A DNA stretch of 64,000 nt from Variovorax sp. N23 (GTDB lineage Bacteria; Pseudomonadota; Gammaproteobacteria; Burkholderiales; Burkholderiaceae_C): the NCBI RefSeq assembly GCF_025486315.1, contig NZ_JAOOPY010000005.1:180101-244100 (forward strand), in the 5' to 3' direction. How positions within the stretch are numbered: the stretch's first letter is position 1; the number at the start of each line of letters is the position of its first letter. Made by a program: the position numbers and the translations under genes. A model generated the notes under the pieces. That model worked only from the letters and a program-made list of their open reading frames with translations. It was not told where the DNA came from and searched no databases. Positions 1-64,000 of the stretch are shown here, piece by piece.

Positions 1-1196
1 AGCTGACGCAGGGCTACGCGAACTCGCCGGTGTGCTCGCCCACCCGCTTCGCGATGATCACCGGCCGCTACCAGTACCGCCTGCGCGGCGCGGCCGAGGA
101 ACCGATCCGCAGCGACAGCCGCGGCAGCACCGCGCTGGGCCTGCCGCCGGCGCACCCCACGCTGCCCTCGTTGCTGCGCGACAGCGGCTACCGCACCGCG
201 CTCATCGGCAAATGGCACCTGGGCTATCCGCCGCACTTCGGGCCGCTGCGCTCGGGCTACGACGAGTTCTTCGGGCCGCTATCGGGCGGCGTCGACTACT
301 TCACCCACTGCGACTCGCGCGGCACGCACGACCTGTGGCTCGGCGACGAAGAAGCGCAGGCCGAGGGCTACCTCACCGACCTGCTCTCGCAGCGCGCCGT
401 CGACTACGTCGGCCGCATGGCGCAGCAGCCGGCCGACGATGCCAAGCCCTTCTTCCTGAGCCTGCACTACACCGCGCCGCACTGGCCTTGGGAGACGCGG
501 GACGACGCGGCCAAGGCGCCGGCCGTGAAGGACAACCTGTTCGACCTGGCCGGCGGCAACATCCATGTGTACCGCCGCATGATCCATCACATGGACGAAG
601 GCATCGGCCGGCTGTTGGCGGCGCTCGAGGCGCACGGCATGGCCGAGAACACGCTGGTCGTCTTCACCAGCGACAACGGCGGCGAGCGCTTCTCGGACAA
701 CTGGCCACTGGTGGGCGGCAAGATGGACCTGACCGAAGGTGGCATCCGCGTGCCGTGGATCGCGCACTGGCCCGCCGTGATCGCACCCGGCGGCGAGAGC
801 CGGCAGCTGTGCATGACGATGGACTGGTCGGCCACGATGCTCGACGCGGCCGGCGTGTCGGCCGACGCGGCCTACCCGCTCGACGGCGTGTCGCTGATGC
901 CGGTGCTGCGCGATGCCGGCCACCGCTTCGCGCGGCCGCTGCACTGGCGCATGAACCACCGCGGCCAGCAGGCGATGCGCGAGGGCGACTGGAAGTACCT
1001 GCGCGTGGATGGCAACGACTACCTCTTCGACCTCTCCGCCGACGAGCGCGAGCGCGCCAACCTCGGCAAGAAGGAACCCGAGCGCCTGGCCCGCATGCGG
1101 GCTGACTGGGAGGCCTGGAACGCCGGGATGCCGCCGATCCCGGCGGACGCGACGATCAGCCTGGGCTATTCGGCGAAGGACATGCCGCAGCGTTGA
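1..1196 (+). CDS. Sulfatase (arylsulfatase family), 5' end missing
   Basis: This is the 3' part of a sulfatase of the alkaline-phosphatase superfamily, which hydrolyses sulfate esters. The gene begins before the window; the frame is open from base 3. The first visible codons encode Cys-Ser-Pro-Thr-Arg, the C-x-P-x-R signature whose Cys is oxidised to formylglycine, so only a short N-terminal piece (signal peptide and first metal-binding Asp residues) should be missing. Further on are GKWHLG (near base 207), HYTAPHWPW (near 466) and FTSDNGG (near 664), the last carrying the metal-binding Asp-Asn pair. The substrate cannot be told from sequence. It runs convergently towards the PhoD-like gene. 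A formylglycine-generating enzyme would be needed and is not in the window. Confidence 0.9.
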   Translation, partial: LTQGYANSPVCSPTRFAMITGRYQYRLRGAAEEPIRSDSRGSTALGLPPAHPTLPSLLRDSGYRTALIGKWHLGYPPHFGPLRSGYDEFFGPLSGGVDYFTHCDSRGTHDLWLGDEEAQAEGYLTDLLSQRAVDYVGRMAQQPADDAKPFFLSLHYTAPHWPWETRDDAAKAPAVKDNLFDLAGGNIHVYRRMIHHMDEGIGRLLAALEAHGMAENTLVVFTSDNGGERFSDNWPLVGGKMDLTEGGIRVPWIAHWPAVIAPGGESRQLCMTMDWSATMLDAAGVSADAAYPLDGVSLMPVLRDAGHRFARPLHWRMNHRGQQAMREGDWKYLRVDGNDYLFDLSADERERANLGKKEPERLARMRADWEAWNAGMPPIPADATISLGYSAKDMPQR

Positions 1197-1224
1197 CCGA
1201 CCGCGCCCAGGCTCCGGCCGAGGC

Positions 1225-3105
1225 TCAGCCGATCACCGGCACCGCCGTGCCGCCGGCAGTGGCCGCGACGGTGATCGTGCGGCCCAGCGTGGTGGTGTAC
1301 GTCGGCTCCTTCACGCTGCTCACGTAGACGTACTCGCCCTTCACCTGCGCCGGCGTGACGGTCATCACCAGGTAGCCGCGGCGCGTGGTGTCGCAGTAGC
1401 TCACGTCGTCGACCAGGCCCAGGCCGGCACCGATGGCCGCGTTGCCCAGTTGCGGCACGAGCGCGCTGCCGTCGATGGAACTGGCCAGCGTGCCGAGGCC
1501 GGCGCTCTCGAAGCCGGTCGAGCTGACCGAGGTGCCGGCGAACTCCACGCCGACCTTGTCGCCCGCCAGCGTGGTGAGCTGGGTGAACCAGGCGTTGTGC
1601 GAATCGCCAGAGAGCGTCACCAGGCGCTTGCCCTGGGTCTTGACGGTCTGCAGGATGGCCTCGCGCTGGGCGGGGTAACCGTCCCACGAATCCAGGCTGT
1701 AGGGCAGGCGCGGGTTGGTCGCGGGGTCGAGCAGCGCGGTCTGCGTGGGCGTGAGCGCGCCCGGCCCGGCGGCGGCGCGGGTGGCCTTGGCGGTGAGGTA
1801 GGCGTTGATGGCCGCCGGCGCGGTGGCGGGGCTGGCCAGCACGGTCGAGAGCACCGAGCCCGGCAGCCACATGCGGGCCATGATGGTCTGGTTGCCCAGC
1901 AGCTGCCGGGTCGCGCTCGACGCCTGCATGCCGCCGGTGAGCCAGTTCTGCTGCTCGGCGCTCATCATCTGGCGCGAGGCGTCGGGGCGGATGCCGCTGG
2001 CGTTGGGCGTGATGCCGGCCAGGTAGCGCGCGATGCCGCCGTCGGCGTCGCCGTAGTTGTCGTACTGCCGGTCGCGCCCTTCGAGGCGGGTGTCGAGCAT
2101 GTGCAGCGTGAAGAGGCTGCCGAAGTCGAAGCGGCGGTAGATCTTCAGCAGGTTGGCCGCATCGGGCGTGCGGATCGGCATCCACTCGTGATAGACCTTC
2201 GCCGCGATGTTCTTGCGCGTCACCCAGTCGCCCTGCGTGGCCGGGTCGTGGTTCTCGGCGCCGTTCACGTAGCCGTTGTTGGCGATCTCGTGGTCGTCCC
2301 ACACGGTGATCCACGGCATGCGGGCGTGCGCGACCTGCAGGTTCAGGTCCGACTTGTACAGCGCATGGCGCGTGCGGTAGTCGTTCATGGTCACGATGTC
2401 GTTGGCGGGGCTCGCGACGCGGTTGCCCGGAATACTGCCGTTGCCGTACTTCTTGGGGTCGGAGCCGTACTCATAGATGTAGTCGCCCAGGTGCAGCGCG
2501 TACAGGGCGTCGGACTTGGCGGCGTCGTCGTAGGCATGGAAGTAGCCTTCCGAGTACAGGGCGCACGAGAACACGACGAACTTCACCGATGCGACATCGG
2601 CCGCAGGCAGCGTGCGCGTGGTGCCGACCGTCGACGTGGCGCCGGTGGCATCGCGGAAGCGGTAGAAGTAGCTGGCGCCGGCCGTGAGCCCGGTCACGTC
2701 GACCTTGGCGGTGAAGGATGCGGCCTCGGTCGCGGTGACCGCGCCGCTGCGCACGATGCGGGTGAAGGCGGCGTCGTTCGCCACGTCCCAGGTCAGGGCC
2801 ACGTCGCCCGTGCTGTCGGGCACCTTGGCGTGCGTCCAGAGGATCACGCGGTCGGTCAGCGGGTCACCGCTGGCCACGCCGAAGGCGAAGGCCGCGGGCG
2901 TGGCGGCCGGCGGTGCTGGTGCGGGCGCCGGGGCCGCGTCGTTCCCACCGCCGCCGCAGGCCGCGAGCGAGCCGACCGCCGCCAGCGCGACCGCGCTGGA
3001 CGAGGACTTGACCAGGAAGTCGAGGAAGTCGCGCCGCCGACGGTTGGCGACCTCGCGGGGATCGGTATCGGGCTGCGGTGCGGGCGGGATGTGGCGGGTT
3101 GTCAT
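1225..3105 (-). CDS. phoD: Tat-exported alkaline phosphatase D family protein
   Basis: 626 residues. PhoD-type enzymes are Fe/Ca-dependent periplasmic phosphomonoesterases or phosphodiesterases. The N-terminus carries RRRRDFLDFL (about residues 22-31) followed by an Ala-rich hydrophobic stretch ending in a Cys-Gly4 segment, a twin-arginine signal. PhoD motifs are in order: LGDYIYEYG near residue 205, WDDHEIANNGY near 268, LSGDSHNAW near 496 and EFAGTSVSS near 515. I chose the ATG at 3105 because a GGAG lies about 9 bases before it and the Tat motif follows; longer open frames upstream run into the neighbouring gene. It is divergent from the 5'-nucleotidase gene, and a PhoB-box-like repeat lies between them, which suggests induction under phosphate limitation. 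Confidence 0.92.
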   Translation of the reverse strand: MTTRHIPPAPQPDTDPREVANRRRRDFLDFLVKSSSSAVALAAVGSLAACGGGGNDAAPAPAPAPPAATPAAFAFGVASGDPLTDRVILWTHAKVPDSTGDVALTWDVANDAAFTRIVRSGAVTATEAASFTAKVDVTGLTAGASYFYRFRDATGATSTVGTTRTLPAADVASVKFVVFSCALYSEGYFHAYDDAAKSDALYALHLGDYIYEYGSDPKKYGNGSIPGNRVASPANDIVTMNDYRTRHALYKSDLNLQVAHARMPWITVWDDHEIANNGYVNGAENHDPATQGDWVTRKNIAAKVYHEWMPIRTPDAANLLKIYRRFDFGSLFTLHMLDTRLEGRDRQYDNYGDADGGIARYLAGITPNASGIRPDASRQMMSAEQQNWLTGGMQASSATRQLLGNQTIMARMWLPGSVLSTVLASPATAPAAINAYLTAKATRAAAGPGALTPTQTALLDPATNPRLPYSLDSWDGYPAQREAILQTVKTQGKRLVTLSGDSHNAWFTQLTTLAGDKVGVEFAGTSVSSTGFESAGLGTLASSIDGSALVPQLGNAAIGAGLGLVDDVSYCDTTRRGYLVMTVTPAQVKGEYVYVSSVKEPTYTTTLGRTITVAATAGGTAVPVIG

Positions 3106-3164
3106 TTTGAATGCTCCGGGTGGGGCCCCGATTGAAGTCAACGCGCATGACGCGCCCGTGAATC

Positions 3165-3182
3165 GCGTCACCGTTGCGTCAT
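3165..3182. promoter_or_regulatory. Candidate Pho box between two divergent phosphatase genes
   Basis: GCGTCAC-CGTT-GCGTCAT: two 7-base half-repeats with an 11-base period, the geometry of PhoB binding sites (family consensus CTGTCAT, N4, CTGTCAT). Only the GTCA core matches well, so this is a candidate. It lies in the 123-base gap between the PhoD-like and 5'-nucleotidase genes. Confidence 0.4.
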
Positions 3183-3228
3183 CCCCGCTGCCTAGCATCC
3201 GCCGCATCCAACACCTGAGGAGGCTGCG

Positions 3229-5031
3229 ATGGACATGCACCGAAATCGACTGCTGCTGGCCAGCATCCTTCTCACCCTGTCGGTGGCCGCCTGCGGCGGG
3301 GGCGACGACGATGTGGCTGCGGCACCGCCGCCGACAACGCCTGCACCTACCGTGCCGGCCACGGTGGCCATCAAGCTCATCGCCTTCAACGACCTGCACG
3401 GCAACCTCGAGCCGCCGAAGACGTCGATCACCGCGCCCTCCGCTGCCGGCGGCACGGTGGCGGTGCCGGCCGGCGGCGCGGCCTACCTGGCGTCGGCCAT
3501 CGCCGTGCTGCGAGCGAAGAACCCGCACCACGCGGTGGTGTCGGCGGGCGACATGATCGGCGCATCGCCGCTGGTGTCGGCGCTCTTCCTCGACGAGCCG
3601 ACTATCGAGGCGGTCAACGTGATGAAGATCGACTTCAACGCCGTCGGCAACCACGAGTTCGACAAGGGCCAGACCGAGCTGCTGCGCATGAAGAACGGCG
3701 GCTGCGCCAAGAACACGGCGCTGGAACCCTGCCAGGTCAACAAGGCCTTCCCCGGCGCCAACTTCGGCTTCCTCGCGGCCAACACGGTGAAGGCCGACGG
3801 CTCCACGCTGTTCCCGGCCACGGGCATGAAGACCTTCACGCAGGACGGCGCGACGGTGAAGGTCGGCTTCATCGGCATGACGCTCAAGGGCACGCCGAGC
3901 ATCGTCACGCCGTCGGGTGTGGCGGGCCTGACCTTCAAGGACGAGGCCGACACGGCCAATGCCCTCATCCCCAGCCTGCGCGCGCAGGGCGCCGACGTGA
4001 TCGTGGTGGTGGTGCACGAAGGCGCCACGACGACCGTGGGCTACAACGACAAGAGCTGCACCGGGCTGAGCGGCGACCTGCTGCCCATCCTGAACCGGCT
4101 CGATGCCGGCGTCGACGTGGTCGTCTCCGGCCACACGCACCGCGCCTACGTGTGCGACTACGCCAAGACCAACGCCGCCAAGCCCTTCCTGCTGACGAGC
4201 GCCGGCCAGTACGGCACGCTGGTAACCGACATCGATCTGACCGTCGACACCGCCACGCGCAAGGTCACGGCCAAGACAGCCGACAACGTGATCGTGCAGG
4301 GCGAGGCGTACACCAGTGGCTCGACCACGGTGGCGCTGACCGACCAGTACCCCAAGTTCGAGAAGAACACCGAGATCGCCACGCTCGTCACGCAGTACCA
4401 GACGGTCGCGGCACCGCTGGTGCAGCGCGTGGTGGGCAAGCTGACCGGGCCGGCCACGCGCACCGCCACACCCTCGCGCGAGAGCGTGATGGGCAACCTG
4501 ATCGCCGATGCGCAGCTGGCCGCGACCGCGCCCGCCGGCAAGGGCGCCGCGCAGATCGCCTTCATGAACCCGGGCGGCGTGCGCGCCGACCTGGTGCCCG
4601 CGGCCGACGGCAGCGTGACCTACGGCCAGCTCTTCAGCGTGCAGCCCTTCGGCAACAGCCTGGTGGTGAAGACCATGACCGGCGCGCAGATCCGCGCGCT
4701 GCTCGAACAGCAGTTCAACAGCGGCAGCAACACCGTGGCCGCGCCGCGCGTGCTGCTGCCCTCGGCCGGCTTCACCTACACCTACGACCTGGCCGCAGCC
4801 GCCGGCTCGCGCATCACCGCCATGGCGCTGGGCGGCGTGCCGATGGTCGACGCCACCGCCTACCGCGTGACGATGAACAGCTTCCTGGCGACCGGGGGCG
4901 ACAACTTCACCGTGTTCAACCAGGGCACGAACACGCTGGGCGGCGACCAGGACATCGACGCCCTGGAGGCCTACATCAAGGCCAACGACCCGCTCGCGCC
5001 GCCGGCGACGAACCGGATCACGGCGCTGTAG
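3229..5031 (+). CDS. Bifunctional metallophosphatase / 5'-nucleotidase lipoprotein
   Basis: 600 residues, about the usual size for UshA/NutA-type 5'-nucleotidases. These enzymes remove phosphate from extracellular nucleotides or nucleotide sugars. The N-terminus has a signal sequence ending in a lipobox-like VAAC followed by Gly/Asp, so it is probably a lipoprotein. The metallophosphatase domain shows FNDLHGN (about residue 53), SAGDMIG (105), GNHEFD (140) and SGHTHRAY (300). The 5'-nucleotidase C-terminal domain shows GNLIADA (420), NPGGVRADL (447), SVQPFGNSLVV (465) and GGDNF near the end. The start is supported by AGGAGG seven bases upstream. Probably a partner of the divergent PhoD-like enzyme in scavenging phosphate. 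Confidence 0.93.
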   Translation: MDMHRNRLLLASILLTLSVAACGGGDDDVAAAPPPTTPAPTVPATVAIKLIAFNDLHGNLEPPKTSITAPSAAGGTVAVPAGGAAYLASAIAVLRAKNPHHAVVSAGDMIGASPLVSALFLDEPTIEAVNVMKIDFNAVGNHEFDKGQTELLRMKNGGCAKNTALEPCQVNKAFPGANFGFLAANTVKADGSTLFPATGMKTFTQDGATVKVGFIGMTLKGTPSIVTPSGVAGLTFKDEADTANALIPSLRAQGADVIVVVVHEGATTTVGYNDKSCTGLSGDLLPILNRLDAGVDVVVSGHTHRAYVCDYAKTNAAKPFLLTSAGQYGTLVTDIDLTVDTATRKVTAKTADNVIVQGEAYTSGSTTVALTDQYPKFEKNTEIATLVTQYQTVAAPLVQRVVGKLTGPATRTATPSRESVMGNLIADAQLAATAPAGKGAAQIAFMNPGGVRADLVPAADGSVTYGQLFSVQPFGNSLVVKTMTGAQIRALLEQQFNSGSNTVAAPRVLLPSAGFTYTYDLAAAAGSRITAMALGGVPMVDATAYRVTMNSFLATGGDNFTVFNQGTNTLGGDQDIDALEAYIKANDPLAPPATNRITAL

Positions 5032-5049
5032 CCCACTGGCGCGACGGGT

Positions 5050-5289
5050 TCAGAAGTCCTCGTCCGGCGGCGCGTCTTCCATCGGCCCGATCAGCGGGTC
5101 CTCGCACAGCGCCAGGAGCGCGTCGCACCCCGCCTTGAGCGCATCGGCGTAGGTGTCATACAGCACCGCGCCTTCGACCAGCACTTCGAACTCGGCGAAA
5201 TGGTCCGGCGATTCGAGGATGCGCCAGGCGTAGTCGCCGCTGTCGTGCTGATCGACGGTGAGGGCGAGCGAGAGGAGTCGGCGTGCCAT
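5050..5289 (-). CDS. Small acidic hypothetical protein
   Basis: 79 residues, not recognised as a named family. The sequence is a plausible folded cytosolic protein (aromatic and hydrophobic residues spread evenly, mixed alpha/beta pattern) with a strongly acidic C-terminus, DAPPDEDF. An ATG at 5289 is preferred over a GTG two codons upstream. It ends 18 bases from the convergent 5'-nucleotidase stop and lies 63 bases downstream of the DUF6279 gene on the same strand. No signal peptide is visible. Confidence 0.6.
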   Translation of the reverse strand: MARRLLSLALTVDQHDSGDYAWRILESPDHFAEFEVLVEGAVLYDTYADALKAGCDALLALCEDPLIGPMEDAPPDEDF

Positions 5290-5352
5290 GGCCACATTGT
5301 GGGCAGCGCATGTGACGCACCTGCGCAGCTGTTGGCCGCCGGCAACGGCCGC

Positions 5353-6237
5353 TCAATGCACCGCGATCAGATCCCGGATGTCCTGCGCATAGGCCTGCAA
5401 CCGCCGCGCCGCCTGCTCGCGCTGTGCCGGGCGTGTGGCGTTGTGCAACCGGGCGATGTTGCCGCAACTCTCCTGCAGGAGTGCCTGCTGGTGCTCGCGC
5501 CAGGGGCCGGGCGGCGGCTGGGCGATGCGCCTCGCGTAGGCCACCAGCGCGGCCTGCACCTCGGACGGTCGGGCACCGCTGTTGGCGAACCTGCGCAGGA
5601 TGTCGAGCGATTCACGCTGGCGCTGGCGCCGCTCGGCGTCCACACGCCGCGGATCGAAGATCGAGCGATCGGCCATCTGGCGCAGCAGCTTGCGCTGGCC
5701 CTCGTCCAGGGTGCCGTAGAAGTCCTCGCTGCGCTCGAGGAAGGTGTCGTAGCGCTTGCGGTGCTGGTCGTCGACGCTGCGCTCCAGCCAGTCGCTCGCG
5801 TAGTCGGCGTTGTTCTTCGCGTACTTGCCTTCGATGTGCTGCAGCTGCGCATCGCCCAGGCCGAGCGCCAGCTCGGCACCGGGGCCCGCTGCATCGACGG
5901 CCGTCGCGAGCAGGCTGTCGCGCAGTTCATCGCTCGCGGCGCAGACCTGGGCCGGCGTGACATCGGCCACCGCGAGCCGCTCGGCCTTCTCGACCAGCGC
6001 CAGCAGCCTGGGCAGCTCCTTGCGGCGGTGGCGTTCGAGCAGCTGGGCGAGTTGCTCCTTGACCCGCAGCGACTGCGCGCCGTTGAAATCGACGTAGCTG
6101 TCGAGCCACCAGTAGCCGACTTCGGGAAGGTTGTTGTAGGCGAGCTTGACGACGCTGCAACCGATCAGCGACGCGCCCAGCGCGAGGGCGCAACCGAACT
6201 TGGCCAGCATGGCACCGCAGGTGAAGGGCAGTCGCAT
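5353..6237 (-). CDS. DUF6279 family lipoprotein
   Basis: 294 residues. The N-terminus has a signal sequence with lipobox LIGC (Cys about residue 27), followed by KLAYNNLPEVGYWWLDSYVDF, a segment typical of DUF6279 lipoproteins found in many beta- and gammaproteobacteria. The rest is a charged, helical domain rich in Arg, Glu and Leu. The function of the family is not known to me; the sequence predicts an envelope-anchored helical protein. It appears to be a single gene; the aspartate dehydrogenase gene ends 93 bases upstream on the same strand. Confidence 0.82.
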   Translation of the reverse strand: MRLPFTCGAMLAKFGCALALGASLIGCSVVKLAYNNLPEVGYWWLDSYVDFNGAQSLRVKEQLAQLLERHRRKELPRLLALVEKAERLAVADVTPAQVCAASDELRDSLLATAVDAAGPGAELALGLGDAQLQHIEGKYAKNNADYASDWLERSVDDQHRKRYDTFLERSEDFYGTLDEGQRKLLRQMADRSIFDPRRVDAERRQRQRESLDILRRFANSGARPSEVQAALVAYARRIAQPPPGPWREHQQALLQESCGNIARLHNATRPAQREQAARRLQAYAQDIRDLIAVH

Positions 6238-6330
6238 CGGGGTTCCGTAGAAGTCGGTGGTGGTGCGGCCGAGTATCCGTGCGGGCGGGCTCCTTCGGCC
6301 TGTAGGCGGCGCGCGCTTTCGGCTGCGGGC

Positions 6331-7158
6331 CTAGATGAACGCGATCGCGCCGCCGCGGTTGTCCAGGGCGGCCAGCACGCTCATGCCGGTGATCTGCGAG
6401 GTCTTGGGGTTGGACGCCGCGCTGGCGCCGGCGACCTTCACGGTCAGCGTCGACGACGGCCCCGTGGCCTCGATGAGGCCTATGTTGCCGGTGGCTGCCG
6501 GGTCGGCGACGAGGTCGACCCTCGTTTTCTGCAGGCCCAGGCCGGCCAGCGCGACGACGGCGGCCAGGTTGGCATTCTTCGGGTAGAGCCGCGCGGCATC
6601 GGCGGCCGTGCCGGAGAAGATCACGGTGCGCTCCGTCAGCGCGTCGAGGTCGAAGGGGCCGTCGGCGGGCGTGTCCTTCCACGACGCGGGCGGCTTGGTC
6701 GACGTGTATGTCACCGAAGACAGCCCCGCGCGCCGCAACGCCAGCAGGCCGTCGAGCCCGGCGATCGCGCCGATGGGCAGCAGCATTCGGCTGGCGCCCT
6801 GCGCTGCCGCGTGGTCGAGGCGCGCGCGAAAGCCGTCGTCGGCCAGGCTGCCGACGGAAATCATCGCCAGGTCGACGCCGGCCAAAAGGATGCGTTCGCC
6901 GTGCGAGATCACCGCGCCGTGCCCCGCCACCTCGACCGCGAGCTGCAAATCGGCCGCGAGGAAGTCCGCGATGTCGGTACACACGGCCACGCCCGGCGGC
7001 ACCGCGCGCAGCGCCTCGCCCTGCTGATGCTCGCGCACGAGCAGCGCGGCGAGCGTGTGGCCGCGCACGGGTGTTGCCGACCAGGCGTCGACCACCGAGC
7101 GGCCGATGGCGCCGAAGCCGATGAGGCCGACGCGGAGGGAGGTGTGGGAACGTGTCAT
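6331..7158 (-). CDS. nadX: L-aspartate dehydrogenase
   Basis: 275 residues, close to the usual ~265 of the family. Aspartate dehydrogenase oxidatively deaminates L-aspartate with NAD(P), giving iminoaspartate for NAD synthesis or oxaloacetate. The N-terminal Rossmann motif is VGLIGFGAIGRSV (about residues 10-22). The central segment GHGAVISHGERIL and the C-terminal NPKTSQITGMSVLAAL, before a short helix, fit the DUF108 domain of this family. The ATG at 7158 immediately precedes the Rossmann strand; the open frame continues far upstream but only through the antisigma gene. It has no partner NAD-synthesis genes here. Confidence 0.87.
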   Translation of the reverse strand: MTRSHTSLRVGLIGFGAIGRSVVDAWSATPVRGHTLAALLVREHQQGEALRAVPPGVAVCTDIADFLAADLQLAVEVAGHGAVISHGERILLAGVDLAMISVGSLADDGFRARLDHAAAQGASRMLLPIGAIAGLDGLLALRRAGLSSVTYTSTKPPASWKDTPADGPFDLDALTERTVIFSGTAADAARLYPKNANLAAVVALAGLGLQKTRVDLVADPAATGNIGLIEATGPSSTLTVKVAGASAASNPKTSQITGMSVLAALDNRGGAIAFI

Positions 7159-7178
7159 GTGGCGAAGAGGGAATGGGG

Positions 7179-7922
7179 CTACATCACCTTGACGGCGCGC
7201 CCGATGAACTGGATCGGCCCGGTCGGCCGGTCGAGCGGCGAGCCGTTGGCCGGCTCCAGCGTCAGCTCGAAGAGCTGGTTGGGCTCCAAGGGTGGCAGCT
7301 TCTCGATGGGCACGCGCAGCGCGCGACCCGGCTGCACCAGGCCCAGCGACACCGGGCCGCGCCAGCTGTCGGCCTTGGTCCAGAACTGCAGCGACTTGTC
7401 GGCCGGCACCGCGACGGTGCCCAGCGGGATCAGGCTCAACTGCGCCTGCTGGCCGCCGCTGGTCTGCACCACCCAGCCGGGCGCCTTGTCCTGCGGGGCG
7501 ACCAGCACGACCAGGTACTGCGGCGGGGCGGGCGCCTGGATGCGCACCACCAGCACGGCGGCGAGGATGGCCGCAGCCGCGAAGCCGGTGCCGGCCAGGC
7601 CGCGCCAGAGCGTCAGGTTGTTCCACCAGGTCTGCACGCCCGAGGCGGCGCGCCGCACGCCGTCGGCCGCGGCCTGCGGCGCCATGCTGCGCTCGATGCG
7701 CGCCCAGAGCGCGGCCGAGGGCTCGACCGGTTCGGCCAGGGCAGTCAGCGGATGCAGACGCTGCTCCCACTCGTTCACCGCATCGCGCAGCGCCGGCTCG
7801 TGCGCGATGCGGGCCTCGACCTCGCGCCGCTTCGCCGCCGACAGGGTGCCGAGCACGTACTCGCCCGCCAGCGACTGCAGGGCGTCGTCGTTCGGCGCTG
7901 AGCCGGGTGTGTTCGGGTTCAT
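7179..7922 (-). CDS. Anti-sigma factor, RskA/anti-sigma-K type
   Basis: 247 residues. An N-terminal cytoplasmic domain (about 1-85, with SLAGEYVLGTLSAAKRREVEARI) matches the zinc-less anti-sigma domain that sequesters an ECF sigma factor. One transmembrane segment follows (about residues 107-127, AGTGFAAAAILAAVLVVRI), then a periplasmic RskA-C domain containing APQDKAPGWVVQ and LELTLEPANGSPLDRPTGPI. The ATG overlaps the sigma gene stop (ATGA), so the two are translationally coupled. It should hold the sigma factor at the membrane until an envelope signal releases it; the signal is unknown. Confidence 0.9.
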   Translation of the reverse strand: MNPNTPGSAPNDDALQSLAGEYVLGTLSAAKRREVEARIAHEPALRDAVNEWEQRLHPLTALAEPVEPSAALWARIERSMAPQAAADGVRRAASGVQTWWNNLTLWRGLAGTGFAAAAILAAVLVVRIQAPAPPQYLVVLVAPQDKAPGWVVQTSGGQQAQLSLIPLGTVAVPADKSLQFWTKADSWRGPVSLGLVQPGRALRVPIEKLPPLEPNQLFELTLEPANGSPLDRPTGPIQFIGRAVKVM

Positions 7923-8530
7923 GTCATGCACTCGCGCAATGTCCGCATGCCGCGCTGGATCCAGGCCTTGACCGTGCCCAGGGGTGTCTTCGTGCGCTCG
8001 GCGATCTCGCCGTGCGAACAGCCATCGACGTAGGCGAGCACGATGCACTCGCGGCGGCCCGGCTCGAGCTGCGCGAGGCAGCCATCGAGCCGCCCGAGGT
8101 CGGCGCGGGTTTCGGCGGCATCGCGTGTGCTCGCCTGGTGTTGCAGGGCCATCTCGTCTTCGAGCGCCGCGCCCGTCTCTTCGTCGACCGGCGCGTCACG
8201 CGCGTGGTTGCGCACCCAGTTCAGCGCCGTGTTGCGCACCACGCTGTAGATCCAGCCGCGGCCCGCACCGCGTGCGGCGTCGAAGGTGCCGGCGCGCTGC
8301 CAGATGGCGACGAAGGCGTCGTGCAGCACGTCTTCGGCGTGCGGGCGCTGGCGCACGATGCGCAGCGCCACACCGAGCAGGTAGCGGCTCTCGCGGCGGT
8401 AGATCTGCGCCAGCGCCTGCGGCTGCCCCTGGGCACAGGCGGCGAGCGCAGCGTCGTAGTCGAAATCGTCTGGAGCTGGCAACAGGATGCCCGGGTGGAA
8501 CGGTGGAAGCCCGGATGGTAGTCGAGCCAC
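7919..8530 (-). CDS. ECF RNA polymerase sigma factor (SigK-like)
   Basis: About 203 residues. Region 2 is seen in IYRRESRYLLGVALRIVRQ and AEDVLHDAFVAIWQRA; region 4 in LEPGRRECIVLAYVDGCSHGEIA and KTPLGTVKAWIQRGMRTL, the DNA-binding helix-turn-helix. No ATG exists at the right place; GTG at 8530 (or 8533) or TTG at 8482 are possible, so the first ~15 residues are uncertain. The gene is sandwiched between the DUF3455 lipoprotein (upstream, ~40 bases) and its anti-sigma factor (downstream, overlapping). The unit probably autoregulates from the promoter ahead of the lipoprotein gene. Confidence 0.9.
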   Translation of the reverse strand: MARLPSGLPPFHPGILLPAPDDFDYDAALAACAQGQPQALAQIYRRESRYLLGVALRIVRQRPHAEDVLHDAFVAIWQRAGTFDAARGAGRGWIYSVVRNTALNWVRNHARDAPVDEETGAALEDEMALQHQASTRDAAETRADLGRLDGCLAQLEPGRRECIVLAYVDGCSHGEIAERTKTPLGTVKAWIQRGMRTLRECMT

Positions 8531-8571
8531 CACCGCTTCTCGCCAAGGCCCCTGCCCCGCACGGGCACGCT

Positions 8572-9156
8572 TTACGCGGCCTTCCAGAAGATGTAGTCGG
8601 CCTGGTACTTCACGGTGGCCTTCTGGCCCTTGGTCATCGGGGTGCAGGGCATCGACGCCGGCGCGACGCCGCCGGTGAGCGCCACGCGCTGGATGTAGGT
8701 CACGCCGCTCATGACGCCCACGCCCATCGCCGGGTTGGCCTTCACCAGCTGGTACGGCAGGCTGGTCGGGCCCGAGGGTGCGACGGCGAGCTGCGTGGCG
8801 GTCAGCTTCGAGCCGTCCATCGCTTCCCAGGTGGCGGGCGGGCCGTCGTACCTGCCGACCTGCTTGCCCATGCGGTCGTTCAGCACGGCGCTGGGGCCGA
8901 CGAAGACCCACTCGGTCTGGCCGGGCATGTTGGCCTTGTCGCGGCATTCGTAGGTGATGTCGCCCACGCCCACGGTTTCCAGTGCGACCTTGTGGCCCGC
9001 GGGCACCTGGATGCTCGGCGGCAGGCTGGCCTGCGAGAAGGTCGACATCGGCTTGCTGGTGTCCATCGGGCCCATCGAGCCGCAGGCGGCCAGGATGCAG
9101 GCCGAGGCGGCGATGGTGGACACGGCCAGGGTGCGGGGTGAGATCAGTGCTTGCAT
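8572..9156 (-). CDS. DUF3455 domain lipoprotein
   Basis: 194 residues with a signal sequence and lipobox ILAAC (Cys25). The mature part, with PAGHKVALETVGVGDITYEC and ADYIFWKAA at the end, matches DUF3455, a secreted domain of unknown function often found beside ECF sigma genes. It is the first gene of the lipoprotein-sigma-anti-sigma unit. The start is supported by a GGAG seven bases before the ATG. The gene is a likely target, and perhaps an envelope-facing part, of the sigma pathway; that role is inference from context. Confidence 0.85.
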   Translation of the reverse strand: MQALISPRTLAVSTIAASACILAACGSMGPMDTSKPMSTFSQASLPPSIQVPAGHKVALETVGVGDITYECRDKANMPGQTEWVFVGPSAVLNDRMGKQVGRYDGPPATWEAMDGSKLTATQLAVAPSGPTSLPYQLVKANPAMGVGVMSGVTYIQRVALTGGVAPASMPCTPMTKGQKATVKYQADYIFWKAA

Positions 9157-9213
9157 GGGGAGCTCCTTCGACGTGGTTGCAGTGGCGGGTGCGCAGCGTC
9201 TTGCTGCTGCAGG

Positions 9214-9243
9214 TACTACCCGCGGGAGCCGCTTCTGGATGCA
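9214..9243 (-). promoter_or_regulatory. Candidate ECF sigma promoter for the DUF3455-sigma-anti-sigma unit
   Basis: Read on the minus strand: TGCATCC (9243-9237), 17 bases, then GTAGTA (9219-9214), with the DUF3455 ATG about 58 bases further on. The spacing fits a -35/-10 pair of an ECF-type promoter. The -35-like word TGCATCC recurs at 9246-9252 and 9265-9271. Confidence 0.5.
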
Positions 9244-9273
9244 GGGGATGCAGGAAATATCTCGGGATGCAGG
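9237..9273 (+). repeat. Three direct copies of GGATGCAGG
   Basis: GGATGCAGG occurs at 9237-9245, 9246-9254 and 9265-9273, the first two back to back. The copy nearest the gene forms the -35-like element of the DUF3455 promoter; the others could be alternative promoter elements or binding sites. Confidence 0.7.
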
Positions 9274-9319
9274 CGGCGCGGAACGATGCCGCCATCCCTG
9301 TCTTCATTAAGAAGAAGGA

Positions 9320-9348
9320 TTGCAGTTCCAAAAAGTTTTAGACACAAT
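9320..9348 (+). promoter_or_regulatory. Weak sigma-70-like promoter in an AT-rich patch
   Basis: TTGCAG, 17 bases, CACAAT, in an AT-rich island (about 9300-9365) that stands out from its GC-rich surroundings, 41 bases before the small exported protein gene. The hexamers match the consensus only partly (3/6 and 4/6). Confidence 0.3.
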
Positions 9349-9389
9349 AGTTTGCAATTTCCAACCTCTTCCTGGAACGGGGTGTGCGC

Positions 9390-9752
9390 ATGAGTCCGCG
9401 GATTTCTCTTCTGGTGCTCGCGATGGTGGGCGGGCCTGCGGCGGCACAGTCATTGCCATCGACGGTCGTTCCCAACAATCCCGGCAAGGTCATCCAGACC
9501 TACAAGCAAGACAAAGGCTCGGAGCGAGGCGACGAGATTCCGCCAGGCGGATTCACCCTTCCCGTGTTCGAGGAATCACCGGATGGTCAGCGCTACCGGG
9601 TGAAGCTTGCAGGCAAGGACGCGTGGATCTTCAAGCGAGACGTTCGGCCGACCGAAACGACCCTCAGCGTGCGCGACATGTGCTCGACGGTGGGCCCCTC
9701 GGTCCATGCGGGCGCCACGCGCAATGCCAACGAGGCCTGCCGATTGAAGTAG
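9390..9752 (+). CDS. Small exported protein, possibly SH3-like
   Basis: 120 residues. MSPRISLLVLAMVGGPAAAQ is a clear signal peptide. The mature part contains VFEESPDGQRYRVKLAGKDAWIFKRDVR, a pattern of strands with a WxxxxxVR end that resembles bacterial SH3-like domains, and two late Cys residues (in DMCSTV and EACRLK) that could form a disulfide. No named family is recognised. ATG at 9390 is preferred to the GTG two codons before it. It precedes the M48 protease gene by 92 bases on the same strand and may belong to the same unit. Confidence 0.6.
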   Translation: MSPRISLLVLAMVGGPAAAQSLPSTVVPNNPGKVIQTYKQDKGSERGDEIPPGGFTLPVFEESPDGQRYRVKLAGKDAWIFKRDVRPTETTLSVRDMCSTVGPSVHAGATRNANEACRLK

Positions 9753-9844
9753 CGACTTCGGCTGCGACAGCCTGCTGATTCTTTCGAGACCGCCGGGGGT
9801 TCGGCTGACACCCCCCAAACAACAGAGATCGAGGAGCTCCCGAG

Positions 9845-11395
9845 ATGCGTCCTGCATGTATGGTGTCGGCGGCCCTGGTGGCTGCCCTGTGGGGGTGCGC
9901 CGCCCCCACCGGTTCTGGCACAGGGTCTGGCTCCGGGAGCGAGCCGAGTCTGCTGGAGCGCGGCAAGGAAGCACTGTCGAACGTGCTGGGCGGCCTCGAC
10001 AGCAAGCCGATGATCTCGCGCCTGAATCCGGGCGCCTACGAGCCATCCAACGAAGCCATCGGCGACGAGATCGACATCAACGACAAGCGCGTGAGCCACG
10101 GCCTGGTGCCGCTACCCGCCGCCACGACCTACGCCAACCGGGTGCTCGACAAGCTCAAGGCAGCCAGCGGCGTGACGGACGTGCCCGGCAGGGTGTTCGT
10201 CGTTGCCAACGACCAGCTCGACGCGGGCGCCACACCCGACGGCAACATCTTCGTATCGCTCGGCTACCTGCGAAATCTGCAGAACGAGGACCAACTCGCC
10301 GCCTTGCTCGCCCACGAGCTCGGCCATGTGCTGCTGCACCATCACGACAGCAACTGGATCGGTCGAAAGCAGAAGGAAATGATGTCCTTCTTCGAGGACA
10401 GCGCGCTGCTCAAGAACACGTTGGAGAACGTGGTCTCCGGCAACAAGGCACCCACCAAACCCTACACACCGGGCCAGCAGGAAACGCTCGACCGCATGCT
10501 GCTGCTGGTCAAGCTCAACGATCGGGCCCTGCAACCGGCCTGGGGGCGACGGCAGGAAGCCGAGGCGGACCGGTTGGGCGTCGACCTGATGATCAAGGCC
10601 GGCTACAGCGTGGCCGACGGCACCTTGCCCTGGCTGGGCAAGGTCGCCGAGTGGGATGCACAGCAAGCGAAGCTGCGCGCCGAACTCGCGGCTGAGCGAC
10701 AGGCCAGCATCGAGGCGTTGTCGAGCCAGGGGCGCATCGATGCGTCGGCCAAGATGGCGCTCGACGGCGCGATGAAAGACGTGCTCGAGGAGATGGCGCG
10801 CGCACACGACGACGGCAGCAAGCGGCTGGAGGAAATCGACGTCTACCTCGACAAGGTCCATGCCAACTCGGAGGTCGCTCGCAAGGCCACGGTCGCGCCC
10901 TATACCCAGTTCATGCAGCAGCGCGATGTCAAGGCAACGATCGATGGCTACCGCGAAGCCTTCGTGGCGCGCAACCAGGTCGTCGATCGGAAGTTCGCGC
11001 AGGCCCTGCCGACCCTCCGGCGACTGACCGGCAGCGGCGTGATCGCCTCGCATGCCCTGCCCAACTACCTGATGTTCGAGGCGCAGCGCGGCGGCGGCGG
11101 CAGCAGCGCGGCCAACGAGCAGGCGCTGCGGCGCAGCCTTGCGGCATCGGAGCCGACATGGGAGCCCTTCGACTCGGCGGCCGCGTACTACGGCGCCCGG
11201 AACCAGAAGGCGGCCATCCATGAGGTCGGCCGCAATGCCATGGCCAAATTCAGCAACGCGCCCTCGGCTTATCCACGTCTCGTTGCCCTGTACACCCGGT
11301 ATGGCATGAAGGACGAAGCCGCCAACGTCTTCGTCGAATGCCGGCGCAAACAGGCGCAGATGCGCCTGGCCTGCGAGAAGGCACTGAAGAAATGA
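9845..11395 (+). CDS. M48 family metalloprotease lipoprotein
   Basis: 516 residues. A signal sequence ends in a lipobox-like ALWGC (Cys18), so the protease is probably tethered in the periplasm. The M48 zinc site HELGH is at about residues 158-162 (LLAHELGHVLLHHH), with the third ligand Glu in RRQEAEADRLG (about 238). The C-terminal 270 residues are helical, lack recognisable TPR consensus and include a Gly-rich stretch at about 418-425. Related enzymes (BepA, LoiP, YcaL) degrade misassembled outer-membrane proteins. AGATCGAGGAG precedes the start. Its stop overlaps the CHASE2 gene start (ATGA), so the two are co-translated; a link between proteolysis and sensing is inferred. Confidence 0.88.
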   Translation: MRPACMVSAALVAALWGCAAPTGSGTGSGSGSEPSLLERGKEALSNVLGGLDSKPMISRLNPGAYEPSNEAIGDEIDINDKRVSHGLVPLPAATTYANRVLDKLKAASGVTDVPGRVFVVANDQLDAGATPDGNIFVSLGYLRNLQNEDQLAALLAHELGHVLLHHHDSNWIGRKQKEMMSFFEDSALLKNTLENVVSGNKAPTKPYTPGQQETLDRMLLLVKLNDRALQPAWGRRQEAEADRLGVDLMIKAGYSVADGTLPWLGKVAEWDAQQAKLRAELAAERQASIEALSSQGRIDASAKMALDGAMKDVLEEMARAHDDGSKRLEEIDVYLDKVHANSEVARKATVAPYTQFMQQRDVKATIDGYREAFVARNQVVDRKFAQALPTLRRLTGSGVIASHALPNYLMFEAQRGGGGSSAANEQALRRSLAASEPTWEPFDSAAAYYGARNQKAAIHEVGRNAMAKFSNAPSAYPRLVALYTRYGMKDEAANVFVECRRKQAQMRLACEKALKK

Positions 11396-13092
11396 GCGCC
11401 GCGGGTGACCCCCTGTGGAGGCAAAGGAACTGGCGCTGGGATCTCTGGGTGGCGATTGTCACGGTAGCGACGGGTCTGGCCCTGGCCTGGATGACAGCGC
11501 AGATTCCGCAGCAGGAACTCGCGAAGCGCGCGGTGATGCGCGCGGTGTCACCCGCGCTGACGCCGATCTACGGCGAGCGCGGCAGCCGGGAAATCACGGT
11601 CGTCACCATCGATGACGCCGACCTGGATGCCTTCGGGAAGACATGGCCGCTGGCGCTTGGCTTTCTGAGCCGCCGCGTGGAAGTCCTGCTGGCAAAGAAG
11701 CCGCGGGTGCTGTTCATCGACCTGCTCCTCAAACGCGAGAGTTCGTTTTCGGAGATTGCCGCCCTGCGCGACGCGATCTGCAAGTCGCGCGGAACGACAA
11801 AGGTCTACATCGCATCGCTTCGCGGATTGCTGCCTGATTCCCCGACCGAAGCCGAGCTGTTCAAGGAACATCCGGAGCCCCGACCCACGCCCGACTCGCC
11901 ACTGAGGATGAGTGTCTGCGCCACCCCGGTGGACGCGCGGGTGACGCCGGACGCGCATGACCAGTCGCAATGGGACTACCCCATCCAGATCGAGACGAGC
12001 GCAGAAGCTCCACGGCACATCCGCTCGGCAGCACTCGAGATCTTCTGCCGGGAGCAGCCCGATCTCTGCCCCCATGATGAGCGAAAGCCGCCCTCGCTCG
12101 CAGTGATCTGGCCCGCCCGCTCGTTCCCGACCAATGTCCAGACGATGATCCGGGAGCGAGAACCCAGGCAGGTGCCTGCCACCTACGAACCCACGTGCCG
12201 CGACGGCATCCCCGCCTGGGAGGCGGTGCCCGGCGCCGTGTTGGCCGAAGCGCTGATCACCCGATGGATCATCGGATCCGGTGCCGGCCAGCGCAAGGCG
12301 GGGCCGCTCGAACGCGAAGCGCTCTCGAGAAAAATGCCCCCCTGTCCGTACCATCAGGTCATCCCCCTGCGGGCCTTCAACGGCAAGGGGTTCTCCGATG
12401 CCGAACTCGGCGCCGCCTTTGCCGACAAGATCGTGGTTCTTGGCGCGGATGTCATCGGAACCGGCGACAAGGTCACCTCGCCCATCCACGGGCCGATACC
12501 GGGGGTTCACGCCCACGCCATGGCGCTGGACAACCTGATCACATTCGAAGGGAAGTACAAGCAGGCAGGCGACTTCGATCTGGGAGACCTGAGGAGTCAA
12601 GGCAGTCTGTTCGTCATCATCAGCGTGATTTTCACCGTGGCGGTGCTCACGCTCTGGAACCACTACTTCACCGAGATCGAACCGCCGCCACCACGGCCGC
12701 TGAGCTGGTGGCAAAGCATCCTGCACCGAGCGGGCATGGTATTTCTCATCTTTCCCATGCTCGTATTGGGCTGGCCGCGAGGCCGGTCAACGGTCGATCC
12801 ACGACGGCACTTTCTGGGACGGCTGGCATTCATCAACCTCAACGTCGCACTGATCGCATTCATCTTCGCCGTGGGCTACTTCTGGCTCAGGCAAGGGCCG
12901 TTGTCGATGCTCGAATACGTGTTGTTCCCCTTCCTCTCGCACTTCCTTCGGATCGGAAAAACGATCGCGGGTCGTTCTTGCGATTGGTGGCAGGCCGTCA
13001 TCGACATCAACCCTTGGGAAGCATGGGCGCAGCGGCGCGCCAAGCACGCGCCGGATGACCATGAATGCGCAGCCATCAAGCCGCGGACCTGA
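11392..13092 (+). CDS. CHASE2 domain membrane protein without an output domain
   Basis: 566 residues. One transmembrane helix (about 17-36) is followed by an extracytoplasmic CHASE2 sensor domain from about 40 to 390, with ITVVTIDDADLDAFG and PRVLFIDLLL near its start and FADKIVVLGADVIGTGDKVTSPIHGPIPGVHAHAMALDNLI, abbreviated here by its ends FADKIVVLGA and ALDNLI, near its finish. Three to four further membrane helices lie between about 405 and 540. There is no kinase, cyclase or GGDEF domain after them, only a short charged tail. CHASE2 proteins usually feed such outputs, so signalling must pass to a partner, perhaps the FHA protein 38 bases downstream. Start overlaps the protease stop. Confidence 0.85.
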   Translation: MSAAGDPLWRQRNWRWDLWVAIVTVATGLALAWMTAQIPQQELAKRAVMRAVSPALTPIYGERGSREITVVTIDDADLDAFGKTWPLALGFLSRRVEVLLAKKPRVLFIDLLLKRESSFSEIAALRDAICKSRGTTKVYIASLRGLLPDSPTEAELFKEHPEPRPTPDSPLRMSVCATPVDARVTPDAHDQSQWDYPIQIETSAEAPRHIRSAALEIFCREQPDLCPHDERKPPSLAVIWPARSFPTNVQTMIREREPRQVPATYEPTCRDGIPAWEAVPGAVLAEALITRWIIGSGAGQRKAGPLEREALSRKMPPCPYHQVIPLRAFNGKGFSDAELGAAFADKIVVLGADVIGTGDKVTSPIHGPIPGVHAHAMALDNLITFEGKYKQAGDFDLGDLRSQGSLFVIISVIFTVAVLTLWNHYFTEIEPPPPRPLSWWQSILHRAGMVFLIFPMLVLGWPRGRSTVDPRRHFLGRLAFINLNVALIAFIFAVGYFWLRQGPLSMLEYVLFPFLSHFLRIGKTIAGRSCDWWQAVIDINPWEAWAQRRAKHAPDDHECAAIKPRT

Positions 13093-13130
13093 CTGACCCC
13101 AATGCCTCACTTTGCTGCGATCATCGGGAC

Positions 13131-13520
13131 ATGAGCGGCGACAAGCTACCCACCCTCGCGATCCTCCTGCCCTCGGGCCTGTTCCAAGTCCACGTGCTGA
13201 CGACCGGTCGCACCACCATCGGCCGGGCACCCTCGAACCAGGTGATCGTGCACGACCGCCGCGTCAGTCGCGTGCACGCGGCCATCACGGTCGAACACGC
13301 CTTCGTGACCATCGAAGACCTTGGCAGCACCAACGGCGTGTGGCTCAACGGCCGCAAGCTGATGCAGGAGCCGCTGACCGACGGCGACGTGCTCACCCTC
13401 GGCGACTCGACCCTGCACTTCGCGTGGGAGAACCCCAACGACGTGTGCATCGAGGCCGAGCCGATGCCCGCGGTGCCCGGCCTGCGCCTGCCGGGCCACG
13501 AGTCGAAGGACACCGAGTGA
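13131..13520 (+). CDS. FHA domain protein
   Basis: 129 residues, almost entirely one forkhead-associated domain, which binds phosphothreonine peptides. The hallmark residues are present: GRAPSNQV (about 37), RRVSRVHA (about 46-53) and DLGSTNGVWLNG (about 66-77). There is no other domain and no signal peptide. A Ser/Thr kinase to make its ligand is not in the window. It sits 38 bases after the CHASE2 gene and ends nine bases from the convergent mmsB stop. The ATG at 13131 follows only a weak ribosome-binding site (GGGAC). Confidence 0.88.
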   Translation: MSGDKLPTLAILLPSGLFQVHVLTTGRTTIGRAPSNQVIVHDRRVSRVHAAITVEHAFVTIEDLGSTNGVWLNGRKLMQEPLTDGDVLTLGDSTLHFAWENPNDVCIEAEPMPAVPGLRLPGHESKDTE

Positions 13521-13529
13521 TCCGGGTGT

Positions 13530-14426
13530 TCAGCCCTGCTTCTGCACCATCTTGATGACACTGGAGAAATCCAGCGCGCCGTGGCCGGCCAGGCTGTGCG
13601 CGGCATACAGGTTGCGCGCCAGGCCGCCCAGCGGCGTGGCGGCGCGCACCGCGGCCGCGTTCTCCTGCGCCAGGCCCAGGTCCTTGAGCATCAGGTCGGT
13701 GCCGAAGCCGCCGGCGTAGTTCTTCGAGGCGGGCGCCGTCTCCATCACGCCCGGCAGCGGGTTGTACTTTTCGAGCGCCCAGTTGCCGCCCGAACTGCGC
13801 CGCATGATCTCGGACAGCACCTTCGGGTCGAGCCCGTTGGCCACGCCCAGGGCGATGGCTTCGGACGTGCCGATCATCAGGATGCCCAGCAGCATGTTGT
13901 TGCAGATCTTGGCGGTCTGCCCCGCCCCCGCCGCGCCGGCGTGGAAGATATTCGCGCCCATCTTCTCGAGCACCGGCCGTGCGCGTTCGAGGTCGGCTTC
14001 GCTGCCGCCGACCATGAAGGTCAGCGTGCCGGCGATGGCGCCGCCGGTGCCGCCGGACACCGGTGCATCGATGACGGCCACGCCCTTCTTCGCGGCCGCT
14101 TCGGCGACCTTGCGCGAGGTGGCGGCGGCAATGGTGCTGCTGTCGATCACCAGCGTGCCGGGCGCGATCTTCTCGAGGATGCCGGGACGGCCGTCGCTGC
14201 CCAGGTAGAGCCCTTCGACATGCGCGCTGGCCGGCAGCATGCTGATGACGATCTCGGCGCCGTCGAGCGTGGCCGCCGCCGACGCGGCGATCGGCAGGCC
14301 ATCGGCCGCGAATTTCGCGCAGGCGTCCTTCGACAGGTCGAAGGCGCTGAGCGTGTGGCCGGCCCTGAGCAGGTTCATGGCCATCGGGCCGCCCATGTTG
14401 CCCAGGCCGATGAATGCGATCTTCAT
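13530..14426 (-). CDS. mmsB: 3-hydroxyisobutyrate dehydrogenase
   Basis: 298 residues, the normal length. It oxidises 3-hydroxyisobutyrate to methylmalonate semialdehyde with NAD in valine breakdown. Visible are the NAD-binding AFIGLGNMGGPM at the N-terminus, the substrate-binding DAPVSGGTGGA (about 118-128) and GAGQTAKICNN with the catalytic Lys (about 171). ATG at 14426 has GGAGA eight bases upstream; a longer in-frame start would only add MKINGDKD. It is the last gene of the operon mmsA - acyl-CoA dehydrogenase - hydrolase - mmsB, 38 bases after the hydrolase gene. Confidence 0.95.
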   Translation of the reverse strand: MKIAFIGLGNMGGPMAMNLLRAGHTLSAFDLSKDACAKFAADGLPIAASAAATLDGAEIVISMLPASAHVEGLYLGSDGRPGILEKIAPGTLVIDSSTIAAATSRKVAEAAAKKGVAVIDAPVSGGTGGAIAGTLTFMVGGSEADLERARPVLEKMGANIFHAGAAGAGQTAKICNNMLLGILMIGTSEAIALGVANGLDPKVLSEIMRRSSGGNWALEKYNPLPGVMETAPASKNYAGGFGTDLMLKDLGLAQENAAAVRAATPLGGLARNLYAAHSLAGHGALDFSSVIKMVQKQG

Positions 14427-14464
14427 GTCTTTGTCTCCGTTGATTTTCATGGGGGGTAGGCGTC

Positions 14465-15580
14465 TCAGACCAGCGGCACGAGCTCCGGCGCCATCTCGCC
14501 GCGCACGCGCAGGTGGTCATCGACGAAGGCCGGCGTGATCTCGGCCAGCGTCGCCGGGTTCCATCGCGGGTTGCGGTCCTTGTCGACCAGCACCGCACGG
14601 ATGCCTTCGGCGAAATCGGCGTGCGCGCAGAAGCCCAGCGAGGCCCAGTACTCCAGGCGGAACACCTCGGCCAGCGACATGCGCGGCACGCGTTGCCACA
14701 GCGCCCACGACAGCGCGACCGAACTGGGCGCGCCCTTGGCGTAGGTCTTCACGGCCGTCTGCAGCCACGGGTCCTCGCTCTGCAGCGCGCGCAGGCGCTG
14801 GTCGATGGCGAGCAGGTCGTCGCCGGCCAGCGTGGCGTTGACGAGGTCGAAGTGCTCGCGCAGTTTCGATGGCGGCATGGCCGCGCCCTCGCCCGCCTGC
14901 GCCAGCAGCCTGGACATGAGCGCGCGGTCGGCGTCCGGCGTGCCCTTCCACCCGGCCGTCGTGATCGCCTCCAGCACGTGCGCCTTGGCCGCGTGCGGCA
15001 CCAGCACGTCGGCCAGGCCGGCGAAGATCGCGTCGGCGGCGTTGATCTGCGCGGCGGTGAAGGCCAGGAACAGGCCGGTGCGGCCCGGCGTGCGGCGCAG
15101 GAACCAGCTGCCGCCGACGTCGGGGTACAGGCCGATGTTGACCTCGGGCATCGCGACGCGGCTGCCCTCGGTCACCACGCGGTGCGAGCAGCCCGCCATC
15201 AGGCCGACGCCGCCGCCCATCACGATGCCGTGGCCCCAGCAGACGAAGGGCTTGGGGAAGGTGTGGATCAGGTGGTCGAGCTCGTATTCCTCACCGAAGA
15301 AGCGCTCGGCGTATTCGTTGCGCTCTGCCTTGCAGTCCAGCAAGGTCTGGTAGAGCTGGCGCAGGTCACCGCCGGCGCAGAAGGCCTTCTCGCCGGCCGC
15401 GTCCATCAGCACGCCGACGATGCCGGCGTCGGCCGCCCATTCGCGCAACTGCGGCGTGAGCAGGCGCACCATGTCGACCGACAGCGCGTTGAGCGAGGCC
15501 GGTGCGTTGAGCGTGGCCACGCCGAAGCGCTGGCCGTTGGCGGTGGGGATTTCCTTGAAGAGGACGACGGGTTCGGTCAT
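14465..15580 (-). CDS. 3-hydroxyisobutyryl-CoA hydrolase (enoyl-CoA hydratase/isomerase family)
   Basis: 371 residues, longer than true enoyl-CoA hydratases (~260) and typical of the ECH_2 type that includes 3-hydroxyisobutyryl-CoA hydrolase. The crotonase oxyanion segments are seen in KAFCAGGDLRQLY (about 68-80) and HGIVMGGGVGLMAG (about 114-127). MPEVNIGLYPDVGGSWFL carries the Glu and Asp pair used by the hydrolases. It should release 3-hydroxyisobutyrate from its CoA ester to supply the next enzyme, MmsB. It lies 20 bases after the acyl-CoA dehydrogenase gene. An enoyl-CoA hydratase role cannot be fully excluded, but no other hydrolase is present. Confidence 0.88.
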   Translation of the reverse strand: MTEPVVLFKEIPTANGQRFGVATLNAPASLNALSVDMVRLLTPQLREWAADAGIVGVLMDAAGEKAFCAGGDLRQLYQTLLDCKAERNEYAERFFGEEYELDHLIHTFPKPFVCWGHGIVMGGGVGLMAGCSHRVVTEGSRVAMPEVNIGLYPDVGGSWFLRRTPGRTGLFLAFTAAQINAADAIFAGLADVLVPHAAKAHVLEAITTAGWKGTPDADRALMSRLLAQAGEGAAMPPSKLREHFDLVNATLAGDDLLAIDQRLRALQSEDPWLQTAVKTYAKGAPSSVALSWALWQRVPRMSLAEVFRLEYWASLGFCAHADFAEGIRAVLVDKDRNPRWNPATLAEITPAFVDDHLRVRGEMAPELVPLV

Positions 15581-15600
15581 GGGCAATGAAGTGGTTGAGG

Positions 15601-16755
15601 TCAGCGGATGTCGCTGTCGCCTTCGAGCAATTTTCGCGCGACGATGACCCGCATGATTTCGTTGGTGCCTTCGAGGATCTGGTGCACCCGCGTGTCGCGC
15701 ACCAGCCGCTCCAGCGGGAACTCGGCCAGGTAGCCGTAGCCGCCGTGCAGCTGCAGCGCGTCGTTGCAGATCGTGAAGCCCGCATCGGTCGCGAAGCGCT
15801 TGGCCATCGCGCAGTAGGTGGACGCATCGGGGTGCGCCGCGTCGAGCTTGCTCGCGGCCATGCGCACCATCTGCCGCGCCGCGACCAGCTCGGTCGCCAT
15901 GTCGGCCAGCTTGAACTGCAGCGCCTGGAAGCTCGCGAGCGGCTTGCCGAACTGATGGCGGTCGTGCAGGTAGGAACGCGCCGCGTTCAATGCACCCTGC
16001 GCCGCGCCGACCGAACAGGTCGCGATGTTGATGCGCCCGCCGTCGAGCCCCTTCATCGCGATCCGGAAGCCCTCGCCTTCCGCGCCCAGCAGGTGGTCGG
16101 CCGGCACGCGCACGTTGTCGAAGGCGATGGTGCGCGTGGGCTGGCTGTTCCAGCCCATCTTGTGCTCCTTCTTGCCGTAGCCGATGCCGGGCGCATCGGC
16201 CGGTACCGCGAAGGCCGAGATGCCACCCGCGCCACCGCCGCCGGTGCGGGCCATCAGCACCAGCACGTCGGTCGCGCCGGCGCCGCTGATGAAGGCCTTG
16301 CCGCCGTTGATGACGTAGTCGCCGCCCTGCAACTCGGCGCGGGTCTTGAGCGAGCCGGCATCGGAACCGGCGCCGGGCTCGGTGAGGCAATACGACGCCA
16401 GCTTGCGCCCGCTGGTCAAGTCGTCGCCCCAGGTCTTGCACACCGCCTCGGTGCCCCAGGTGCCGAGCATCCAGGTCGCCATGTTGTGGATCGTGATGAA
16501 GGCGGTGGTCGACGGGTCGACCGCCGCCATCTCCTCGAACACCAGCGTGGCGTCGAGCCGCGGCAGCGCGAGGCCGCCGATGCGCTCGGGCGCGTAGAGG
16601 CCGCAGAAGCCGAGTTCGCCGGCCTTGGCGATGGCGTCCTTCGGAAAGAAAGCCTCGGCGTCCCAGCGCGCGGCGTGCGGCGCGAATTCGGCGGCGGCGA
16701 ACGCGCGGGCGGTCTCGGCAAAGGCGCGCTGCTCTTCGGAAAGTTCGAAGTCCAT
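15601..16755 (-). CDS. Acyl-CoA dehydrogenase, probably isobutyryl-CoA dehydrogenase
   Basis: 384 residues. FAD enzyme that makes methacrylyl-CoA from isobutyryl-CoA, passing electrons to ETF. Signatures are CLTEPGAGSDAGSLKT (about 127-142), NGGKAFISGAGATD (about 149-162) and HQILEGTNEIMR near the C-terminus with the catalytic-type Glu. The substrate is inferred from the operon: it lies between mmsA and the 3-hydroxyisobutyryl-CoA hydrolase, exactly where the valine pathway needs it. The MmsA stop is ten bases upstream of its start codon. The ETF-ubiquinone oxidoreductase gene at the end of the window would serve the same electron route. Confidence 0.92.
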   Translation of the reverse strand: MDFELSEEQRAFAETARAFAAAEFAPHAARWDAEAFFPKDAIAKAGELGFCGLYAPERIGGLALPRLDATLVFEEMAAVDPSTTAFITIHNMATWMLGTWGTEAVCKTWGDDLTSGRKLASYCLTEPGAGSDAGSLKTRAELQGGDYVINGGKAFISGAGATDVLVLMARTGGGGAGGISAFAVPADAPGIGYGKKEHKMGWNSQPTRTIAFDNVRVPADHLLGAEGEGFRIAMKGLDGGRINIATCSVGAAQGALNAARSYLHDRHQFGKPLASFQALQFKLADMATELVAARQMVRMAASKLDAAHPDASTYCAMAKRFATDAGFTICNDALQLHGGYGYLAEFPLERLVRDTRVHQILEGTNEIMRVIVARKLLEGDSDIR

Positions 16756-16765
16756 GCAGCCGAGG

Positions 16766-18289
16766 TTACTTGAGGCTGATGGTGGTGTTGACGCCCTGGC
16801 TCACCGTGCTGTCGTCGAACCAGCGCGCCGTCACCGTCTTGGTCTGCGTGTAGAACATGATGACCTGCTTGCCGTAGGGCCCGAGGTCGCCGAGCTTCGA
16901 CGCGCGTGAGCCGGTGAAGGAGAACATCGGCACCGGCACCGGGATCGGCACGTTGATGCCGACCTGCCCCACGTCGATCTCTTCCTGGAACTTCCGCGCC
17001 GCCGCACCCGACTGCGTGAAGATGGCGGTGCCGTTGCCGTTCGGGTTGGCGTTGATCAGCTCGATGGCTTCGTCGATGGTCGCGGCATTGGCCAGGCACA
17101 GCACCGGGCCGAAGATTTCCTGCTCGTAGATCACCATGCCCGGCTTCACGTCGGCGAACACCGTCGGCCCGACGAAGTTGCCCTTCTCGTAGCCGGGCAC
17201 GGTCGGCTTGCGGCCGTCGAGCGCCAGCGTGGCGCCGTCGGCCACGCCGCGTTCGATGAGCCCGTTGACGCGTTCGTGAGCGGCGCACGACACCAACGGG
17301 CCCACGTCGACGCCCTTCTCCGTGCCCGCGCCGATCTTCAGCGTCTTGGCCTTGGCGACCAGGTCGGGCACCCACTTCTGCGCCTCGCCCACCAGCACCG
17401 CCACCGACACCGCCATGCAGCGCTGGCCCGCCGCGCCGAAGCCGGAACCGGCCAGCGCGTTGAGCGTCTGCTCCTTGTTGGCGTCGGGCATGACGATGGC
17501 GTGGTTCTTCGCGCCCATCATGCATTGCACGCGCTTGCCCGTGGGGGTGGCGCGGTTGTAGACATGCGTGCCGACCTTGGTCGAGCCGACGAAGCTGATC
17601 GCCTTGATGTCCTGGTGATCGCAGATGGCGTTGACCACCGCTTCGCCGCCGTGGACGACGTTCAGCACGCCGGCCGGGATGCCCGCCTGCAGCGCCAGTT
17701 CGCACAGCCGCATGGTGACCATCGGGTCCTGCTCCGAGGGCTTCAGCACGAAGGTGTTGCCGGTGACGATCGCCATCGGGAACATCCACAGCGGGATCAT
17801 CGCGGGGAAGTTGAACGGGGTGATGCCGGCGCACACGCCCAGCGGCTGGAGCAGCGTGTACGTATCGACGCCGTTGGCCACGTTGTTGGCCATCTCGCCC
17901 AGTTGCAGATTGCCAATGGCCGACGCGTGCTCGACCACCTCGAGGCCGCGGAACACATCGCCCTCGGCATCGGGCAGCGTCTTGCCCTGCTCGGCCGTCA
18001 GGATGGCGGCCAATTCACCCATGTTCTCGCGGATGAGCTGCTGGTACTTGAGGAAGATGCGGGCGCGTGCGCCGATCGGCGTCTTCTTCCAGGTCTTGAA
18101 AGCATCCTTGGCCGATGCGACCGCGGCATCGACTTCGGCCGGCGTCGCGAAGGGCACGCGGGCCAGCACTTCCTGCGTGGCGGGGTTGACGACATCGCGC
18201 CACTCGGTGGTCTTGGACTCGACGAACTCGCCGCCGATGAGCAGCTTGACGGTGGCGACCTGGGTGGTCGGCTTGACTTTGGCATCCAT
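16766..18289 (-). CDS. mmsA: Methylmalonate-semialdehyde dehydrogenase (CoA-acylating)
   Basis: 507 residues, the standard length. It converts methylmalonate semialdehyde to propionyl-CoA in valine catabolism (and malonate semialdehyde to acetyl-CoA). Aldehyde dehydrogenase motifs: [15 protein letters not shown] (cofactor region), SFVGSTKVG (about 236-244) and [15 protein letters not shown] with the catalytic Cys near 289. The ATG at 18289 follows AAGGAGACAAATCC, a good ribosome-binding site. It is the first gene of a four-gene operon and is divergent from a LysR regulator, which probably controls it. Confidence 0.96.
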
Positions 18290-18353
18290 GGATTTGTCTC
18301 CTTGTAGATCTGGGGCCGGAGGGCGGCGAACGAACGATGCTAGCTTTGCAGTT

Positions 18354-18401
18354 TTGCGATAGCAATAGACAAATACGCACCCACGATCTGCATAATCGCA
18401 A
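18354..18401. promoter_or_regulatory. Inverted repeat in the mmsA / LysR divergent promoter region
   Basis: TTGCGAT at 18354-18360 is repeated inverted as ATCGCAA at 18395-18401, centre-to-centre about 41 bases, and the left copy also forms TTGC-GATA-GCAA (18354-18365). The second arm lies directly before the LysR start codon. The arrangement suits a LysR-type regulator that represses itself and activates mmsA. Confidence 0.5.
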
Positions 18402-18404
18402 CAC

Positions 18405-19298
18405 ATGGACTGGGACAACCTGCGCTTCTTCCTCGAGCTCGCGCGCTCGGGCACGCTGCAGGGCGCGGCGCGCCGGCTGGCGGTCGACCACACCACGGTG
18501 GCGCGGCGCATCCAGGCACTCGAAAAGCAGGTCGGATCGCCCCTGTTCTCGCGCGAGGCCGGCGGCCATCGGCTGACCGAGGCCGGCCGGCGCCTGCAGC
18601 CGCAGGTCGAGGCGATGGAGAACGCGTTCCGCAGCGTCGAGAGCGCGGCGCCGGCGTCGCACGAAGGCCTGTCGGGCGTGGTGCGCATCGGCGCGACCGA
18701 GGGCTTCGGCACCGTGGTGCTGGCGCCGCAGCTCGCGCTGTTCGCCGGCCGGCACCCGAAGCTGGTGATCGACCTGCTCGCCATGCCGCGCCTGGTGCAC
18801 CTGTCGCGGCGCGAGGCCGACATCGTGATCTCGCTGGAGCGACCCGCGCGCGGCCCGGTGGTGGTGACCAAGCTCACCGACTACACCCTTCGGCTGTACG
18901 CGTCGAAGGGCTACCTCGCCAAGCACGGCGCCATCCGGACGCGCGACGACCTGCGCGGCCACACCTTCATCAGCTACGTCGACGACCTGCTCTTCAGCAA
19001 GGAGCTGCAGTACCTCGACGAACTGCACAAGCCCGACACCTTCGCGCTGCGCAGCACCAGCATCCTGGCGCAGCACGCCGCCGTGGCCGCCGGCGCCGGC
19101 ATCGCAGTGCTGCCGGCCTTCATCGCCGAGCGCGATGCGTCGCTGAAGGCGGTGCTGCCCCAACAGGCGCATTTCACGCGCACCTTCTGGATGTCGATGC
19201 CGGCGGAGACCAAGCACCTCGGGCGCATGCAGGCGGTGTGGAGCTTCGTGCGGGAGACCGTCGAGGCCCAGCGCGAGGTGCTGCAAGGGCCGGCCTGA
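18405..19298 (+). CDS. LysR family regulator of the valine-degradation operon
   Basis: 297 residues. The N-terminal winged helix-turn-helix is [25 protein letters not shown] (shown by its ends MDWDNLRFF and GAARRL) followed by [22 protein letters not shown]. The effector-binding domain runs from about residue 90. The family binds small metabolites and often regulates a divergent operon; here mmsA starts 115 bases away on the other strand. The effector is not known; a valine-pathway intermediate is a reasonable inference. Confidence 0.9.
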
Positions 19299-19332
19299 CG
19301 CGCCGCTGTCCACCCGGCGATCAGCCCGCCGA

Positions 19333-20679
<1,347 letters not shown>

Positions 20680-20688
20680 CGTCGGCGC

Positions 20689-21990
20689 CTAGAAGGTGAA
20701 GGGGATGCGCGCGGTCAGCGTGAGGTCGGGCGTATCGCGCGTGAGGCCTGCGCCCACCGAGATGTTCACGCTCCTCTTGGCGTCGTAGCGGTACGAATAT
20801 CCGAGCATCAGCGTCGCCAGCTGGGTCCGCACCGAGCCCGGCACCGGCGTGCCGTTCTGCTTGACGCGGCCCACCGAATTCAGGTCGACGCCGATGCTGA
20901 ACGACGACTTGTCGTTCAGCGCCAGGCCCATGCCGAAGTTCATTCCGATCACGTCGCCGGCACGGAAGTCGCCGAGGAACTCGGTGCCGCCGTCGCGCAC
21001 CGTCCGGCTCACACCGCTGCGCTTGAAGTTGTAGGCATAGCTGAAGCTGCCGAAGAACACCACCGGATCGGACGGGAACAGCCAGGTGAGCCCGGGCTGC
21101 AGGGTGTAGAAGCCCGAGCCGGTCGGCAGGTCCAGCGGCAGGCCGGTGCCGGTGGTGTTGCCGATGCAGCGCGTCACGCAGTCGGTCACCACCTCGAAGG
21201 GGTCCTTGCCGGTGCGCGACTTGAAGCGCAGCGTGCCGATCATGTACGGGGTCGACGCGTCGCCTTCGTTGAACTGGTAGCGCGCCGTGACCTCGGCGTC
21301 GCCGATGTGGCGGCCGCTGGTCTCGAACACGTTGTCGATCGCCGAGCCGGTGAAGATCTCGCGGCTCACCGTGGAGTTGGAGCGGTACACGTAGGGCAGC
21401 TTGGCTTCGATCTCGAAGCGGTTGGTGATGCCGAAGCGGCCGGTCAGCGCGGTGGTGAAGGTGTGCTGCTTGACCTGCCGCACGTCGACCAGCCCGATGA
21501 GCAGCGACGGGATGATGGTGTAGCCGACCAGCGCCACCTGGTTGCTCGACGAGTACGCGTACTGGACCGACGGCTCCAGCACGATCGTGCCCTTGGGCGT
21601 GAGGATGCCCGGCTGCTCGAAGAGCGGCGCCACGTTGAAGGTGCGCGTGTCCTGGCTGGGCGGCTGCCCGACCTGGATGGGGCGCGGCGCGACGGCGACC
21701 GCGCGCGGCTCGCTCCGCGCCGCCGCCGTGGCGGCCGCGTCCGCGGCGGCACGGTTCTCGGCCAGTGCGCGCTGGAGTTCCTCGTGGCGCGCGGTCTGCT
21801 CCGCCATCGACTGCCGCAGCGCCTCGATCTCGCGGCCCTGTTCGGCCACCTGTCGCTGCAACTCGGCCAGGGGCGATGGCGCCCGACGCGGCGCCGGCCG
21901 CGGTGCCGTGGTCTGCGCCTCGGCGGCGCTCGCAACGACCGTCGCGCACAGGCAGAGCGCGATGCGGGAAAAACCTGCGGGATGAGTCAT
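20689..21990 (-). CDS. FapF-like outer-membrane beta-barrel with N-terminal coiled coil
   Basis: 433 residues. A signal peptide (1-25, ending SAAEA-Q) is followed by a heptad-patterned coiled coil (about 38-95, LAELQRQVAEQGREIEAL then HEELQRALAENRA) and a beta-barrel from about 110 to the C-terminal Phe (RIPFTF). This architecture, coiled coil then barrel of the Phenol_MetA_deg type, is that of FapF, the trimeric channel that exports Fap amyloid subunits in Pseudomonas. Family assignment is from architecture and context: the divergent operon encodes a Gly-rich fibre-like protein and a C39 peptidase. It is co-transcribed with the regulator downstream. A phenol-type substrate transporter role is the alternative but less likely. 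Confidence 0.75.
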   Translation of the reverse strand: MTHPAGFSRIALCLCATVVASAAEAQTTAPRPAPRRAPSPLAELQRQVAEQGREIEALRQSMAEQTARHEELQRALAENRAAADAAATAAARSEPRAVAVAPRPIQVGQPPSQDTRTFNVAPLFEQPGILTPKGTIVLEPSVQYAYSSSNQVALVGYTIIPSLLIGLVDVRQVKQHTFTTALTGRFGITNRFEIEAKLPYVYRSNSTVSREIFTGSAIDNVFETSGRHIGDAEVTARYQFNEGDASTPYMIGTLRFKSRTGKDPFEVVTDCVTRCIGNTTGTGLPLDLPTGSGFYTLQPGLTWLFPSDPVVFFGSFSYAYNFKRSGVSRTVRDGGTEFLGDFRAGDVIGMNFGMGLALNDKSSFSIGVDLNSVGRVKQNGTPVPGSVRTQLATLMLGYSYRYDAKRSVNISVGAGLTRDTPDLTLTARIPFTF

Positions 21991-22134
21991 GCCAGCCCCT
22001 CTTGTCTCTAATACTTTTTGTCGCAGGCGATCCTAGCGCTACGAATTGCCGCAATAGTTTGCATTCAGAAATAATAGTAAACAGTTGTTCTTCATTTCTT
22101 CTTCGCGGCGTTCTTCCGTTCTATAGAACCCGGA

Positions 22135-22150
22135 TGCATTTGTCGCCCCA
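22135..22150 (-). promoter_or_regulatory. Candidate sigma-54 promoter for the beta-barrel / regulator operon
   Basis: Read on the minus strand: TGGGGCGACAAATGCA, with the GG and GC doublets at the obligatory spacing of the sigma-54 consensus (TGGCACG, N4, TTGC). Nine of the eleven or so informative positions agree. It lies about 145 bases before the barrel start codon, leaving a leader of about 130 bases. Confidence 0.45.
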
Positions 22151-22261
22151 CCCATTGGCCTATTTCCAAAGACTGTATCGAAGGCTCGACACTCCCGGAG
22201 TGCAAGATTCATTCGCAAATGCCTGTCGCCAAACGATTCTTCTGGAATTTCATCGCCTTGG

Positions 22262-22281
22262 GTGTCACAGGAACGTGACAC
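22262..22281. promoter_or_regulatory. Perfect 7-bp inverted repeat, candidate enhancer site
   Basis: GTGTCAC (22262-22268), six bases, GTGACAC (22275-22281). It lies between the two divergent sigma-54-type promoters, about 86 bases upstream of the plus-strand one, which is where a dimeric enhancer-binding protein would act. The VpsR-like regulator of the same locus is the obvious candidate. Confidence 0.55.
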
Positions 22282-22366
22282 TTCGAGGCGCTCGGCATCC
22301 TGATTCAGGCCTCTTTTCATCGTCGAATTCAGGACGCCGGGAGAGCGGATCACCGAATAAATACCC

Positions 22367-22382
22367 TGGCATCGAATTTGCA
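22367..22382 (+). promoter_or_regulatory. Sigma-54-type promoter for the fibre operon
   Basis: TGGCATCGAATTTGCA: TGGCA and TTGCA are separated exactly as in the -24/-12 consensus TGGCACG-N4-TTGC(A/T). Transcription would start near 22393, about 59 bases before the Gly-rich gene. This is the best sigma-54 match I found in the window. Confidence 0.65.
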
Positions 22383-22451
22383 CATCGCCCTTTGTTGCGC
22401 GTTCAGCACAACCCTTGGCAGAGCAATTCAACCAACCATCCAGGAGACTCT

Positions 22452-23717
22452 ATGAACAAGACACTTCTCGCTTCCGCGGTCGCGCTGGCCCTGGGCGTCG
22501 CCGCCGGTCCGGGGCTCGCCGACACGAACACGCAGTCGGGCGGCGGCGCCAACGCCTCCGATACCGCACTGGCCTTGCAGGACAACAGCACGAACAGCAG
22601 CACCAGCACCAGCACGAGCACGAGCACGAACACCGACTCGAGCACCACCACCAGCGACAGCAGCGACCGGAGCAGCAACCGCAATTCGGGCGCGGCGCGC
22701 GCCAATGCCGCGCGCTCGGTCGCGCTCAACAACGGGTCCACCGGCAGCTTCTCGAACGCCTTCAACCAGACCACCGCCACGGCCAGCAGCAACCTCAGCG
22801 GCGTGGTCACCGGCAACAACGTCAGCGGCATCGGCAACTACGCCTACAACACCGGCTCGTCGGCCGGCGGCACCGGCAACGGTGGCTACGGCGGGCGCGG
22901 TGCGGGCGGCTCCGCCTCCGGCAGCGGCCAGGGTGGCAACGGGGCGGTGGGCTCGGGCGCCGTGGGTGCCACCGGCGGCAGCGCGTCGAACGGGGCGATC
23001 AGCCACGGCAGCGCGACCAACGGCAGCGCGACCGCGGGCAACGGCGCCTACGGCTCGGGCGGCTCCGCATCGGGCGCCAACACCGGCGGTCAGGCCCGTG
23101 CCAATGGCGACAACGGCGGGGCCGGCGGCTACGGCAGCGCCGCCGCCGGTGGCGGCAACGGTGGCGGGAGCGGCGGCAGCGGCAGCGCCGATGGCGGTGG
23201 CGGTCTGCTCGGCGGTTCCGCCGGCGGCACCAGCGGCAGCACAGGCACGGCGGGGGCCGGCGGCTCGGCCACCGGCACGGGCAGCGGTGCAGCAGGCGGC
23301 GCCGGCGGCATGGGCGGCACGGCCACCAGTTCCAACACCGGCGCACGCACGGCCGGCAGCGGCGACGGCGGCACCGGCGGCCCGGCCACCAATGGCAGCG
23401 CGACCAACGGCAGTGCCAGCAACGGCAACAACAGCGCGGGCAGCGGCGGTGCGGGCGGCAGCGGCACCGGTGGCGCCGGCGGCGCGGGCAGCGGCGGCAC
23501 CAACACCGCGGCCGGGGGCACCGGTGGCGTGGGTGAGGGTGGCAGCGGCGGCGCAGGCGGCACCAACACCGTGAGCGCCGGCACCTTCAACATGTCCAAC
23601 ACCATGACCTCCGTGGGCCAGTCCGCCGCCGGGATCATGCTGGCCAACCAGCAGAGCGGCATCAGCAGCCTGGTACAGCAGAGCGTGAACGTGCAGGCCA
23701 ACCTCAGCGTCCGCTGA
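22452..23717 (+). CDS. Gly/Ser/Asn-rich exported fibre-like protein (Fap-type major subunit candidate)
   Basis: 421 residues. Signal peptide MNKTLLASAVALALGVAAGPGLA. Then a Ser/Thr/Asn low-complexity linker (about 37-75), a short segment with FNQTTATASSNLSGVVTG, a long Gly/Ala/Ser/Thr/Asn region (about 135-375), and a conserved-looking tail containing SVGQSAAGIMLANQQSG and LVQQSVNVQANLSVR. Gln/Asn-spaced hydrophobic repeats of the tail recall curli and Fap subunits; Cys is absent. AGGAG lies six bases before the ATG, and a sigma-54-type promoter precedes it. Role as secreted amyloid or biofilm fibre is inferred from composition and from the neighbouring barrel and C39 peptidase. I do not recognise a closer named family. 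Confidence 0.75.
   Translation: MNKTLLASAVALALGVAAGPGLADTNTQSGGGANASDTALALQDNSTNSSTSTSTSTSTNTDSSTTTSDSSDRSSNRNSGAARANAARSVALNNGSTGSFSNAFNQTTATASSNLSGVVTGNNVSGIGNYAYNTGSSAGGTGNGGYGGRGAGGSASGSGQGGNGAVGSGAVGATGGSASNGAISHGSATNGSATAGNGAYGSGGSASGANTGGQARANGDNGGAGGYGSAAAGGGNGGGSGGSGSADGGGGLLGGSAGGTSGSTGTAGAGGSATGTGSGAAGGAGGMGGTATSSNTGARTAGSGDGGTGGPATNGSATNGSASNGNNSAGSGGAGGSGTGGAGGAGSGGTNTAAGGTGGVGEGGSGGAGGTNTVSAGTFNMSNTMTSVGQSAAGIMLANQQSGISSLVQQSVNVQANLSVR
22599..22628 (+). repeat. In-frame hexanucleotide microsatellite (AGCAC-C/G)x5
   Basis: Five tandem hexamers, AGCACC twice and AGCACG three times, encode Ser-Thr repeats in the linker of the Gly-rich protein. Slippage would lengthen or shorten the linker without a frameshift. 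Confidence 0.75.
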
Positions 23718-23738
23718 GGCCCTCACGCGTCCTGCCGT

Positions 23739-23773
23739 CCGCGGCGCGGTCTCGCACGAGACCGGCGCCGCGG
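23739..23773 (+). terminator. Strong intra-operon hairpin after the Gly-rich gene
   Basis: Inner stem GGTCTCG (23748-23754) and CGAGACC (23757-23763) with a two-base loop; the arms extend outward as a GC-rich stem (23739-23747 with 23765-23773) with one bulged base, about 16 base pairs in all. There is no T-run directly after it, so it is more likely an mRNA 3'-end stabiliser or attenuator than a full terminator. Confidence 0.55.
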
Positions 23774-23806
23774 TGCGGCGGCGTCTTTCCTTCTCGAGGA
23801 GCCATC

Positions 23807-24172
23807 ATGCGAAACCTGCCTTGGAGACACCGTCTCGCGATGACGGCGGTCGCGTTGCTGCCCTTTCAGCTGTCGGCGCAGACCGTGCCGCAGGACGGCG
23901 CCGCAGGTACGGCGACGGCCTCCGTCTTCGCCGCGGCGCCGGTGGATGCCGACACGCTGTCGACCCTGCGCGGTGGACGCGACATCACCCACAACGACAT
24001 GCGGCTGGACGGCATCACCGCCGGCAACGTGGCCGACCATGTCGCCACCGGCAACAACACCATCACCAGCGGCGCGTTCTCCGGCATGAGCGGCCTGCCG
24101 CTCGTGGTGCAGAACTCGGGGGCGAACGTGCTGATCCAGAACGCCGTCATCGTCAACGTGAAGATGCAATAG
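23807..24172 (+). CDS. Exported double-glycine protein of the Fap-like locus
   Basis: 121 residues. An N-terminal signal peptide (about 1-24, ending QLSAQ) is followed at residues 49-57 by DTLSTLRGG, a double-glycine motif with Leu at -4 and -7, as in sites cut by C39 peptidases. The remaining 64 residues alternate hydrophobic and polar residues with Asn (AGNVADHVATGNNTITSG, ending NVLIQNAVIVNVKMQ), which favours beta-strands. GAGGA lies before the ATG. It stands between the Gly-rich fibre gene and the C39 peptidase gene (12 bases). Likely a minor subunit, nucleator or chaperone of the fibre; not a family I can name. Confidence 0.7.
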   Translation: MRNLPWRHRLAMTAVALLPFQLSAQTVPQDGAAGTATASVFAAAPVDADTLSTLRGGRDITHNDMRLDGITAGNVADHVATGNNTITSGAFSGMSGLPLVVQNSGANVLIQNAVIVNVKMQ

Positions 24173-24184
24173 GCGGAGCGCGCC

Positions 24185-24883
24185 ATGCACACCCTTCTGC
24201 CGTGGCCCGCCGCCCTGCTCTGCCTGGGCCTGGTACACGCCCCCGTGCATGCGCAGCCGCGCTCCCCGCAGATGACCGAGATCGGCGGCGGCAGCTACAC
24301 CGTGCCGATCCGCAGCCTGCTGCAGATCAAGCAGGCGGGCACGCTGCTGCAGCAGTACGACTTCAGCTGCGGCTCGGCCGCCGTGGCCACGCTGCTGACG
24401 CATCACTACGGCGTGCCGACCGGCGAGCGCGAGGTGTTCGAGCAGATGTATGCCGAGGGCGACCAGGACAAGATCCGGCGCGAGGGCTTCTCGCTGCTCG
24501 ACATGAAGCGCTTCCTGCAGACGCGCGGCTTCGAGGCCGATGGCTTTCGACAGCCGCTGGAGAAACTGCGCGAGGAAGGCCTGCCGGCCATCGCGCTCAT
24601 CACCGAGAACGGCTACCACCACTTCGTCGTGGTGAAGGGCCTGGACCGCGGCCGCGTGCTGATCGGCGACCCGGCCAACGGCACGCGCGCCATGCCACGC
24701 GCCACCTTCGAAGCACAGTGGAAGCAGAAGCTGCTCTTCGTCGTCCACAACCGGATGGACCTGGCGCGTTTCAACCTTGCCGCCGACTGGCGCGCCGCAC
24801 CGGCCGCACCGCTCGCCGACGGCGGGTTCCTGCGCGACGCGCTCACCCACACCTTGCCGCGCAACGGCCCGGGGCAGTTCTGA
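24185..24883 (+). CDS. C39 family peptidase, FapD-like
   Basis: 232 residues. A signal peptide (1-23, ending PVHA-Q) sends it to the periplasm. The papain-like C39 fold is shown by QQYDFSCGSAAVATLL with the catalytic Cys (about residue 62), ENGYHHFVVVKG with the catalytic His (about 142) and IGDPANG with the third residue (about 160). In Pseudomonas fap operons FapD is a C39-like protease required for fibre export. Here the genes on both sides encode exported proteins carrying the motif TLxT(L/M)RGG, likely substrates. The stop overlaps the next start (TGATG). It has no ABC-transporter domains, unlike bacteriocin exporters. Confidence 0.88.
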   Translation: MHTLLPWPAALLCLGLVHAPVHAQPRSPQMTEIGGGSYTVPIRSLLQIKQAGTLLQQYDFSCGSAAVATLLTHHYGVPTGEREVFEQMYAEGDQDKIRREGFSLLDMKRFLQTRGFEADGFRQPLEKLREEGLPAIALITENGYHHFVVVKGLDRGRVLIGDPANGTRAMPRATFEAQWKQKLLFVVHNRMDLARFNLAADWRAAPAAPLADGGFLRDALTHTLPRNGPGQF

Positions 24884-25392
24884 TGGTCCGCAAGCTCGCC
24901 ACAGCCCTCGGCCTGTCGCTCGCCCTGGCCGCCGGCGCCTGCCGGGCCGACGCCCCCCGGGCGCCCGCCGACGCGGCCGTCTGGATGACGGTGGGCGACG
25001 CCACGCTGGAGACGATGCGCGGCGGCTTCGACCTGGGCGGCGGCGTGATGGTGTCCTTCGGCATCAGCCGCGTCATCTCGGTCAACGGCGTGCTGATGGC
25101 CAGCACCGCCTTCCATGTGCCCGACCTCGGCCGGGTCACGCCGGCGCAGGCCGCGGCCCTCGAGCGCCACGTCGGCAGCGCGAGCCTGGTGCAGGTCGGC
25201 AGCGGCAATGTGGCGCCCACGGGCGCCGCCGCGGTGCCGGCGGCGGTGATCGTGCAGAACACCTTGAACGACCAGTCGATCCAGACACGGACCGTGATCG
25301 ACACCACCACCAACGGCATGAGCCTCGCCAAGGGCCTCAACGCCGGCGCGGCGCTGCAGGATGCGCTGGTGCGGGCCGTTCCGGCGCGCTAG
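24883..25392 (+). CDS. Exported double-glycine protein, FapE-like
   Basis: 169 residues. An N-terminal signal sequence (MVRKLATALGLSLALAAGACRA) is followed at residues 40-48 by ATLETMRGG, nearly the same motif as in the protein two genes upstream (DTLSTLRGG). Next comes FDLGGGVMVSFGISRVISVNG, which resembles the start of FapE-like proteins, and a C-terminal part rich in Val/Gln/Asn (VQVGSGN, VIVQNTLNDQSIQTRTVID). Last gene of the operon; translationally coupled to the peptidase gene. Assignment to FapE is from memory of motif and gene order, hence moderate confidence; exported status is clear. Confidence 0.68.
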   Translation: MVRKLATALGLSLALAAGACRADAPRAPADAAVWMTVGDATLETMRGGFDLGGGVMVSFGISRVISVNGVLMASTAFHVPDLGRVTPAQAAALERHVGSASLVQVGSGNVAPTGAAAVPAAVIVQNTLNDQSIQTRTVIDTTTNGMSLAKGLNAGAALQDALVRAVPAR

Positions 25393-25404
25393 GGAACAGG
25401 GCCT

Positions 25405-27358
<1,954 letters not shown>

Positions 27359-27362
<4 letters not shown>

Positions 27363-28705
27363 TCGGACGACTCCAGCGTGTCGACGATCAGGCGGTCGCC
27401 ATCCTTCAGCTCACCCGACAGCACTTTCGTCACTTCGGTCATCTTCCCATCGCTGGCGCCGACCTGCAGCTTGACCGCGACCGCACGGCCGTCGACCAGC
27501 TTCCAGGCCGTCTGCTCGCTGCCGCTGACGATGGCGGCGCTCGACTGCGTGGTCTTCGCCTGCCGGGGCATGGTAATCAGCAGGCTGGTGACGCTGCCCT
27601 TGGCCGCTTTGCCGGCACGCGTCGGGGTGTAGCGCAAGGCAGCGTTGGGCACCTGCAGCGCACGCTCGCGGCGCAGCGTCACGATGCGGGCATTGGCCGT
27701 CATGCCCGGGCGCAGGCTCAGGTCCTTGTTGTCGACCTCGAGCACGGCCTGGTACGTCACGACGTTGTTCGTCGTGTCGGAGCCATAGCGCAGCCGGACG
27801 ATGCGCGCCGGGTACGAACGCTCCGGGTAGGCATCGACGGTGAACTGCGCCGACTGGCCCTCCTTGACCTGGCCCACGTCGGCCTCGTCGACGTTGACCT
27901 CCAGCTTCATCTGGGTCAAGTCCTGTGCGAGCGTGATGAGCGTGGTCACCTGCAAGCTGGCGGCAACGGTCTGGCCCGGCTCGACCGAGCGCTTGAGCAC
28001 CACGCCGTCGATTGCCGAGCGCAGCGACGCCTTGGACAGGTTGGTCCGGTTCGTGTTCAGCGTGGCCTGCGCCTGGTCGATCGCTGCCGCCGCGTTGGCC
28101 TCGTTGGCTTGGGCCTTCTCGACCTCGATCTGCGCGTTCTCCACGTCGCTCCTGGCGGGCACCATGCCGCCGGAGAACTTCCAGGCCTCTTCGTTGCGCC
28201 TGAGCTTCGCCTGAGTCTCGCGGGTCGCCGCCTTGTACTGGCGCAAACTCGCGACGGCCATGCGCAGCGCGGCCTCGGACTCTTTCACCTGGTTCTGCAG
28301 CTTGCTCGTCTCGAGCACAGCCAGCACCTGGCCGCGGCGCACATTGTCGTTGTCCTCGACCAAGACCTTGTCGATGGTGCCGGAGAGTTCGCTGCCGACG
28401 TCGACCTTGGTCAGCGGCTGCAGATTGCCGGTCGCGCTGACCCTGACGACGAGCTCGCCGGTGGCGACGCCCTCCGTCTCGTACTGCGCGCCGGACGTGT
28501 CGCCGCGACGCATCCACACGACCAGCAGGGCGGCAGCGACCACGGCCAGCAGTGCGGCCAAGGCCCAGAAGCGCCACGAACGCCAGGAGCGGGCCGGGGT
28601 CTTGCCCGCCTTGCCGATGCCCAACTGGGTGGCCACGGCATCGGCGCTCAAGGGCGATTTCTTCGGGTCGACAGTGTCCTGATTCATCGTGGAGCCTTGC
28701 ATCAT
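27359..28705 (-). CDS. Periplasmic adaptor (membrane fusion protein), MacA type
   Basis: 448 residues. A cytoplasmic N-terminal tail of about 45 residues precedes a single membrane anchor (about 45-66, FWALAALLAVVAAALLVVWM), then a barrel-sandwich/lipoyl half (VDVGSELSGTIDKVLVEDNDNV as SELSGTIDKVLV), a helical hairpin (about 130-230) and beta-barrel domains with VNVDEADVGQVKEGQ. It links the MacB-type ABC unit to the outer-membrane channel. Start at 28705 overlaps the stop of the channel gene; a second ATG at 28687 is also possible. Confidence 0.93.
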
Positions 28706-30150
28706 CGATCCGTGCCCGATGGCGGGACCTGGGGGGTGGCAGGCGCCTGCACGACCTGCCCGGGCTGCCAGCCGCCACCGGCTGCCTTGTAGAGTGCGAT
28801 CCAGTACTGCACCCGATTGCGCTGCAGCGTGATGCGCTGGATCTCCGCCGTCAGCGCCAGGCGGCGCGCCTCCTCCAGGGTCAGCAGGCTGACGTTGCCT
28901 GCGCGCCAGTTGCTCTCGGTGGCCAGGAAGTAGTTGCGATACTGCCGCTCGGCAGTCGTCGCCTGCTCGGTGCGGCTGGCGGCACCGCCGAGGTTGACCA
29001 GTGCCTGCTCGACCTCCTTGACGATCCGACGCACGCCCTGCTGGTAGGACGCGAAGGCCGACAGGTAGGCCGCCTCGGCGCTGCGCACCGAGGCCCGCCG
29101 CTGGCCGCCGTCGAAGATCGGCAGCGAGATCGATGGCCCGAACGACCAGCCGATCGCCGGAGCGCCACTGCTGGCCGACAGGCCGCTCACGCCGTTGGCC
29201 GACACCCCGATCGCGCCGCTGAGCGACAGGCTGGGGTAGAGCGCGGCCTGCGCGGCACCGATCTCGGCGCTGGCGGCAGCCAGTTCGCGCTCGAGCGAGG
29301 CCAGGTCGGGCCGCTGGCGCAGCACGTCGACCGGCACCGAACCGACCGCCAACTGGGCCGGCGCGGGGATGCCCACGGGCGAATCGGTCATCAGCACGCG
29401 CAGCGCCGGTTCATCGCGCCCGGTGAGGTAGACCAGCGCCTTGACGAGCACGTCGCACTGCGCCCGTTGGTCGAGCAGCGAACTCTGGGCGCTGGCCAGG
29501 CTCGCGCTCGCCAGCGCCTCGTCGGCCGACGCGGTCAGCCCGGCGCGCACCGACGCCAAGGTGGCAAGTTCGGTCTGCGAGTTCGACTTCAGCTCGCGCT
29601 CATAGGTATCGGCAAGAAGTCCGCAGGCACGCCATTGCACGTAGGTGTCCGCCACCTCGGCGGCCAGCGAGACGCGCGTGTCGTGCCAGTCGGCGGTCCG
29701 CGCCACCACCCGCGCTTCCGAAGCCTCGGCGTTGCGGCGGATCTTGCCGAACAGGTCGATTTCCCAGGAGGCGTCGAACTCGGCGCTGCGCGACGTCAGC
29801 AGCTGCCCGGCCGTGCGCGTGCGGCTGGCGTCGGCGGTCGCGGTGAGCGCAGGCACGCCACCGCCGCGCACCGACGAGAGCGTCGCACGGGCCTTCTCGA
29901 TGCTGGCCCAGGCCACGGTCAGATCGGGGCTGTCGGCCTCGGCCAGCGCCACCAGCTTGCCCACCGTGGGGTCGTCGAACCGGGCCCACCAGCGCAGCAT
30001 CTCAAGCGTCTGCCCGCCATGCGGCCGCGGCGCCTGCCAAGCCGACGGCGCGTTCGGATGTACCGGGCGGTAGTCCGGCCCCACCGTGGTACAGCCGGCG
30101 GCAGCCAGCGCGGAGGCCAGCGCCAAGGCCGCTACGCGGTGCGTAGCCAT
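28702..30150 (-). CDS. Outer-membrane efflux lipoprotein (NodT/OprM family)
   Basis: 482 residues. Signal peptide with lipobox LAAAGC (Cys about 19) followed by TTVGPDYRPV, the typical start of NodT-type channels. Two outer-membrane efflux repeats follow; the second ends with LALTAEIQRITLQRNRVQYWIALYKAAGGGW (recognised by RNRVQYWIALYKALGG-like ending). It should form the trimeric outer-membrane channel of the operon. ATG at 30150 is preferred to an upstream in-frame ATG (30231) because the signal peptide begins here. First gene of the four-gene efflux operon. Confidence 0.93.
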   Translation of the reverse strand: MATHRVAALALASALAAAGCTTVGPDYRPVHPNAPSAWQAPRPHGGQTLEMLRWWARFDDPTVGKLVALAEADSPDLTVAWASIEKARATLSSVRGGGVPALTATADASRTRTAGQLLTSRSAEFDASWEIDLFGKIRRNAEASEARVVARTADWHDTRVSLAAEVADTYVQWRACGLLADTYERELKSNSQTELATLASVRAGLTASADEALASASLASAQSSLLDQRAQCDVLVKALVYLTGRDEPALRVLMTDSPVGIPAPAQLAVGSVPVDVLRQRPDLASLERELAAASAEIGAAQAALYPSLSLSGAIGVSANGVSGLSASSGAPAIGWSFGPSISLPIFDGGQRRASVRSAEAAYLSAFASYQQGVRRIVKEVEQALVNLGGAASRTEQATTAERQYRNYFLATESNWRAGNVSLLTLEEARRLALTAEIQRITLQRNRVQYWIALYKAAGGGWQPGQVVQAPATPQVPPSGTDR

Positions 30151-30496
30151 AGATCCGATCGCGTGGGCTGCTGCTGCGATGCCGAAGTGCGTCCACTGTG
30201 GCCGCGGCTCATCCAGGTCGCCATGACACACGGTCGCGCCCCGCTACGCCCCACCGCACGCAGCAGCGAAAGGCCGCTCTGCGTCAAGAAAAGCTGCATG
30301 TCGACAGGTATCACCGACGGACTCCGAAAGTTGAGCGACTCTAGGCGCCGTACCCGACAACGCGGCTGATACGCATCAAGGAACCTCCTTCTCCATCGGT
30401 GACATGGTTCTTCTCGCCGGCCATCAGGCGCACATGACCGGACCATGGCCGATCGAAGATCGCGGTGAAAAGGTCGGACGCGACCGCGCGGGTCGG
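30151..30496. other. 346-base gap upstream of the efflux operon
   Basis: Holds the upstream region of the minus-strand efflux operon and the downstream region of the surface-adhesin-like gene. I see no convincing promoter hexamers, operator palindrome, small gene or terminator. Base composition is slightly less GC-rich around 30280-30400. No regulator gene adjoins the operon. Confidence 0.6.
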
Positions 30497-30958
30497 CTAG
30501 GTGCCGCAGGCCGCGCGCACGATGCGCTGCGTCGGGTTCGGTGCCATGTCCTTGAACAGCATCGGCTTGGGGTCGCCCGTGTAGTCGCTGTGCGTGTGGG
30601 CGTCGCCCCGCCAGAGCGGCTGGTCGTAGAAGCGCGCCTGCCGGTAGTGGGCGCGGCGCGTGCGGCAGTCGAAGTGCACTTCCGACTCGTAGGACCGATA
30701 GCCCACGCCGTCCCAGTTGCGGCGCGGCGTGGCGCGGCTCACGCGCACGTACATGATGCGGGCGTCGCGCTCGCGCCGGACCGGGACCGGGTCCACCTGC
30801 ACCGTGTCGGCGGCCGCATCGGCCGGATTACCGGCCACGGTGAACCAGTTGCCCTGCGCCTGAGCCCAGGTCGCAGCGGCCAGCACCACGGCCCCGATCC
30901 CTCCCACTTTCGCGCCGGTTCCCAGGCGATGCAGATGCATGGCCATTCGAGCGTGCAT
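30497..30958 (-). CDS. Exported surface-adhesin-E-like protein
   Basis: 153 residues. A signal peptide ends near TWAQAQ-GNWF. The mature part, with DARIMYVRVSRA, GYRSYESEVHFDCRTRRA and YRQARFYDQPLW, has the pattern of the surface-adhesin protein E family common in Comamonadaceae and Haemophilus. Two Cys residues (FDCRT and RAACGT) may form a disulfide. The start at 30958 overlaps the CoA-transferase stop (TGATG); nearby in-frame ATGs at 30967 and 30940 are alternatives. The context (CoA-transferase, beta-glucosidase) does not explain its job. Confidence 0.65.
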   Translation of the reverse strand: MHARMAMHLHRLGTGAKVGGIGAVVLAAATWAQAQGNWFTVAGNPADAAADTVQVDPVPVRRERDARIMYVRVSRATPRRNWDGVGYRSYESEVHFDCRTRRAHYRQARFYDQPLWRGDAHTHSDYTGDPKPMLFKDMAPNPTQRIVRAACGT

Positions 30959-32355
30959 CACGGCCATTGCGCAGGATGCGTGCCGGGCGGCATCGACGGC
31001 CGGCGCCAGACGGCCGGCGTGCGGGCGAGCTGGGCGCTGTGGCGCAGCGCCTGCAGCTCGCCGAAGCCCGACGCGCTGGTCTCGATGAAGGGCGCGAGGT
31101 CGGCGATGCCGGGCCTGGGCACGTCGAGCCCGCCCGGCACGCGGCCCAGGCTGCGCAGCCACTGGCCGGTCTGCGCCAGCGACACCTGCACATGCCAGCT
31201 GCCGCCCTCGCGCTGCTGGCGCCACAGGGCGGCGGCGGCCCCGAAGGCGATCAGGTAGCCGGTGGCCTCGTCGAGGATCTGCACCGGCATCGGGCGCGGC
31301 TGGCCGTCGCCTTTGGCCTGGCCCTCGGCATGGTTGAAGCCCATGGCCGTCTGCACCAGCGAATCGAACCCGCGCCGCGATGCCCACGGGCCCTGCGTGC
31401 CGTAGGCGCTCAGCGAGACGCAGACGATGCCGGGCCGCAGGCGGGCCAGCGCCTCGGGGCCGAAGCCCAGGTCGGCCAGGCCGCCGGGCCGGTAGCCCTG
31501 CACGAAGACATGCGCATCGGCGACCAGGCGCTGCAGCGTGGCCTGCCCGTCGTCGCTGCGCAGGTCGACATGGGCCGACAGCTTGCCTCGGCTGGTGTCG
31601 GCGATGGCGTCGATGTTGGGCAGCACCGGCGAATTGACCAGCAGCACATCGGCGCCGTAGGCCGCCAGCGCACGGCCGCCAACGGGGCCGGCCAGGATGC
31701 GCGTGAGGTCGAGCACCCGCAGGCCGGCGAGCGGTGGCGCGTCGTCGACGAGCGGCGGCAGCGCGCGCGGTGCGGCGTCGCCGATGCGCTCGAGCGTGAG
31801 GAGCGGCTGCGCGGCCACCGCGCGGCCTTGGGGCGTCGCGTCCCAGTCGTCGAAGCGGCGCAAGGCCGTGACCACCAGCCCGCGCTCGGCGGCGGCTTGC
31901 TCGAAGTCCAGCGCGCGCCAGGCCAGCAGCGCCTGCTCGGCGTCGCTGCGCTGTGCGCCCTCGGGGTCGAGCCCGAGCAAGCGCAAGGCGCCCTCCCGGT
32001 GATGGCGGAAGTTGGCGTGGATGCGCACATGGCCGTCGGCGCAGCGGTACAGGCCCGAGAAGACATCCCACGGATCGAGCACCCGGCCGTCGAGGCTGAA
32101 CCAGCCGGTGCACTCCAGCGCGGCATGACGCATGTCGACCGCGACCGCCTGCCGCGGCGTGCCGCGCGCATGGCCCAGCTCGCAGGCGGCCAGCGCCGCT
32201 GCCGCGATGCTGGTCTGCGCGGCAGCGCCGACGGCGAAGGACGACGGCAGCACCGGGTCGGCGCCGGCCAGGTGCGCGAAGGCGAGCGCCTCCGCGGGCA
32301 GGCCGGCCTGCTGCCACAGCGGCCGGAGACGGGTCAGCGCGTCGGTGTCGGGCAT
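30958..32355 (-). CDS. CoA-transferase, CaiB/BaiF family III
   Basis: 465 residues, somewhat longer than the usual ~400. The core is recognised from PPLAGLRVLDLTRILAGPVGGRALAAYGADVL (key parts LRVLDLTRILAGP and YGADVLLV) at about 208-240, HVDLRSDDG, VFVQGYRPGGLADLGFGPEAL and SLSAYGTQGPWA. Unusually, the first ~200 residues also look like a rearranged part of the same family, so the gene may be a family member with an extra N-terminal half. It transfers CoA between an acyl-CoA and a carboxylic acid; the substrates are unknown. It lies 16 bases after bglX. Confidence 0.85.
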   Translation of the reverse strand: MPDTDALTRLRPLWQQAGLPAEALAFAHLAGADPVLPSSFAVGAAAQTSIAAAALAACELGHARGTPRQAVAVDMRHAALECTGWFSLDGRVLDPWDVFSGLYRCADGHVRIHANFRHHREGALRLLGLDPEGAQRSDAEQALLAWRALDFEQAAAERGLVVTALRRFDDWDATPQGRAVAAQPLLTLERIGDAAPRALPPLVDDAPPLAGLRVLDLTRILAGPVGGRALAAYGADVLLVNSPVLPNIDAIADTSRGKLSAHVDLRSDDGQATLQRLVADAHVFVQGYRPGGLADLGFGPEALARLRPGIVCVSLSAYGTQGPWASRRGFDSLVQTAMGFNHAEGQAKGDGQPRPMPVQILDEATGYLIAFGAAAALWRQQREGGSWHVQVSLAQTGQWLRSLGRVPGGLDVPRPGIADLAPFIETSASGFGELQALRHSAQLARTPAVWRRPSMPPGTHPAQWP

Positions 32356-32371
32356 CGCTCGCCGCCTCCGC

Positions 32372-34663
32372 TTATTGCAGGTCGAAGCGCTGCTGCTTCA
32401 CCGCCTGCGAGTCGAGGCCGATCTGCACGTTGAAGGCGCCGGGCTCGGCCACATGCTGCAGCTGCGCGTTGAAGAACTTCAGCTTCGAGTCGTCGATGGT
32501 GAAGCGCACCACCTTCTCCTCGCCCGGCTGCAGCGCCACCCTGCGGAAATCCTTGAGCTCCTTCACCGGTCGCACCACCGAGGCGGCGACGTCCTGGATG
32601 TAGAGCTGCACGACCGTCTCGCCGGCGCGCTGGCCCAAGTTCTTCACCGTGACGGCCGCCTCGATCTTGCCGTTGCGCACCATCGTCGCGCCCGACAGCA
32701 CCACATCGGACAGCGCGAAGTCCGTGTAGCTCAGGCCGTAGCCGAAGGGGTACAGCGGGCCGGTGACTTCCTCGAAGTACTGCGAGGTGTAGTTGCCCGG
32801 CTTGCCTTCGGTGAAGGGGCGACCCAGGCGCGCATGGTTGTAGTAGGTCGGAATCTGGCCGACCGAGCGCGGGAACGAGATCGGGAGCTTGCCTGACGGG
32901 TTGTAGTCGCCGAAGAGCACGTCGGCGATGGCGTGGCCGCCTTCCATGCCGGTGTACCAGGTCTCGAGGATGGCGTCGGCCTCCTGCTGCTCGCGCTGCA
33001 GCGCCAGCGGGCGGCCATTCATCAGCACCAGCACCAGCGGCTTGCCGGTGGCCTTGAGCGCGGTGACGAGGTCGCGCTGGCTCTGCGGCAGGTCGAGGCT
33101 GGTGCGGCTCGACGACTCGTGCGACATGCCGCGCGCCTCGCCCACGGCGGCGACGATCACGTCCGACTGGCGCGCGGCGGCCACCGCCTCGTCGATCATC
33201 GCGGCCGGCGTGCGCTTGTCCTGCGTGACCTCGGGCGTGTCCCAGTTGAGGAAGTTGAGGTACTTGACGATGCCCTCGTCGTTGGTGATGTTGGCACCGC
33301 GCGCATACAGCACGCGGCCCTGCGTGCCGACGGCCGCGTTCAGCCCGGTGCGCAGCGTGACGGCGTTCTTGGAATTGCCTGCCGCCGACCAGCTGCCCAG
33401 CATGTCGATGGGCGCGTCGGCCAGCGGGCCGACCAGCGCGATGGTCTTCGACTTCGCGAGCGGCAGCGTTTGCCCGCGGTTCTCCAGCAGCACCATCGAC
33501 TTGCGCGCCACCTCGCGTGCGGCGGCACGGTGCAGGCGGCTCTCGGCGTCGAGGTCCGGGGGATCGTCCTTGGCCACGCCGATGCGCAGGTACGGGTTGT
33601 GGAACAGGCCCATGTCGTACTTGGCGCCCAGCACCTCGCGCACCGCGCTGTCGATCTCGCGCATGCTCACCTCGCCGGACTTCACCAGCGCCGGCAGCTC
33701 CTTCAGGTAGACCGAGTCGGCCATGCTGAGATCGATGCCGTTCTTGATGGCGAGCTTGGCGGCTTCGCGCTCGTCCTTGGCCACGCCGTGGCGCATGAGC
33801 TCGACGATGGCGCCGTGGTCGCTCACGGCCACGCCCTTGAAGCCCCAGTCCTTGCGCAGCAGGTCCTGCATGAGCCAGGTGTTCGACGTGGCCGGCACGC
33901 CGTTGATGGAGTTCAGCGCGACCATCACGCCGCCGGCACCGGCATCGATGGCGGCGCGGTACGGCGGCAGGTACTCGTTGTACATGCGCATCGGGCTCAT
34001 GTCGACGGTGTTGTAGTCGCGCCCGCCCTCGACCGCCCCATACAGCGCGAAGTGCTTGACGCTGGCCATGATGTGGTCGGCCGGCACCGGCAGCGTGCCC
34101 TGGAAACCCTGGACCGTCGCCTTGGCGATCTCGGACACCAGGTATGGGTCTTCGCCGAAGCCTTCGGAGGTGCGGCCCCAGCGCGGGTCGCGCGAGATGT
34201 CGACCATCGGCGCGAAGGTCATGTCGACGGAATCGCCCGCGGCTTCCTTCGCGGCGGTGCGGGCCATCAGCCTGACCGCGTCCATGTCCCAGCTCGACGC
34301 CAGGCCCAGGCCGATCGGAAAGGTGGTGCGGTGGCCGTGGATGACGTCGTAGGCGAAGAACATCGGGATCTTCAGCCGGCCCTTCATGGCCGCGTCCTGC
34401 AGCAGGCGGTTGTGCGGGCGGTTCACCGAATTGAAGGTGCCGCCGACGCGGCCCGCGGTGATCTCCTGCGCCAGCTGCGCGATCGGCATCTCGGGGCCGA
34501 TGCTGATGAGGCGAAGCTGGCCGATCTTCTCGTCGAGGGTCATCTTCCCGACGATGTCCGCGATGAACGTGCCCTTGTTGGCCAGCGCCGAGGGATCGTG
34601 CTGGGCGAAGGCCAGCGGACTGGCCAGGCCGGCCACCAAGGCCAGCAGATACGACATCTTCAT
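32372..34663 (-). CDS. bglX: Periplasmic beta-glucosidase, GH3
   Basis: 763 residues, the normal BglX size. Signal peptide MKMSYLLALVAGLASPLAFA. The GH3 catalytic domain contains DEKIGQLRLI, IPMFFAYDVIHGHRTTFPI (key part DVIHGH), KHFALYGAVEGGRDYN and the nucleophile segment GVAVSDHGA with Asp at about residue 285. The C-terminal GH3 and fibronectin-III-like domains include GRPLALQ and RAGETVVQLYIQD. It hydrolyses beta-glucosides in the periplasm, possibly glucans made by the neighbouring OpgG, which is divergent 296 bases away. Ribosome-binding sequence GGAG-rich before the ATG. Confidence 0.93.
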   Translation of the reverse strand: MKMSYLLALVAGLASPLAFAQHDPSALANKGTFIADIVGKMTLDEKIGQLRLISIGPEMPIAQLAQEITAGRVGGTFNSVNRPHNRLLQDAAMKGRLKIPMFFAYDVIHGHRTTFPIGLGLASSWDMDAVRLMARTAAKEAAGDSVDMTFAPMVDISRDPRWGRTSEGFGEDPYLVSEIAKATVQGFQGTLPVPADHIMASVKHFALYGAVEGGRDYNTVDMSPMRMYNEYLPPYRAAIDAGAGGVMVALNSINGVPATSNTWLMQDLLRKDWGFKGVAVSDHGAIVELMRHGVAKDEREAAKLAIKNGIDLSMADSVYLKELPALVKSGEVSMREIDSAVREVLGAKYDMGLFHNPYLRIGVAKDDPPDLDAESRLHRAAAREVARKSMVLLENRGQTLPLAKSKTIALVGPLADAPIDMLGSWSAAGNSKNAVTLRTGLNAAVGTQGRVLYARGANITNDEGIVKYLNFLNWDTPEVTQDKRTPAAMIDEAVAAARQSDVIVAAVGEARGMSHESSSRTSLDLPQSQRDLVTALKATGKPLVLVLMNGRPLALQREQQEADAILETWYTGMEGGHAIADVLFGDYNPSGKLPISFPRSVGQIPTYYNHARLGRPFTEGKPGNYTSQYFEEVTGPLYPFGYGLSYTDFALSDVVLSGATMVRNGKIEAAVTVKNLGQRAGETVVQLYIQDVAASVVRPVKELKDFRRVALQPGEEKVVRFTIDDSKLKFFNAQLQHVAEPGAFNVQIGLDSQAVKQQRFDLQ

Positions 34664-34959
34664 TCAGTCTCTTTCTCGGAGGATGGGTGCGAAGCCGGTC
34701 TTTGCCGACAGGCCCGCACATTTGGCGATGCTAAGCTAAGCCCATGTCGACAAGCCGCCGTTCCACCCGCCCCGCCAGCGCGCGGCAGGGCGATGGCTTC
34801 TGACTTGCGAATGCGCGTTCGCGAGTGTCGTGGCCACGAGCGCCCGCCCCTGTCGGGATTCGTCGCATGGCCGCGCAGTCGTTCAGACATGCACGAGGCC
34901 GCCGCGACCGACCGCGTGATCCTCTCCCCTTCTCCCAGCTGCCTTCCGGAATCCAGCCC

Positions 34960-36645
34960 ATGATCTCGACCGCTCGCCGCAAAAAGACATCCTCGATCAC
35001 CCTGCTCTGCACGGGCGTCGTCGCCTCCCTGCTGTGCGCCGCCCAGGCGCATGCCTTCTCGCTCGACGACGTGACGGCGCGTGCGCGGGCGCTGATGGAA
35101 AAGCCCTATGTGGCGCCGGTGAGCAACCTGCCGCCGGTCTTCAGCGGCATGCAGTTCGCCGACTACCAGAAGATGCAGCCGCGCACCGACCGCTTCGAGT
35201 GGCGCGACCAGCCCACGCCCTTCCGGCTGAACTTCTACCACCAGGGCATGCAGTTCAACGCCCCGGTGCGCATCAACGAGATCGCCGGCGACGCGGTGCA
35301 GGAGATCAAGTACGACCCCGAGCGCTTCGACTTCGGCAACCTCAGCTTCGACAAGGACGCCACCCGCACGCTCGGCTACGCGGGCTTTCGCGTGCTGTAC
35401 CCGATCAACCAGGAGGGCAAGGACGACGAGATCATGAGCTTCCTGGGCGCGAGCTACTTCCGCGTCATCGGCAAGGGCCAGGTCTACGGACTGTCGAGCC
35501 GCGGGCTGGCGATCGACACCGCGCCGCCCGGCGGCGAGGAGTTCCCGAACTTCCGCGAGTTCTGGGTGCAGCGCCCGGCCGCCGGCGAGAAGCAGCTGAT
35601 CATCTACGCCCTGCTCGACTCCCCGCGCGCCACCGGGGCCTACCAGTTCATCCTGCAGCCCGGCGGCAAGGACGCGGTGGTCGACGTGCAGGCCAACGTG
35701 TTCGTGCGCGGCGACATCCAGTCGCTGGGCGTCGCGCCGCTCACCAGCATGTTCCTCTATGGACCGAACCAGCAGTCGGACCTCAAGCGCAGCTTCCGCC
35801 CCGCCATCCACGACTCAAACGGCCTGGCCATCCACACCGGCGCCAACGAGTGGCTGTGGCGCCCGCTGAACAACCCCAAGACGCTGGCGATCAGCACCTT
35901 CAGCGTCGACAACCCGAAGGGCTTCGGCCTGCTGCAGCGCGGCCGCGAGTTCTCGCGCTTCGAGGACCTGCGCGACCGCTACGACCTGCGGCCCAGCGCC
36001 TGGATCGAGCCGCAGGGCAACTGGGGCAAGGGCAAGGTCACGCTGATGGAGATCCCGACGCCCGACGAGACCAACGACAACATCGTCGCCTACTGGACGC
36101 CCGATGCGCCGACGCAGCGCGGCCAGATGCTGCAGTTCGCCTACCGCATGCACTGGACCACCGACGAGCCGGCGCTGCACGGCCAGGACAACGCCTGGGT
36201 GCGCCAGACCTTCCACACCGACGGCGAGCAGCTGCAGGCCAACCTGATCCGCGCGCTCGACGGCAGCGCCGCCTTCCTGATCGACTTCGAGGGGCCGGTG
36301 CTGGCCAAGCTGCCGCCCGATGCGCCGGTGAGCGCGCTGGTGAGCGTGGGCGACAACGCCGAGCTGCTGGAGAACTCGGTGCAGCGCAACCCGGCCATCA
36401 AGGGTGTGCGCGTGCAGCTGCGCGTGAAGGTGAAGAACCCGGCGCTGCCGGTGGAAATGCGCGCGGCGCTCGTGCAGGGCGACAGGACGCTGAGCGAAAC
36501 CTGGAGCTATCAGTTGCCGCCGAGCCCGCCGCCTGCACCGGCTGTACCACCGGCGCCGTCGGCCACCCCCGCCACACCGGCCACCAAGCCGGCCCTGATC
36601 CCCGCGGCGGCCCCTCGGGCCGCTGCGCACGGCACCAGAGGCTGA
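34960..36645 (+). CDS. opgG: Periplasmic glucan biosynthesis protein G
   Basis: 561 residues. Signal peptide ending [12 protein letters not shown]. The OpgG (MdoG) domain is recognised from [37 protein letters not shown] (key part [20 protein letters not shown]-like), [13 protein letters not shown] and WVEP-like [12 protein letters not shown] Pro/Ala-rich tail (about 520-561) is unusual. The protein modifies or backbones osmoregulated periplasmic glucans. The membrane glucosyltransferase OpgH, usually next to opgG, is not in this window. ATG at 34960 starts a proper signal peptide. Confidence 0.93.
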
Positions 36646-36714
36646 GCGCCGCACGGGGGCGGCCGCTTCTCTGTAGCATTCCCGCTTCACAGAGACAGGC
36701 CCTCGCGGCACCGC

Positions 36715-38226
36715 ATGCGCTCCACCCCCCGAACCACCAGCCGGCCGCTGGTCATCGCATCGATCATGGCGTCCATGGCCATGGTGGCGATCGAAGCCAC
36801 CATCGTCGCCACCGTCATGCCGCAGATCGCCACGTCGCTGGGCGGCCTGCACCTCTACAGCTGGGTCTTCGCGTCCTTCCTGCTGGCGCAGACGGCCATG
36901 ACGGTGGTCTTCGGCAAGCTGTCCGACCTGTACGGCCGCAAGCCGGTGATGCTGGTGGGCATCGCGATCTTCCTGGTGGGCTCGGTGCTGGCGGGCTTCG
37001 CCTGGTCGATGCCCGCGATGATCGCCTTCCGCCTGATCCAGGGCGTGGGTGCCGGCGCCATCCAGCCGGTGGCGCTGACCATCGTCGGCGACCTGTACCC
37101 GGTGCGTGAGCGCGGCAAGGTGCAGGGCTATCTGGCGAGCGTGTGGGCGGTGTCGGCCGTGCTCGGGCCGATGCTCGGCGCGCTGATCGTGCAGAAGCTC
37201 TCCTGGGCCTGGATCTTCTGGGTCAACCTCCCGATCGGCCTGCTGGCCGCCGCCGGCTTCTGGTTCTTCCTGCGCGAGGCCCCCTCGGTGCGCCGCAGCT
37301 CGATCGACCTGATCGGCGCCCTGCTCTTCACCGTCGGCATCGCCGCGCTGATGATCGCGCTCACGGAGTTCGGCATCGGCAACACCGGCCCGGCAACGGC
37401 CTGGGCGCTCGGCTTCGTGGTCGCGGCCGTGCTCTTCGTCGTGCAGGAACGGCGCGCCCACGACCCGATGATTTCGTTCCGCCTGTGGGGCGCGCGGGTC
37501 ATCGCGACCGTCAACGGCGCGTCGATGCTGGTGGGCATGTCGCTCATCGGCATCACGACCTTCCTGCCGATGTACGTCCTGGTGGTGCTCGAGCGCTCGT
37601 CGGTCGTGGCCGGGCTGGCGCTCACGATGGTGATGCTCGGCTGGCCACTGGGCGCCACCCTGGCCTCCCGCACCTTCCAGCGCTTCGGCCTGTGGCGCGT
37701 GGTGTTCGCGGGGGCGGCCCTGATCCCGCTGGGTGCGCTGGCCTTCGCGCTGCTGCGGCCCGGCAGCTCGCCGGTGCTGGCCGGCGTGGGCTCCTTCGTC
37801 ATCGGCCTGGGCTTCGGCCTGCTGAGCCTGGGCTCGCTGATCCTCATCCAGGAATCGGTCGAGCTGTCGCAACGGGGCATCGCGACCGCGTCGAACATCT
37901 TCTCGCGCAACCTCGGCAGCGCGCTGGGCGCCACCTTCTTCGGCGCCATCTTCAATGTCGGGCTGAGCCGCGCGAACGGCGGCGCGCTGATCTCGGAATC
38001 GCAGCTGCGTCAGTTGCTGGAGGGCACGCACGACGGCCCGGCGGCGAGCGTGAGCGACGTCGCCATCCGCGCAGCGCTGGCCGGCTCGCTGCAGTTCACC
38101 TTCCTGGTCATGCTGGCCGTCACGCTGGGCATCGTGGTGCTGGCCTTCGTGCTGCCCAGGCAGGGGCTGGGCAGTCGCGCCGGCGAGGCGCCGACGCAAG
38201 AGGCGCTGCCGCAGAACCTGCATTGA
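36715..38226 (+). CDS. MFS drug efflux transporter, DHA2 (14-helix) type
   Basis: 503 residues with fourteen predicted membrane helices. MVAIEATIVATVMPQIA (motif D1-like), GKLSDLYGRKPVML (motif A) and GVGAGAIQPVALTIVGDL with motif-C-type Gly/Pro-rich SAVLGPMLGALIVQ place it in the EmrB/QacA group of proton antiporters. Substrates are unknown; such pumps export drugs, dyes or metabolites. No EmrA adaptor gene adjoins it. It lies 69 bases after opgG on the same strand. Confidence 0.92.
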   Translation: MRSTPRTTSRPLVIASIMASMAMVAIEATIVATVMPQIATSLGGLHLYSWVFASFLLAQTAMTVVFGKLSDLYGRKPVMLVGIAIFLVGSVLAGFAWSMPAMIAFRLIQGVGAGAIQPVALTIVGDLYPVRERGKVQGYLASVWAVSAVLGPMLGALIVQKLSWAWIFWVNLPIGLLAAAGFWFFLREAPSVRRSSIDLIGALLFTVGIAALMIALTEFGIGNTGPATAWALGFVVAAVLFVVQERRAHDPMISFRLWGARVIATVNGASMLVGMSLIGITTFLPMYVLVVLERSSVVAGLALTMVMLGWPLGATLASRTFQRFGLWRVVFAGAALIPLGALAFALLRPGSSPVLAGVGSFVIGLGFGLLSLGSLILIQESVELSQRGIATASNIFSRNLGSALGATFFGAIFNVGLSRANGGALISESQLRQLLEGTHDGPAASVSDVAIRAALAGSLQFTFLVMLAVTLGIVVLAFVLPRQGLGSRAGEAPTQEALPQNLH

Positions 38227-38271
38227 GGGCAGGCTCGGCGGTTCAGCGCCTCTGGTGCTCGCGCCCGCAGA

Positions 38272-38910
38272 TCAGCGGATCAGCGGCACACCCGTCTTGG
38301 CCTGCAGCGCGTCGAAGCTGACGCCTTCGGCCAGCTCGATCACCTTCAGGCCCTCGGGCGTCACGTCCATCACCGCGAGGTCGGTGATGATGCGGTCGAC
38401 CACCCCCACGCCGGTCAGGGGCAGCGTGCACTGCTCGAGGATCTTCAGGTCCTCGGTGCCGTCCTTCTTCTTGGCGACGTGCTCCATCAGCACGATCACG
38501 CGCTTCACGCCGGCCACCAGGTCCATGGCGCCGCCCATGCCCTTGACCATCTTGCCGGGGATCATCCAGTTGGCGAGGTCGCCCTTGGCGCTCACCTGCA
38601 TGGCGCCGAGGATCGACAGGTTGATCTTGCCGCCGCGGATCATCGCGAAGCTGTCGTGGCTGCCGAAGATGGCCGATCCGGGCAGGGTCGTCACCGTCTG
38701 CTTGCCGGCGTTGATCAGGTCGGCGTCCACTGCGTCGTCGGTCGGGAAGGGGCCGATGCCCAGCATGCCGTTCTCGCTCTGCAGCCAGACCTCCTTGTCG
38801 CCGGTGTGGTTCGCCACCAGCGTCGGGATGCCGATGCCCAGGTTCACATAGAAGCCGTCTTCGAGTTCGCGGGCCGCGCGCGCGGCCATCTGGTCTTGGG
38901 TCCAGGGCAT
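38272..38910 (-). CDS. scoB: Succinyl-CoA:3-oxoacid CoA-transferase subunit B
   Basis: 212 residues. Subunit B carries the catalytic Glu in the SENG motif (about residue 47, [13 protein letters not shown]). [12 protein letters not shown] and [17 protein letters not shown] are further family segments. With ScoA it moves CoA from succinyl-CoA to acetoacetate or 3-oxoadipate-like acids, so that ketone bodies or poly-hydroxybutyrate products can enter central metabolism. One base separates its start from the scoA stop. Substrate choice (ScoAB or PcaIJ-type) cannot be read with certainty. Confidence 0.93.
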
Positions 38911-38911
38911 G

Positions 38912-39727
38912 TCAGGCTCCCTCTTTCTTGTTGGCGGGGACTTTGGGGACGGGCACCTCGTCGATCACCGCGGCCTGCGCGATCACGGCCTGCGCCTCGA
39001 CCTTCGCGGCCTCGACGTCCACCGGCGCGGCGGCGCTCACGGTGCGCTTCTCGATGCGCTTCTCGGGGTTGGCGTTGAGCACGATGCGGTGCACGTAGAT
39101 GCCCGGCAGGTGGATGTCGTCGGGGGCCAGCTCGCCCAGCTCGACGATCCGCTCGACCTCGACGATGCAGACCTTGCCGGCCATCGCCGCAGCCGGGTTG
39201 AAGTTGCGCGCCGTCAGGCGGAAGCGCAGGTTGCCCGACGTGTCGGCCACGTCGGCCTTCACCAGCGCCACGTCGGGCACCAGCGAACGCTCCATCACGT
39301 AGGTCTCGCCGTCGAAATCGCGCAGCTCCTTGCCCTCGGCCACCTGCGTGCCCACACCGGTCTTGGTGAAGAAGGCCGGGATGCCGGCGCCGCCGGCGCG
39401 CAGCTTCTCGGCCAGCGTGCCCTGCGGCGTGAATTCGAGTTCGAGTTCGCCGGCCAGGTACTGCCGCTCGAACTCCTTGTTCTCGCCGACGTAGCTGGCG
39501 ACCATCTTCTTGATCTGCCGCGTCTCGAGCAGCTTGCCGAGACCGAAGCCGTCGACGCCCGCGTTGTTCGAGACCACCGTCAGGTTCTGCACGTTGCTGT
39601 CCTTGAGCGCATCGATCAGCGCCTCCGGAATGCCGCAAAGGCCGAAGCCGCCGACGGCGAGCATCTGGTTGTCGGCGACGACGCCGGCCAGCGCCTCCTT
39701 GGCGGAGGCATAGATCTTGTTCACCAT
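38912..39727 (-). CDS. scoA: Succinyl-CoA:3-oxoacid CoA-transferase subunit A
   Basis: 271 residues, about 35 more than usual because of a C-terminal Ala/Glu/Val/Lys-rich tail (from about residue 235) ending [11 protein letters not shown]. The N-terminal [13 protein letters not shown] and the CoA-binding Gly-rich [14 protein letters not shown] are typical; [16 protein letters not shown] and [13 protein letters not shown] are family segments. First gene of scoAB and divergent from a PAS-LuxR regulator, with a strong operator palindrome in the 95-base gap. Confidence 0.94.
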
Positions 39728-39790
39728 GGGTCGTGATCCTCGCGGGGTGAGTGTGGATAGGGATGAGAAAACGGAAACTGCTTGGCGACG

Positions 39791-39816
39791 ATACTACGTA
39801 CCCGCATACGTAGTAT
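39791..39816. promoter_or_regulatory. Perfect inverted repeat, candidate operator of scoAB and its LuxR regulator
   Basis: ATACTACGTA (39791-39800), six bases, TACGTAGTAT (39807-39816): ten matched base pairs in each arm. The right arm ends six bases before the regulator's ATG and so covers its ribosome-binding region; the left arm is 64 bases upstream of scoA. A dimer of the PAS-LuxR protein is the likely ligand. Confidence 0.75.
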
Positions 39817-39822
39817 TTCGTA

Positions 39823-40419
39823 ATGGAGACACCCGAGAGCGCCACGGCAGCCACCACCGCCATCGACTACCGGCTGGCCTTCGAGCATGCGCCGGTGGGC
39901 ATGGTGCTCTCGCGCAACCGCACGATGGTCGACTGCAACGAACGGCTCTGCCAGATGTTCGGTGCCGGCCGCGAGATGCTGGTGGGCCAGTCCTTCCGGG
40001 TGCTGTACCCGAGCGTCGCCGAATTCGAGCGCATCGGCAAGCGCATGGTGCCGATCCTCAATGCCAGCGGCCGCTACGCCGACAATCGCATGATGCGGCG
40101 GCTGGGCGGCCTGCACGGCGCCTTCGCCGGCGAAACCTTCTGGTGCCATGTGACCGGCCATGCGCTGAACCGCGCGGCCCCGCACGAGGCCGGCATCTGG
40201 ACCTTCGAGGACCTCGGCTCGCGCCGGTCGACCAAGGCCGCGCTGACGCCGCGCGAGCGCGAGGTGGCCGCGCAGGTGATGCAGGGCCTGACCTCCAAGG
40301 AGATCGGCCGGGTGCTCGGCATCAGCCACCGGACGGTCGAACTGCACCGCGCCCGGCTGATGCGCAAGTACGCCGCGGCCACCACGGCCGAGCTGGTGCA
40401 GAAGCTGATGGCGGGCTGA
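39823..40419 (+). CDS. PAS-LuxR (FixJ-type) transcriptional regulator
   Basis: 198 residues. A PAS domain (about 14-125: YRLAFEHAPVGMVLSRNRTMVDCNERLCQMFG, key parts FEHAPVGMVL and DCNERLCQMF) is followed by a LuxR helix-turn-helix (LTPREREVAAQVMQGLTSKEIGRVLGISHRTVELHRARLMRK, key parts LTPREREV and ISHRTVELHRARLM). No receiver domain, so the signal is sensed by the PAS domain directly, perhaps a small organic acid or redox state. Divergent from scoAB with a perfect palindrome between them; it probably controls scoAB and itself. Confidence 0.92.
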   Translation: METPESATAATTAIDYRLAFEHAPVGMVLSRNRTMVDCNERLCQMFGAGREMLVGQSFRVLYPSVAEFERIGKRMVPILNASGRYADNRMMRRLGGLHGAFAGETFWCHVTGHALNRAAPHEAGIWTFEDLGSRRSTKAALTPREREVAAQVMQGLTSKEIGRVLGISHRTVELHRARLMRKYAAATTAELVQKLMAG

Positions 40420-40568
40420 TCCGCAGCCCTCACGGGCGACACGACGCAATGAGACACCGATTCCGGTCATAGTTGGCATCGTCCGACACCTGCATACGCC
40501 ATGTAGCCAATGGTTCGGGGCTTGCGTTGCCGATAGATTGGCATCGTCCCGTTTCTTCAGGCCACGCC

Positions 40569-40799
40569 ATGCTCACCACCGCCCAGAAAGCCGACATCCT
40601 CCGCAAGAGCGGGCTCGACATTCCTGCCTGCCCCGAGGCAGCGCGCGAATGGACGAGCCGGGTCGACGCCCTGTTCGTCGACTACGTCGCTGCCCGGGCG
40701 GCCAAGAGCCTGCGCGATGCCGAGGAAGTGCGGCAGCTCGATCTGCTGCGCCGCATGTCGCACCGCTCCTGGCGCAGCGCGGCGGCCGAATTCGCCTGA
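40569..40799 (+). CDS. Small helical hypothetical protein
   Basis: 76 residues. MLTTAQKADILRKSGLDIP and VDALFVDYVAARAAKSLRDAEE suggest a soluble two- or three-helix protein; one Cys (IPACPEA). No named family recognised. The start is supported by composition rather than by a ribosome-binding site, which is weak. It is 103 bases upstream of opgD on the same strand. A direct repeat TTGGCATCGTCC occurs twice before it (40473-40484, 40538-40549). Confidence 0.55.
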   Translation: MLTTAQKADILRKSGLDIPACPEAAREWTSRVDALFVDYVAARAAKSLRDAEEVRQLDLLRRMSHRSWRSAAAEFA

Positions 40800-40902
40800 A
40801 TCCGACCGTCTCCGATGGCGTCCAGCGAAAGAACGCCCTGACGCCAGACGTCCGGCCTCCACCTACATCGCCCGCACGGCATCTTCGGCAGCATGGGCGC
40901 CC

Positions 40903-42495
40903 ATGCTGGACCGACGCACCTTTCTCGCGGCCGGCAGCGCCGCCGCGGCGCTCGCCGCCCTGGGGCCTACCGATACCGCCTTCGCTGCGACCGGCCTGAA
41001 GCTGGGCCGCCCCGGGCCGTTTTCCTTCGAGCGCCTCGCCGCGCAGGCCGAATCGCTGGCCGGGCGCCCCTTCGTCGCCGCGCCGGCGCTGCCGGCCGGC
41101 GTGCTCGACCGCATCGACTACGAGGCGCACGGGAAGATCAGGTTCGACACCGGCAGCGCCCTCTTCCGCGACGGTCCCGGCGCTTTCCCGGTCACCTTCT
41201 TCCACCTCGGGCGCTTCTTCCCGACCCCGGTGCACATGCACCTGATCGAAACCGCGGCCGGCGACGGCTTCGAGCGCGAGATCCTCTACGACCCCGGCTA
41301 CTTCGACATGCCGGCCGACAGCCCGGCACGGCAGCTGCCCCCGGGGGCCGGCTTTGCGGGTTTCCGCTTCCAGGAAAGCCGACGGGGCGACGCCAGCGCG
41401 CCGGACTGGCGAAAGAACGACTGGGTCGCCTTCCTCGGCGCCTCCTACTTCCGCGCGATCGGTGCGCTCTACCAGTACGGCCTGTCGGCCCGCGGCATCG
41501 CGGTGGACGTGGCGGTGCCGGGCCAGGCCGAGGAGTTCCCGGCCTTCACCCACTTCTACTTCGAGCCGCCGACGGACGGCAGCGACAGCGTCACGGTCTT
41601 CGCCTTGCTCGAAGGCCCCAGCATCGCCGGCGCCTACCGCTTCGAGATGCGACGCACCCAGGCCGTCGTGATGGACGTCGACTGCCGGCTGTTCCTGCGC
41701 CGCGACGTGGCGCGGCTGGGCATCGCGCCCCTGACCTCGATGTACTGGTACTCGGAAACGCGCCCCACCGCCACCGACTGGCGCCCGGAGGTGCACGATT
41801 CCGACGGCCTCGCCCTGTGGCGCGGCAACGGCGAGCGCGTCTGGCGCCCGCTCAACAACCCGGCGCAGACCACCGCGTCGGCCTTCGCCGATACGCAGCC
41901 GCGCGGCTTCGGCCTGCTCCAGCGCGACCGCGTCTTCGACCATTACCTGGACGGCGTGCACTACGAGCAGCGGCCCAGCCTGTGGGTCGAGCCGTTGGGC
42001 GACTGGGGCGAAGGCGCGGTGCAACTCATCGAGATCCCGACGGACGACGAGATCCACGACAACGTGGTCGCCTGCTGGGTGCCCCAGGCGCCGGCGACCG
42101 CCGGTGCGCGCTACGCCCTGCGCTACCGGTTGCACTGGACCGGCGCCGAGCCCCACCCCGCGCCGCTGGCACGCTGCGTGGCCACCCGCACCGGCCGCGG
42201 CGGGCAGCCGGGCAAGCCGCGGCCGGCCGGCGTGCGCAAGTTCATGGTGGAATTCATCGGCGCCCCGCTCGCCGCGTTGCCCTTCGGCACGCGGCCCGAA
42301 CTCGTGCTGACCGCGACGCGCGGCACCTTCTCGTACACCTTCGCCGAACCCGTGCCCAACGGCGTGCCGGGGCACTGGCGGGCGCAGTTCGACCATGCCG
42401 CCACGGGTGACGAGCCGGTCGAGATGCGGCTCTTCCTGCGCCACGGCACCCAGGCGCTGTCGGAGACCTGGCTCCACCAGTACCGGCCGTCCTAG
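40903..42495 (+). CDS. opgD: Periplasmic glucan biosynthesis protein D (Tat-exported)
   Basis: 530 residues. The N-terminus MLDRRTFLAAGSAAAALAAL is a twin-arginine signal, as in OpgD (MdoD), whereas OpgG uses Sec. The domain shares the OpgG signatures: [22 protein letters not shown] (key part GASYFRAIG), EVHDSDGLALWRGNGERVWRPLNNP (key part RVWRPLNNP), RGFGLLQRDRVFDHY and WVEPLGDWGEGAV. It probably shapes the backbone of osmoregulated periplasmic glucans. It is a paralogue of opgG 4.3 kb upstream; no opgH in the window. Start ATG at 40903 begins the Tat signal. Confidence 0.93.
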   Translation: MLDRRTFLAAGSAAAALAALGPTDTAFAATGLKLGRPGPFSFERLAAQAESLAGRPFVAAPALPAGVLDRIDYEAHGKIRFDTGSALFRDGPGAFPVTFFHLGRFFPTPVHMHLIETAAGDGFEREILYDPGYFDMPADSPARQLPPGAGFAGFRFQESRRGDASAPDWRKNDWVAFLGASYFRAIGALYQYGLSARGIAVDVAVPGQAEEFPAFTHFYFEPPTDGSDSVTVFALLEGPSIAGAYRFEMRRTQAVVMDVDCRLFLRRDVARLGIAPLTSMYWYSETRPTATDWRPEVHDSDGLALWRGNGERVWRPLNNPAQTTASAFADTQPRGFGLLQRDRVFDHYLDGVHYEQRPSLWVEPLGDWGEGAVQLIEIPTDDEIHDNVVACWVPQAPATAGARYALRYRLHWTGAEPHPAPLARCVATRTGRGGQPGKPRPAGVRKFMVEFIGAPLAALPFGTRPELVLTATRGTFSYTFAEPVPNGVPGHWRAQFDHAATGDEPVEMRLFLRHGTQALSETWLHQYRPS

Positions 42496-42510
42496 CGCGG
42501 CACGGGTCAC

Positions 42511-44061
42511 TCAGACGCTGCGCATGCGGCGCCGTTTCTTCTCGGCCAGCATCCGCTTGTCGGCGCGGTCGAGCAGCACGTCCAGTTCGGAGTCGCCACC
42601 GATCGCCACGCCGATGCTGCAGCCGACGCCGTTCCCCAGGGCTGCGACCGCCGCGACGATGCGTTCGGCGGCGTGGGAGCTCACGCTGGCGATCTTGTCG
42701 GCCGGCGCGCACAGGCAGGCGGCGAACTCGTCGCCGCCGATGCGCCCGATCACGTCGCTGCCGCGAAGGCTCTTGAGCAGCACCTCGGCCACGCCTTTGA
42801 GCACGCGGTCGCCGGCCTCGTGGCCGTACCGGTCGTTGACCTCCTTGAAGCCGTCGAGGTCGATGTAGAGCAGCGCGACGCGGTCGTCGTGGCCGCCGAG
42901 CCGCGCGGTGTCGATCACGGCCGCAGCGTCCTGCATGAAAAGCGCGCGGCCGCGCAGACCCGTGAGCGCATCGCGCCGGGCCGCATCGAGCGCGGCGATC
43001 GTGCGGCCCACGCTCTTGCGGGCGGAGGTCAGCGCCGTCGCCAGCTGATCGATCTCGCTCACGGCGCTGGACGTGTGGACGGTGTCGCCCCCTTCGCGCA
43101 CCGCATCGATGACGGCGCGGATGCGCTTGCGCAGCACATGCGCGACGTAGAGCGCGCACGCGATGCCGAGGGCGGCGCAGCCGAGCCCGCCCAGCAGGAC
43201 GCTGTTGAGCGCGGAGCGGACCTCCCGATCGATCGCCGACGACGAGCGGCCGACCACCACCTTCCAGCCGAACACCGGAACGTCCGCGATGCGGGTGATC
43301 ATCTCGACGCCCTCCTTGGTCTGCGACCGGAACGAGGTCAGGCCGCGATCGAGGGCGTCGGTCAGCGACGGCGTGCTCGGCTGGCCGACGAAGCGCTGCG
43401 AATCCTGCGAGCGGGACACGATCCGGCGCTGACCATCGAGCACGACGGCGGCCCAGCCGGGCGGCCATTCGGCCTCGTTCAGCCGCCCCGTGATCGCGGT
43501 GCTTTTCACGAAGGCGGTGATCGCATAGAGACTGTCACCGCCCACCTTCATCGGCACCGTCAGCGCCACGAGCCCTTGCCGGCTGGGTTCGTCGAGGAAG
43601 ACCGGCGAGATCTCGGACTCGCCGCGCGCGAAAACACGCGGCGTCTCCTGGCTGGCGCGCACGGGCGGCAGGTCCTTGCCGAAGGGTTCGTCGGTGCGCA
43701 GCAGTTGCCGGCCGTTCCTGTCGGCCAGGCGGAACGCCGCGATGCGGGGGTCGGCCGCCACGACACGCCGGGCGAACTCGTGGAGCGTGGAGAGGTCGCC
43801 ATTGATCACGATGTCCAACTGCGCGAGCGTACGAAGCTCCAGCTCGACGCTCCTGAGCTCCTGCTGGATGGCGATGGCGGATGCAGCCGCACGGCGCCCG
43901 AGCGCCTCCTGCCCCTGCACCTGTCGCTCCGCCACCCGGCTGCGGAACGCGAAGACCGCATAGGTGAGCATCGGCAGCGTCGCGAGCAGGCTCACGAGCA
44001 GCAGCCAGGCGAACAGGTTGAATCGCAGCAGTCCGGGGCCCTTGGGGGGAATGACTTTCAT
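42511..44061 (-). CDS. Membrane diguanylate cyclase with dCACHE-type sensor
   Basis: 516 residues. A first membrane helix (about 17-36) is followed by a periplasmic ligand-binding domain of dCACHE type (about 45-270, with RLADRNGRQLLRTDE), a second helix (about 282-305), a HAMP-like linker, and a GGDEF domain (about 350-510). The active-site loop is intact (GRIGGDEFA), and the product-inhibition site RxxD (RGSD) lies five residues before it, so the enzyme should make c-di-GMP and be feedback-inhibited. No EAL domain. The ligand is unknown. c-di-GMP from such an enzyme could feed VpsR-like control of the fibre locus, but that link is speculative. Confidence 0.93.
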   Translation of the reverse strand: MKVIPPKGPGLLRFNLFAWLLLVSLLATLPMLTYAVFAFRSRVAERQVQGQEALGRRAAASAIAIQQELRSVELELRTLAQLDIVINGDLSTLHEFARRVVAADPRIAAFRLADRNGRQLLRTDEPFGKDLPPVRASQETPRVFARGESEISPVFLDEPSRQGLVALTVPMKVGGDSLYAITAFVKSTAITGRLNEAEWPPGWAAVVLDGQRRIVSRSQDSQRFVGQPSTPSLTDALDRGLTSFRSQTKEGVEMITRIADVPVFGWKVVVGRSSSAIDREVRSALNSVLLGGLGCAALGIACALYVAHVLRKRIRAVIDAVREGGDTVHTSSAVSEIDQLATALTSARKSVGRTIAALDAARRDALTGLRGRALFMQDAAAVIDTARLGGHDDRVALLYIDLDGFKEVNDRYGHEAGDRVLKGVAEVLLKSLRGSDVIGRIGGDEFAACLCAPADKIASVSSHAAERIVAAVAALGNGVGCSIGVAIGGDSELDVLLDRADKRMLAEKKRRRMRSV

Positions 44062-44149
44062 CGCGCGGGCAGAACCTCTATGGGCATCGGGAAAACCGCT
44101 CGAGGATAGCCGGGAAGGTGAAGGCGGCCGGAGTCTGCCGCCGCAGTGT

Positions 44150-44623
44150 TCAGCGCTTGCGTCGGGCCGACCCCGGCTTGCGGGCCGGCTTGGGCGCCAG
44201 CCCCAGCGCTGCACGGGCCAGCGCGTCGGCCTCGGCGTTGCGGTGTCGTGGCACCCAGTGAACGCTGCTGCGCGCGAAGCTCGAAAGCAAGGCCCGGGCC
44301 TCGTCGAACAGCGGCGCGAGGCGCGCCACCGGCGGCCCGTCTCCCGCGCCCCGGAGCTGCTCGACCAGGATGCTGCTGTCGCTGTAGAGACGGGCCGCCG
44401 TCGCGCCCTGCGCGCTCAGCCGGTGCAGCGCCGCCATGCATGCCCGCAGCTCGGCCTCGTTGTTGCAGCCGCGCTCGGGGGCCGCTTCCGACAGCGCCTG
44501 ACGGCTGCCGTCCGGCGCGACGAGCACCGCCCCCAGCCCCATGCGCCCCGGGTTGGGCTGCGCACTGCCGTCGCAATGCACCACCCAGCACGGAAGATCG
44601 TCGGAGACATCGGTTGGCAGCAT
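44150..44623 (-). CDS. Ribonuclease HI-like protein
   Basis: 157 residues from ATG at 44623 (an upstream ATG at 44710 would add 29 residues). The RNase H fold and acidic residues are visible: Asp in HCDGSAQPNPG (about 17), Glu in NNEAELRACM (about 56), Asp in LYSDSSILVEQL (about 80) and the final Asp in RHRNAEADALAR (about 134). A short Lys/Arg/Pro-rich tail follows. It resembles the single-domain RNase HI family (YpdQ-like) that cuts RNA in RNA-DNA hybrids. It lies alone between convergent and divergent neighbours. Confidence 0.85.
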   Translation of the reverse strand: MLPTDVSDDLPCWVVHCDGSAQPNPGRMGLGAVLVAPDGSRQALSEAAPERGCNNEAELRACMAALHRLSAQGATAARLYSDSSILVEQLRGAGDGPPVARLAPLFDEARALLSSFARSSVHWVPRHRNAEADALARAALGLAPKPARKPGSARRKR

Positions 44624-44790
44624 GGCTTCGACGCTACCACCGAAACCGGGCGGCCCGGCTCGCGCAAGGCCGGCGTCACGCATCGATGGCTGCTTTGTTT
44701 CACCTGACATCTGGGCGGGGGTGCTTCGACACGGGACACCAGCATGGCCTCACGACACTGGCGGCTCCCCCAACGCTCCGGAGAACGCCC

Positions 44791-45489
44791 ATGCCACATC
44801 CCGCCGACCGACTTCAGGTGCTCGTGATGCACGACGAGCCGCTGGTGGCCATCGGTCTTGCCACCGCGCTGCGCCAGCAGCCCGACTTCGAGGTTTCGGT
44901 GCACGGCATCGACGCCGACCCGGCCTCTGCCGACATCGTCATCGCCGACTACGACGGCGGCGTCGCCTGGGCACTGCAGGCGCGCAAGCACGCGCATCCG
45001 CTGTGCCGGGTGATGGTCGTCACCACCATCGACCGCGAACGCGAGGTGCGCGCCGCCCTCGAGGCCGGCGTGCACGGCTACCTGCTGCTGGGCTGCCAGC
45101 TGCAGGAACTGACCGACGGCATCCGGTCCGTGGCGCGTGGCGCGCGGGCGCTCTGCGCGGCGGTCAGCCATCGCCTGGCCGACAGCCTGATCCACGAGGC
45201 GCTCACGCCGCGCGAGCTCGACGTGCTGCAGCTCATCGCCGAAGGCCGCGGCAACAAGGCCATCGCCAGCGGGCTCGACATCGCCGTGGGCACCGTGAAG
45301 ACGCACGTCAAGGCCATCCTCGGCAAGCTCGATGCGCGCAGCCGCACCGAAGCGGCCGCGGTCGCGTCGCGGCGCGGGCTGATTGCGATCGAGCGCGAGG
45401 TGCAGCGCCCGGCCGCGGCGGTGCCGTCGCCATTCATGCGTCCTGCGCTGCGCTTCCCCGGCTACACGGCCGCGGCCCACGCCGCCTGA
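44791..45489 (+). CDS. NarL/LuxR-type response regulator
   Basis: 232 residues. The receiver domain (LQVLVMHDEPLVAIGLATAL at the start, IVIADYDGG with the likely phosphorylated Asp near 51) is shorter than usual, and its last part keeps the YLLLGCQLQELTDGIRSVARG pattern. The C-terminal LuxR helix-turn-helix is LTPRELDVLQLIAEGRGNKAIA then VGTVKTHVKAILGKL. A Pro/Arg-rich tail of about 30 residues follows. GGAGA precedes the ATG. No histidine kinase is adjacent, so it is an orphan in this window. Confidence 0.88.
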   Translation: MPHPADRLQVLVMHDEPLVAIGLATALRQQPDFEVSVHGIDADPASADIVIADYDGGVAWALQARKHAHPLCRVMVVTTIDREREVRAALEAGVHGYLLLGCQLQELTDGIRSVARGARALCAAVSHRLADSLIHEALTPRELDVLQLIAEGRGNKAIASGLDIAVGTVKTHVKAILGKLDARSRTEAAAVASRRGLIAIEREVQRPAAAVPSPFMRPALRFPGYTAAAHAA

Positions 45490-45558
45490 TCCGCCGTTGC
45501 ACGCCACGGCGCGCCGGGGCCGCCAGCGGCGCCGAGGCGAAACGGGTAGATTGCCCGC

Positions 45559-46497
45559 ATGCAAGAACTGTTGTCCCTGGCCACCGAGCGCGGCGTCGCG
45601 GTGGTCTTCTTCGCCACGCTCGCGGCGCGGCTGGGTGCGCCGATCCCCGCGTCGGCGGTGCTGGTGGTGGCGGGCGGGCTGGCCGCCATGGGGCAGATCT
45701 CCCTCTGGTCCACGGTGCTGGGCGCGCTGCTGGGCAACCTGCTGGGCGACGCCGCCTGGTTCTACGCCGGACGCCGCTTCGGCCACCGCATGATGCGGCT
45801 GCTGTGCAAGGTGTCGCTGTCGCCGGACACCTGCGTGCGGCAGAGCGAATCGCTCATCACGCGCTGGGGGGGTGCCTCGCTGATCGCGGCCAAGTTCGTG
45901 CCGGGCGTGTCGGTGGTCGCGCCGCCGATGGCCGGCGCGCTGCACATGTCGACGGCACGCTTCGTCGGTTTCGACACCCTGGCCGCGGCCATCTGGTCGG
46001 CCGCCTTCCTGGTTCCGGGCTGGATCTTCAGCACGCAGATCCAGGCGGTGCTCGACGCCATGGCCGACGCCGGCGCGGCGGCCCTGCTGGTGCTGCTGGT
46101 GGCGGTGGCCGCGGGGATCGGCCTGCGCTACTGGCGGCGGCGCGCGATGCTGCTGGCCATCGACATCCCGCGCGTCACGGTCGACGAACTGCACGCGCTG
46201 ATGGCCTCGGAGGCACCGCCGGTGGTGATCGACGTGCGCTCGCCGGCCGGCGCCGAACTCGAACCCCGCCGCATCCCGGGCGCCCTGGTGCTGCACCTGC
46301 AGGACATGAAGAAGAACCGCGGCATTCCCGAGCTGCCCCATGACCGCCACGTCGTCCTCTACTGCAACTGCCCCAACGAGGTGACCGCCGCCATGGCGGC
46401 GCGGCTGCTCGCGGCGCAGGGCGTGACGCAGGCACGGCCGCTGGCCGGCGGCCTGGACGCCTGGCTCGCCTCGGGCCACCCGACCGAGATCGGCTGA
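45559..46497 (+). CDS. DedA-type membrane protein fused to a rhodanese domain
   Basis: 312 residues. Residues 1-205 have four to five membrane helices and the SNARE-associated/DedA features GAPIPASAVLVVAGGLAA, LLGNLLGDAAWFYAGRRFG (key part GDAAWFYAGR) and AAKFVPGVSVVAPPMAG with the Arg/Lys-Phe-x-Pro-Gly motif. Residues 205-310 form a rhodanese domain (VVIDVRSPAGAELEPRRIPGAL, active-site Cys in LYCNCPNEVTAA). DedA proteins handle lipid flipping and membrane homeostasis; rhodaneses move sulfur or bind oxyanions. The fused form occurs in proteobacteria, and its task is not settled. Confidence 0.9.
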   Translation: MQELLSLATERGVAVVFFATLAARLGAPIPASAVLVVAGGLAAMGQISLWSTVLGALLGNLLGDAAWFYAGRRFGHRMMRLLCKVSLSPDTCVRQSESLITRWGGASLIAAKFVPGVSVVAPPMAGALHMSTARFVGFDTLAAAIWSAAFLVPGWIFSTQIQAVLDAMADAGAAALLVLLVAVAAGIGLRYWRRRAMLLAIDIPRVTVDELHALMASEAPPVVIDVRSPAGAELEPRRIPGALVLHLQDMKKNRGIPELPHDRHVVLYCNCPNEVTAAMAARLLAAQGVTQARPLAGGLDAWLASGHPTEIG

Positions 46498-46615
46498 AGC
46501 GCGGCGCATTGTTGGCGGCAGGGAAACACATTGCTGGCCCCCGGCCCCTTGGTCTCGTCATGCAGGGCGACCACACTGCGAGGCCCTATCGCCACGCTGC
46601 GGCCCCGCCTTCCCG

Positions 46616-47863
46616 ATGACGCCCTCTTCCTCCTCCTGCACCACCTGCGACGACCTGCTCGACGCGCCGCCCGCACTGGCCGCGACCACCCCGGCCGACG
46701 CCTCGCGCGCCGCCTGGCTGGCGGTCGGCTCGATCGCCGTCGGCACCTTCGTGATGGTGACCACCGAGTTCCTGCCGGTCGGCCTGCTCACCGACATCGC
46801 ACGCGGGCTGAACGTGTCCGACGGCACGGCCGGCCTGATGATGACCATGCCGGGCGTGCTCGCCGCGATCGCCGCGCCGGCGCTCACGGTGGCGGCGGGC
46901 CGGCTCGACCGGCGCACGGTGATGATCGCGCTCAGCGCGCTGCTGCTGGTGTCGAACCTGCTCGCCGCCTTCGCCCCGAACTTCGGGACGATGCTGGCCG
47001 CGCGGCTGCTGCTCGGCCTGTGCGTCGGCGGCTTCTGGGCCTTCGCGCCGGGCGTCGGCACACAGCTGGTGCCGCCCATGGCGCAGGCCCGCGCGATGTC
47101 GATCATCCTGGCCGGCATCTCGGTCGGCACCGTGCTCGGCGTGCCGGCCGGGGCGCTGCTGGGCAGCGTCGCCGGCTGGCGCTCGGCCTTCGCCGTGTCG
47201 GCGGCGCTGGCCGTGGTGGTGCTGGCGATGCAGCTGCGGCTGCTGCCGGCGCTGCCCGCCGCGCGCGCCATTCGCCCACGCGACCTGCTCCTGCCCCTGA
47301 CGCAGCGCCTGTCGCGTGTGGGCCTGGGCGCCGTGCTGCTGATGGTGGCCGGCCATTTCGCGGCCTACACCTACCTCAAGCCGCTGCTGCAAACGGTGTT
47401 CGGCCTGTCGCCCACGCTCGTGACCGCCCTGCTCCTGACCTACGGCGCCGCCGGCTTCGTCGGGAATTTCATCGGCGGCCACCTCGTGGCGCGCAGCCCG
47501 CGGCTCGGCCTGCTGGCGACCGCCGTGCTGCTGGCCGCATCGCTGGCGATGTCGGCGGTGGTGGGCGACGGCCTGCTGGCCGGCGGCGCGGTGGTGCTGG
47601 CCTGGGGCGTCGCCTTCGGGATGGTGCCGGTGGCGGCCACCGGCTGGATGCTGAACGCGCTGCCGCAGGCGCCGGAAGCCGGCCAGGCGATGCTGGTCAC
47701 GGCCTTCCAGGTGGCGATCGCCTCGGGTGCGCTGCTCGGCGGCCTCGTGGTCGACGGCAGCGGCGTTTCCAGCGCGATGCTGGTGGGCAGCCTGCTGGTG
47801 GCCGGTGCGGCGCTGGTGGCGGGCACGCTGGGCCACGCGCCGCGCGTGCTCAGCGCCCCTTGA
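46616..47863 (+). CDS. MFS efflux transporter, DHA1 (AraJ/NepI-like)
   Basis: 415 residues with twelve membrane helices. FVMVTTEFLPVGLLTDIARGLNVS (key part TTEFLPVGLL), AGRLDRRTVMIA (motif A) and GVGTQLVPPMAQARAMSIILAGISVGTVLGVPAGALLG (key part GVPAGALLG) are typical of the sugar, purine or drug exporters of this group. The N-terminal ~35 residues are cytoplasmic and Ser/Thr/Ala-rich. The 3' end overlaps the convergent FKBP gene by 14 bases. Substrate unknown. Confidence 0.9.
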   Translation: MTPSSSSCTTCDDLLDAPPALAATTPADASRAAWLAVGSIAVGTFVMVTTEFLPVGLLTDIARGLNVSDGTAGLMMTMPGVLAAIAAPALTVAAGRLDRRTVMIALSALLLVSNLLAAFAPNFGTMLAARLLLGLCVGGFWAFAPGVGTQLVPPMAQARAMSIILAGISVGTVLGVPAGALLGSVAGWRSAFAVSAALAVVVLAMQLRLLPALPAARAIRPRDLLLPLTQRLSRVGLGAVLLMVAGHFAAYTYLKPLLQTVFGLSPTLVTALLLTYGAAGFVGNFIGGHLVARSPRLGLLATAVLLAASLAMSAVVGDGLLAGGAVVLAWGVAFGMVPVAATGWMLNALPQAPEAGQAMLVTAFQVAIASGALLGGLVVDGSGVSSAMLVGSLLVAGAALVAGTLGHAPRVLSAP

Positions 47864-48269
47864 CGGCGATCAGCTCGACCTCGAAGTTCAGCGTGGCGTT
47901 CGGCGGGATCACGCCGCCGGCGCCGCGCGCGCCGTAGGCGATGCTCGGCGGGCACACCAGCTTGGCCTTGCCGCCCGGCTTCATCCTCTGCACGCCTTCG
48001 GTCCAGCAGGGGATCACACCGGAGAGCGGGAACTCGATCGGCTCGCCGCGCTTGTAGGAGCTGTCGAACTCCTTGCCGCTGTCGGGGAAGGTGCCACGGT
48101 AGTGCACCTTGACGGTGTCGCTGGCCGTCGGCGAGGTGCCGCTGCCATCCTTCAACGATTGATAGACCAGGCCGCTGGGCGTGGTGACGGGCGCGCTCTG
48201 GGCCCAGGCGGCCGACATGGCAGAGACGGCGCACAGCGACGCGAAGGCCGCCTTGAAGATGAATCGCAC
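47850..48269 (-). CDS. Exported FKBP-type peptidyl-prolyl isomerase
   Basis: 139 residues from GTG at 48269. The GTG start gives a compact signal peptide (VRFIFKAAFASLCAVSAMSAAWAQ, cleaved after AWA) and has AAGGAAG six bases upstream; the longer frame to 48314 adds residues that look unlike a signal. The FKBP domain shows VHYRGTFPDSGKEFDSSY, VIPCWTEGVQRMKPGGK and PPSIAYG, with the active-site Tyr, Phe, Asp and Trp in place. It catalyses proline isomerisation in the periplasm and may help folding of exported proteins. Confidence 0.9.
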   Translation of the reverse strand: MRFIFKAAFASLCAVSAMSAAWAQSAPVTTPSGLVYQSLKDGSGTSPTASDTVKVHYRGTFPDSGKEFDSSYKRGEPIEFPLSGVIPCWTEGVQRMKPGGKAKLVCPPSIAYGARGAGGVIPPNATLNFEVELIAVKGR

Positions 48270-48343
48270 GAGAGCTTCCTTGCAGAGTTGGAAGCATCCA
48301 TTATTGCCATGCACCGTGTCCAGGGTGATGGGCGCGCCGCTGC

Positions 48344-49042
48344 TCAGGTCTCGGGCTCCACCAGATAGCCGATGCCGCGCAGCGTCCGGATGCCGGCCCC
48401 GCTACCGACGAGCTTCTTGCGAAGCCGCGAGACGAACGCTTCCAGGGCGTTGTCGCCCAGCGCATCGTCGAAGCTGGAGAGCTTGTCCGAGAGGGTTCGC
48501 TTGCTCACCACCCGGCCGGGCGGCGTCATCAGCTCGACCAGCACCTCGAACTCGCGCGCCGGCAGCTCGAGCGGGTCGCGACCGATGCTGAACCGGTGCA
48601 GCTTGCGATCGAGGTTCAACGCCGCCACCGACACGTAGTCCTCGGTGTCCTTGGCCCGCCGCACGAGGGCACGCAGGCGGGCCTCCACCTCCGCGAGATC
48701 GAAGGGCTTGCCGAGGTAATCGTCGGCCCCCGCATCGAGGCCCGCGATGCGCTCCTCGGTGCGGTTGCGGGCCGTGAGCACCAGCACGGGCGTGCGATCC
48801 CCGCGCGCCCGTGCCTTGCGCAGGGCCACGAGGCCGCTGCTGTCGTTGCCCGAGGCACGGGCAGAGCCGGTGGTCGGCGGCAGATTCAGATCGAGCAGGA
48901 CCGCATCGAAGATCTGGACCTGCCATAGGGCGTCGGCGTCCGCCACGTTGGCGGCCAGATCGATTCGATGGCCGGCATCGGTCAGGCTGCGCAACATCAC
49001 ATCGCTGAGAACAGCGTCGTCTTCGACCACGAGGATTCGCAT
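48344..49042 (-). CDS. OmpR/PhoB-type response regulator (orphan)
   Basis: 232 residues. The receiver has the acidic pair VVEDDAVL, the phospho-acceptor Asp in AVLLDLNLPPT (about 52) and Lys in YLGKPFDLAEVEARL. An Arg/Gly/Ser-rich insertion, TTGSARASGNDSSG, sits directly after the phosphorylation loop and is absent from QseB/PmrA-type relatives. The C-terminal winged helix ends in RGIGYLVEPET with SRLRKKL. No sensor kinase gene is next to it. It is divergent from the hydrolase-ACP-ketosynthase cassette and may regulate it. Confidence 0.9.
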   Translation of the reverse strand: MRILVVEDDAVLSDVMLRSLTDAGHRIDLAANVADADALWQVQIFDAVLLDLNLPPTTGSARASGNDSSGLVALRKARARGDRTPVLVLTARNRTEERIAGLDAGADDYLGKPFDLAEVEARLRALVRRAKDTEDYVSVAALNLDRKLHRFSIGRDPLELPAREFEVLVELMTPPGRVVSKRTLSDKLSSFDDALGDNALEAFVSRLRKKLVGSGAGIRTLRGIGYLVEPET

Positions 49043-49144
49043 CCGCCAAGGCTATCAGGCGATCGATTAACACCACAAATGGCACGTCAGCGCTCGGTCA
49101 GGGCCCCGGGACGATAAACCGCCGATGACTTTCCAGCCTTTGGC

Positions 49145-49987
49145 ATGAGCGGGCGCGACGCATGGTCCGAAGCGCTGCACGGCGACCATTCGGCCGCTGC
49201 GCGCACAGCCGTGCTGCTGCTGCACGGCCTGTGCAGCACGCCCGACGAACTGCGGGCCGTGGACACCCCGCTGCGCAGCCTCGGCTACACCGTCGAAGCG
49301 CTGCGCGTCGACGGCTATGCCTTCGATCCCGCCGCCATCGTGCAGACGGCGGCCCCCTGGTCGAGCTGGATCGACGCCATCGAACGCCAGGTCGACGCCT
49401 TCCGCGCGACGCATGCGCGCGTGATGCTCGTCGGCATCTCCGCGGGTGCGACGCTGGCGCTGGGCACGGCGATCCGCTGCGGCGCGCGCATCGACGCGCT
49501 GGTGCTGATGTCCACCCCGCTGCGTTTCGACGGCTGGGCCATTCCGCGGCTGCATGCGCTGCTGCCGCTGGCGCTCTACACCCCGCTCGGCCGCTTCTGG
49601 CGCTACAGGGAACGCCCGCCGTATGGCGTCAAGAACGAGCGGGTGCGTGCCTGGATCGCACGCGAGCTCGAAGCGCGCCGGATCTCGCGCGCCGGCAGCG
49701 CCGTGATCGACATCGGCCATCTTCGCGAGCACGACCGCCTGTTGCGCCACGTGCGCGCGCGCCTCGACCAGGTCGTGTGCGCCCGCGTGCTCGTGCTTCA
49801 TGCGCGCGAGGACGAAGTGGCCAGCCTCGAGAACGTCGCCATCCTGGCACGCGGGCTGCGCTGCGGATCGTTCCGCGCCGTGGTGCTGGGCAACAGCTTC
49901 CACATGATCACCATCGACAACGACCGTCACGAGGTCGTCCGCGAGACGACCGAGTTCGCCGCTGCGCTCGCGCACGACACCGCCTGA
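49145..49987 (+). CDS. Alpha/beta hydrolase (carboxylesterase/thioesterase type)
   Basis: 280 residues. The oxyanion segment is VLLLHGLCSTPDELR (about 23-37), the nucleophile elbow GISAGA with Ser at about 98, the acid in VLVLHAREDEVAS (about 220) and the His in GNSFHMITID (about 256). It looks like the monoglyceride lipase / carboxylesterase Est group. It has no signal peptide. Thirty-eight bases downstream is an acyl carrier protein gene, then a ketosynthase, so it could release or transfer an acyl chain; that function is inferred from context. Confidence 0.88.
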   Translation: MSGRDAWSEALHGDHSAAARTAVLLLHGLCSTPDELRAVDTPLRSLGYTVEALRVDGYAFDPAAIVQTAAPWSSWIDAIERQVDAFRATHARVMLVGISAGATLALGTAIRCGARIDALVLMSTPLRFDGWAIPRLHALLPLALYTPLGRFWRYRERPPYGVKNERVRAWIARELEARRISRAGSAVIDIGHLREHDRLLRHVRARLDQVVCARVLVLHAREDEVASLENVAILARGLRCGSFRAVVLGNSFHMITIDNDRHEVVRETTEFAAALAHDTA

Positions 49988-50025
49988 AGGCGCGGCTCGC
50001 CTTCGCACACCAAGGAATCCTTCGC

Positions 50026-50310
50026 ATGCCCTCCCCGGTCTACAACAGCATCGCCGCCATCCTCGAAGGCGATTTCAAGATCTCTCCCGGACAGATCCGC
50101 CCCGACACGACGCTGGTCGACCTCGGCCTGGACTCGCTGGCGCTGATGGAGTTCGTCTTCGCCGTGGAGGACGCCTTCCGTCTGCGCATTCCGGAAGACC
50201 GGCTCGACCCGCGCGAGGCCGGCCTCACGCTCGCGCAGCTGTGCGACGTGGTCGAGGACATGCAGGACGGGCCCGCCACGGCCATCGCCCCGCTGGCCAC
50301 CCACGCATGA
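50026..50310 (+). CDS. Acyl carrier protein
   Basis: 94 residues, acidic and helical. The 4'-phosphopantetheine attachment site is DLGLDSLALMEF, Ser at about residue 37. The N-terminal helix MPSPVYNSIAAILEGDF and the third helix ending VEDAFRLRIPEDRL fit the ACP fold; the tail after DVVEDMQ is Pro/Ala/Thr-rich and unusual. The stop overlaps the ketosynthase start (ATGA), so the two are co-translated partners. Other than AcpP of the housekeeping pathway, such paired genes act in special fatty-acid or polyketide-like synthesis. Confidence 0.92.
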   Translation: MPSPVYNSIAAILEGDFKISPGQIRPDTTLVDLGLDSLALMEFVFAVEDAFRLRIPEDRLDPREAGLTLAQLCDVVEDMQDGPATAIAPLATHA

Positions 50311-51578
50311 GAGATCCGTATGCCGCGGCCGCCGTCGCCCCACGGCGGCCCATGCCACGCACCGGCCAGATCGCCGTCACCGGGCTGGGCCTGATCACAC
50401 CGCTGGGCACCACGCTGGAGGCCTTCGACGACGCGCTGTTCAACGCGCGCTCGGCCGTGCGCTCGCACACCGTGGCGCTGCCGCGCATGGCGCCCTTCAC
50501 GATGGGCATCGCGGCCTGCGACTTCGACGACGGCGAGCGCAGCAGCTCGCGCCTGCCGCTCGACCGGGGCACGGCGATGGCGATGGCCGTTGCCCGCGCC
50601 GCCTTCACGGCCTCCGGGCTCGGTGCGCAGGCGTTCGACGGCGATCGTCTGGGCGTCTACTGGGGCAGCGGCATGGCCGGCAGCGCCAGCTTCGACGCCA
50701 CGGCCCGCGGGCTGTACGCCGATGCGCAGCGGGTGCGGCCGACCACCGTGCTGACCACGATGCCGAACGCCGCAGCCGCGGAGATCGCCCTGCAGATCGG
50801 CGCGCGCGGCGCGGCGCTGTCCTATGCCTGCGCCTGCGCCTCGTCCGCGGTGGCCATCGGCGAGGCGATGCGCGCGATTCGCGGCGGCTGGATCGACGTC
50901 GCCATCGTCGGCGGGCATGAAGCGATGCTCACGCCGGGGACGCTGGCGAGCTGGCATGCGATGCGCGTGACCGCGCCGCCGGGCGACGACCCCGGCGCCA
51001 GCTGCCGCCCGTTCGCGACGGACCGCACCGGCTTCGCGCTCGGCGAAGGCGCGGCGGCCCTGGTGATCGAATCGGCCGCGCATGCGCAGGCGCGTGGCGC
51101 CGCAGTGCCATGGACGCTGGCCGGCTACGCGACCCACTGCGACGGCACCCACATGACCCAGCCCGATCCGGCCGGCCAGGCCCGCACCATGCGCGCCGCC
51201 CTGGCGGACGCCGGCCTGCAGCCCGCGGACATCGGCTACATCAATGCGCACGGCACCGGCACGCAGGCCGGCGACGACGCCGAGGCCCGCTCAGTGGCGG
51301 CGGTCTTCGGGCCGTCGGTGCCGATCAGCTCGACCAAGCCGCTGCACGGGCACCTGCTGGGTGGCGGCGGCGCGGTGGAGTTGATCGTGGCCCTGCGCGC
51401 CCTCGCCCATGGCCGTCTCCCGGCCACGGCGAACCTGGACACGGTCGACCCCGGCATCCATCTCGACCTCGTGCGCGGCACCGCCCGGGCCGCACCGGGC
51501 CTGCGGCACGCGCTGTCCAATTCCTTTGCCTTCGGCGGCACCAACGCCGTGCTGATCGCGACCCGAACGCCCGGCTGA
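50307..51578 (+). CDS. Beta-ketoacyl-ACP synthase (FabF-like)
   Basis: 423 residues. The thiolase-fold triad is intact: Cys in YACACASSAVAIGEA (about 172), His in NAHGTGTQAGDD (about 311) and His in TKPLHGHLLGGGGAVE (about 347), with Lys just before it. Ends NSFAFGGTNAVLI. FabF/KASII family, condensing malonyl-ACP with an acyl thioester. It is paired with its own ACP and an upstream hydrolase but no ketoreductase, dehydratase or acyltransferase, so it must borrow these or make a 3-ketoacyl product. The two genes after it concern a permease. Confidence 0.93.
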   Translation: MRDPYAAAAVAPRRPMPRTGQIAVTGLGLITPLGTTLEAFDDALFNARSAVRSHTVALPRMAPFTMGIAACDFDDGERSSSRLPLDRGTAMAMAVARAAFTASGLGAQAFDGDRLGVYWGSGMAGSASFDATARGLYADAQRVRPTTVLTTMPNAAAAEIALQIGARGAALSYACACASSAVAIGEAMRAIRGGWIDVAIVGGHEAMLTPGTLASWHAMRVTAPPGDDPGASCRPFATDRTGFALGEGAAALVIESAAHAQARGAAVPWTLAGYATHCDGTHMTQPDPAGQARTMRAALADAGLQPADIGYINAHGTGTQAGDDAEARSVAAVFGPSVPISSTKPLHGHLLGGGGAVELIVALRALAHGRLPATANLDTVDPGIHLDLVRGTARAAPGLRHALSNSFAFGGTNAVLIATRTPG

Positions 51579-51664
51579 TCGATCCGAGGCACCTGCGGGC
51601 GACCGCGTCCCGCGGGCGATGGCACCGTTATTGCAGGGGGACTTCTCAACCAGGAGAACAGCCC

Positions 51665-53035
51665 GTGACATCCGGTCTCAAGAAAGTGCTCGGCCCCTTC
51701 CAGCTGTGGGGCATCGCCGTCGGGCTGGTGATCTCCGGCGAATACTTCGGCTGGAGCTATGGGTGGGCCACCGCCGGCACGCTCGGCTTCCTGGTGGCCA
51801 CGGTGCTGGTGGCGACCATGTACACCACCTTCATCTTCAGCTTCACCGAGCTGTCGACCGCCATCCCGCATGCGGGCGGCCCCTTCGCCTATGCGCGGCG
51901 CGCCTTCGGACCCACCGGCGGCTTCGTCGCCGGCTTCGCGACGCTGGTCGAGTTCGTCTTCGCGCCGCCGGCCATCGCGCTGGCCATCGGCGCCTACCTC
52001 AACGTGCAGTTCCCGGCCGTCAACCCGAAGTGGTTCGCGCTGGGCGCCTACGTGCTCTTCATCGGCCTGAACTGGGTCGGCGTCGGCATCGCGGCGGCCT
52101 TCGAGCTGTTCGTGACGGTGCTGGCCATCGTCGAGCTGCTGGTGTTCATGGGCGTGGTCGCGCCGGGCTGGTCGCTCGCGAACTTCGTGGCCCACGGCTG
52201 GGCCGGCGGCGAGGTGCTCAACGGCGCGGCGGTCTCGGGCATCTTCGCGTCGATCCCCTTCGCCATCTGGTTCTTCCTGGCCATCGAGGGCGCGGCGATG
52301 GCGGCCGAGGAGGCGCGCGACCCGCACCGCACCATCCCCCTCGCCTACACCACCGGCATCGTCACGCTGGTGGTGCTGGCCTTCGGCGTGATGGTCTTCG
52401 CGGGCGGTGTGGGCGACTGGCGCACGCTGGCCAACATCAACGACCCGCTGCCGCAGGCGATGAAGGCCGTGGTTGGCGAGAACAGCGGCTGGCTGCACAT
52501 GCTGGTGTGGATCGGCCTCTTCGGGCTGGTCGCGTCCTTTCACGGGATCATCATGGGCTACTCGCGCCAGATCTTCGCGCTGGCGCGGGCGGGCTACCTG
52601 CCGGCCTACTTCGCCGGGCTGAGCCCGCGCTTCGACACGCCGCACCGCGCGCTGCTGGCCGGCGGCGTGGTGGGCATCGTGGCGATCTTCAGCGACGAAT
52701 GGGTGCGCTTCGGCGGCCAGACGCTCACCGCCAACATCGTGACGATGGCGGTGCTCGGCGCGATCGTGATGTACCTGGTGTCGATGGCCGCGCTGTTCCG
52801 CCTGCGCCGCACCGAACCGAACCTGGCGCGCACCTACCGCGCGCCCTTCTACCCCGTGTTCCCGGCCATCGCGCTGGGGCTGGGCGTGGTGTGCCTGGGC
52901 GCAATGGTCTGGTTCAACGGCATGCTGACGCTGCTGTTCCTCGTGCTGATGGCACTGGCCTACGGCTACTTCCTGTTGACCGGCGCGCAGCGCGGGGCGG
53001 CGGCGCCGGACGAGATGCTGGCCAAGCGCGGCTGA
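51665..53035 (+). CDS. eat: APC family permease, ethanolamine-permease-like
   Basis: 456 residues from GTG at 51665, which follows CAACCAGGAGAACAGCCC, a good ribosome-binding site. Twelve membrane helices. The sequence starts with LKKVLGPFQLWGIAVGLVISGEYFGWSYGW, in which GLVISGEYFGW is the hallmark of ethanolamine permeases; AMAAEEARDP and FHGIIMGYSRQIFALARAGYLP (key part SRQIFALARAGYLP) follow. Ethanolamine or a similar amine is the likely substrate. No eutBC or other ethanolamine-utilisation genes lie in the window. Confidence 0.85.
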   Translation: MTSGLKKVLGPFQLWGIAVGLVISGEYFGWSYGWATAGTLGFLVATVLVATMYTTFIFSFTELSTAIPHAGGPFAYARRAFGPTGGFVAGFATLVEFVFAPPAIALAIGAYLNVQFPAVNPKWFALGAYVLFIGLNWVGVGIAAAFELFVTVLAIVELLVFMGVVAPGWSLANFVAHGWAGGEVLNGAAVSGIFASIPFAIWFFLAIEGAAMAAEEARDPHRTIPLAYTTGIVTLVVLAFGVMVFAGGVGDWRTLANINDPLPQAMKAVVGENSGWLHMLVWIGLFGLVASFHGIIMGYSRQIFALARAGYLPAYFAGLSPRFDTPHRALLAGGVVGIVAIFSDEWVRFGGQTLTANIVTMAVLGAIVMYLVSMAALFRLRRTEPNLARTYRAPFYPVFPAIALGLGVVCLGAMVWFNGMLTLLFLVLMALAYGYFLLTGAQRGAAAPDEMLAKRG

Positions 53036-53054
53036 CACGCGCGGCCAGGCGCCA

Positions 53055-54434
53055 TCACGGTGGCGGGATTCCCTTGCGCACCTTCGCCACCTGCGCCGGC
53101 GTGACCGCTTCGCCCCGGTTGCCCCAGCTGCTGCGCACGAAGCTCAGCAGCGCCGCCACGTTGTCGTCGCTCAGGCGCCAGCCGAAGCCGGGCATGGCGA
53201 GCGCCGACGGTCGGGTCTCGGTGCTGGGCATCGCCGAACCGGCGAGCACGATGCGGATCAGCGAGGTCGGGTCCTTCGCGTTCACCACGCTGTTGCCTGC
53301 CAGTGACGGGAACACCCCCTCGGCGCCTGCACCGCTCGACCGGTGGCAGGCGTTGCAGTTGTTCAGGTAGACCATGCCGCCCGCCCCTTCGACCGTGCCC
53401 GCGCGCAGCTTCTGCGTGCTCGGGTGCGTTTCGGCCGCGGACACCACGGCAGCCTGCAGCGGTGCCGGCGTCGCGGGTGCCGTGCCGATCGACTGCAGGT
53501 AGGTCGCGATCGACGCCAGGTCTTCGCGGCTCAGGTACTGCGTGCTGTTCTGCACCACCTGCGACATCGGGCCGAAGGCCGCGGTGTGCGCGGTGCGGCC
53601 GGTCTGCAGGTAGGCGACCAAGTCGTCGGTCGACCACTGGGCCGCGCCGCCGCGCTCGCTGTGGCGCAGCGGCTGCGCGAGCCAGCCGTCGATCAGCGTG
53701 CCGGCCAGGTAGCTGTCGCCCTGGCGCTCGTTGGCCGCCTTCACGCCGCCGGTCAGGCTGCGCGGCGTGTGGCAGTCGCCGCAGTGGCCCAGTCCCTGGA
53801 CCAGGTAGGCGCCGCGGTTCCACTCGGCGCTGCGTGCGCTGTCGGGCTGGTAGGCGCCCTTGTCGAGGTACAGCATGTTCCAGCCCATCATGAGCCAGCG
53901 CATGCTGAAGGGCCATGGCAGGTCGGTCGGCGGCGGCTTGGCGGCCGATGCGGGCACGCCCTGCTGGAAGTAGACGTAGAGCGCATGCGTGTCCTCGTCG
54001 TTCAACCTGGCGAACGAGGGGTACGGCATGGCCGGGTACAGGTGCTGGCCGTCGCGCCGCACGCCTTCGCGCAGGGCGCGGGCGAACTCGGCCTCGGTGT
54101 AGCCGCCGATGCCCGCGCTTTTGTCGGGCGTGATGTTGCTCGAGACGATGGTGCCGAAGGGCGTCGCCATCGGCAGGCCGCCGGCGAAGGGCACGTTCGA
54201 CGGGCCGGTGTGGCAGCTGACGCAGTCGCCGGCGCGCGCGAGGTAGCGGCCGCGCTCGACCGTGGGGTCGGACGACGGCGCCTGGCTGGCCGCGGTGGTG
54301 GCCACGACCGGTGCCGAGGCCACGCCCCCGCTGACAGGGTTCGCCTTCTGCCCGAAAGCCCAGGTCGACAGCAGCGCCGCGACGACGATGCCGAGCCCGG
54401 TCACGCGCAGGCGCGTCTTGGTCGCGGCGTTCAT
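53055..54434 (-). CDS. Triheme cytochrome c subunit of a membrane-bound dehydrogenase
   Basis: 459 residues. A signal/anchor sequence (about 10-28) precedes three c-type heme sites: CVSCH (about 72), CGDCH (about 218) and CNACH (about 352). It is the type II triheme cytochrome c found with gluconate, sorbitol, glucose or alcohol dehydrogenases. It takes electrons from the FAD subunit and passes them to ubiquinone. Its ATG overlaps the flavoprotein stop (ATGA). A C-terminal membrane helix is not obvious. Third gene of the complex. Confidence 0.92.
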   Translation of the reverse strand: MNAATKTRLRVTGLGIVVAALLSTWAFGQKANPVSGGVASAPVVATTAASQAPSSDPTVERGRYLARAGDCVSCHTGPSNVPFAGGLPMATPFGTIVSSNITPDKSAGIGGYTEAEFARALREGVRRDGQHLYPAMPYPSFARLNDEDTHALYVYFQQGVPASAAKPPPTDLPWPFSMRWLMMGWNMLYLDKGAYQPDSARSAEWNRGAYLVQGLGHCGDCHTPRSLTGGVKAANERQGDSYLAGTLIDGWLAQPLRHSERGGAAQWSTDDLVAYLQTGRTAHTAAFGPMSQVVQNSTQYLSREDLASIATYLQSIGTAPATPAPLQAAVVSAAETHPSTQKLRAGTVEGAGGMVYLNNCNACHRSSGAGAEGVFPSLAGNSVVNAKDPTSLIRIVLAGSAMPSTETRPSALAMPGFGWRLSDDNVAALLSFVRSSWGNRGEAVTPAQVAKVRKGIPPP

Positions 54435-56203
54435 GCCAGCGCTCCCGGGTTCTTCAGGTAGGTCTCGCGGATCGCCTTGGCCGACCAGTAGGCCAGCGCG
54501 CCGACGACAGCCGTCGGGTTGTAGCCGAAGTTCTGCGGGAAGGCGCTGGCGCCCATCACGAACACGTTCGGCACGTCCCAGGTCTGCAGGTAGCGGTTGA
54601 TGGCACTGGTCTTGGGGTCGGTGCCCATGATCGCGCCGCCGGTGTTGTGGGTCGACTGGTAGGGCCGCACGTCGTAATGCTGACCCTTCGTCTTGAAGCC
54701 CATGCTGATGTGCCTGGGCCCCATCGCCTTGGCGATCTGCTCGACCTTGGTGCCGATGAAGGCGGTCATCGCCATGTCGTTGTCCTTCCAGTCGAAGGTC
54801 ATGCGCAGCAGCGGCTGGCCGAAGGCGTCTTTGTAGGTCGGGTCGAGGTCGAGGTAGTTGTCGCGGTAGGCCATCACCGAACCCTGGCTGCCGACGCTGG
54901 TCTGGTAGACGTAGTTCTCCTTGGCCGCCTTCTTCCACGCTGCGCCCCAGGTCGGCGTGCCCGCCGGCAGACTGAGCTGCTGGATCGGACGACCACCGGT
55001 GTTGATGCAGTTGATGGTGGCGCCGCCGACGAAGCCCAGCGGGCCGTGGTCGAAGTTATCGCCGTCGAAGTCGTCCATCGCATGGCCGCTGGCGCCGGCG
55101 CCGACAAAGGGGTTCATCGGCTGGTCCTTGTCGAAATGCAGCGTGGCACCGCCGTTCAACTGGTACGCATAGCTGCGGCCGACCACACCCTCGCCGGTGG
55201 CCGGGTCGTACTTCTTGCCGATGTTCGACAGCAGCAGCAGGCGCACGTTGTGCATCTGGTAGGCGCACAGCACCACCAGGTCGGCGGGCTGCTCGACCTC
55301 GTTGCCCTGGGCGTCGATGTAGGTCACGCCGGTGGCCCGCTTGCCGTCGGGCGACATGGTCACGCGCTGCACGTGCGAACGGGTGCGCAGCTCGAAATTG
55401 GAGCGCTTCATCAGCGTGGGCAGCAGCGTGGTCTGCGGCGAGGCCTTGGCGTACATGTAGCAGCCGTAGCGCTCGCAGAAGCCGCAGAAGTTGCACGGCC
55501 CGAGCTGCGCGCCGTGCGGGTTGGTGTAGGCCCGGGACGCATTGGCCGCGGCCTGTGGGAAGGGGTGGTAGCCTAGCTCGCGCGCGGCCTTCTCGAAGAG
55601 CACGGCGCTGTTGGGCGATGCCAGCGGCGGCAGCGGGTATTCGTTCGCACGCCACCCCTCGAAGGGATTGCCGCCGGCCTGGATCTGGCCCTTGAGGTTG
55701 CCGGCCTTGCCCGAAGTGCCGCAGATCTTCTCGAACTGGTCGAAGTGCGGCTCGAGCTCGTCGTAGCTCACACCGAAGTCCTGCAGGTACATGCCCTCGG
55801 GGATGAACTTCTTGCCGTAGCGCGCTTCATAGGTGCTGCGCAGTTGCAGGTCGGCCGGCAGCGCGCGCCAGTGGTGGCCGTTCCAGTGCACGCCGGCACC
55901 GCCCACGCCGTCGCCCAGCAGGAAGGAGCCGTGCTGGCGGTACGGCACGGCCACGTCGGCGGGCGTGTGGCGGATGGTGACGGTCTCTTTCGAGAGGTTC
56001 TGGAACAGCTTGCCGCGGATGCCGTAGCTCAGCTCGTCCGTGATGCGCGGGTACGCGAAGTCGGGCACGGTGTCGCGGTTCTCGCCGCGCTCCAGTGCCA
56101 GCACCTGCAGGCCGGCGGCGGTGAGTTCCATGCCCATGATGGCGCCGGTCCAGCCGAAGCCGACCAGCACGGCGTCGACGCTGGGTTTCTTGATGGTGGC
56201 CAT
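54431..56203 (-). CDS. FAD-dependent (GMC family) dehydrogenase, large subunit
   Basis: 590 residues from ATG at 56203. FAD-binding GxGxxG is VLVGFGWTGAIMGMEL near residue 14-29; GGVGGAGVHWNGHHWRA-like (LLGDGVGGAGVHWNGHHW) is a GMC signature. A run of four Cys, CNFCGFCERYGC (about residues 237-249), matches the Cys cluster of FAD-dependent glucose, fructose and gluconate dehydrogenases, where a 3Fe-4S centre relays electrons. The substrate-site HNTGGAIMGTDP is near the end. No own signal peptide: export with the Tat-carrying small subunit is expected. Sugar acid, sugar or alcohol substrate cannot be told. Confidence 0.9.
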   Translation of the reverse strand: MATIKKPSVDAVLVGFGWTGAIMGMELTAAGLQVLALERGENRDTVPDFAYPRITDELSYGIRGKLFQNLSKETVTIRHTPADVAVPYRQHGSFLLGDGVGGAGVHWNGHHWRALPADLQLRSTYEARYGKKFIPEGMYLQDFGVSYDELEPHFDQFEKICGTSGKAGNLKGQIQAGGNPFEGWRANEYPLPPLASPNSAVLFEKAARELGYHPFPQAAANASRAYTNPHGAQLGPCNFCGFCERYGCYMYAKASPQTTLLPTLMKRSNFELRTRSHVQRVTMSPDGKRATGVTYIDAQGNEVEQPADLVVLCAYQMHNVRLLLLSNIGKKYDPATGEGVVGRSYAYQLNGGATLHFDKDQPMNPFVGAGASGHAMDDFDGDNFDHGPLGFVGGATINCINTGGRPIQQLSLPAGTPTWGAAWKKAAKENYVYQTSVGSQGSVMAYRDNYLDLDPTYKDAFGQPLLRMTFDWKDNDMAMTAFIGTKVEQIAKAMGPRHISMGFKTKGQHYDVRPYQSTHNTGGAIMGTDPKTSAINRYLQTWDVPNVFVMGASAFPQNFGYNPTAVVGALAYWSAKAIRETYLKNPGALA

Positions 56204-56280
56204 GCTAATTCTCCACCGCGCTATTGCGATATCCGCGACACACGAGGTTGACGCCGCCACATTCCAGGGATACCGCGGAA

Positions 56281-56345
56281 CCGGCTTTGCCGGGCCGCTG
56301 GTATCGCCCCCTTGAGGGGGAGGCGCCGCAGGCGCTTCGGGGGTG
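56281..56345. repeat. Intergenic GC-rich multi-hairpin element
   Basis: Three short inverted repeats in a row: CCGG-CTTTG-CCGG (56281-56293), CCCCC-TTGA-GGGGG (56307-56320) and GCGCC-GCA-GGCGC (56323-56335), then CTTCGGGGGTG. I recognise this as the type of repeat that is scattered through Comamonadaceae intergenic regions. It lies between the small and large subunit genes of the dehydrogenase and could stabilise or process the mRNA. Confidence 0.6.
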
Positions 56346-56347
56346 AT

Positions 56348-57079
56348 TCATGTTTGCGGCCCGTTGATGCTGACGGGGGGCAGCGAGTAATGGACGCCGG
56401 GCTTCTGCACCCAATCGAGGAAGTCGGCGCGGGCGCCGGGGAAGCCGATCATCTTCCAGGCCACGGCGTTCTTGTTGCCGCCGTGGATCGGGTCGCTGAA
56501 GTAGCCTTCCTTGGTGTTCTGCAGCAGGAAGGTGAAGAAGTCCTTGGCGCCGACCTCGGCGAACTGGAGGGTGCCGCCGTCGAGGCCCTTGAGCACCTCG
56601 TCCTGTGTCGCTGCATCGAGTTCGGCGAAGCGCTTGCCGCCTTTCTGCTGCGTGCACCATGCATCGGTGGCGGCAATGCCGGCCCGGTAGACCTCGCGCG
56701 GCGGCATCTTGCCCTGGTAGCCGAACAGCGGCGAGCTGGGCACGAAGGGCCCCTGCATGTACCAGATGGCCGCATGGCCGAAGGCGCCTTCCATCTGCCG
56801 GTCGATGAACTCCGGCACGCCGGCTTCGATGGCGCCGGGGCCGGTCTCGTCGGAGGGAATGAGCCGGGCCACGGCGGCCTGGATGAAGGCCCACTCGTCG
56901 GCATGGAAGTACGCCGGCGTGTACGGCGGCGAAGCGGGGCCGGCGGGTGCCGGGACCGGTTGCGCTGCCACCTGCTGGCCGGCCACGAAGCCGGTCGCCG
57001 TGAGTGCGCTGGCGGCGGGAACGATCGCGATGGACCGACGCAGGAAACCGCGCCGACCCGGTGAGGGAACGTCTGTCAT
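56348..57079 (-). CDS. Dehydrogenase small subunit (gluconate 2-dehydrogenase subunit 3 family), Tat-exported
   Basis: 243 residues. The twin-arginine motif RRGFLRRS near residues 9-16 with a long Ala/Val-rich h-region (IAIVPAASALTATGFVAG) is the Tat signal that takes the complex across the membrane. The rest matches the subunit 3 family (FIQAAVARLIPSDETGPGAIEAGVPEFIDRQMEG, key part AVARLIPSDETGPG). Usual companion of GMC and cytochrome c subunits. First gene of the three; 144 bases separate it from the flavoprotein and contain a hairpin repeat. Confidence 0.92.
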   Translation of the reverse strand: MTDVPSPGRRGFLRRSIAIVPAASALTATGFVAGQQVAAQPVPAPAGPASPPYTPAYFHADEWAFIQAAVARLIPSDETGPGAIEAGVPEFIDRQMEGAFGHAAIWYMQGPFVPSSPLFGYQGKMPPREVYRAGIAATDAWCTQQKGGKRFAELDAATQDEVLKGLDGGTLQFAEVGAKDFFTFLLQNTKEGYFSDPIHGGNKNAVAWKMIGFPGARADFLDWVQKPGVHYSLPPVSINGPQT

Positions 57080-57179
57080 CGATGGATGTGCAGCATGAGG
57101 CCGCTGTGTTGTTATGAGTCCAGCATGGCACTGCGACGGCGTCGAGGCAATCGGCAGAGGTCACTTTCCACCGATGAAG

Positions 57180-57208
57180 TCGGCCAAAGTTTGGTGCGAA
57201 TCGGCCAA
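57180..57208. promoter_or_regulatory. Direct repeat and palindrome in the AhpD-like / dehydrogenase divergent region
   Basis: TCGGCCAA occurs at 57180-57187 and 57201-57208, 21 bases apart, i.e. two helical turns. Between them CCAAA-G-TTTGG (57184-57194) is a perfect palindrome. It may be an operator for one or both divergent transcripts. Confidence 0.4.
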
Positions 57209-57262
57209 GCGCTCCGGCGGTGCATGATGTCCGCCGACGACCTACCCACAAGGAGACAGACC

Positions 57263-57853
57263 ATGCCCTCTCATGCAGCACCGCGCTATCCCATGGCCGA
57301 CCTGAAGGACCTGCCCGACGACATCCGCACGGCGGTACTCGCCGTGCAGGAGAAGGCCGGCTTCGTGCCCAACGTGTTCCTCGCCTTCGCTCGCCGCCCC
57401 GCCGAGTGGCGCGCCTTCTTCGCGTACCACGACGCCCTGATGCTCAAGGAAGAAGGCTCGCTGACCAAGGGCGATCGCGAGATGATCGTGACCGTCACCA
57501 GCGCGGCCAACCAGTGCCTCTACTGCGTGGTAGCACATGGCGCGCTGCTGCGCATCTACGAGAAGAAGCCGCTGGTGGCCGACCAGGTGGCGGTGAACTA
57601 CCGCAAGGCCGACATCACGCCGCGCCAGCGCGCGATGCTCGACTTCGCGATGAAGGTGTGCGACCGGTCGCACGAGATAGCCGACACCGACTTCAGCGCG
57701 TTGCATGCGCACGGCTTCGACGACGAGGACATCTGGGACATCGCGGCCATCACGTCCTTCTTCGGCCTGTCGAACCGCATGGCGAGCTTCGCCGGCATGC
57801 AGCCGAACACCGAGTTCTTCCTGATGGGACGCATCCCGAAGGACAGGAAGTAG
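57263..57853 (+). CDS. AhpD-like (peroxidase-related) carboxymuconolactone-decarboxylase family protein
   Basis: 196 residues. The AhpD-type redox pair CLYCVVAHG (Cys about 82 and 85, His 89) is present, with the surrounding TVTSAANQCLYCVVAHGALLR (key part AANQCLYC). The start has AGGAGA eight bases upstream. Such proteins act in peroxide reduction or alkyl radical detoxification, often called uncharacterised peroxidase-related enzymes. Divergent from the dehydrogenase operon; a repeat-rich 183-base gap lies between. Confidence 0.9.
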   Translation: MPSHAAPRYPMADLKDLPDDIRTAVLAVQEKAGFVPNVFLAFARRPAEWRAFFAYHDALMLKEEGSLTKGDREMIVTVTSAANQCLYCVVAHGALLRIYEKKPLVADQVAVNYRKADITPRQRAMLDFAMKVCDRSHEIADTDFSALHAHGFDDEDIWDIAAITSFFGLSNRMASFAGMQPNTEFFLMGRIPKDRK

Positions 57854-57856
57854 CGG

Positions 57857-59614
57857 CTACGCCGCCGGGCCGCGGCAGCCCGCGAAGGCGTCGAGCGCCG
57901 GCTTGTAGGTGGGCGTCTTCAGGTCCATCACGCCCAGCACCGTGTGGTACAGGTTGTCGTGCGTGAGGGCGGCGTCGCGGCCCTTCGCGAGGCAGGTGGT
58001 CGAGAGGTGCTCGCGCGCCTTCAGGCCGTCGCCGAACCAGGCCACCATCGGCACATGCTTCTGCACGTCGGGCGCGATGTTGTAGGGCAGGCCGTGCAGG
58101 AACAGCCCGTACTCGCCGAGCGATTCGCCGTGGTCGCTCATGTAGAGCATGCCGGTGTCGTAGTGCGACGACTGGGCCTGCAGCCAGTCGATGGTGCGCG
58201 CCAGGAAGCGGTCGGTATGGACGATCGAGTTGTCGTAGGCGTTCATCAACTCGCCATGGCTGCAGTCAGCCAGCACGTTGGTCGTGCATTCGGGCATGAA
58301 GCGCTTGGTGTCGGGCGCCGAACGCTTGGCGTAGGACGGCCCGTGGCTGCCCATCTGGTGCAGCACCAGCAGCACGCCGCGGTTGCGGCGCTCGGCCGGC
58401 AGCGCCGCGATACGCTGGTCGATGTTCTTGAGCATCACGTCGTCCAGGCATTCGTCGCCGCTGCACAGCGCGCTGCGCGTGGCGTCGTCGAGGCCCTCGG
58501 CGGCCGACACGTTGGGCACGCGCACGCACACGCCCTTGCAGCCGGCCTGGTTGTCGATCCACAGCACCGCCAGCCCGGCGGCCTGCGCGACGTCGACCAA
58601 GGTCTCGTAGTCGTCCTTGCGCCCCTCGTACCCTTCCTTGCCGAGGTGCGAGAACATGCACGGTACAGAGGCGAGCGTGTTGGTGCCGCAGGAATGCACG
58701 TTGGACCAGCTGATCACCTGGCGCGCGGCGAGTTCGGGCGTGGTGTTGCGCGCGTAGCCGTTGAGCCCGAAGTGATCGGCCCGCGCCGTCTCGCCCACGA
58801 CGACGACGAAGAGCGGCGGCTTGCTCTGCGCCGCATAGCTGGCGCCCAGCGCCGCGCCGCCGGAGATCGGGATCAGCTTTCGGCTGTGCTGGAGAAGCGG
58901 CTTGAGCACCACCACGCCGGCCGAATACAGGCTCGCGAGCGGGTTCATCATGTAGCGCAGCGTGACGTGGTTGCGCATCAACGGTGCCAGTTCGCGCGAC
59001 ATCGTCACCGCGCTCGCCACCACCACCGCGAGGGCCGCGATGCACAGCACCGCGTTGCGCCACAGCTGCGACAGCGGCCGCATCGGCACGATGCGCACGC
59101 GCAGCAGCCCCCAGGCCGGCAGCGCGCCGACCATCAGCACGTTGAACAGCAGACGCCAGCTGAGCAGGTCGCGCGTCTCGTGGAAGTCGGTCTGCATGGC
59201 GTTCGCCGCCATCGTCGGGTCCATCACGACGTGGTAGGTCAGCATGTAGTGCTGCACGACCCCGGCCAGCAGCACGACGGCGAACCACAGTGGCTTCATG
59301 CCACGCGTCCATGCGCTGAGCGACAGCACGGCCACCGTGCCGAAGCCGGTGAGCAGCGCCATCCCGCCGATCGAGCGCAGGTACACGCTCGGCGCGCCGC
59401 CGATGCGCGCCAGCTCCATCCACAGCGGCCAGTTGGCGGCGAGCAGCAGATAGACGGAGAGCGCCGCCACCACCGCCCGGGCGGACCGGGGGCGCGACAG
59501 CCAGGCATCGAACTTCAACAGCGCGTCGGGCCAGCGCAGGGAGAGGGGGGCGGAAAAGCCGGTGCCGGCCGCGGCCGGGTGCGCGCGGTCCGCGGCTTCG
59601 GGAGAAACGATCAT
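57857..59614 (-). CDS. eptA: Lipid A phosphoethanolamine transferase
   Basis: 585 residues, slightly longer than the ~550 norm because of an N-terminal extension. Five membrane helices (about 40-200) precede a periplasmic sulfatase-fold catalytic domain: nucleophile Thr in VVVGETARADHFGLNGYARNT (key part GETARADHFG), SCGTNTLASVPCMFS, and metal ligands in YMSDHGESLGE and LHGLPYN. It adds phosphoethanolamine to lipid A phosphates and gives resistance to polymyxin-like peptides. It is 46 bases downstream of the PAP2 gene. A TTCAG-N6-TTCAG box lies immediately before it. Confidence 0.95.
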   Translation of the reverse strand: MIVSPEAADRAHPAAAGTGFSAPLSLRWPDALLKFDAWLSRPRSARAVVAALSVYLLLAANWPLWMELARIGGAPSVYLRSIGGMALLTGFGTVAVLSLSAWTRGMKPLWFAVVLLAGVVQHYMLTYHVVMDPTMAANAMQTDFHETRDLLSWRLLFNVLMVGALPAWGLLRVRIVPMRPLSQLWRNAVLCIAALAVVVASAVTMSRELAPLMRNHVTLRYMMNPLASLYSAGVVVLKPLLQHSRKLIPISGGAALGASYAAQSKPPLFVVVVGETARADHFGLNGYARNTTPELAARQVISWSNVHSCGTNTLASVPCMFSHLGKEGYEGRKDDYETLVDVAQAAGLAVLWIDNQAGCKGVCVRVPNVSAAEGLDDATRSALCSGDECLDDVMLKNIDQRIAALPAERRNRGVLLVLHQMGSHGPSYAKRSAPDTKRFMPECTTNVLADCSHGELMNAYDNSIVHTDRFLARTIDWLQAQSSHYDTGMLYMSDHGESLGEYGLFLHGLPYNIAPDVQKHVPMVAWFGDGLKAREHLSTTCLAKGRDAALTHDNLYHTVLGVMDLKTPTYKPALDAFAGCRGPAA

Positions 59615-59620
59615 CCCCCG

Positions 59621-59652
59621 ATACTGGAAACCGGGACTGAAATCAGCCTGAA
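59621..59652 (-). promoter_or_regulatory. TTCAG-N6-TTCAG box before eptA
   Basis: On the minus strand: TTCAGGCTGATTTCAG (59652-59637), ten bases, CAGTAT (59626-59621). Tandem 5-base half-sites with an 11-base period suit an OmpR-family dimer such as the adjacent response regulator. If CAGTAT were the -10, transcription would start at or near the ATG (59614), a leaderless message; otherwise readthrough from pap2 also serves. Confidence 0.55.
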
Positions 59653-59660
59653 CGAGGCGC

Positions 59661-60374
59661 TCAGCTTTCGTTCAGCTTCGGCGTCGCGCGCAGATCAGCG
59701 GCCGGCCGCTGGCGATGGAAGGCCCCGTCGACCGCCCAGCCCGCGGCCCAGCACACCCAGGCCGTCCACAGGGTGTGGCTCATGTAGTGCGCGCCGCGCC
59801 ATTGCTGCGCGAGGCCCAGCACCAGTCCGAGCAAAGCCGCGGTCGCCAGCCAGACCCAGGCGGCGCGCGGCATCGAGCGCCGCCAGACGAACCAGCCGCC
59901 CAGGTAGGCAAAGGCCGCCGACGCGTGGCCGGCCGGGAAGCACCGGCCCGGACCGCCATCGTGCACGCCCCAGGCCCAGTGCGACACGTAGCGCGCCGTG
60001 CCGCCGAACTCGGCCAGATCCCACGGACAGCTCGTGCGGCTGCTGGTCTTGAGGAGCGAGACGGCGATCACCGAGGCGATCACCGTCAGCGCCAGCTGGA
60101 GGCGCTCGCGCCGGCTCAGCCCGCGCAGGATCGCGAAGGGCCAGCGAACCGCGGCGAACAGCACCGCCACGCAGCCCCAGCTGAGCAAGCGCGGCACCTC
60201 GTGCAGCCACAGCACCAGCGCCGCATCGTCGCTCAGCGCGAAGCCGCTCGAGCCGCCGGCGAGCCGGGCCATCGGCAGGTCGAGGCCGGCGAGGTCCCAC
60301 AGCAGGATCAGCAGCAGCGCGGTGAACGTGAAAAGAGAGAGCCGAGAGAAAGCGGTGGGGTACCGACGGGTCAT
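59661..60374 (-). CDS. PAP2 family phosphatase (lipid A or undecaprenyl-pyrophosphate phosphatase-like)
   Basis: 237 residues from ATG at 60374 (a frame start at 60422 would add 16 residues with no membrane character). Six membrane helices. The PAP2 motifs are KTSSRTSCPWD (degenerate first motif), FPAGHASAAFAY (second motif, His) and WRGAHYMSHTLW (third motif, Arg/His). The pattern resembles LpxE/LpxT-type enzymes that act on lipid A or undecaprenyl phosphates. Position between eptA and the two-component system, with its own box upstream, supports a lipid A role. Substrate remains open. Confidence 0.88.
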   Translation of the reverse strand: MTRRYPTAFSRLSLFTFTALLLILLWDLAGLDLPMARLAGGSSGFALSDDAALVLWLHEVPRLLSWGCVAVLFAAVRWPFAILRGLSRRERLQLALTVIASVIAVSLLKTSSRTSCPWDLAEFGGTARYVSHWAWGVHDGGPGRCFPAGHASAAFAYLGGWFVWRRSMPRAAWVWLATAALLGLVLGLAQQWRGAHYMSHTLWTAWVCWAAGWAVDGAFHRQRPAADLRATPKLNES

Positions 60375-60425
60375 GTCTGGACGGGCGCAGCGCGCCCCGG
60401 GCAGCATCGAAGATGGAGGCAACCG

Positions 60426-60457
60426 AGCCTAACGGCGCCGCATGAACCGCGCCTGAA
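60426..60457 (-). promoter_or_regulatory. TTCAG-N6-TTCAT box before pap2
   Basis: On the minus strand: TTCAGGCGCGGTTCAT (60457-60442), ten bases, TAGGCT (60431-60426). The same half-site spacing and the same ten-base distance to a -10-like hexamer as in front of eptA. On the plus strand the box also lies 22 bases before TAGACT (60479-60484), a possible -10 for the response regulator gene. Confidence 0.55.
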
Positions 60458-60506
60458 GGCCGCGCCCCGGGGAGGCCCTAGACTCCTTCATTTTTCGGAG
60501 ACCGTC

Positions 60507-61181
60507 TTGCGCGTCCTGCTCGTCGAAGACGACATTGCCCTGTCGGAAGCAGTCTGCGGCTACCTGCGGGCCAAGGCCTTCGTGGTCGACGCCGTGCCCA
60601 GCCTCGCGCAGGCCAGCGCGGCGCTGCATGGCGCCCAGTACGCCGCCGTGCTGCTCGACCTGCACCTGGGCGACGGCGACGGGCTGTCGCTGCTGCCGCA
60701 GGTGCGCGCGCTGAAGGACCGCCCCATCGTCATCGTGCTCACCGCGCGCGACCAGGTGACCGACCGCATCCGCGGCCTCGACGCCGGCGCCGACGACTAC
60801 CTCATCAAGCCCTACGACCCGGGCGAGCTGCTGGCACGCCTGCGCGCGGTGGAGCGCCGCCGCAGCACGTCCACCGCGCCGGTGCTGCAACTGGGCGACC
60901 TGGAGATCGACCTGACACGCGAACTGGTGCGCAGCCGCGGCGTGCCGGTTGCGCTGACCCAGAAGGAATGGGCGCTGCTGCGCGTGATGGCCACCCGGCC
61001 CGACCGCATCCACACCCGCGACAACCTGCAGGACGCGCTCTACGGTTTCAACGACGAGGCCGACAGCAACACGCTGGAGGTGTTCATCAGCCGGCTGCGC
61101 CGCAAGCTGGGCCGCGAACACATCCAGACGCTGCGCGGGCTGGGCTACCGCCTGGTGAACGCGGGCAGCGACGCGCCGTGA
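60507..61181 (+). CDS. OmpR-family response regulator (PmrA/QseB-like)
   Basis: 224 residues from a TTG start at 60507, with GGAG eight bases upstream. The receiver has LLVEDDIALS, phospho-acceptor Asp in AVLLDLHLGDGDG (about 51) and Lys in YLIKPYDPGELLARL; the winged helix ends in SRLRRKLGREHIQTLRGLGYRLV. It forms a GTGA-overlapping pair with the histidine kinase and is divergent from pap2-eptA, whose promoter regions share a direct-repeat box. It therefore probably controls lipid A decoration in response to envelope stress, metal or cationic peptides. Confidence 0.92.
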   Translation: MRVLLVEDDIALSEAVCGYLRAKAFVVDAVPSLAQASAALHGAQYAAVLLDLHLGDGDGLSLLPQVRALKDRPIVIVLTARDQVTDRIRGLDAGADDYLIKPYDPGELLARLRAVERRRSTSTAPVLQLGDLEIDLTRELVRSRGVPVALTQKEWALLRVMATRPDRIHTRDNLQDALYGFNDEADSNTLEVFISRLRRKLGREHIQTLRGLGYRLVNAGSDAP

Positions 61182-62530
61182 GCGCGACGACCGTGCCCCC
61201 GCCGCGCGAGACGCTGGCCGGACGGCTCATCCGCACGCTGATCCTGTGGGTCGGCGGCGTCTGGCTGCTGTGCGTCGTCGGCGTGGTCTGGTACGTCGAC
61301 GGTGAGATCAACTACAACTTCGACAACGAGCTGGTCGAGGTGTCGCACCGCATGTTCGACCTCGCGCTCGACGAGCTCGACCGCCGCCAGGGAGAGGCCA
61401 CCAGCGAGCGCATCCTGATCGCCCCGGCGCCGACCTTCGCCGACGCGGCGGTGATGTTCCAGGTGGTCGCCCCCGGCGGGCGTGTGCTGCTGCGTTCGAC
61501 CGAGACCCCGGGCGACACCTTCGACGTGCCCTTGTCCACCGGCTTCGCCAACGACGCGGCGTGGCGCGTCTATACGGTGCGCCATCCCAAGCGCGATCTG
61601 TATCTGCAGGTCGGCGACCCGCTGGACAGGCGGCGCGAGACGCTCAACCGCACGCTCTTCGGGCTCATCATCCCGCTGGGGGCGGTGCTGCCCTTGCTGG
61701 CCTGGATGCTGCGCAAGATCGCACGCGAGGAACTGCAGGTGCTCCAGACCATGGCCACCGAGATCGGCCAGCGCAGCGGCACCGACCTGCGGCCGCTCGC
61801 CCTGCCCGGCCTGCCGCGCGAGCTGCAGACCGTGGGCGACCACGTCAACCGGCTGCTCGACCGGCTGGCCCAGGCGCTTGACGTCGAGCGCGCCCTGGCC
61901 GCCAACGCGGCGCACGAACTGCGCACGCCACTGGCTGCAGCGAGGCTGCGGCTGCAGACCGCGCTCGACCACGACCTGCGCCGCGACGACGTGGTCGCGG
62001 CGCTCGGCGCGCTGCGCACGCTGAGCCACCGCACCGAGAAGCTGCTGCAGCTCTCGCGCGCCGAATCGGGTGCATCGTTCACGCGCGAACGCATCGACCT
62101 CATGCAGCTCGCGGCCACGGTCGCACAGGACTTCTGGCAGGACCCGGCCGTGATCGACCGGCTCGGCCTGAAGGTGCCCGACAGCGGTGACGCACCGGTC
62201 GCGCTGGGCGACTTCGACGCCCTCGCCATCGCGCTGCGCAACCTGGTGGAGAACGCGCTGCACTATGCCCAGGGCGCCGCGGTGGAGATCGAGGTCGACG
62301 CCGATGGCCGCCTCATCGTGCGCGACTTCGGCCCGGGCGTCACCGAGGGCGAGCTGCGCACCCTGCAGCTGCGCCATGTGCGCCACAGCGCGGAGCGCGC
62401 CGGCTACGGGCTGGGGATGTCGATCGTCGCGACGATCGTCCAGAAACACGATGCGCAACTCGAGTTGCTGTCGCCGCCGCCGGGTGCGGCGCATGGTTTC
62501 GAGGCGCGCATCACGCTGATGCGGGCCTGA
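61178..62530 (+). CDS. Sensor histidine kinase of the lipid A modification island
   Basis: 450 residues from GTG at 61178 that overlaps the response regulator stop (GTGA). Two membrane helices (about 19-40 and 155-178) enclose a small periplasmic sensor domain of about 110 residues rich in acidic residues (DGEINYNFDNELVEV, DLALDELDRRQGE), as in PmrB-type sensors that bind cations. H-box NAAHELRTPLAAARLRLQ with His at about 247; N-box RNLVENALHYAQ, and G-boxes VRDFGPGVTEG and GYGLGMSIV. It autophosphorylates and drives the adjacent regulator. Confidence 0.93.
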   Translation: MSATTVPPPRETLAGRLIRTLILWVGGVWLLCVVGVVWYVDGEINYNFDNELVEVSHRMFDLALDELDRRQGEATSERILIAPAPTFADAAVMFQVVAPGGRVLLRSTETPGDTFDVPLSTGFANDAAWRVYTVRHPKRDLYLQVGDPLDRRRETLNRTLFGLIIPLGAVLPLLAWMLRKIAREELQVLQTMATEIGQRSGTDLRPLALPGLPRELQTVGDHVNRLLDRLAQALDVERALAANAAHELRTPLAAARLRLQTALDHDLRRDDVVAALGALRTLSHRTEKLLQLSRAESGASFTRERIDLMQLAATVAQDFWQDPAVIDRLGLKVPDSGDAPVALGDFDALAIALRNLVENALHYAQGAAVEIEVDADGRLIVRDFGPGVTEGELRTLQLRHVRHSAERAGYGLGMSIVATIVQKHDAQLELLSPPPGAAHGFEARITLMRA

Positions 62531-62546
62531 GCGTCCGGCGCCTGCG

Positions 62547-62969
62547 TCAGGCGCTGACGAGCTCGCGCAGCCACTCGGGCAGCGCCATGGCCTTCTGCTT
62601 GGGGAAGTCGACCCAGATGGTGGTGGCGCCGCCGGCCGCGCAGATCACGTCGGGCGCATCGGCGCGCGCCAGGGTGGCCCAGGTCTCGAAGGTGGTGCGG
62701 GCCGGGTCGCTGGCGTACATCTTCAGCAGCACGTCGCCCGGGTACTCGAGCTGGCGGTAGAAATTGCAGAAGGCATTGACGATGACCATGCCCTCGCCGC
62801 TCGGGTCGGGCTCGAAGCCGATCGAGCGCATCCAGTCGATGCGCGCCGTCTCCATGTAGCGGAAGTAGCTGCCGTTGTTGAGATGGCCCATCGCGTCCAT
62901 GTCGCCCCAGCGGATGGCGATGGACATCTCGTAGACCAGCTTTTTCTTCTCGGGGATTTCGATCTTCAT
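62547..62969 (-). CDS. Acyl-CoA thioesterase (4-hydroxybenzoyl-CoA thioesterase type)
   Basis: 140 residues, the usual length of hot-dog-fold thioesterases. RWGDMDAMGHLNNGSYFRYMETAR (key part DMDAMGHLNN with the catalytic Asp) is the signature, followed by INAFCNFYRQLEYPGDVL-like VNAFCNFYRQLEYPGD. It hydrolyses short or aromatic acyl-CoA esters. The N-terminal MKIEIPEKKKLVYEMSI is typical of Burkholderiales members. No pathway partner is adjacent. Confidence 0.92.
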   Translation of the reverse strand: MKIEIPEKKKLVYEMSIAIRWGDMDAMGHLNNGSYFRYMETARIDWMRSIGFEPDPSGEGMVIVNAFCNFYRQLEYPGDVLLKMYASDPARTTFETWATLARADAPDVICAAGGATTIWVDFPKQKAMALPEWLRELVSA

Positions 62970-63141
62970 GGGGGAAGGATGGCGTGATGGACCGGAACTG
63001 ACGAGTCGCGAAGGTGACCGGCTGCGCCTTGCATTGGCGACCGTGGACGACAGGGCCCGCCGAAAGCCGCCGCATAAAATGCGCCGTTGTTCGGCAGCAT
63101 TTCATGTGCCGATGCGCTCAAAACCCATTATCGAACAGACC

Positions 63142-64000
63142 CATGACCCACGACGAAATCCTCGCCCAGTTCGGCCCGCGCGAATCCATGGAGTACGACG
63201 TCGTCGTCGTCGGTGGCGGGCCTGCCGGGCTCTCGACCGCGATCCGCCTCAAGCAGCTCGCGGCGCAGAACGACAAGGAGATCTCGGTGGTGGTGCTCGA
63301 GAAAGGGTCGGAGCCCGGCGCGCACATCCTCTCGGGCGCCATCATGGACCCGCGCGCGTTGTCGGAACTCATCCCCGACTGGAAGGAACGCGGCGCACCG
63401 CTGAACCAGCCGGTCACGGCCGACACCTTCCTCATGCTCAGCGAGACCGGTGCCACGCGCACGCCGAACTTCATGCTGCCGCACAACTTCCACAACGAAG
63501 GCAACTACATCGTCAGCCTCGGCAACGTGGTGAAGTGGCTGGCGCAGCAGGCCGAGGAACTCGGCGTGGAGATCTTCCCCGGCTTCCCGGCGGCCGAGGT
63601 GCTCTACACCGACGACGGCCAGGTGCGCGGCGTGGCCACCGGCAACCTCGGCATCGGCAAGGACGGCGAGCCGACCGAGAACTTCCAGCTCGGCATGGAG
63701 CTGCTGGGCAAGTACACGGTGTTCGCCGAAGGCGCGCGCGGCCACCTCGGCCGGCAGCTCATCGCGAAGTACAAGCTCGACGACGGCAAGGACCCGCAGA
63801 GCTACGGCATCGGCATCAAGGAGCTGTGGGAGATCGACCCGGCCCGCCACGAGCCGGGCCTGGCCATCCACACGGCCGGCTGGCCGCTGCCCTCGGACAC
63901 CTACGGCGGCTCCTTCGTCTACCACGCGGAGAACAACCAGCTCATCATCGGCTACGTGGTCGGGCTCGACTACCAGAACCCGCACATGAGCCCCTTCGAG
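63142..64000 (+). CDS. Electron transfer flavoprotein-ubiquinone oxidoreductase, 3' end missing
   Basis: The window holds the first 286 of about 560 residues. ETF-QO passes electrons from acyl-CoA dehydrogenases, through ETF, to ubiquinone. FAD-binding VVVVGGGPAGLSTAIRLKQLA (key part VGGGPAGLS) begins at about residue 20; SGAIMDPRALSELIPDW and YGIGIKELWEIDPARHEPG are family segments. Start ATG at 63142 follows AACAGACCC without a strong ribosome-binding site. The frame stays open to the last base, and the 4Fe-4S region lies beyond it. Serves the acyl-CoA dehydrogenase of the valine operon among others. Confidence 0.95.

Follow-up and report, generated by a model that had tools for sequence, protein, structure and literature searches.

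C39 peptidases that recognise double-glycine leaders are known from ABC exporters such as PCAT1 and ComA, with LahT and CvaB as further examples. A variable glycine at position -1 or -2 is unusual for these enzymes. In the part of the source available to us, the consensus of their leaders is given as LSX2ELX2IXGG, with the cut falling after GG (PMC3897388). A periplasmic C39 peptidase, FapD, also belongs to the Fap fibre system of Pseudomonas (FapA-F), in which the gene for FapE lies right after that of the peptidase. According to the available sections of Rouse et al. 2017, the C38A variant of FapD abolishes secretion of FapC, and FapE is the only protein of the operon with complete N-terminal processing: no peptides were found from the first ~70 residues of FapE of Pseudomonas UK4, and FapA-D gave peptides throughout, with no processing reported (PMC5557850). 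The same sections describe the Fap proteins as lacking canonical C39 sequences, mention GG and GA motifs in FapE and raise the speculative idea of a cut in FapF by FapD close to GG motifs (PMC5557850). A December 2025 review, as far as its available text goes, says no more than that processing of FapE and FapF is what FapD is 'thought to' do, and refers to papers from 2017 and 2013 (PMC12822426). Thus, in the accessible portions of the Fap literature (PMC5557850 and PMC12822426 among others), a FapD substrate is at most suspected. A further comparable system is Fil, a putative pilus cluster of Acinetobacter with the C39 peptidase FilB and with FilC; our literature search for the Fil C39 system found no paper.

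The window studied here is the whole analysed stretch of 64,000 nt from Variovorax sp. N23 (GCF_025486315.1, NZ_JAOOPY010000005.1, positions 180,101 to 244,100, forward strand). It carries a gene cluster in which a regulator and a pore protein are encoded on the minus strand, and a Gly-rich protein, protein A, a C39 peptidase and protein E in the opposite direction (Table 1). The start codon of E overlaps the stop codon of the peptidase gene (TGATG). For comparison, a search for homologous peptidases yielded 548 relatives, of which the 80 top-ranking loci, chiefly from Burkholderiales and Xanthomonadales, were kept. In these best 80 loci of 548 relatives, coordinates show the gene order A-C39-E to be kept as far as the contigs reach, and FapF-like proteins are present in all 52 full-length relative loci. 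As part of our best explanation, the whole locus would be a Fap-like fibre export cluster, in which the Gly-rich protein is probably the major fibre subunit. The sigma-54-dependent regulator possibly controls the cluster.

Table 1. Features of the Fap-like cluster, in coordinates of the window
Feature	Coordinates	Strand	Evidence
Sigma-54-dependent regulator with VpsR domain	19333..20679	-	Pfam match; match in 32/52 full-length relative loci
FapF-like outer-membrane pore, coiled coil and barrel	20689..21990	-	NCBIfam match
Gly/Ser/Asn-rich exported protein	22452..23717	+	Last 70 residues matched in 52/52 full-length relative loci
Protein A, 121 aa: Sec-type signal, propeptide, LSTLRGG, 64-residue region; candidate substrate 1	23807..24172	+	
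Leader motif of A, residues 46-57, VDADTLSTLRGG, positions -12 to -1	23942..23977	+	
Stand-alone exported C39 cysteine peptidase, FapD/FilB-like	24185..24883	+	PF03412 match
Protein E, 169 aa: Sec-type signal, propeptide, LETMRGG then F49; candidate substrate 2	24883..25392	+	
Leader motif of E, residues 37-48, VGDATLETMRGG	24991..25026	+	

Genes for a MacB-like permease, an ABC ATPase, a membrane-fusion protein and an outer-membrane efflux protein adjoin the cluster on the minus strand (25405-30231 of the window); judged by eye, they look unrelated to it.

The C39 protein scores 78.6 bits against PF03412 (cut-off 22), its sole Pfam match at E<=1, and has no ABC-transporter domain. Aligned with its relatives, its catalytic residues are intact: Q56 and C62 occur in 126 of 126 sequences, and H146 and D162 in 125 of 126 with one gap each. 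It is the only such peptidase in the window genome, where the one other match has E = 0.05, and the nearest solved structures by sequence are the C39 domains of PCAT/ComA-type transporters. Against the FapD equivalog (NF058616) the peptidase reaches 120.2 bits and against FilB (NF050078) 117.7 bits, well below the respective cut-offs of 330 and 475; the pore reaches 158.9 bits against the FapF equivalog (NF058560), whose cut-off is 700. The locus shares with Fap of Pseudomonas a periplasmic C39 peptidase, a FapF-like pore and a FapE-like gene directly after the peptidase, but its FapD- and FapF-like proteins fall far below the curated cut-offs. It differs further in its divergent pore gene, in a probable main fibre that is Gly-rich and in the additional, motif-bearing protein A encoded before the peptidase; no FapA was noticed in the cluster. 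The match to FilB is a likeness to Fil, from which the window differs in its substrate candidates: an Acinetobacter baumannii locus (L158, called Fil by organism) encodes a C39 peptidase and a FapF-like protein but no A, E or FapE homologue, and a leader-like motif is absent there except within the barrel part of the FapF-like ORF.

Searched singly, neither protein A nor protein E matched a Pfam or NCBIfam model at E<=1. With their families as queries (A against Pfam and NCBIfam, E against NCBIfam), there were at most chance matches from single members. Nothing was found at E<=1 in PDB sequence searches with both profiles, and the best E-value in a fold search with the E model was 0.52. A ends in an Asn/Gln-rich, Fap/curlin-like repeat (QNSGxNVLIQN) and E is FapE-like; from these sequence features both look like minor fibre components.

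An earlier note on this DNA had reported a C39 peptidase between two Sec-exported proteins with the sites DTLSTLRGG and ATLETMRGG. All of this is borne out: the sites occupy residues 49-57 of A and 40-48 of E, the intervening gene encodes a PF03412 protein with a signal-like N-terminus, and the N-termini of A and E are charged and followed by a hydrophobic core and an AxA-like site (signal assignment relied on inspection by eye and on a simple hydrophobicity rule). Both sites, D49-T-L-S-T-L-R-G-G57 in A and A40-T-L-E-T-M-R-G-G48 in E, lie in the propeptide that separates the signal from the mature part. Written as leaders, they read V46-D-A-D-T-L-S-T-L-R-G-G57 and V37-G-D-A-T-L-E-T-M-R-G-G48, and align with LSX2ELX2IXGG at a hydrophobic position -12, L(-7), position -4 (L in A, M in E) and GG. 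In the hydrophobic -12, L(-7) and GG they resemble the leaders cut by the C39 enzymes of ABC exporters, yet they break the location rule for double-glycine leaders: by eye, Sec-type signals precede them, so that each substrate would carry a second leader after its Sec signal, and the exported peptidase stands alone, without an ABC-transporter domain. A further difference from those leaders is R(-3), fixed in the close relatives of the window system. The system would work like Fap and like double-glycine processing, yet it stays below the Fap cut-offs and departs from the classical leader location rule. In the AlphaFold2 model of E (mean pLDDT 74, falling to about 56-59 near the leader), residues 39-46 form a helix and strands begin at 57; in that of A (mean pLDDT 58), a helix spans residues 48-54 and the remainder is largely unstructured. 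In these weak, low-confidence and purely illustrative models, both helices end at RGG.

To count conservation, homologues were accepted at E<=1e-5 and the site located by [LIVM]x3R[GA]G, which every homologue fitted; the window's own copies, an A without a start (L031, with LRGG present) and one E between 1e-5 and 1e-2 were left out. In the best 80 loci of 548 relatives, a set of closest relatives in which the window's type is over-represented, L(-7), R(-3), G(-2) and G(-1) are present in 82 of 82 A proteins, and L(-7), R(-3) and G(-1) in 77 of 77 E proteins, where G(-2) is found in 76 (the exception, in L040, is RAG). Loss of the site in orthologues, which the earlier note had named as grounds for rejecting its idea, was thus not observed in these loci, L-x3-R-G-G being kept in 82/82 A and 76/77 E, far above what chance would give. 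Its literal motif TLxT(L/M)RGG proved too narrow, as not one of the relatives (82 A, 77 E) fits it and neither T(-8) nor T(-5) is required. Its claim of hydrophobic residues at -7 and -4 stands for L(-7), which is fixed in close relatives, but position -4 is loose in those of A: L/I/V/M occupies it in 63 of 77 E and only 25 of 82 A (53 of 82 when A, F, W and Y are also allowed), again in the best 80 loci of 548 relatives. In the same set, position -12 is L/I/V/M/A in 79/82 A and 76/77 E, and position +1 is F/Y in 74/77 E. Across 64 aligned A proteins, L(-7), R(-3), G(-2) and G(-1) are the sole invariant columns ahead of the mature part. The propeptide that carries the site varies in length: the GG of A lies 63-69 residues from the C-terminus and 37 to 92 from the chosen start (best 80 loci of 548 relatives). 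From these alignments, the working pattern is (V)-x4-L-x3-R-G-G. Release by lipoprotein processing is unlikely, with a lipobox pattern in just 3 of 77 E and 4 of 82 A. In Massilia loci L035, L037, L043 and L047, a second A-type gene that retains RGG lies ~6-7 kb downstream.

In a sample of 200 genomes of the order, the C39 peptidase was found at E<=1e-20 in 28. A, E and a peptidase of at least 131 bits occur in the same 17 of 200 genomes, E being found in one more (G389, where it runs off the contig end), and neither A nor E occurs in the 11 of 28 genomes with a lower-scoring peptidase; the 131-bit line was set after the result was seen. LxxxRGG is present in E of 18/18 genomes. In A (18 loci, 17 genomes) L(-7) and G(-2) are kept in all, with RGG in 12, RGR in 2, TGR in 3 and SGN in 1, the last four sites being placed by eye. 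The window's own genome is part of both site counts, that of E and that of A.

In the class sample, FapD-type C39 peptidases were found in 40 of 274 genomes, at 55 listed places, and 40 regions were fetched. An E or FapE homologue is encoded in 21 of these 40 regions (L113-L133), and [LM]xxxRG[GRK] is present in 21/21: 12 are FapE-like with RG[RK] and 9 E-like with RGG. The other 19 regions (L134-L152), many beside FapF-like genes, yielded no A, E or FapE homologue at E<=1e-3. In an intermediate group of loci with E-like proteins, the site of A decays to RGT, RGM, RGR, RGQ and SGR (1 each) and RAKG (2); no A was recognised in L125 of this group. In the plasmid collection, E/FapE homologues occur in 6 of 10 loci, with the motif in 6/6 (RGR in L154, RGG in the others); L161 has a weak A-like match without the motif, and no homologue was found in L158, L159 and L162. 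On a Vibrio plasmid (L163:4550-4910) the A-type gene is split across two frames and the C39 match falls into two pieces, so this locus may be decaying or misread. Two entries filed as plasmids, NZ_AP026896.1 (4.9 Mb) and NZ_CP104448.1 (4.1 Mb), are chromosome-sized.

The E-like proteins also connect the window to FapE. In hhalign comparisons, E and the E-like proteins of the intermediate group align with a probability of 99.8 and that group and FapE with 92, and a direct alignment of E with 12 FapE gives 87 over 38 columns around the motif; A and E reach 96.8, and A and FapE only 20. On these profile alignments, E is a distant relative of FapE, related but no member of the family, and A and E are probably paralogous. 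No NCBIfam model, FapE equivalog NF058559 included, matches E at E<=1, and 0 of 68 E-family members match NF058559 at 0.01. The gene after fapD in L113-L124 encodes [LM]xxxRG[RK][YF] in 12/12 cases; two of these FapE-like proteins were run against NCBIfam, and both match NF058559 below the cut-off.

Canonical FapE was sampled in 79 genomes of a presumably Pseudomonadaceae family, reached through a genome found via the RNA CrcZ. It is present in 19 of the 79 (20 copies, all above the curated cut-off), and 20/20 carry [LVI]-x-D-x-[EQ]-[LM]-x-x-L-R-G-[RK]-[YF]-V just past the signal peptide, with F/Y at +1 in each. Fap of Pseudomonas and the window have in common that a leader-like motif follows a Sec signal, in Fap that of FapE; this motif ends in R/K in FapE and in G in the window. 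LSX2ELX2[ILV]XG is matched to the letter by 5 of 20. In the three numbered copies the motif ends near residue 40, so that a cut there would explain only part of the ~70 missing residues reported in the available text on FapE. The motif is not named in the accessible parts of the Fap papers PMC5557850, PMC5135000, PMC6173800 and PMC12822426, nor in those of PMC11787515, PMC3792158, PMC12392863 and PMC6173795 (also on Fap) or PMC3897388.

Versions of the motif are found in other Fap proteins as well. Of 17 Pseudomonadaceae regions (L225-L241), 10 showed a FapA signature, and LSDxDFAxVTSG or a near form is present in 10/10; two more cases are visible besides these ten. The spacing of this stretch is that of a C39 leader, with SG in place of GG. 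FapA-like proteins of other groups have PLSDGVLSGVRGRG, PLSESHLAEVYGKG, PLNDDQLGQVRGLF and similar forms, and the one in L117 reads LDDRALAGIRARN. Among 97 FapF-like proteins, 25 carry LxxxRG[AGKR] or a near variant (AGR in L113) before the barrel and 70 do not; the pattern matches 27, of which those in L079 and L114 were discounted as sites inside the coiled coil. Carriers come from Ralstonia, Cupriavidus, Massilia, Rhodoferax and Lysobacter among others (including L057, L160, L058 and L125), and their sequences suggest that in some lineages the pore may itself be a target of the C39 peptidase. No leader motif was seen in the linker of the window's own FapF-like protein, and its Gly-rich protein has no LxxxRGG. 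FapB and FapC were set aside as carriers, since the 'ALxxVxGA' seen in them represents the amyloid repeat, further copies of which occur within the protein.

The explanation we favour is that A and E are exported by Sec, signal peptidase removes the Sec signal first, and the periplasmic C39 peptidase would then recognise a (V/L)-x4-L-x3-R-G-G leader in these minor fibre proteins. Cutting at or beside GG, it would leave mature A starting near R58 and mature E near F49, a step that would probably license A and E, as nucleator- or anchor-like proteins, for passage through the FapF-like pore or for the fibre. We consider recognition and cleavage of both leaders by the peptidase likely. The periplasmic second cleavage proposed in the earlier note is thus backed in part, by a conserved site, an intact exported C39 peptidase, leader spacing and position in the propeptide, and has lost its literal motif and the universal second glycine. 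The shared occurrence of A, E and the peptidase also speaks for the explanation, as do the C38A phenotype of FapD and the processing of FapE in the available text (PMC5557850). The bond could be the one after position -1, in view of the classical leader spacing and of F/Y at +1 in E and FapE, or the one after G(-2), given that -1 varies. This variation also counts against the explanation: the last G is R/K in FapE and R/N/T/M/Q in some A, and G(-2) is A in the two RAKG sites. Further points against it are the literal leader match in only 5 of 20 canonical FapE, the 11 of 28 genomes with a peptidase but neither A nor E, the probable paralogy of A and E together with the low value for A and FapE, and the UK4 data, in which the ~70 missing residues of FapE reach beyond a cut near residue 40 and FapA-D are reported as unprocessed (PMC5557850). 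With somewhat less assurance, we lean towards (-12)hydrophobic-x4-L(-7)-x3-R-G-(G/R/K) being a general site of FapD-type C39 peptidases in FapE/E, A, FapA (TSG-like) and some FapF linkers, so that the targets of the peptidase would be the pore and minor subunits rather than the main amyloid.

The variable ending would suit binding better than cutting, as not only the last position but sometimes G(-2) changes (R, K, N, T; RAKG; the TSG type of FapA). The peptidase might then dock on the leader helix as a chaperone or gatekeeper of the pore without cutting it, like the C39-like domains of some type I systems. Non-cleaving C39-like domains are mentioned in the available part of PMC5557850. Preservation of the four catalytic positions in 125-126 of 126 relatives speaks against docking, as does the C38A phenotype of FapD described in the same text (PMC5557850), and we regard it as unlikely. 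The motif could instead direct proteins to the pore or fibre, independently of the peptidase. FapF-like proteins in 52/52 full-length loci would fit such a targeting or assembly signal, and their constant presence means that co-occurrence cannot separate pore from peptidase. However, the presumed user of the pore, the Gly-rich protein, is without the motif, and the FapB/FapC N-termini inspected run into repeats (ALSNIRGS of Aeromonas FapB in L154, the nearest and borderline exception, is taken as repeat). Moreover, some FapF-like proteins bear the motif in their own linker, and its spacing is that of a C39 leader, all of which makes a pure targeting role quite improbable.

Common descent might also account for the shared RGG, if residues needed for folding of the mature proteins had simply been kept in two paralogues. 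The hhalign values of 96.8 for A and E and 87-92 for E or E-like proteins and FapE, over the motif and partly the C-terminal repeat, agree with this. We nevertheless hold it to be very improbable: in the weak models the motif lies outside the predicted fold (E strands begin at 57, and the motif of A sits in a separate short helix), and motif versions occur in FapA and FapF linkers, which are not obviously of the same fold. Finally, R(-3), fixed in E and close A relatives, and R/K at -1 of FapE would suit another protease, for example a trypsin-like periplasmic enzyme cutting at R or K. Such an enzyme would have no need of L(-7) and G(-2), and the adjacent, co-inherited gene encodes a C39 peptidase, leaving hardly any probability for this alternative.

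If the site is indeed a general one of FapD-type peptidases, Fap-type secretion would have a second, periplasmic maturation of the double-glycine type after Sec. The conserved and precisely placed motif of FapE is a testable candidate FapD site, which turns the suspected processing into a peptide assay. It also suggests that C39 leader recognition, known from ABC exporters, takes place in the periplasm as well, with Sec-exported proteins as substrates.

The motif may also serve as a specific signature for finding further fibre systems and substrates of this kind. A 14-position score matrix built on 162 sites of A, E and FapE was combined with a simple signal rule and applied to 14,018 ORFs on both strands of 1.69 Mb, a set that contains spurious ORFs as well; training and test sequences overlap, so the scan shows specificity more than sensitivity. 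Among ORFs with a signal there were 146 matches in 146 ORFs: 115 A/E, 25 A/E/FapE homologues, 4 FapF-like proteins, 1 FapA-like protein and 1 fragment of A. By our judgement, none of them is unrelated. ORFs without a recognised signal gave 67 matches: 41 A/E, 8 homologues, 3 FapF-like proteins and 15 others, namely one E cut by a contig end, one FapA-like protein and 13 that seem spurious or unrelated.

A small protein with LSTAEMGEIKGG, a textbook-like leader, is encoded at L145:6354-6731, near a stand-alone C39 peptidase and on the opposite strand.
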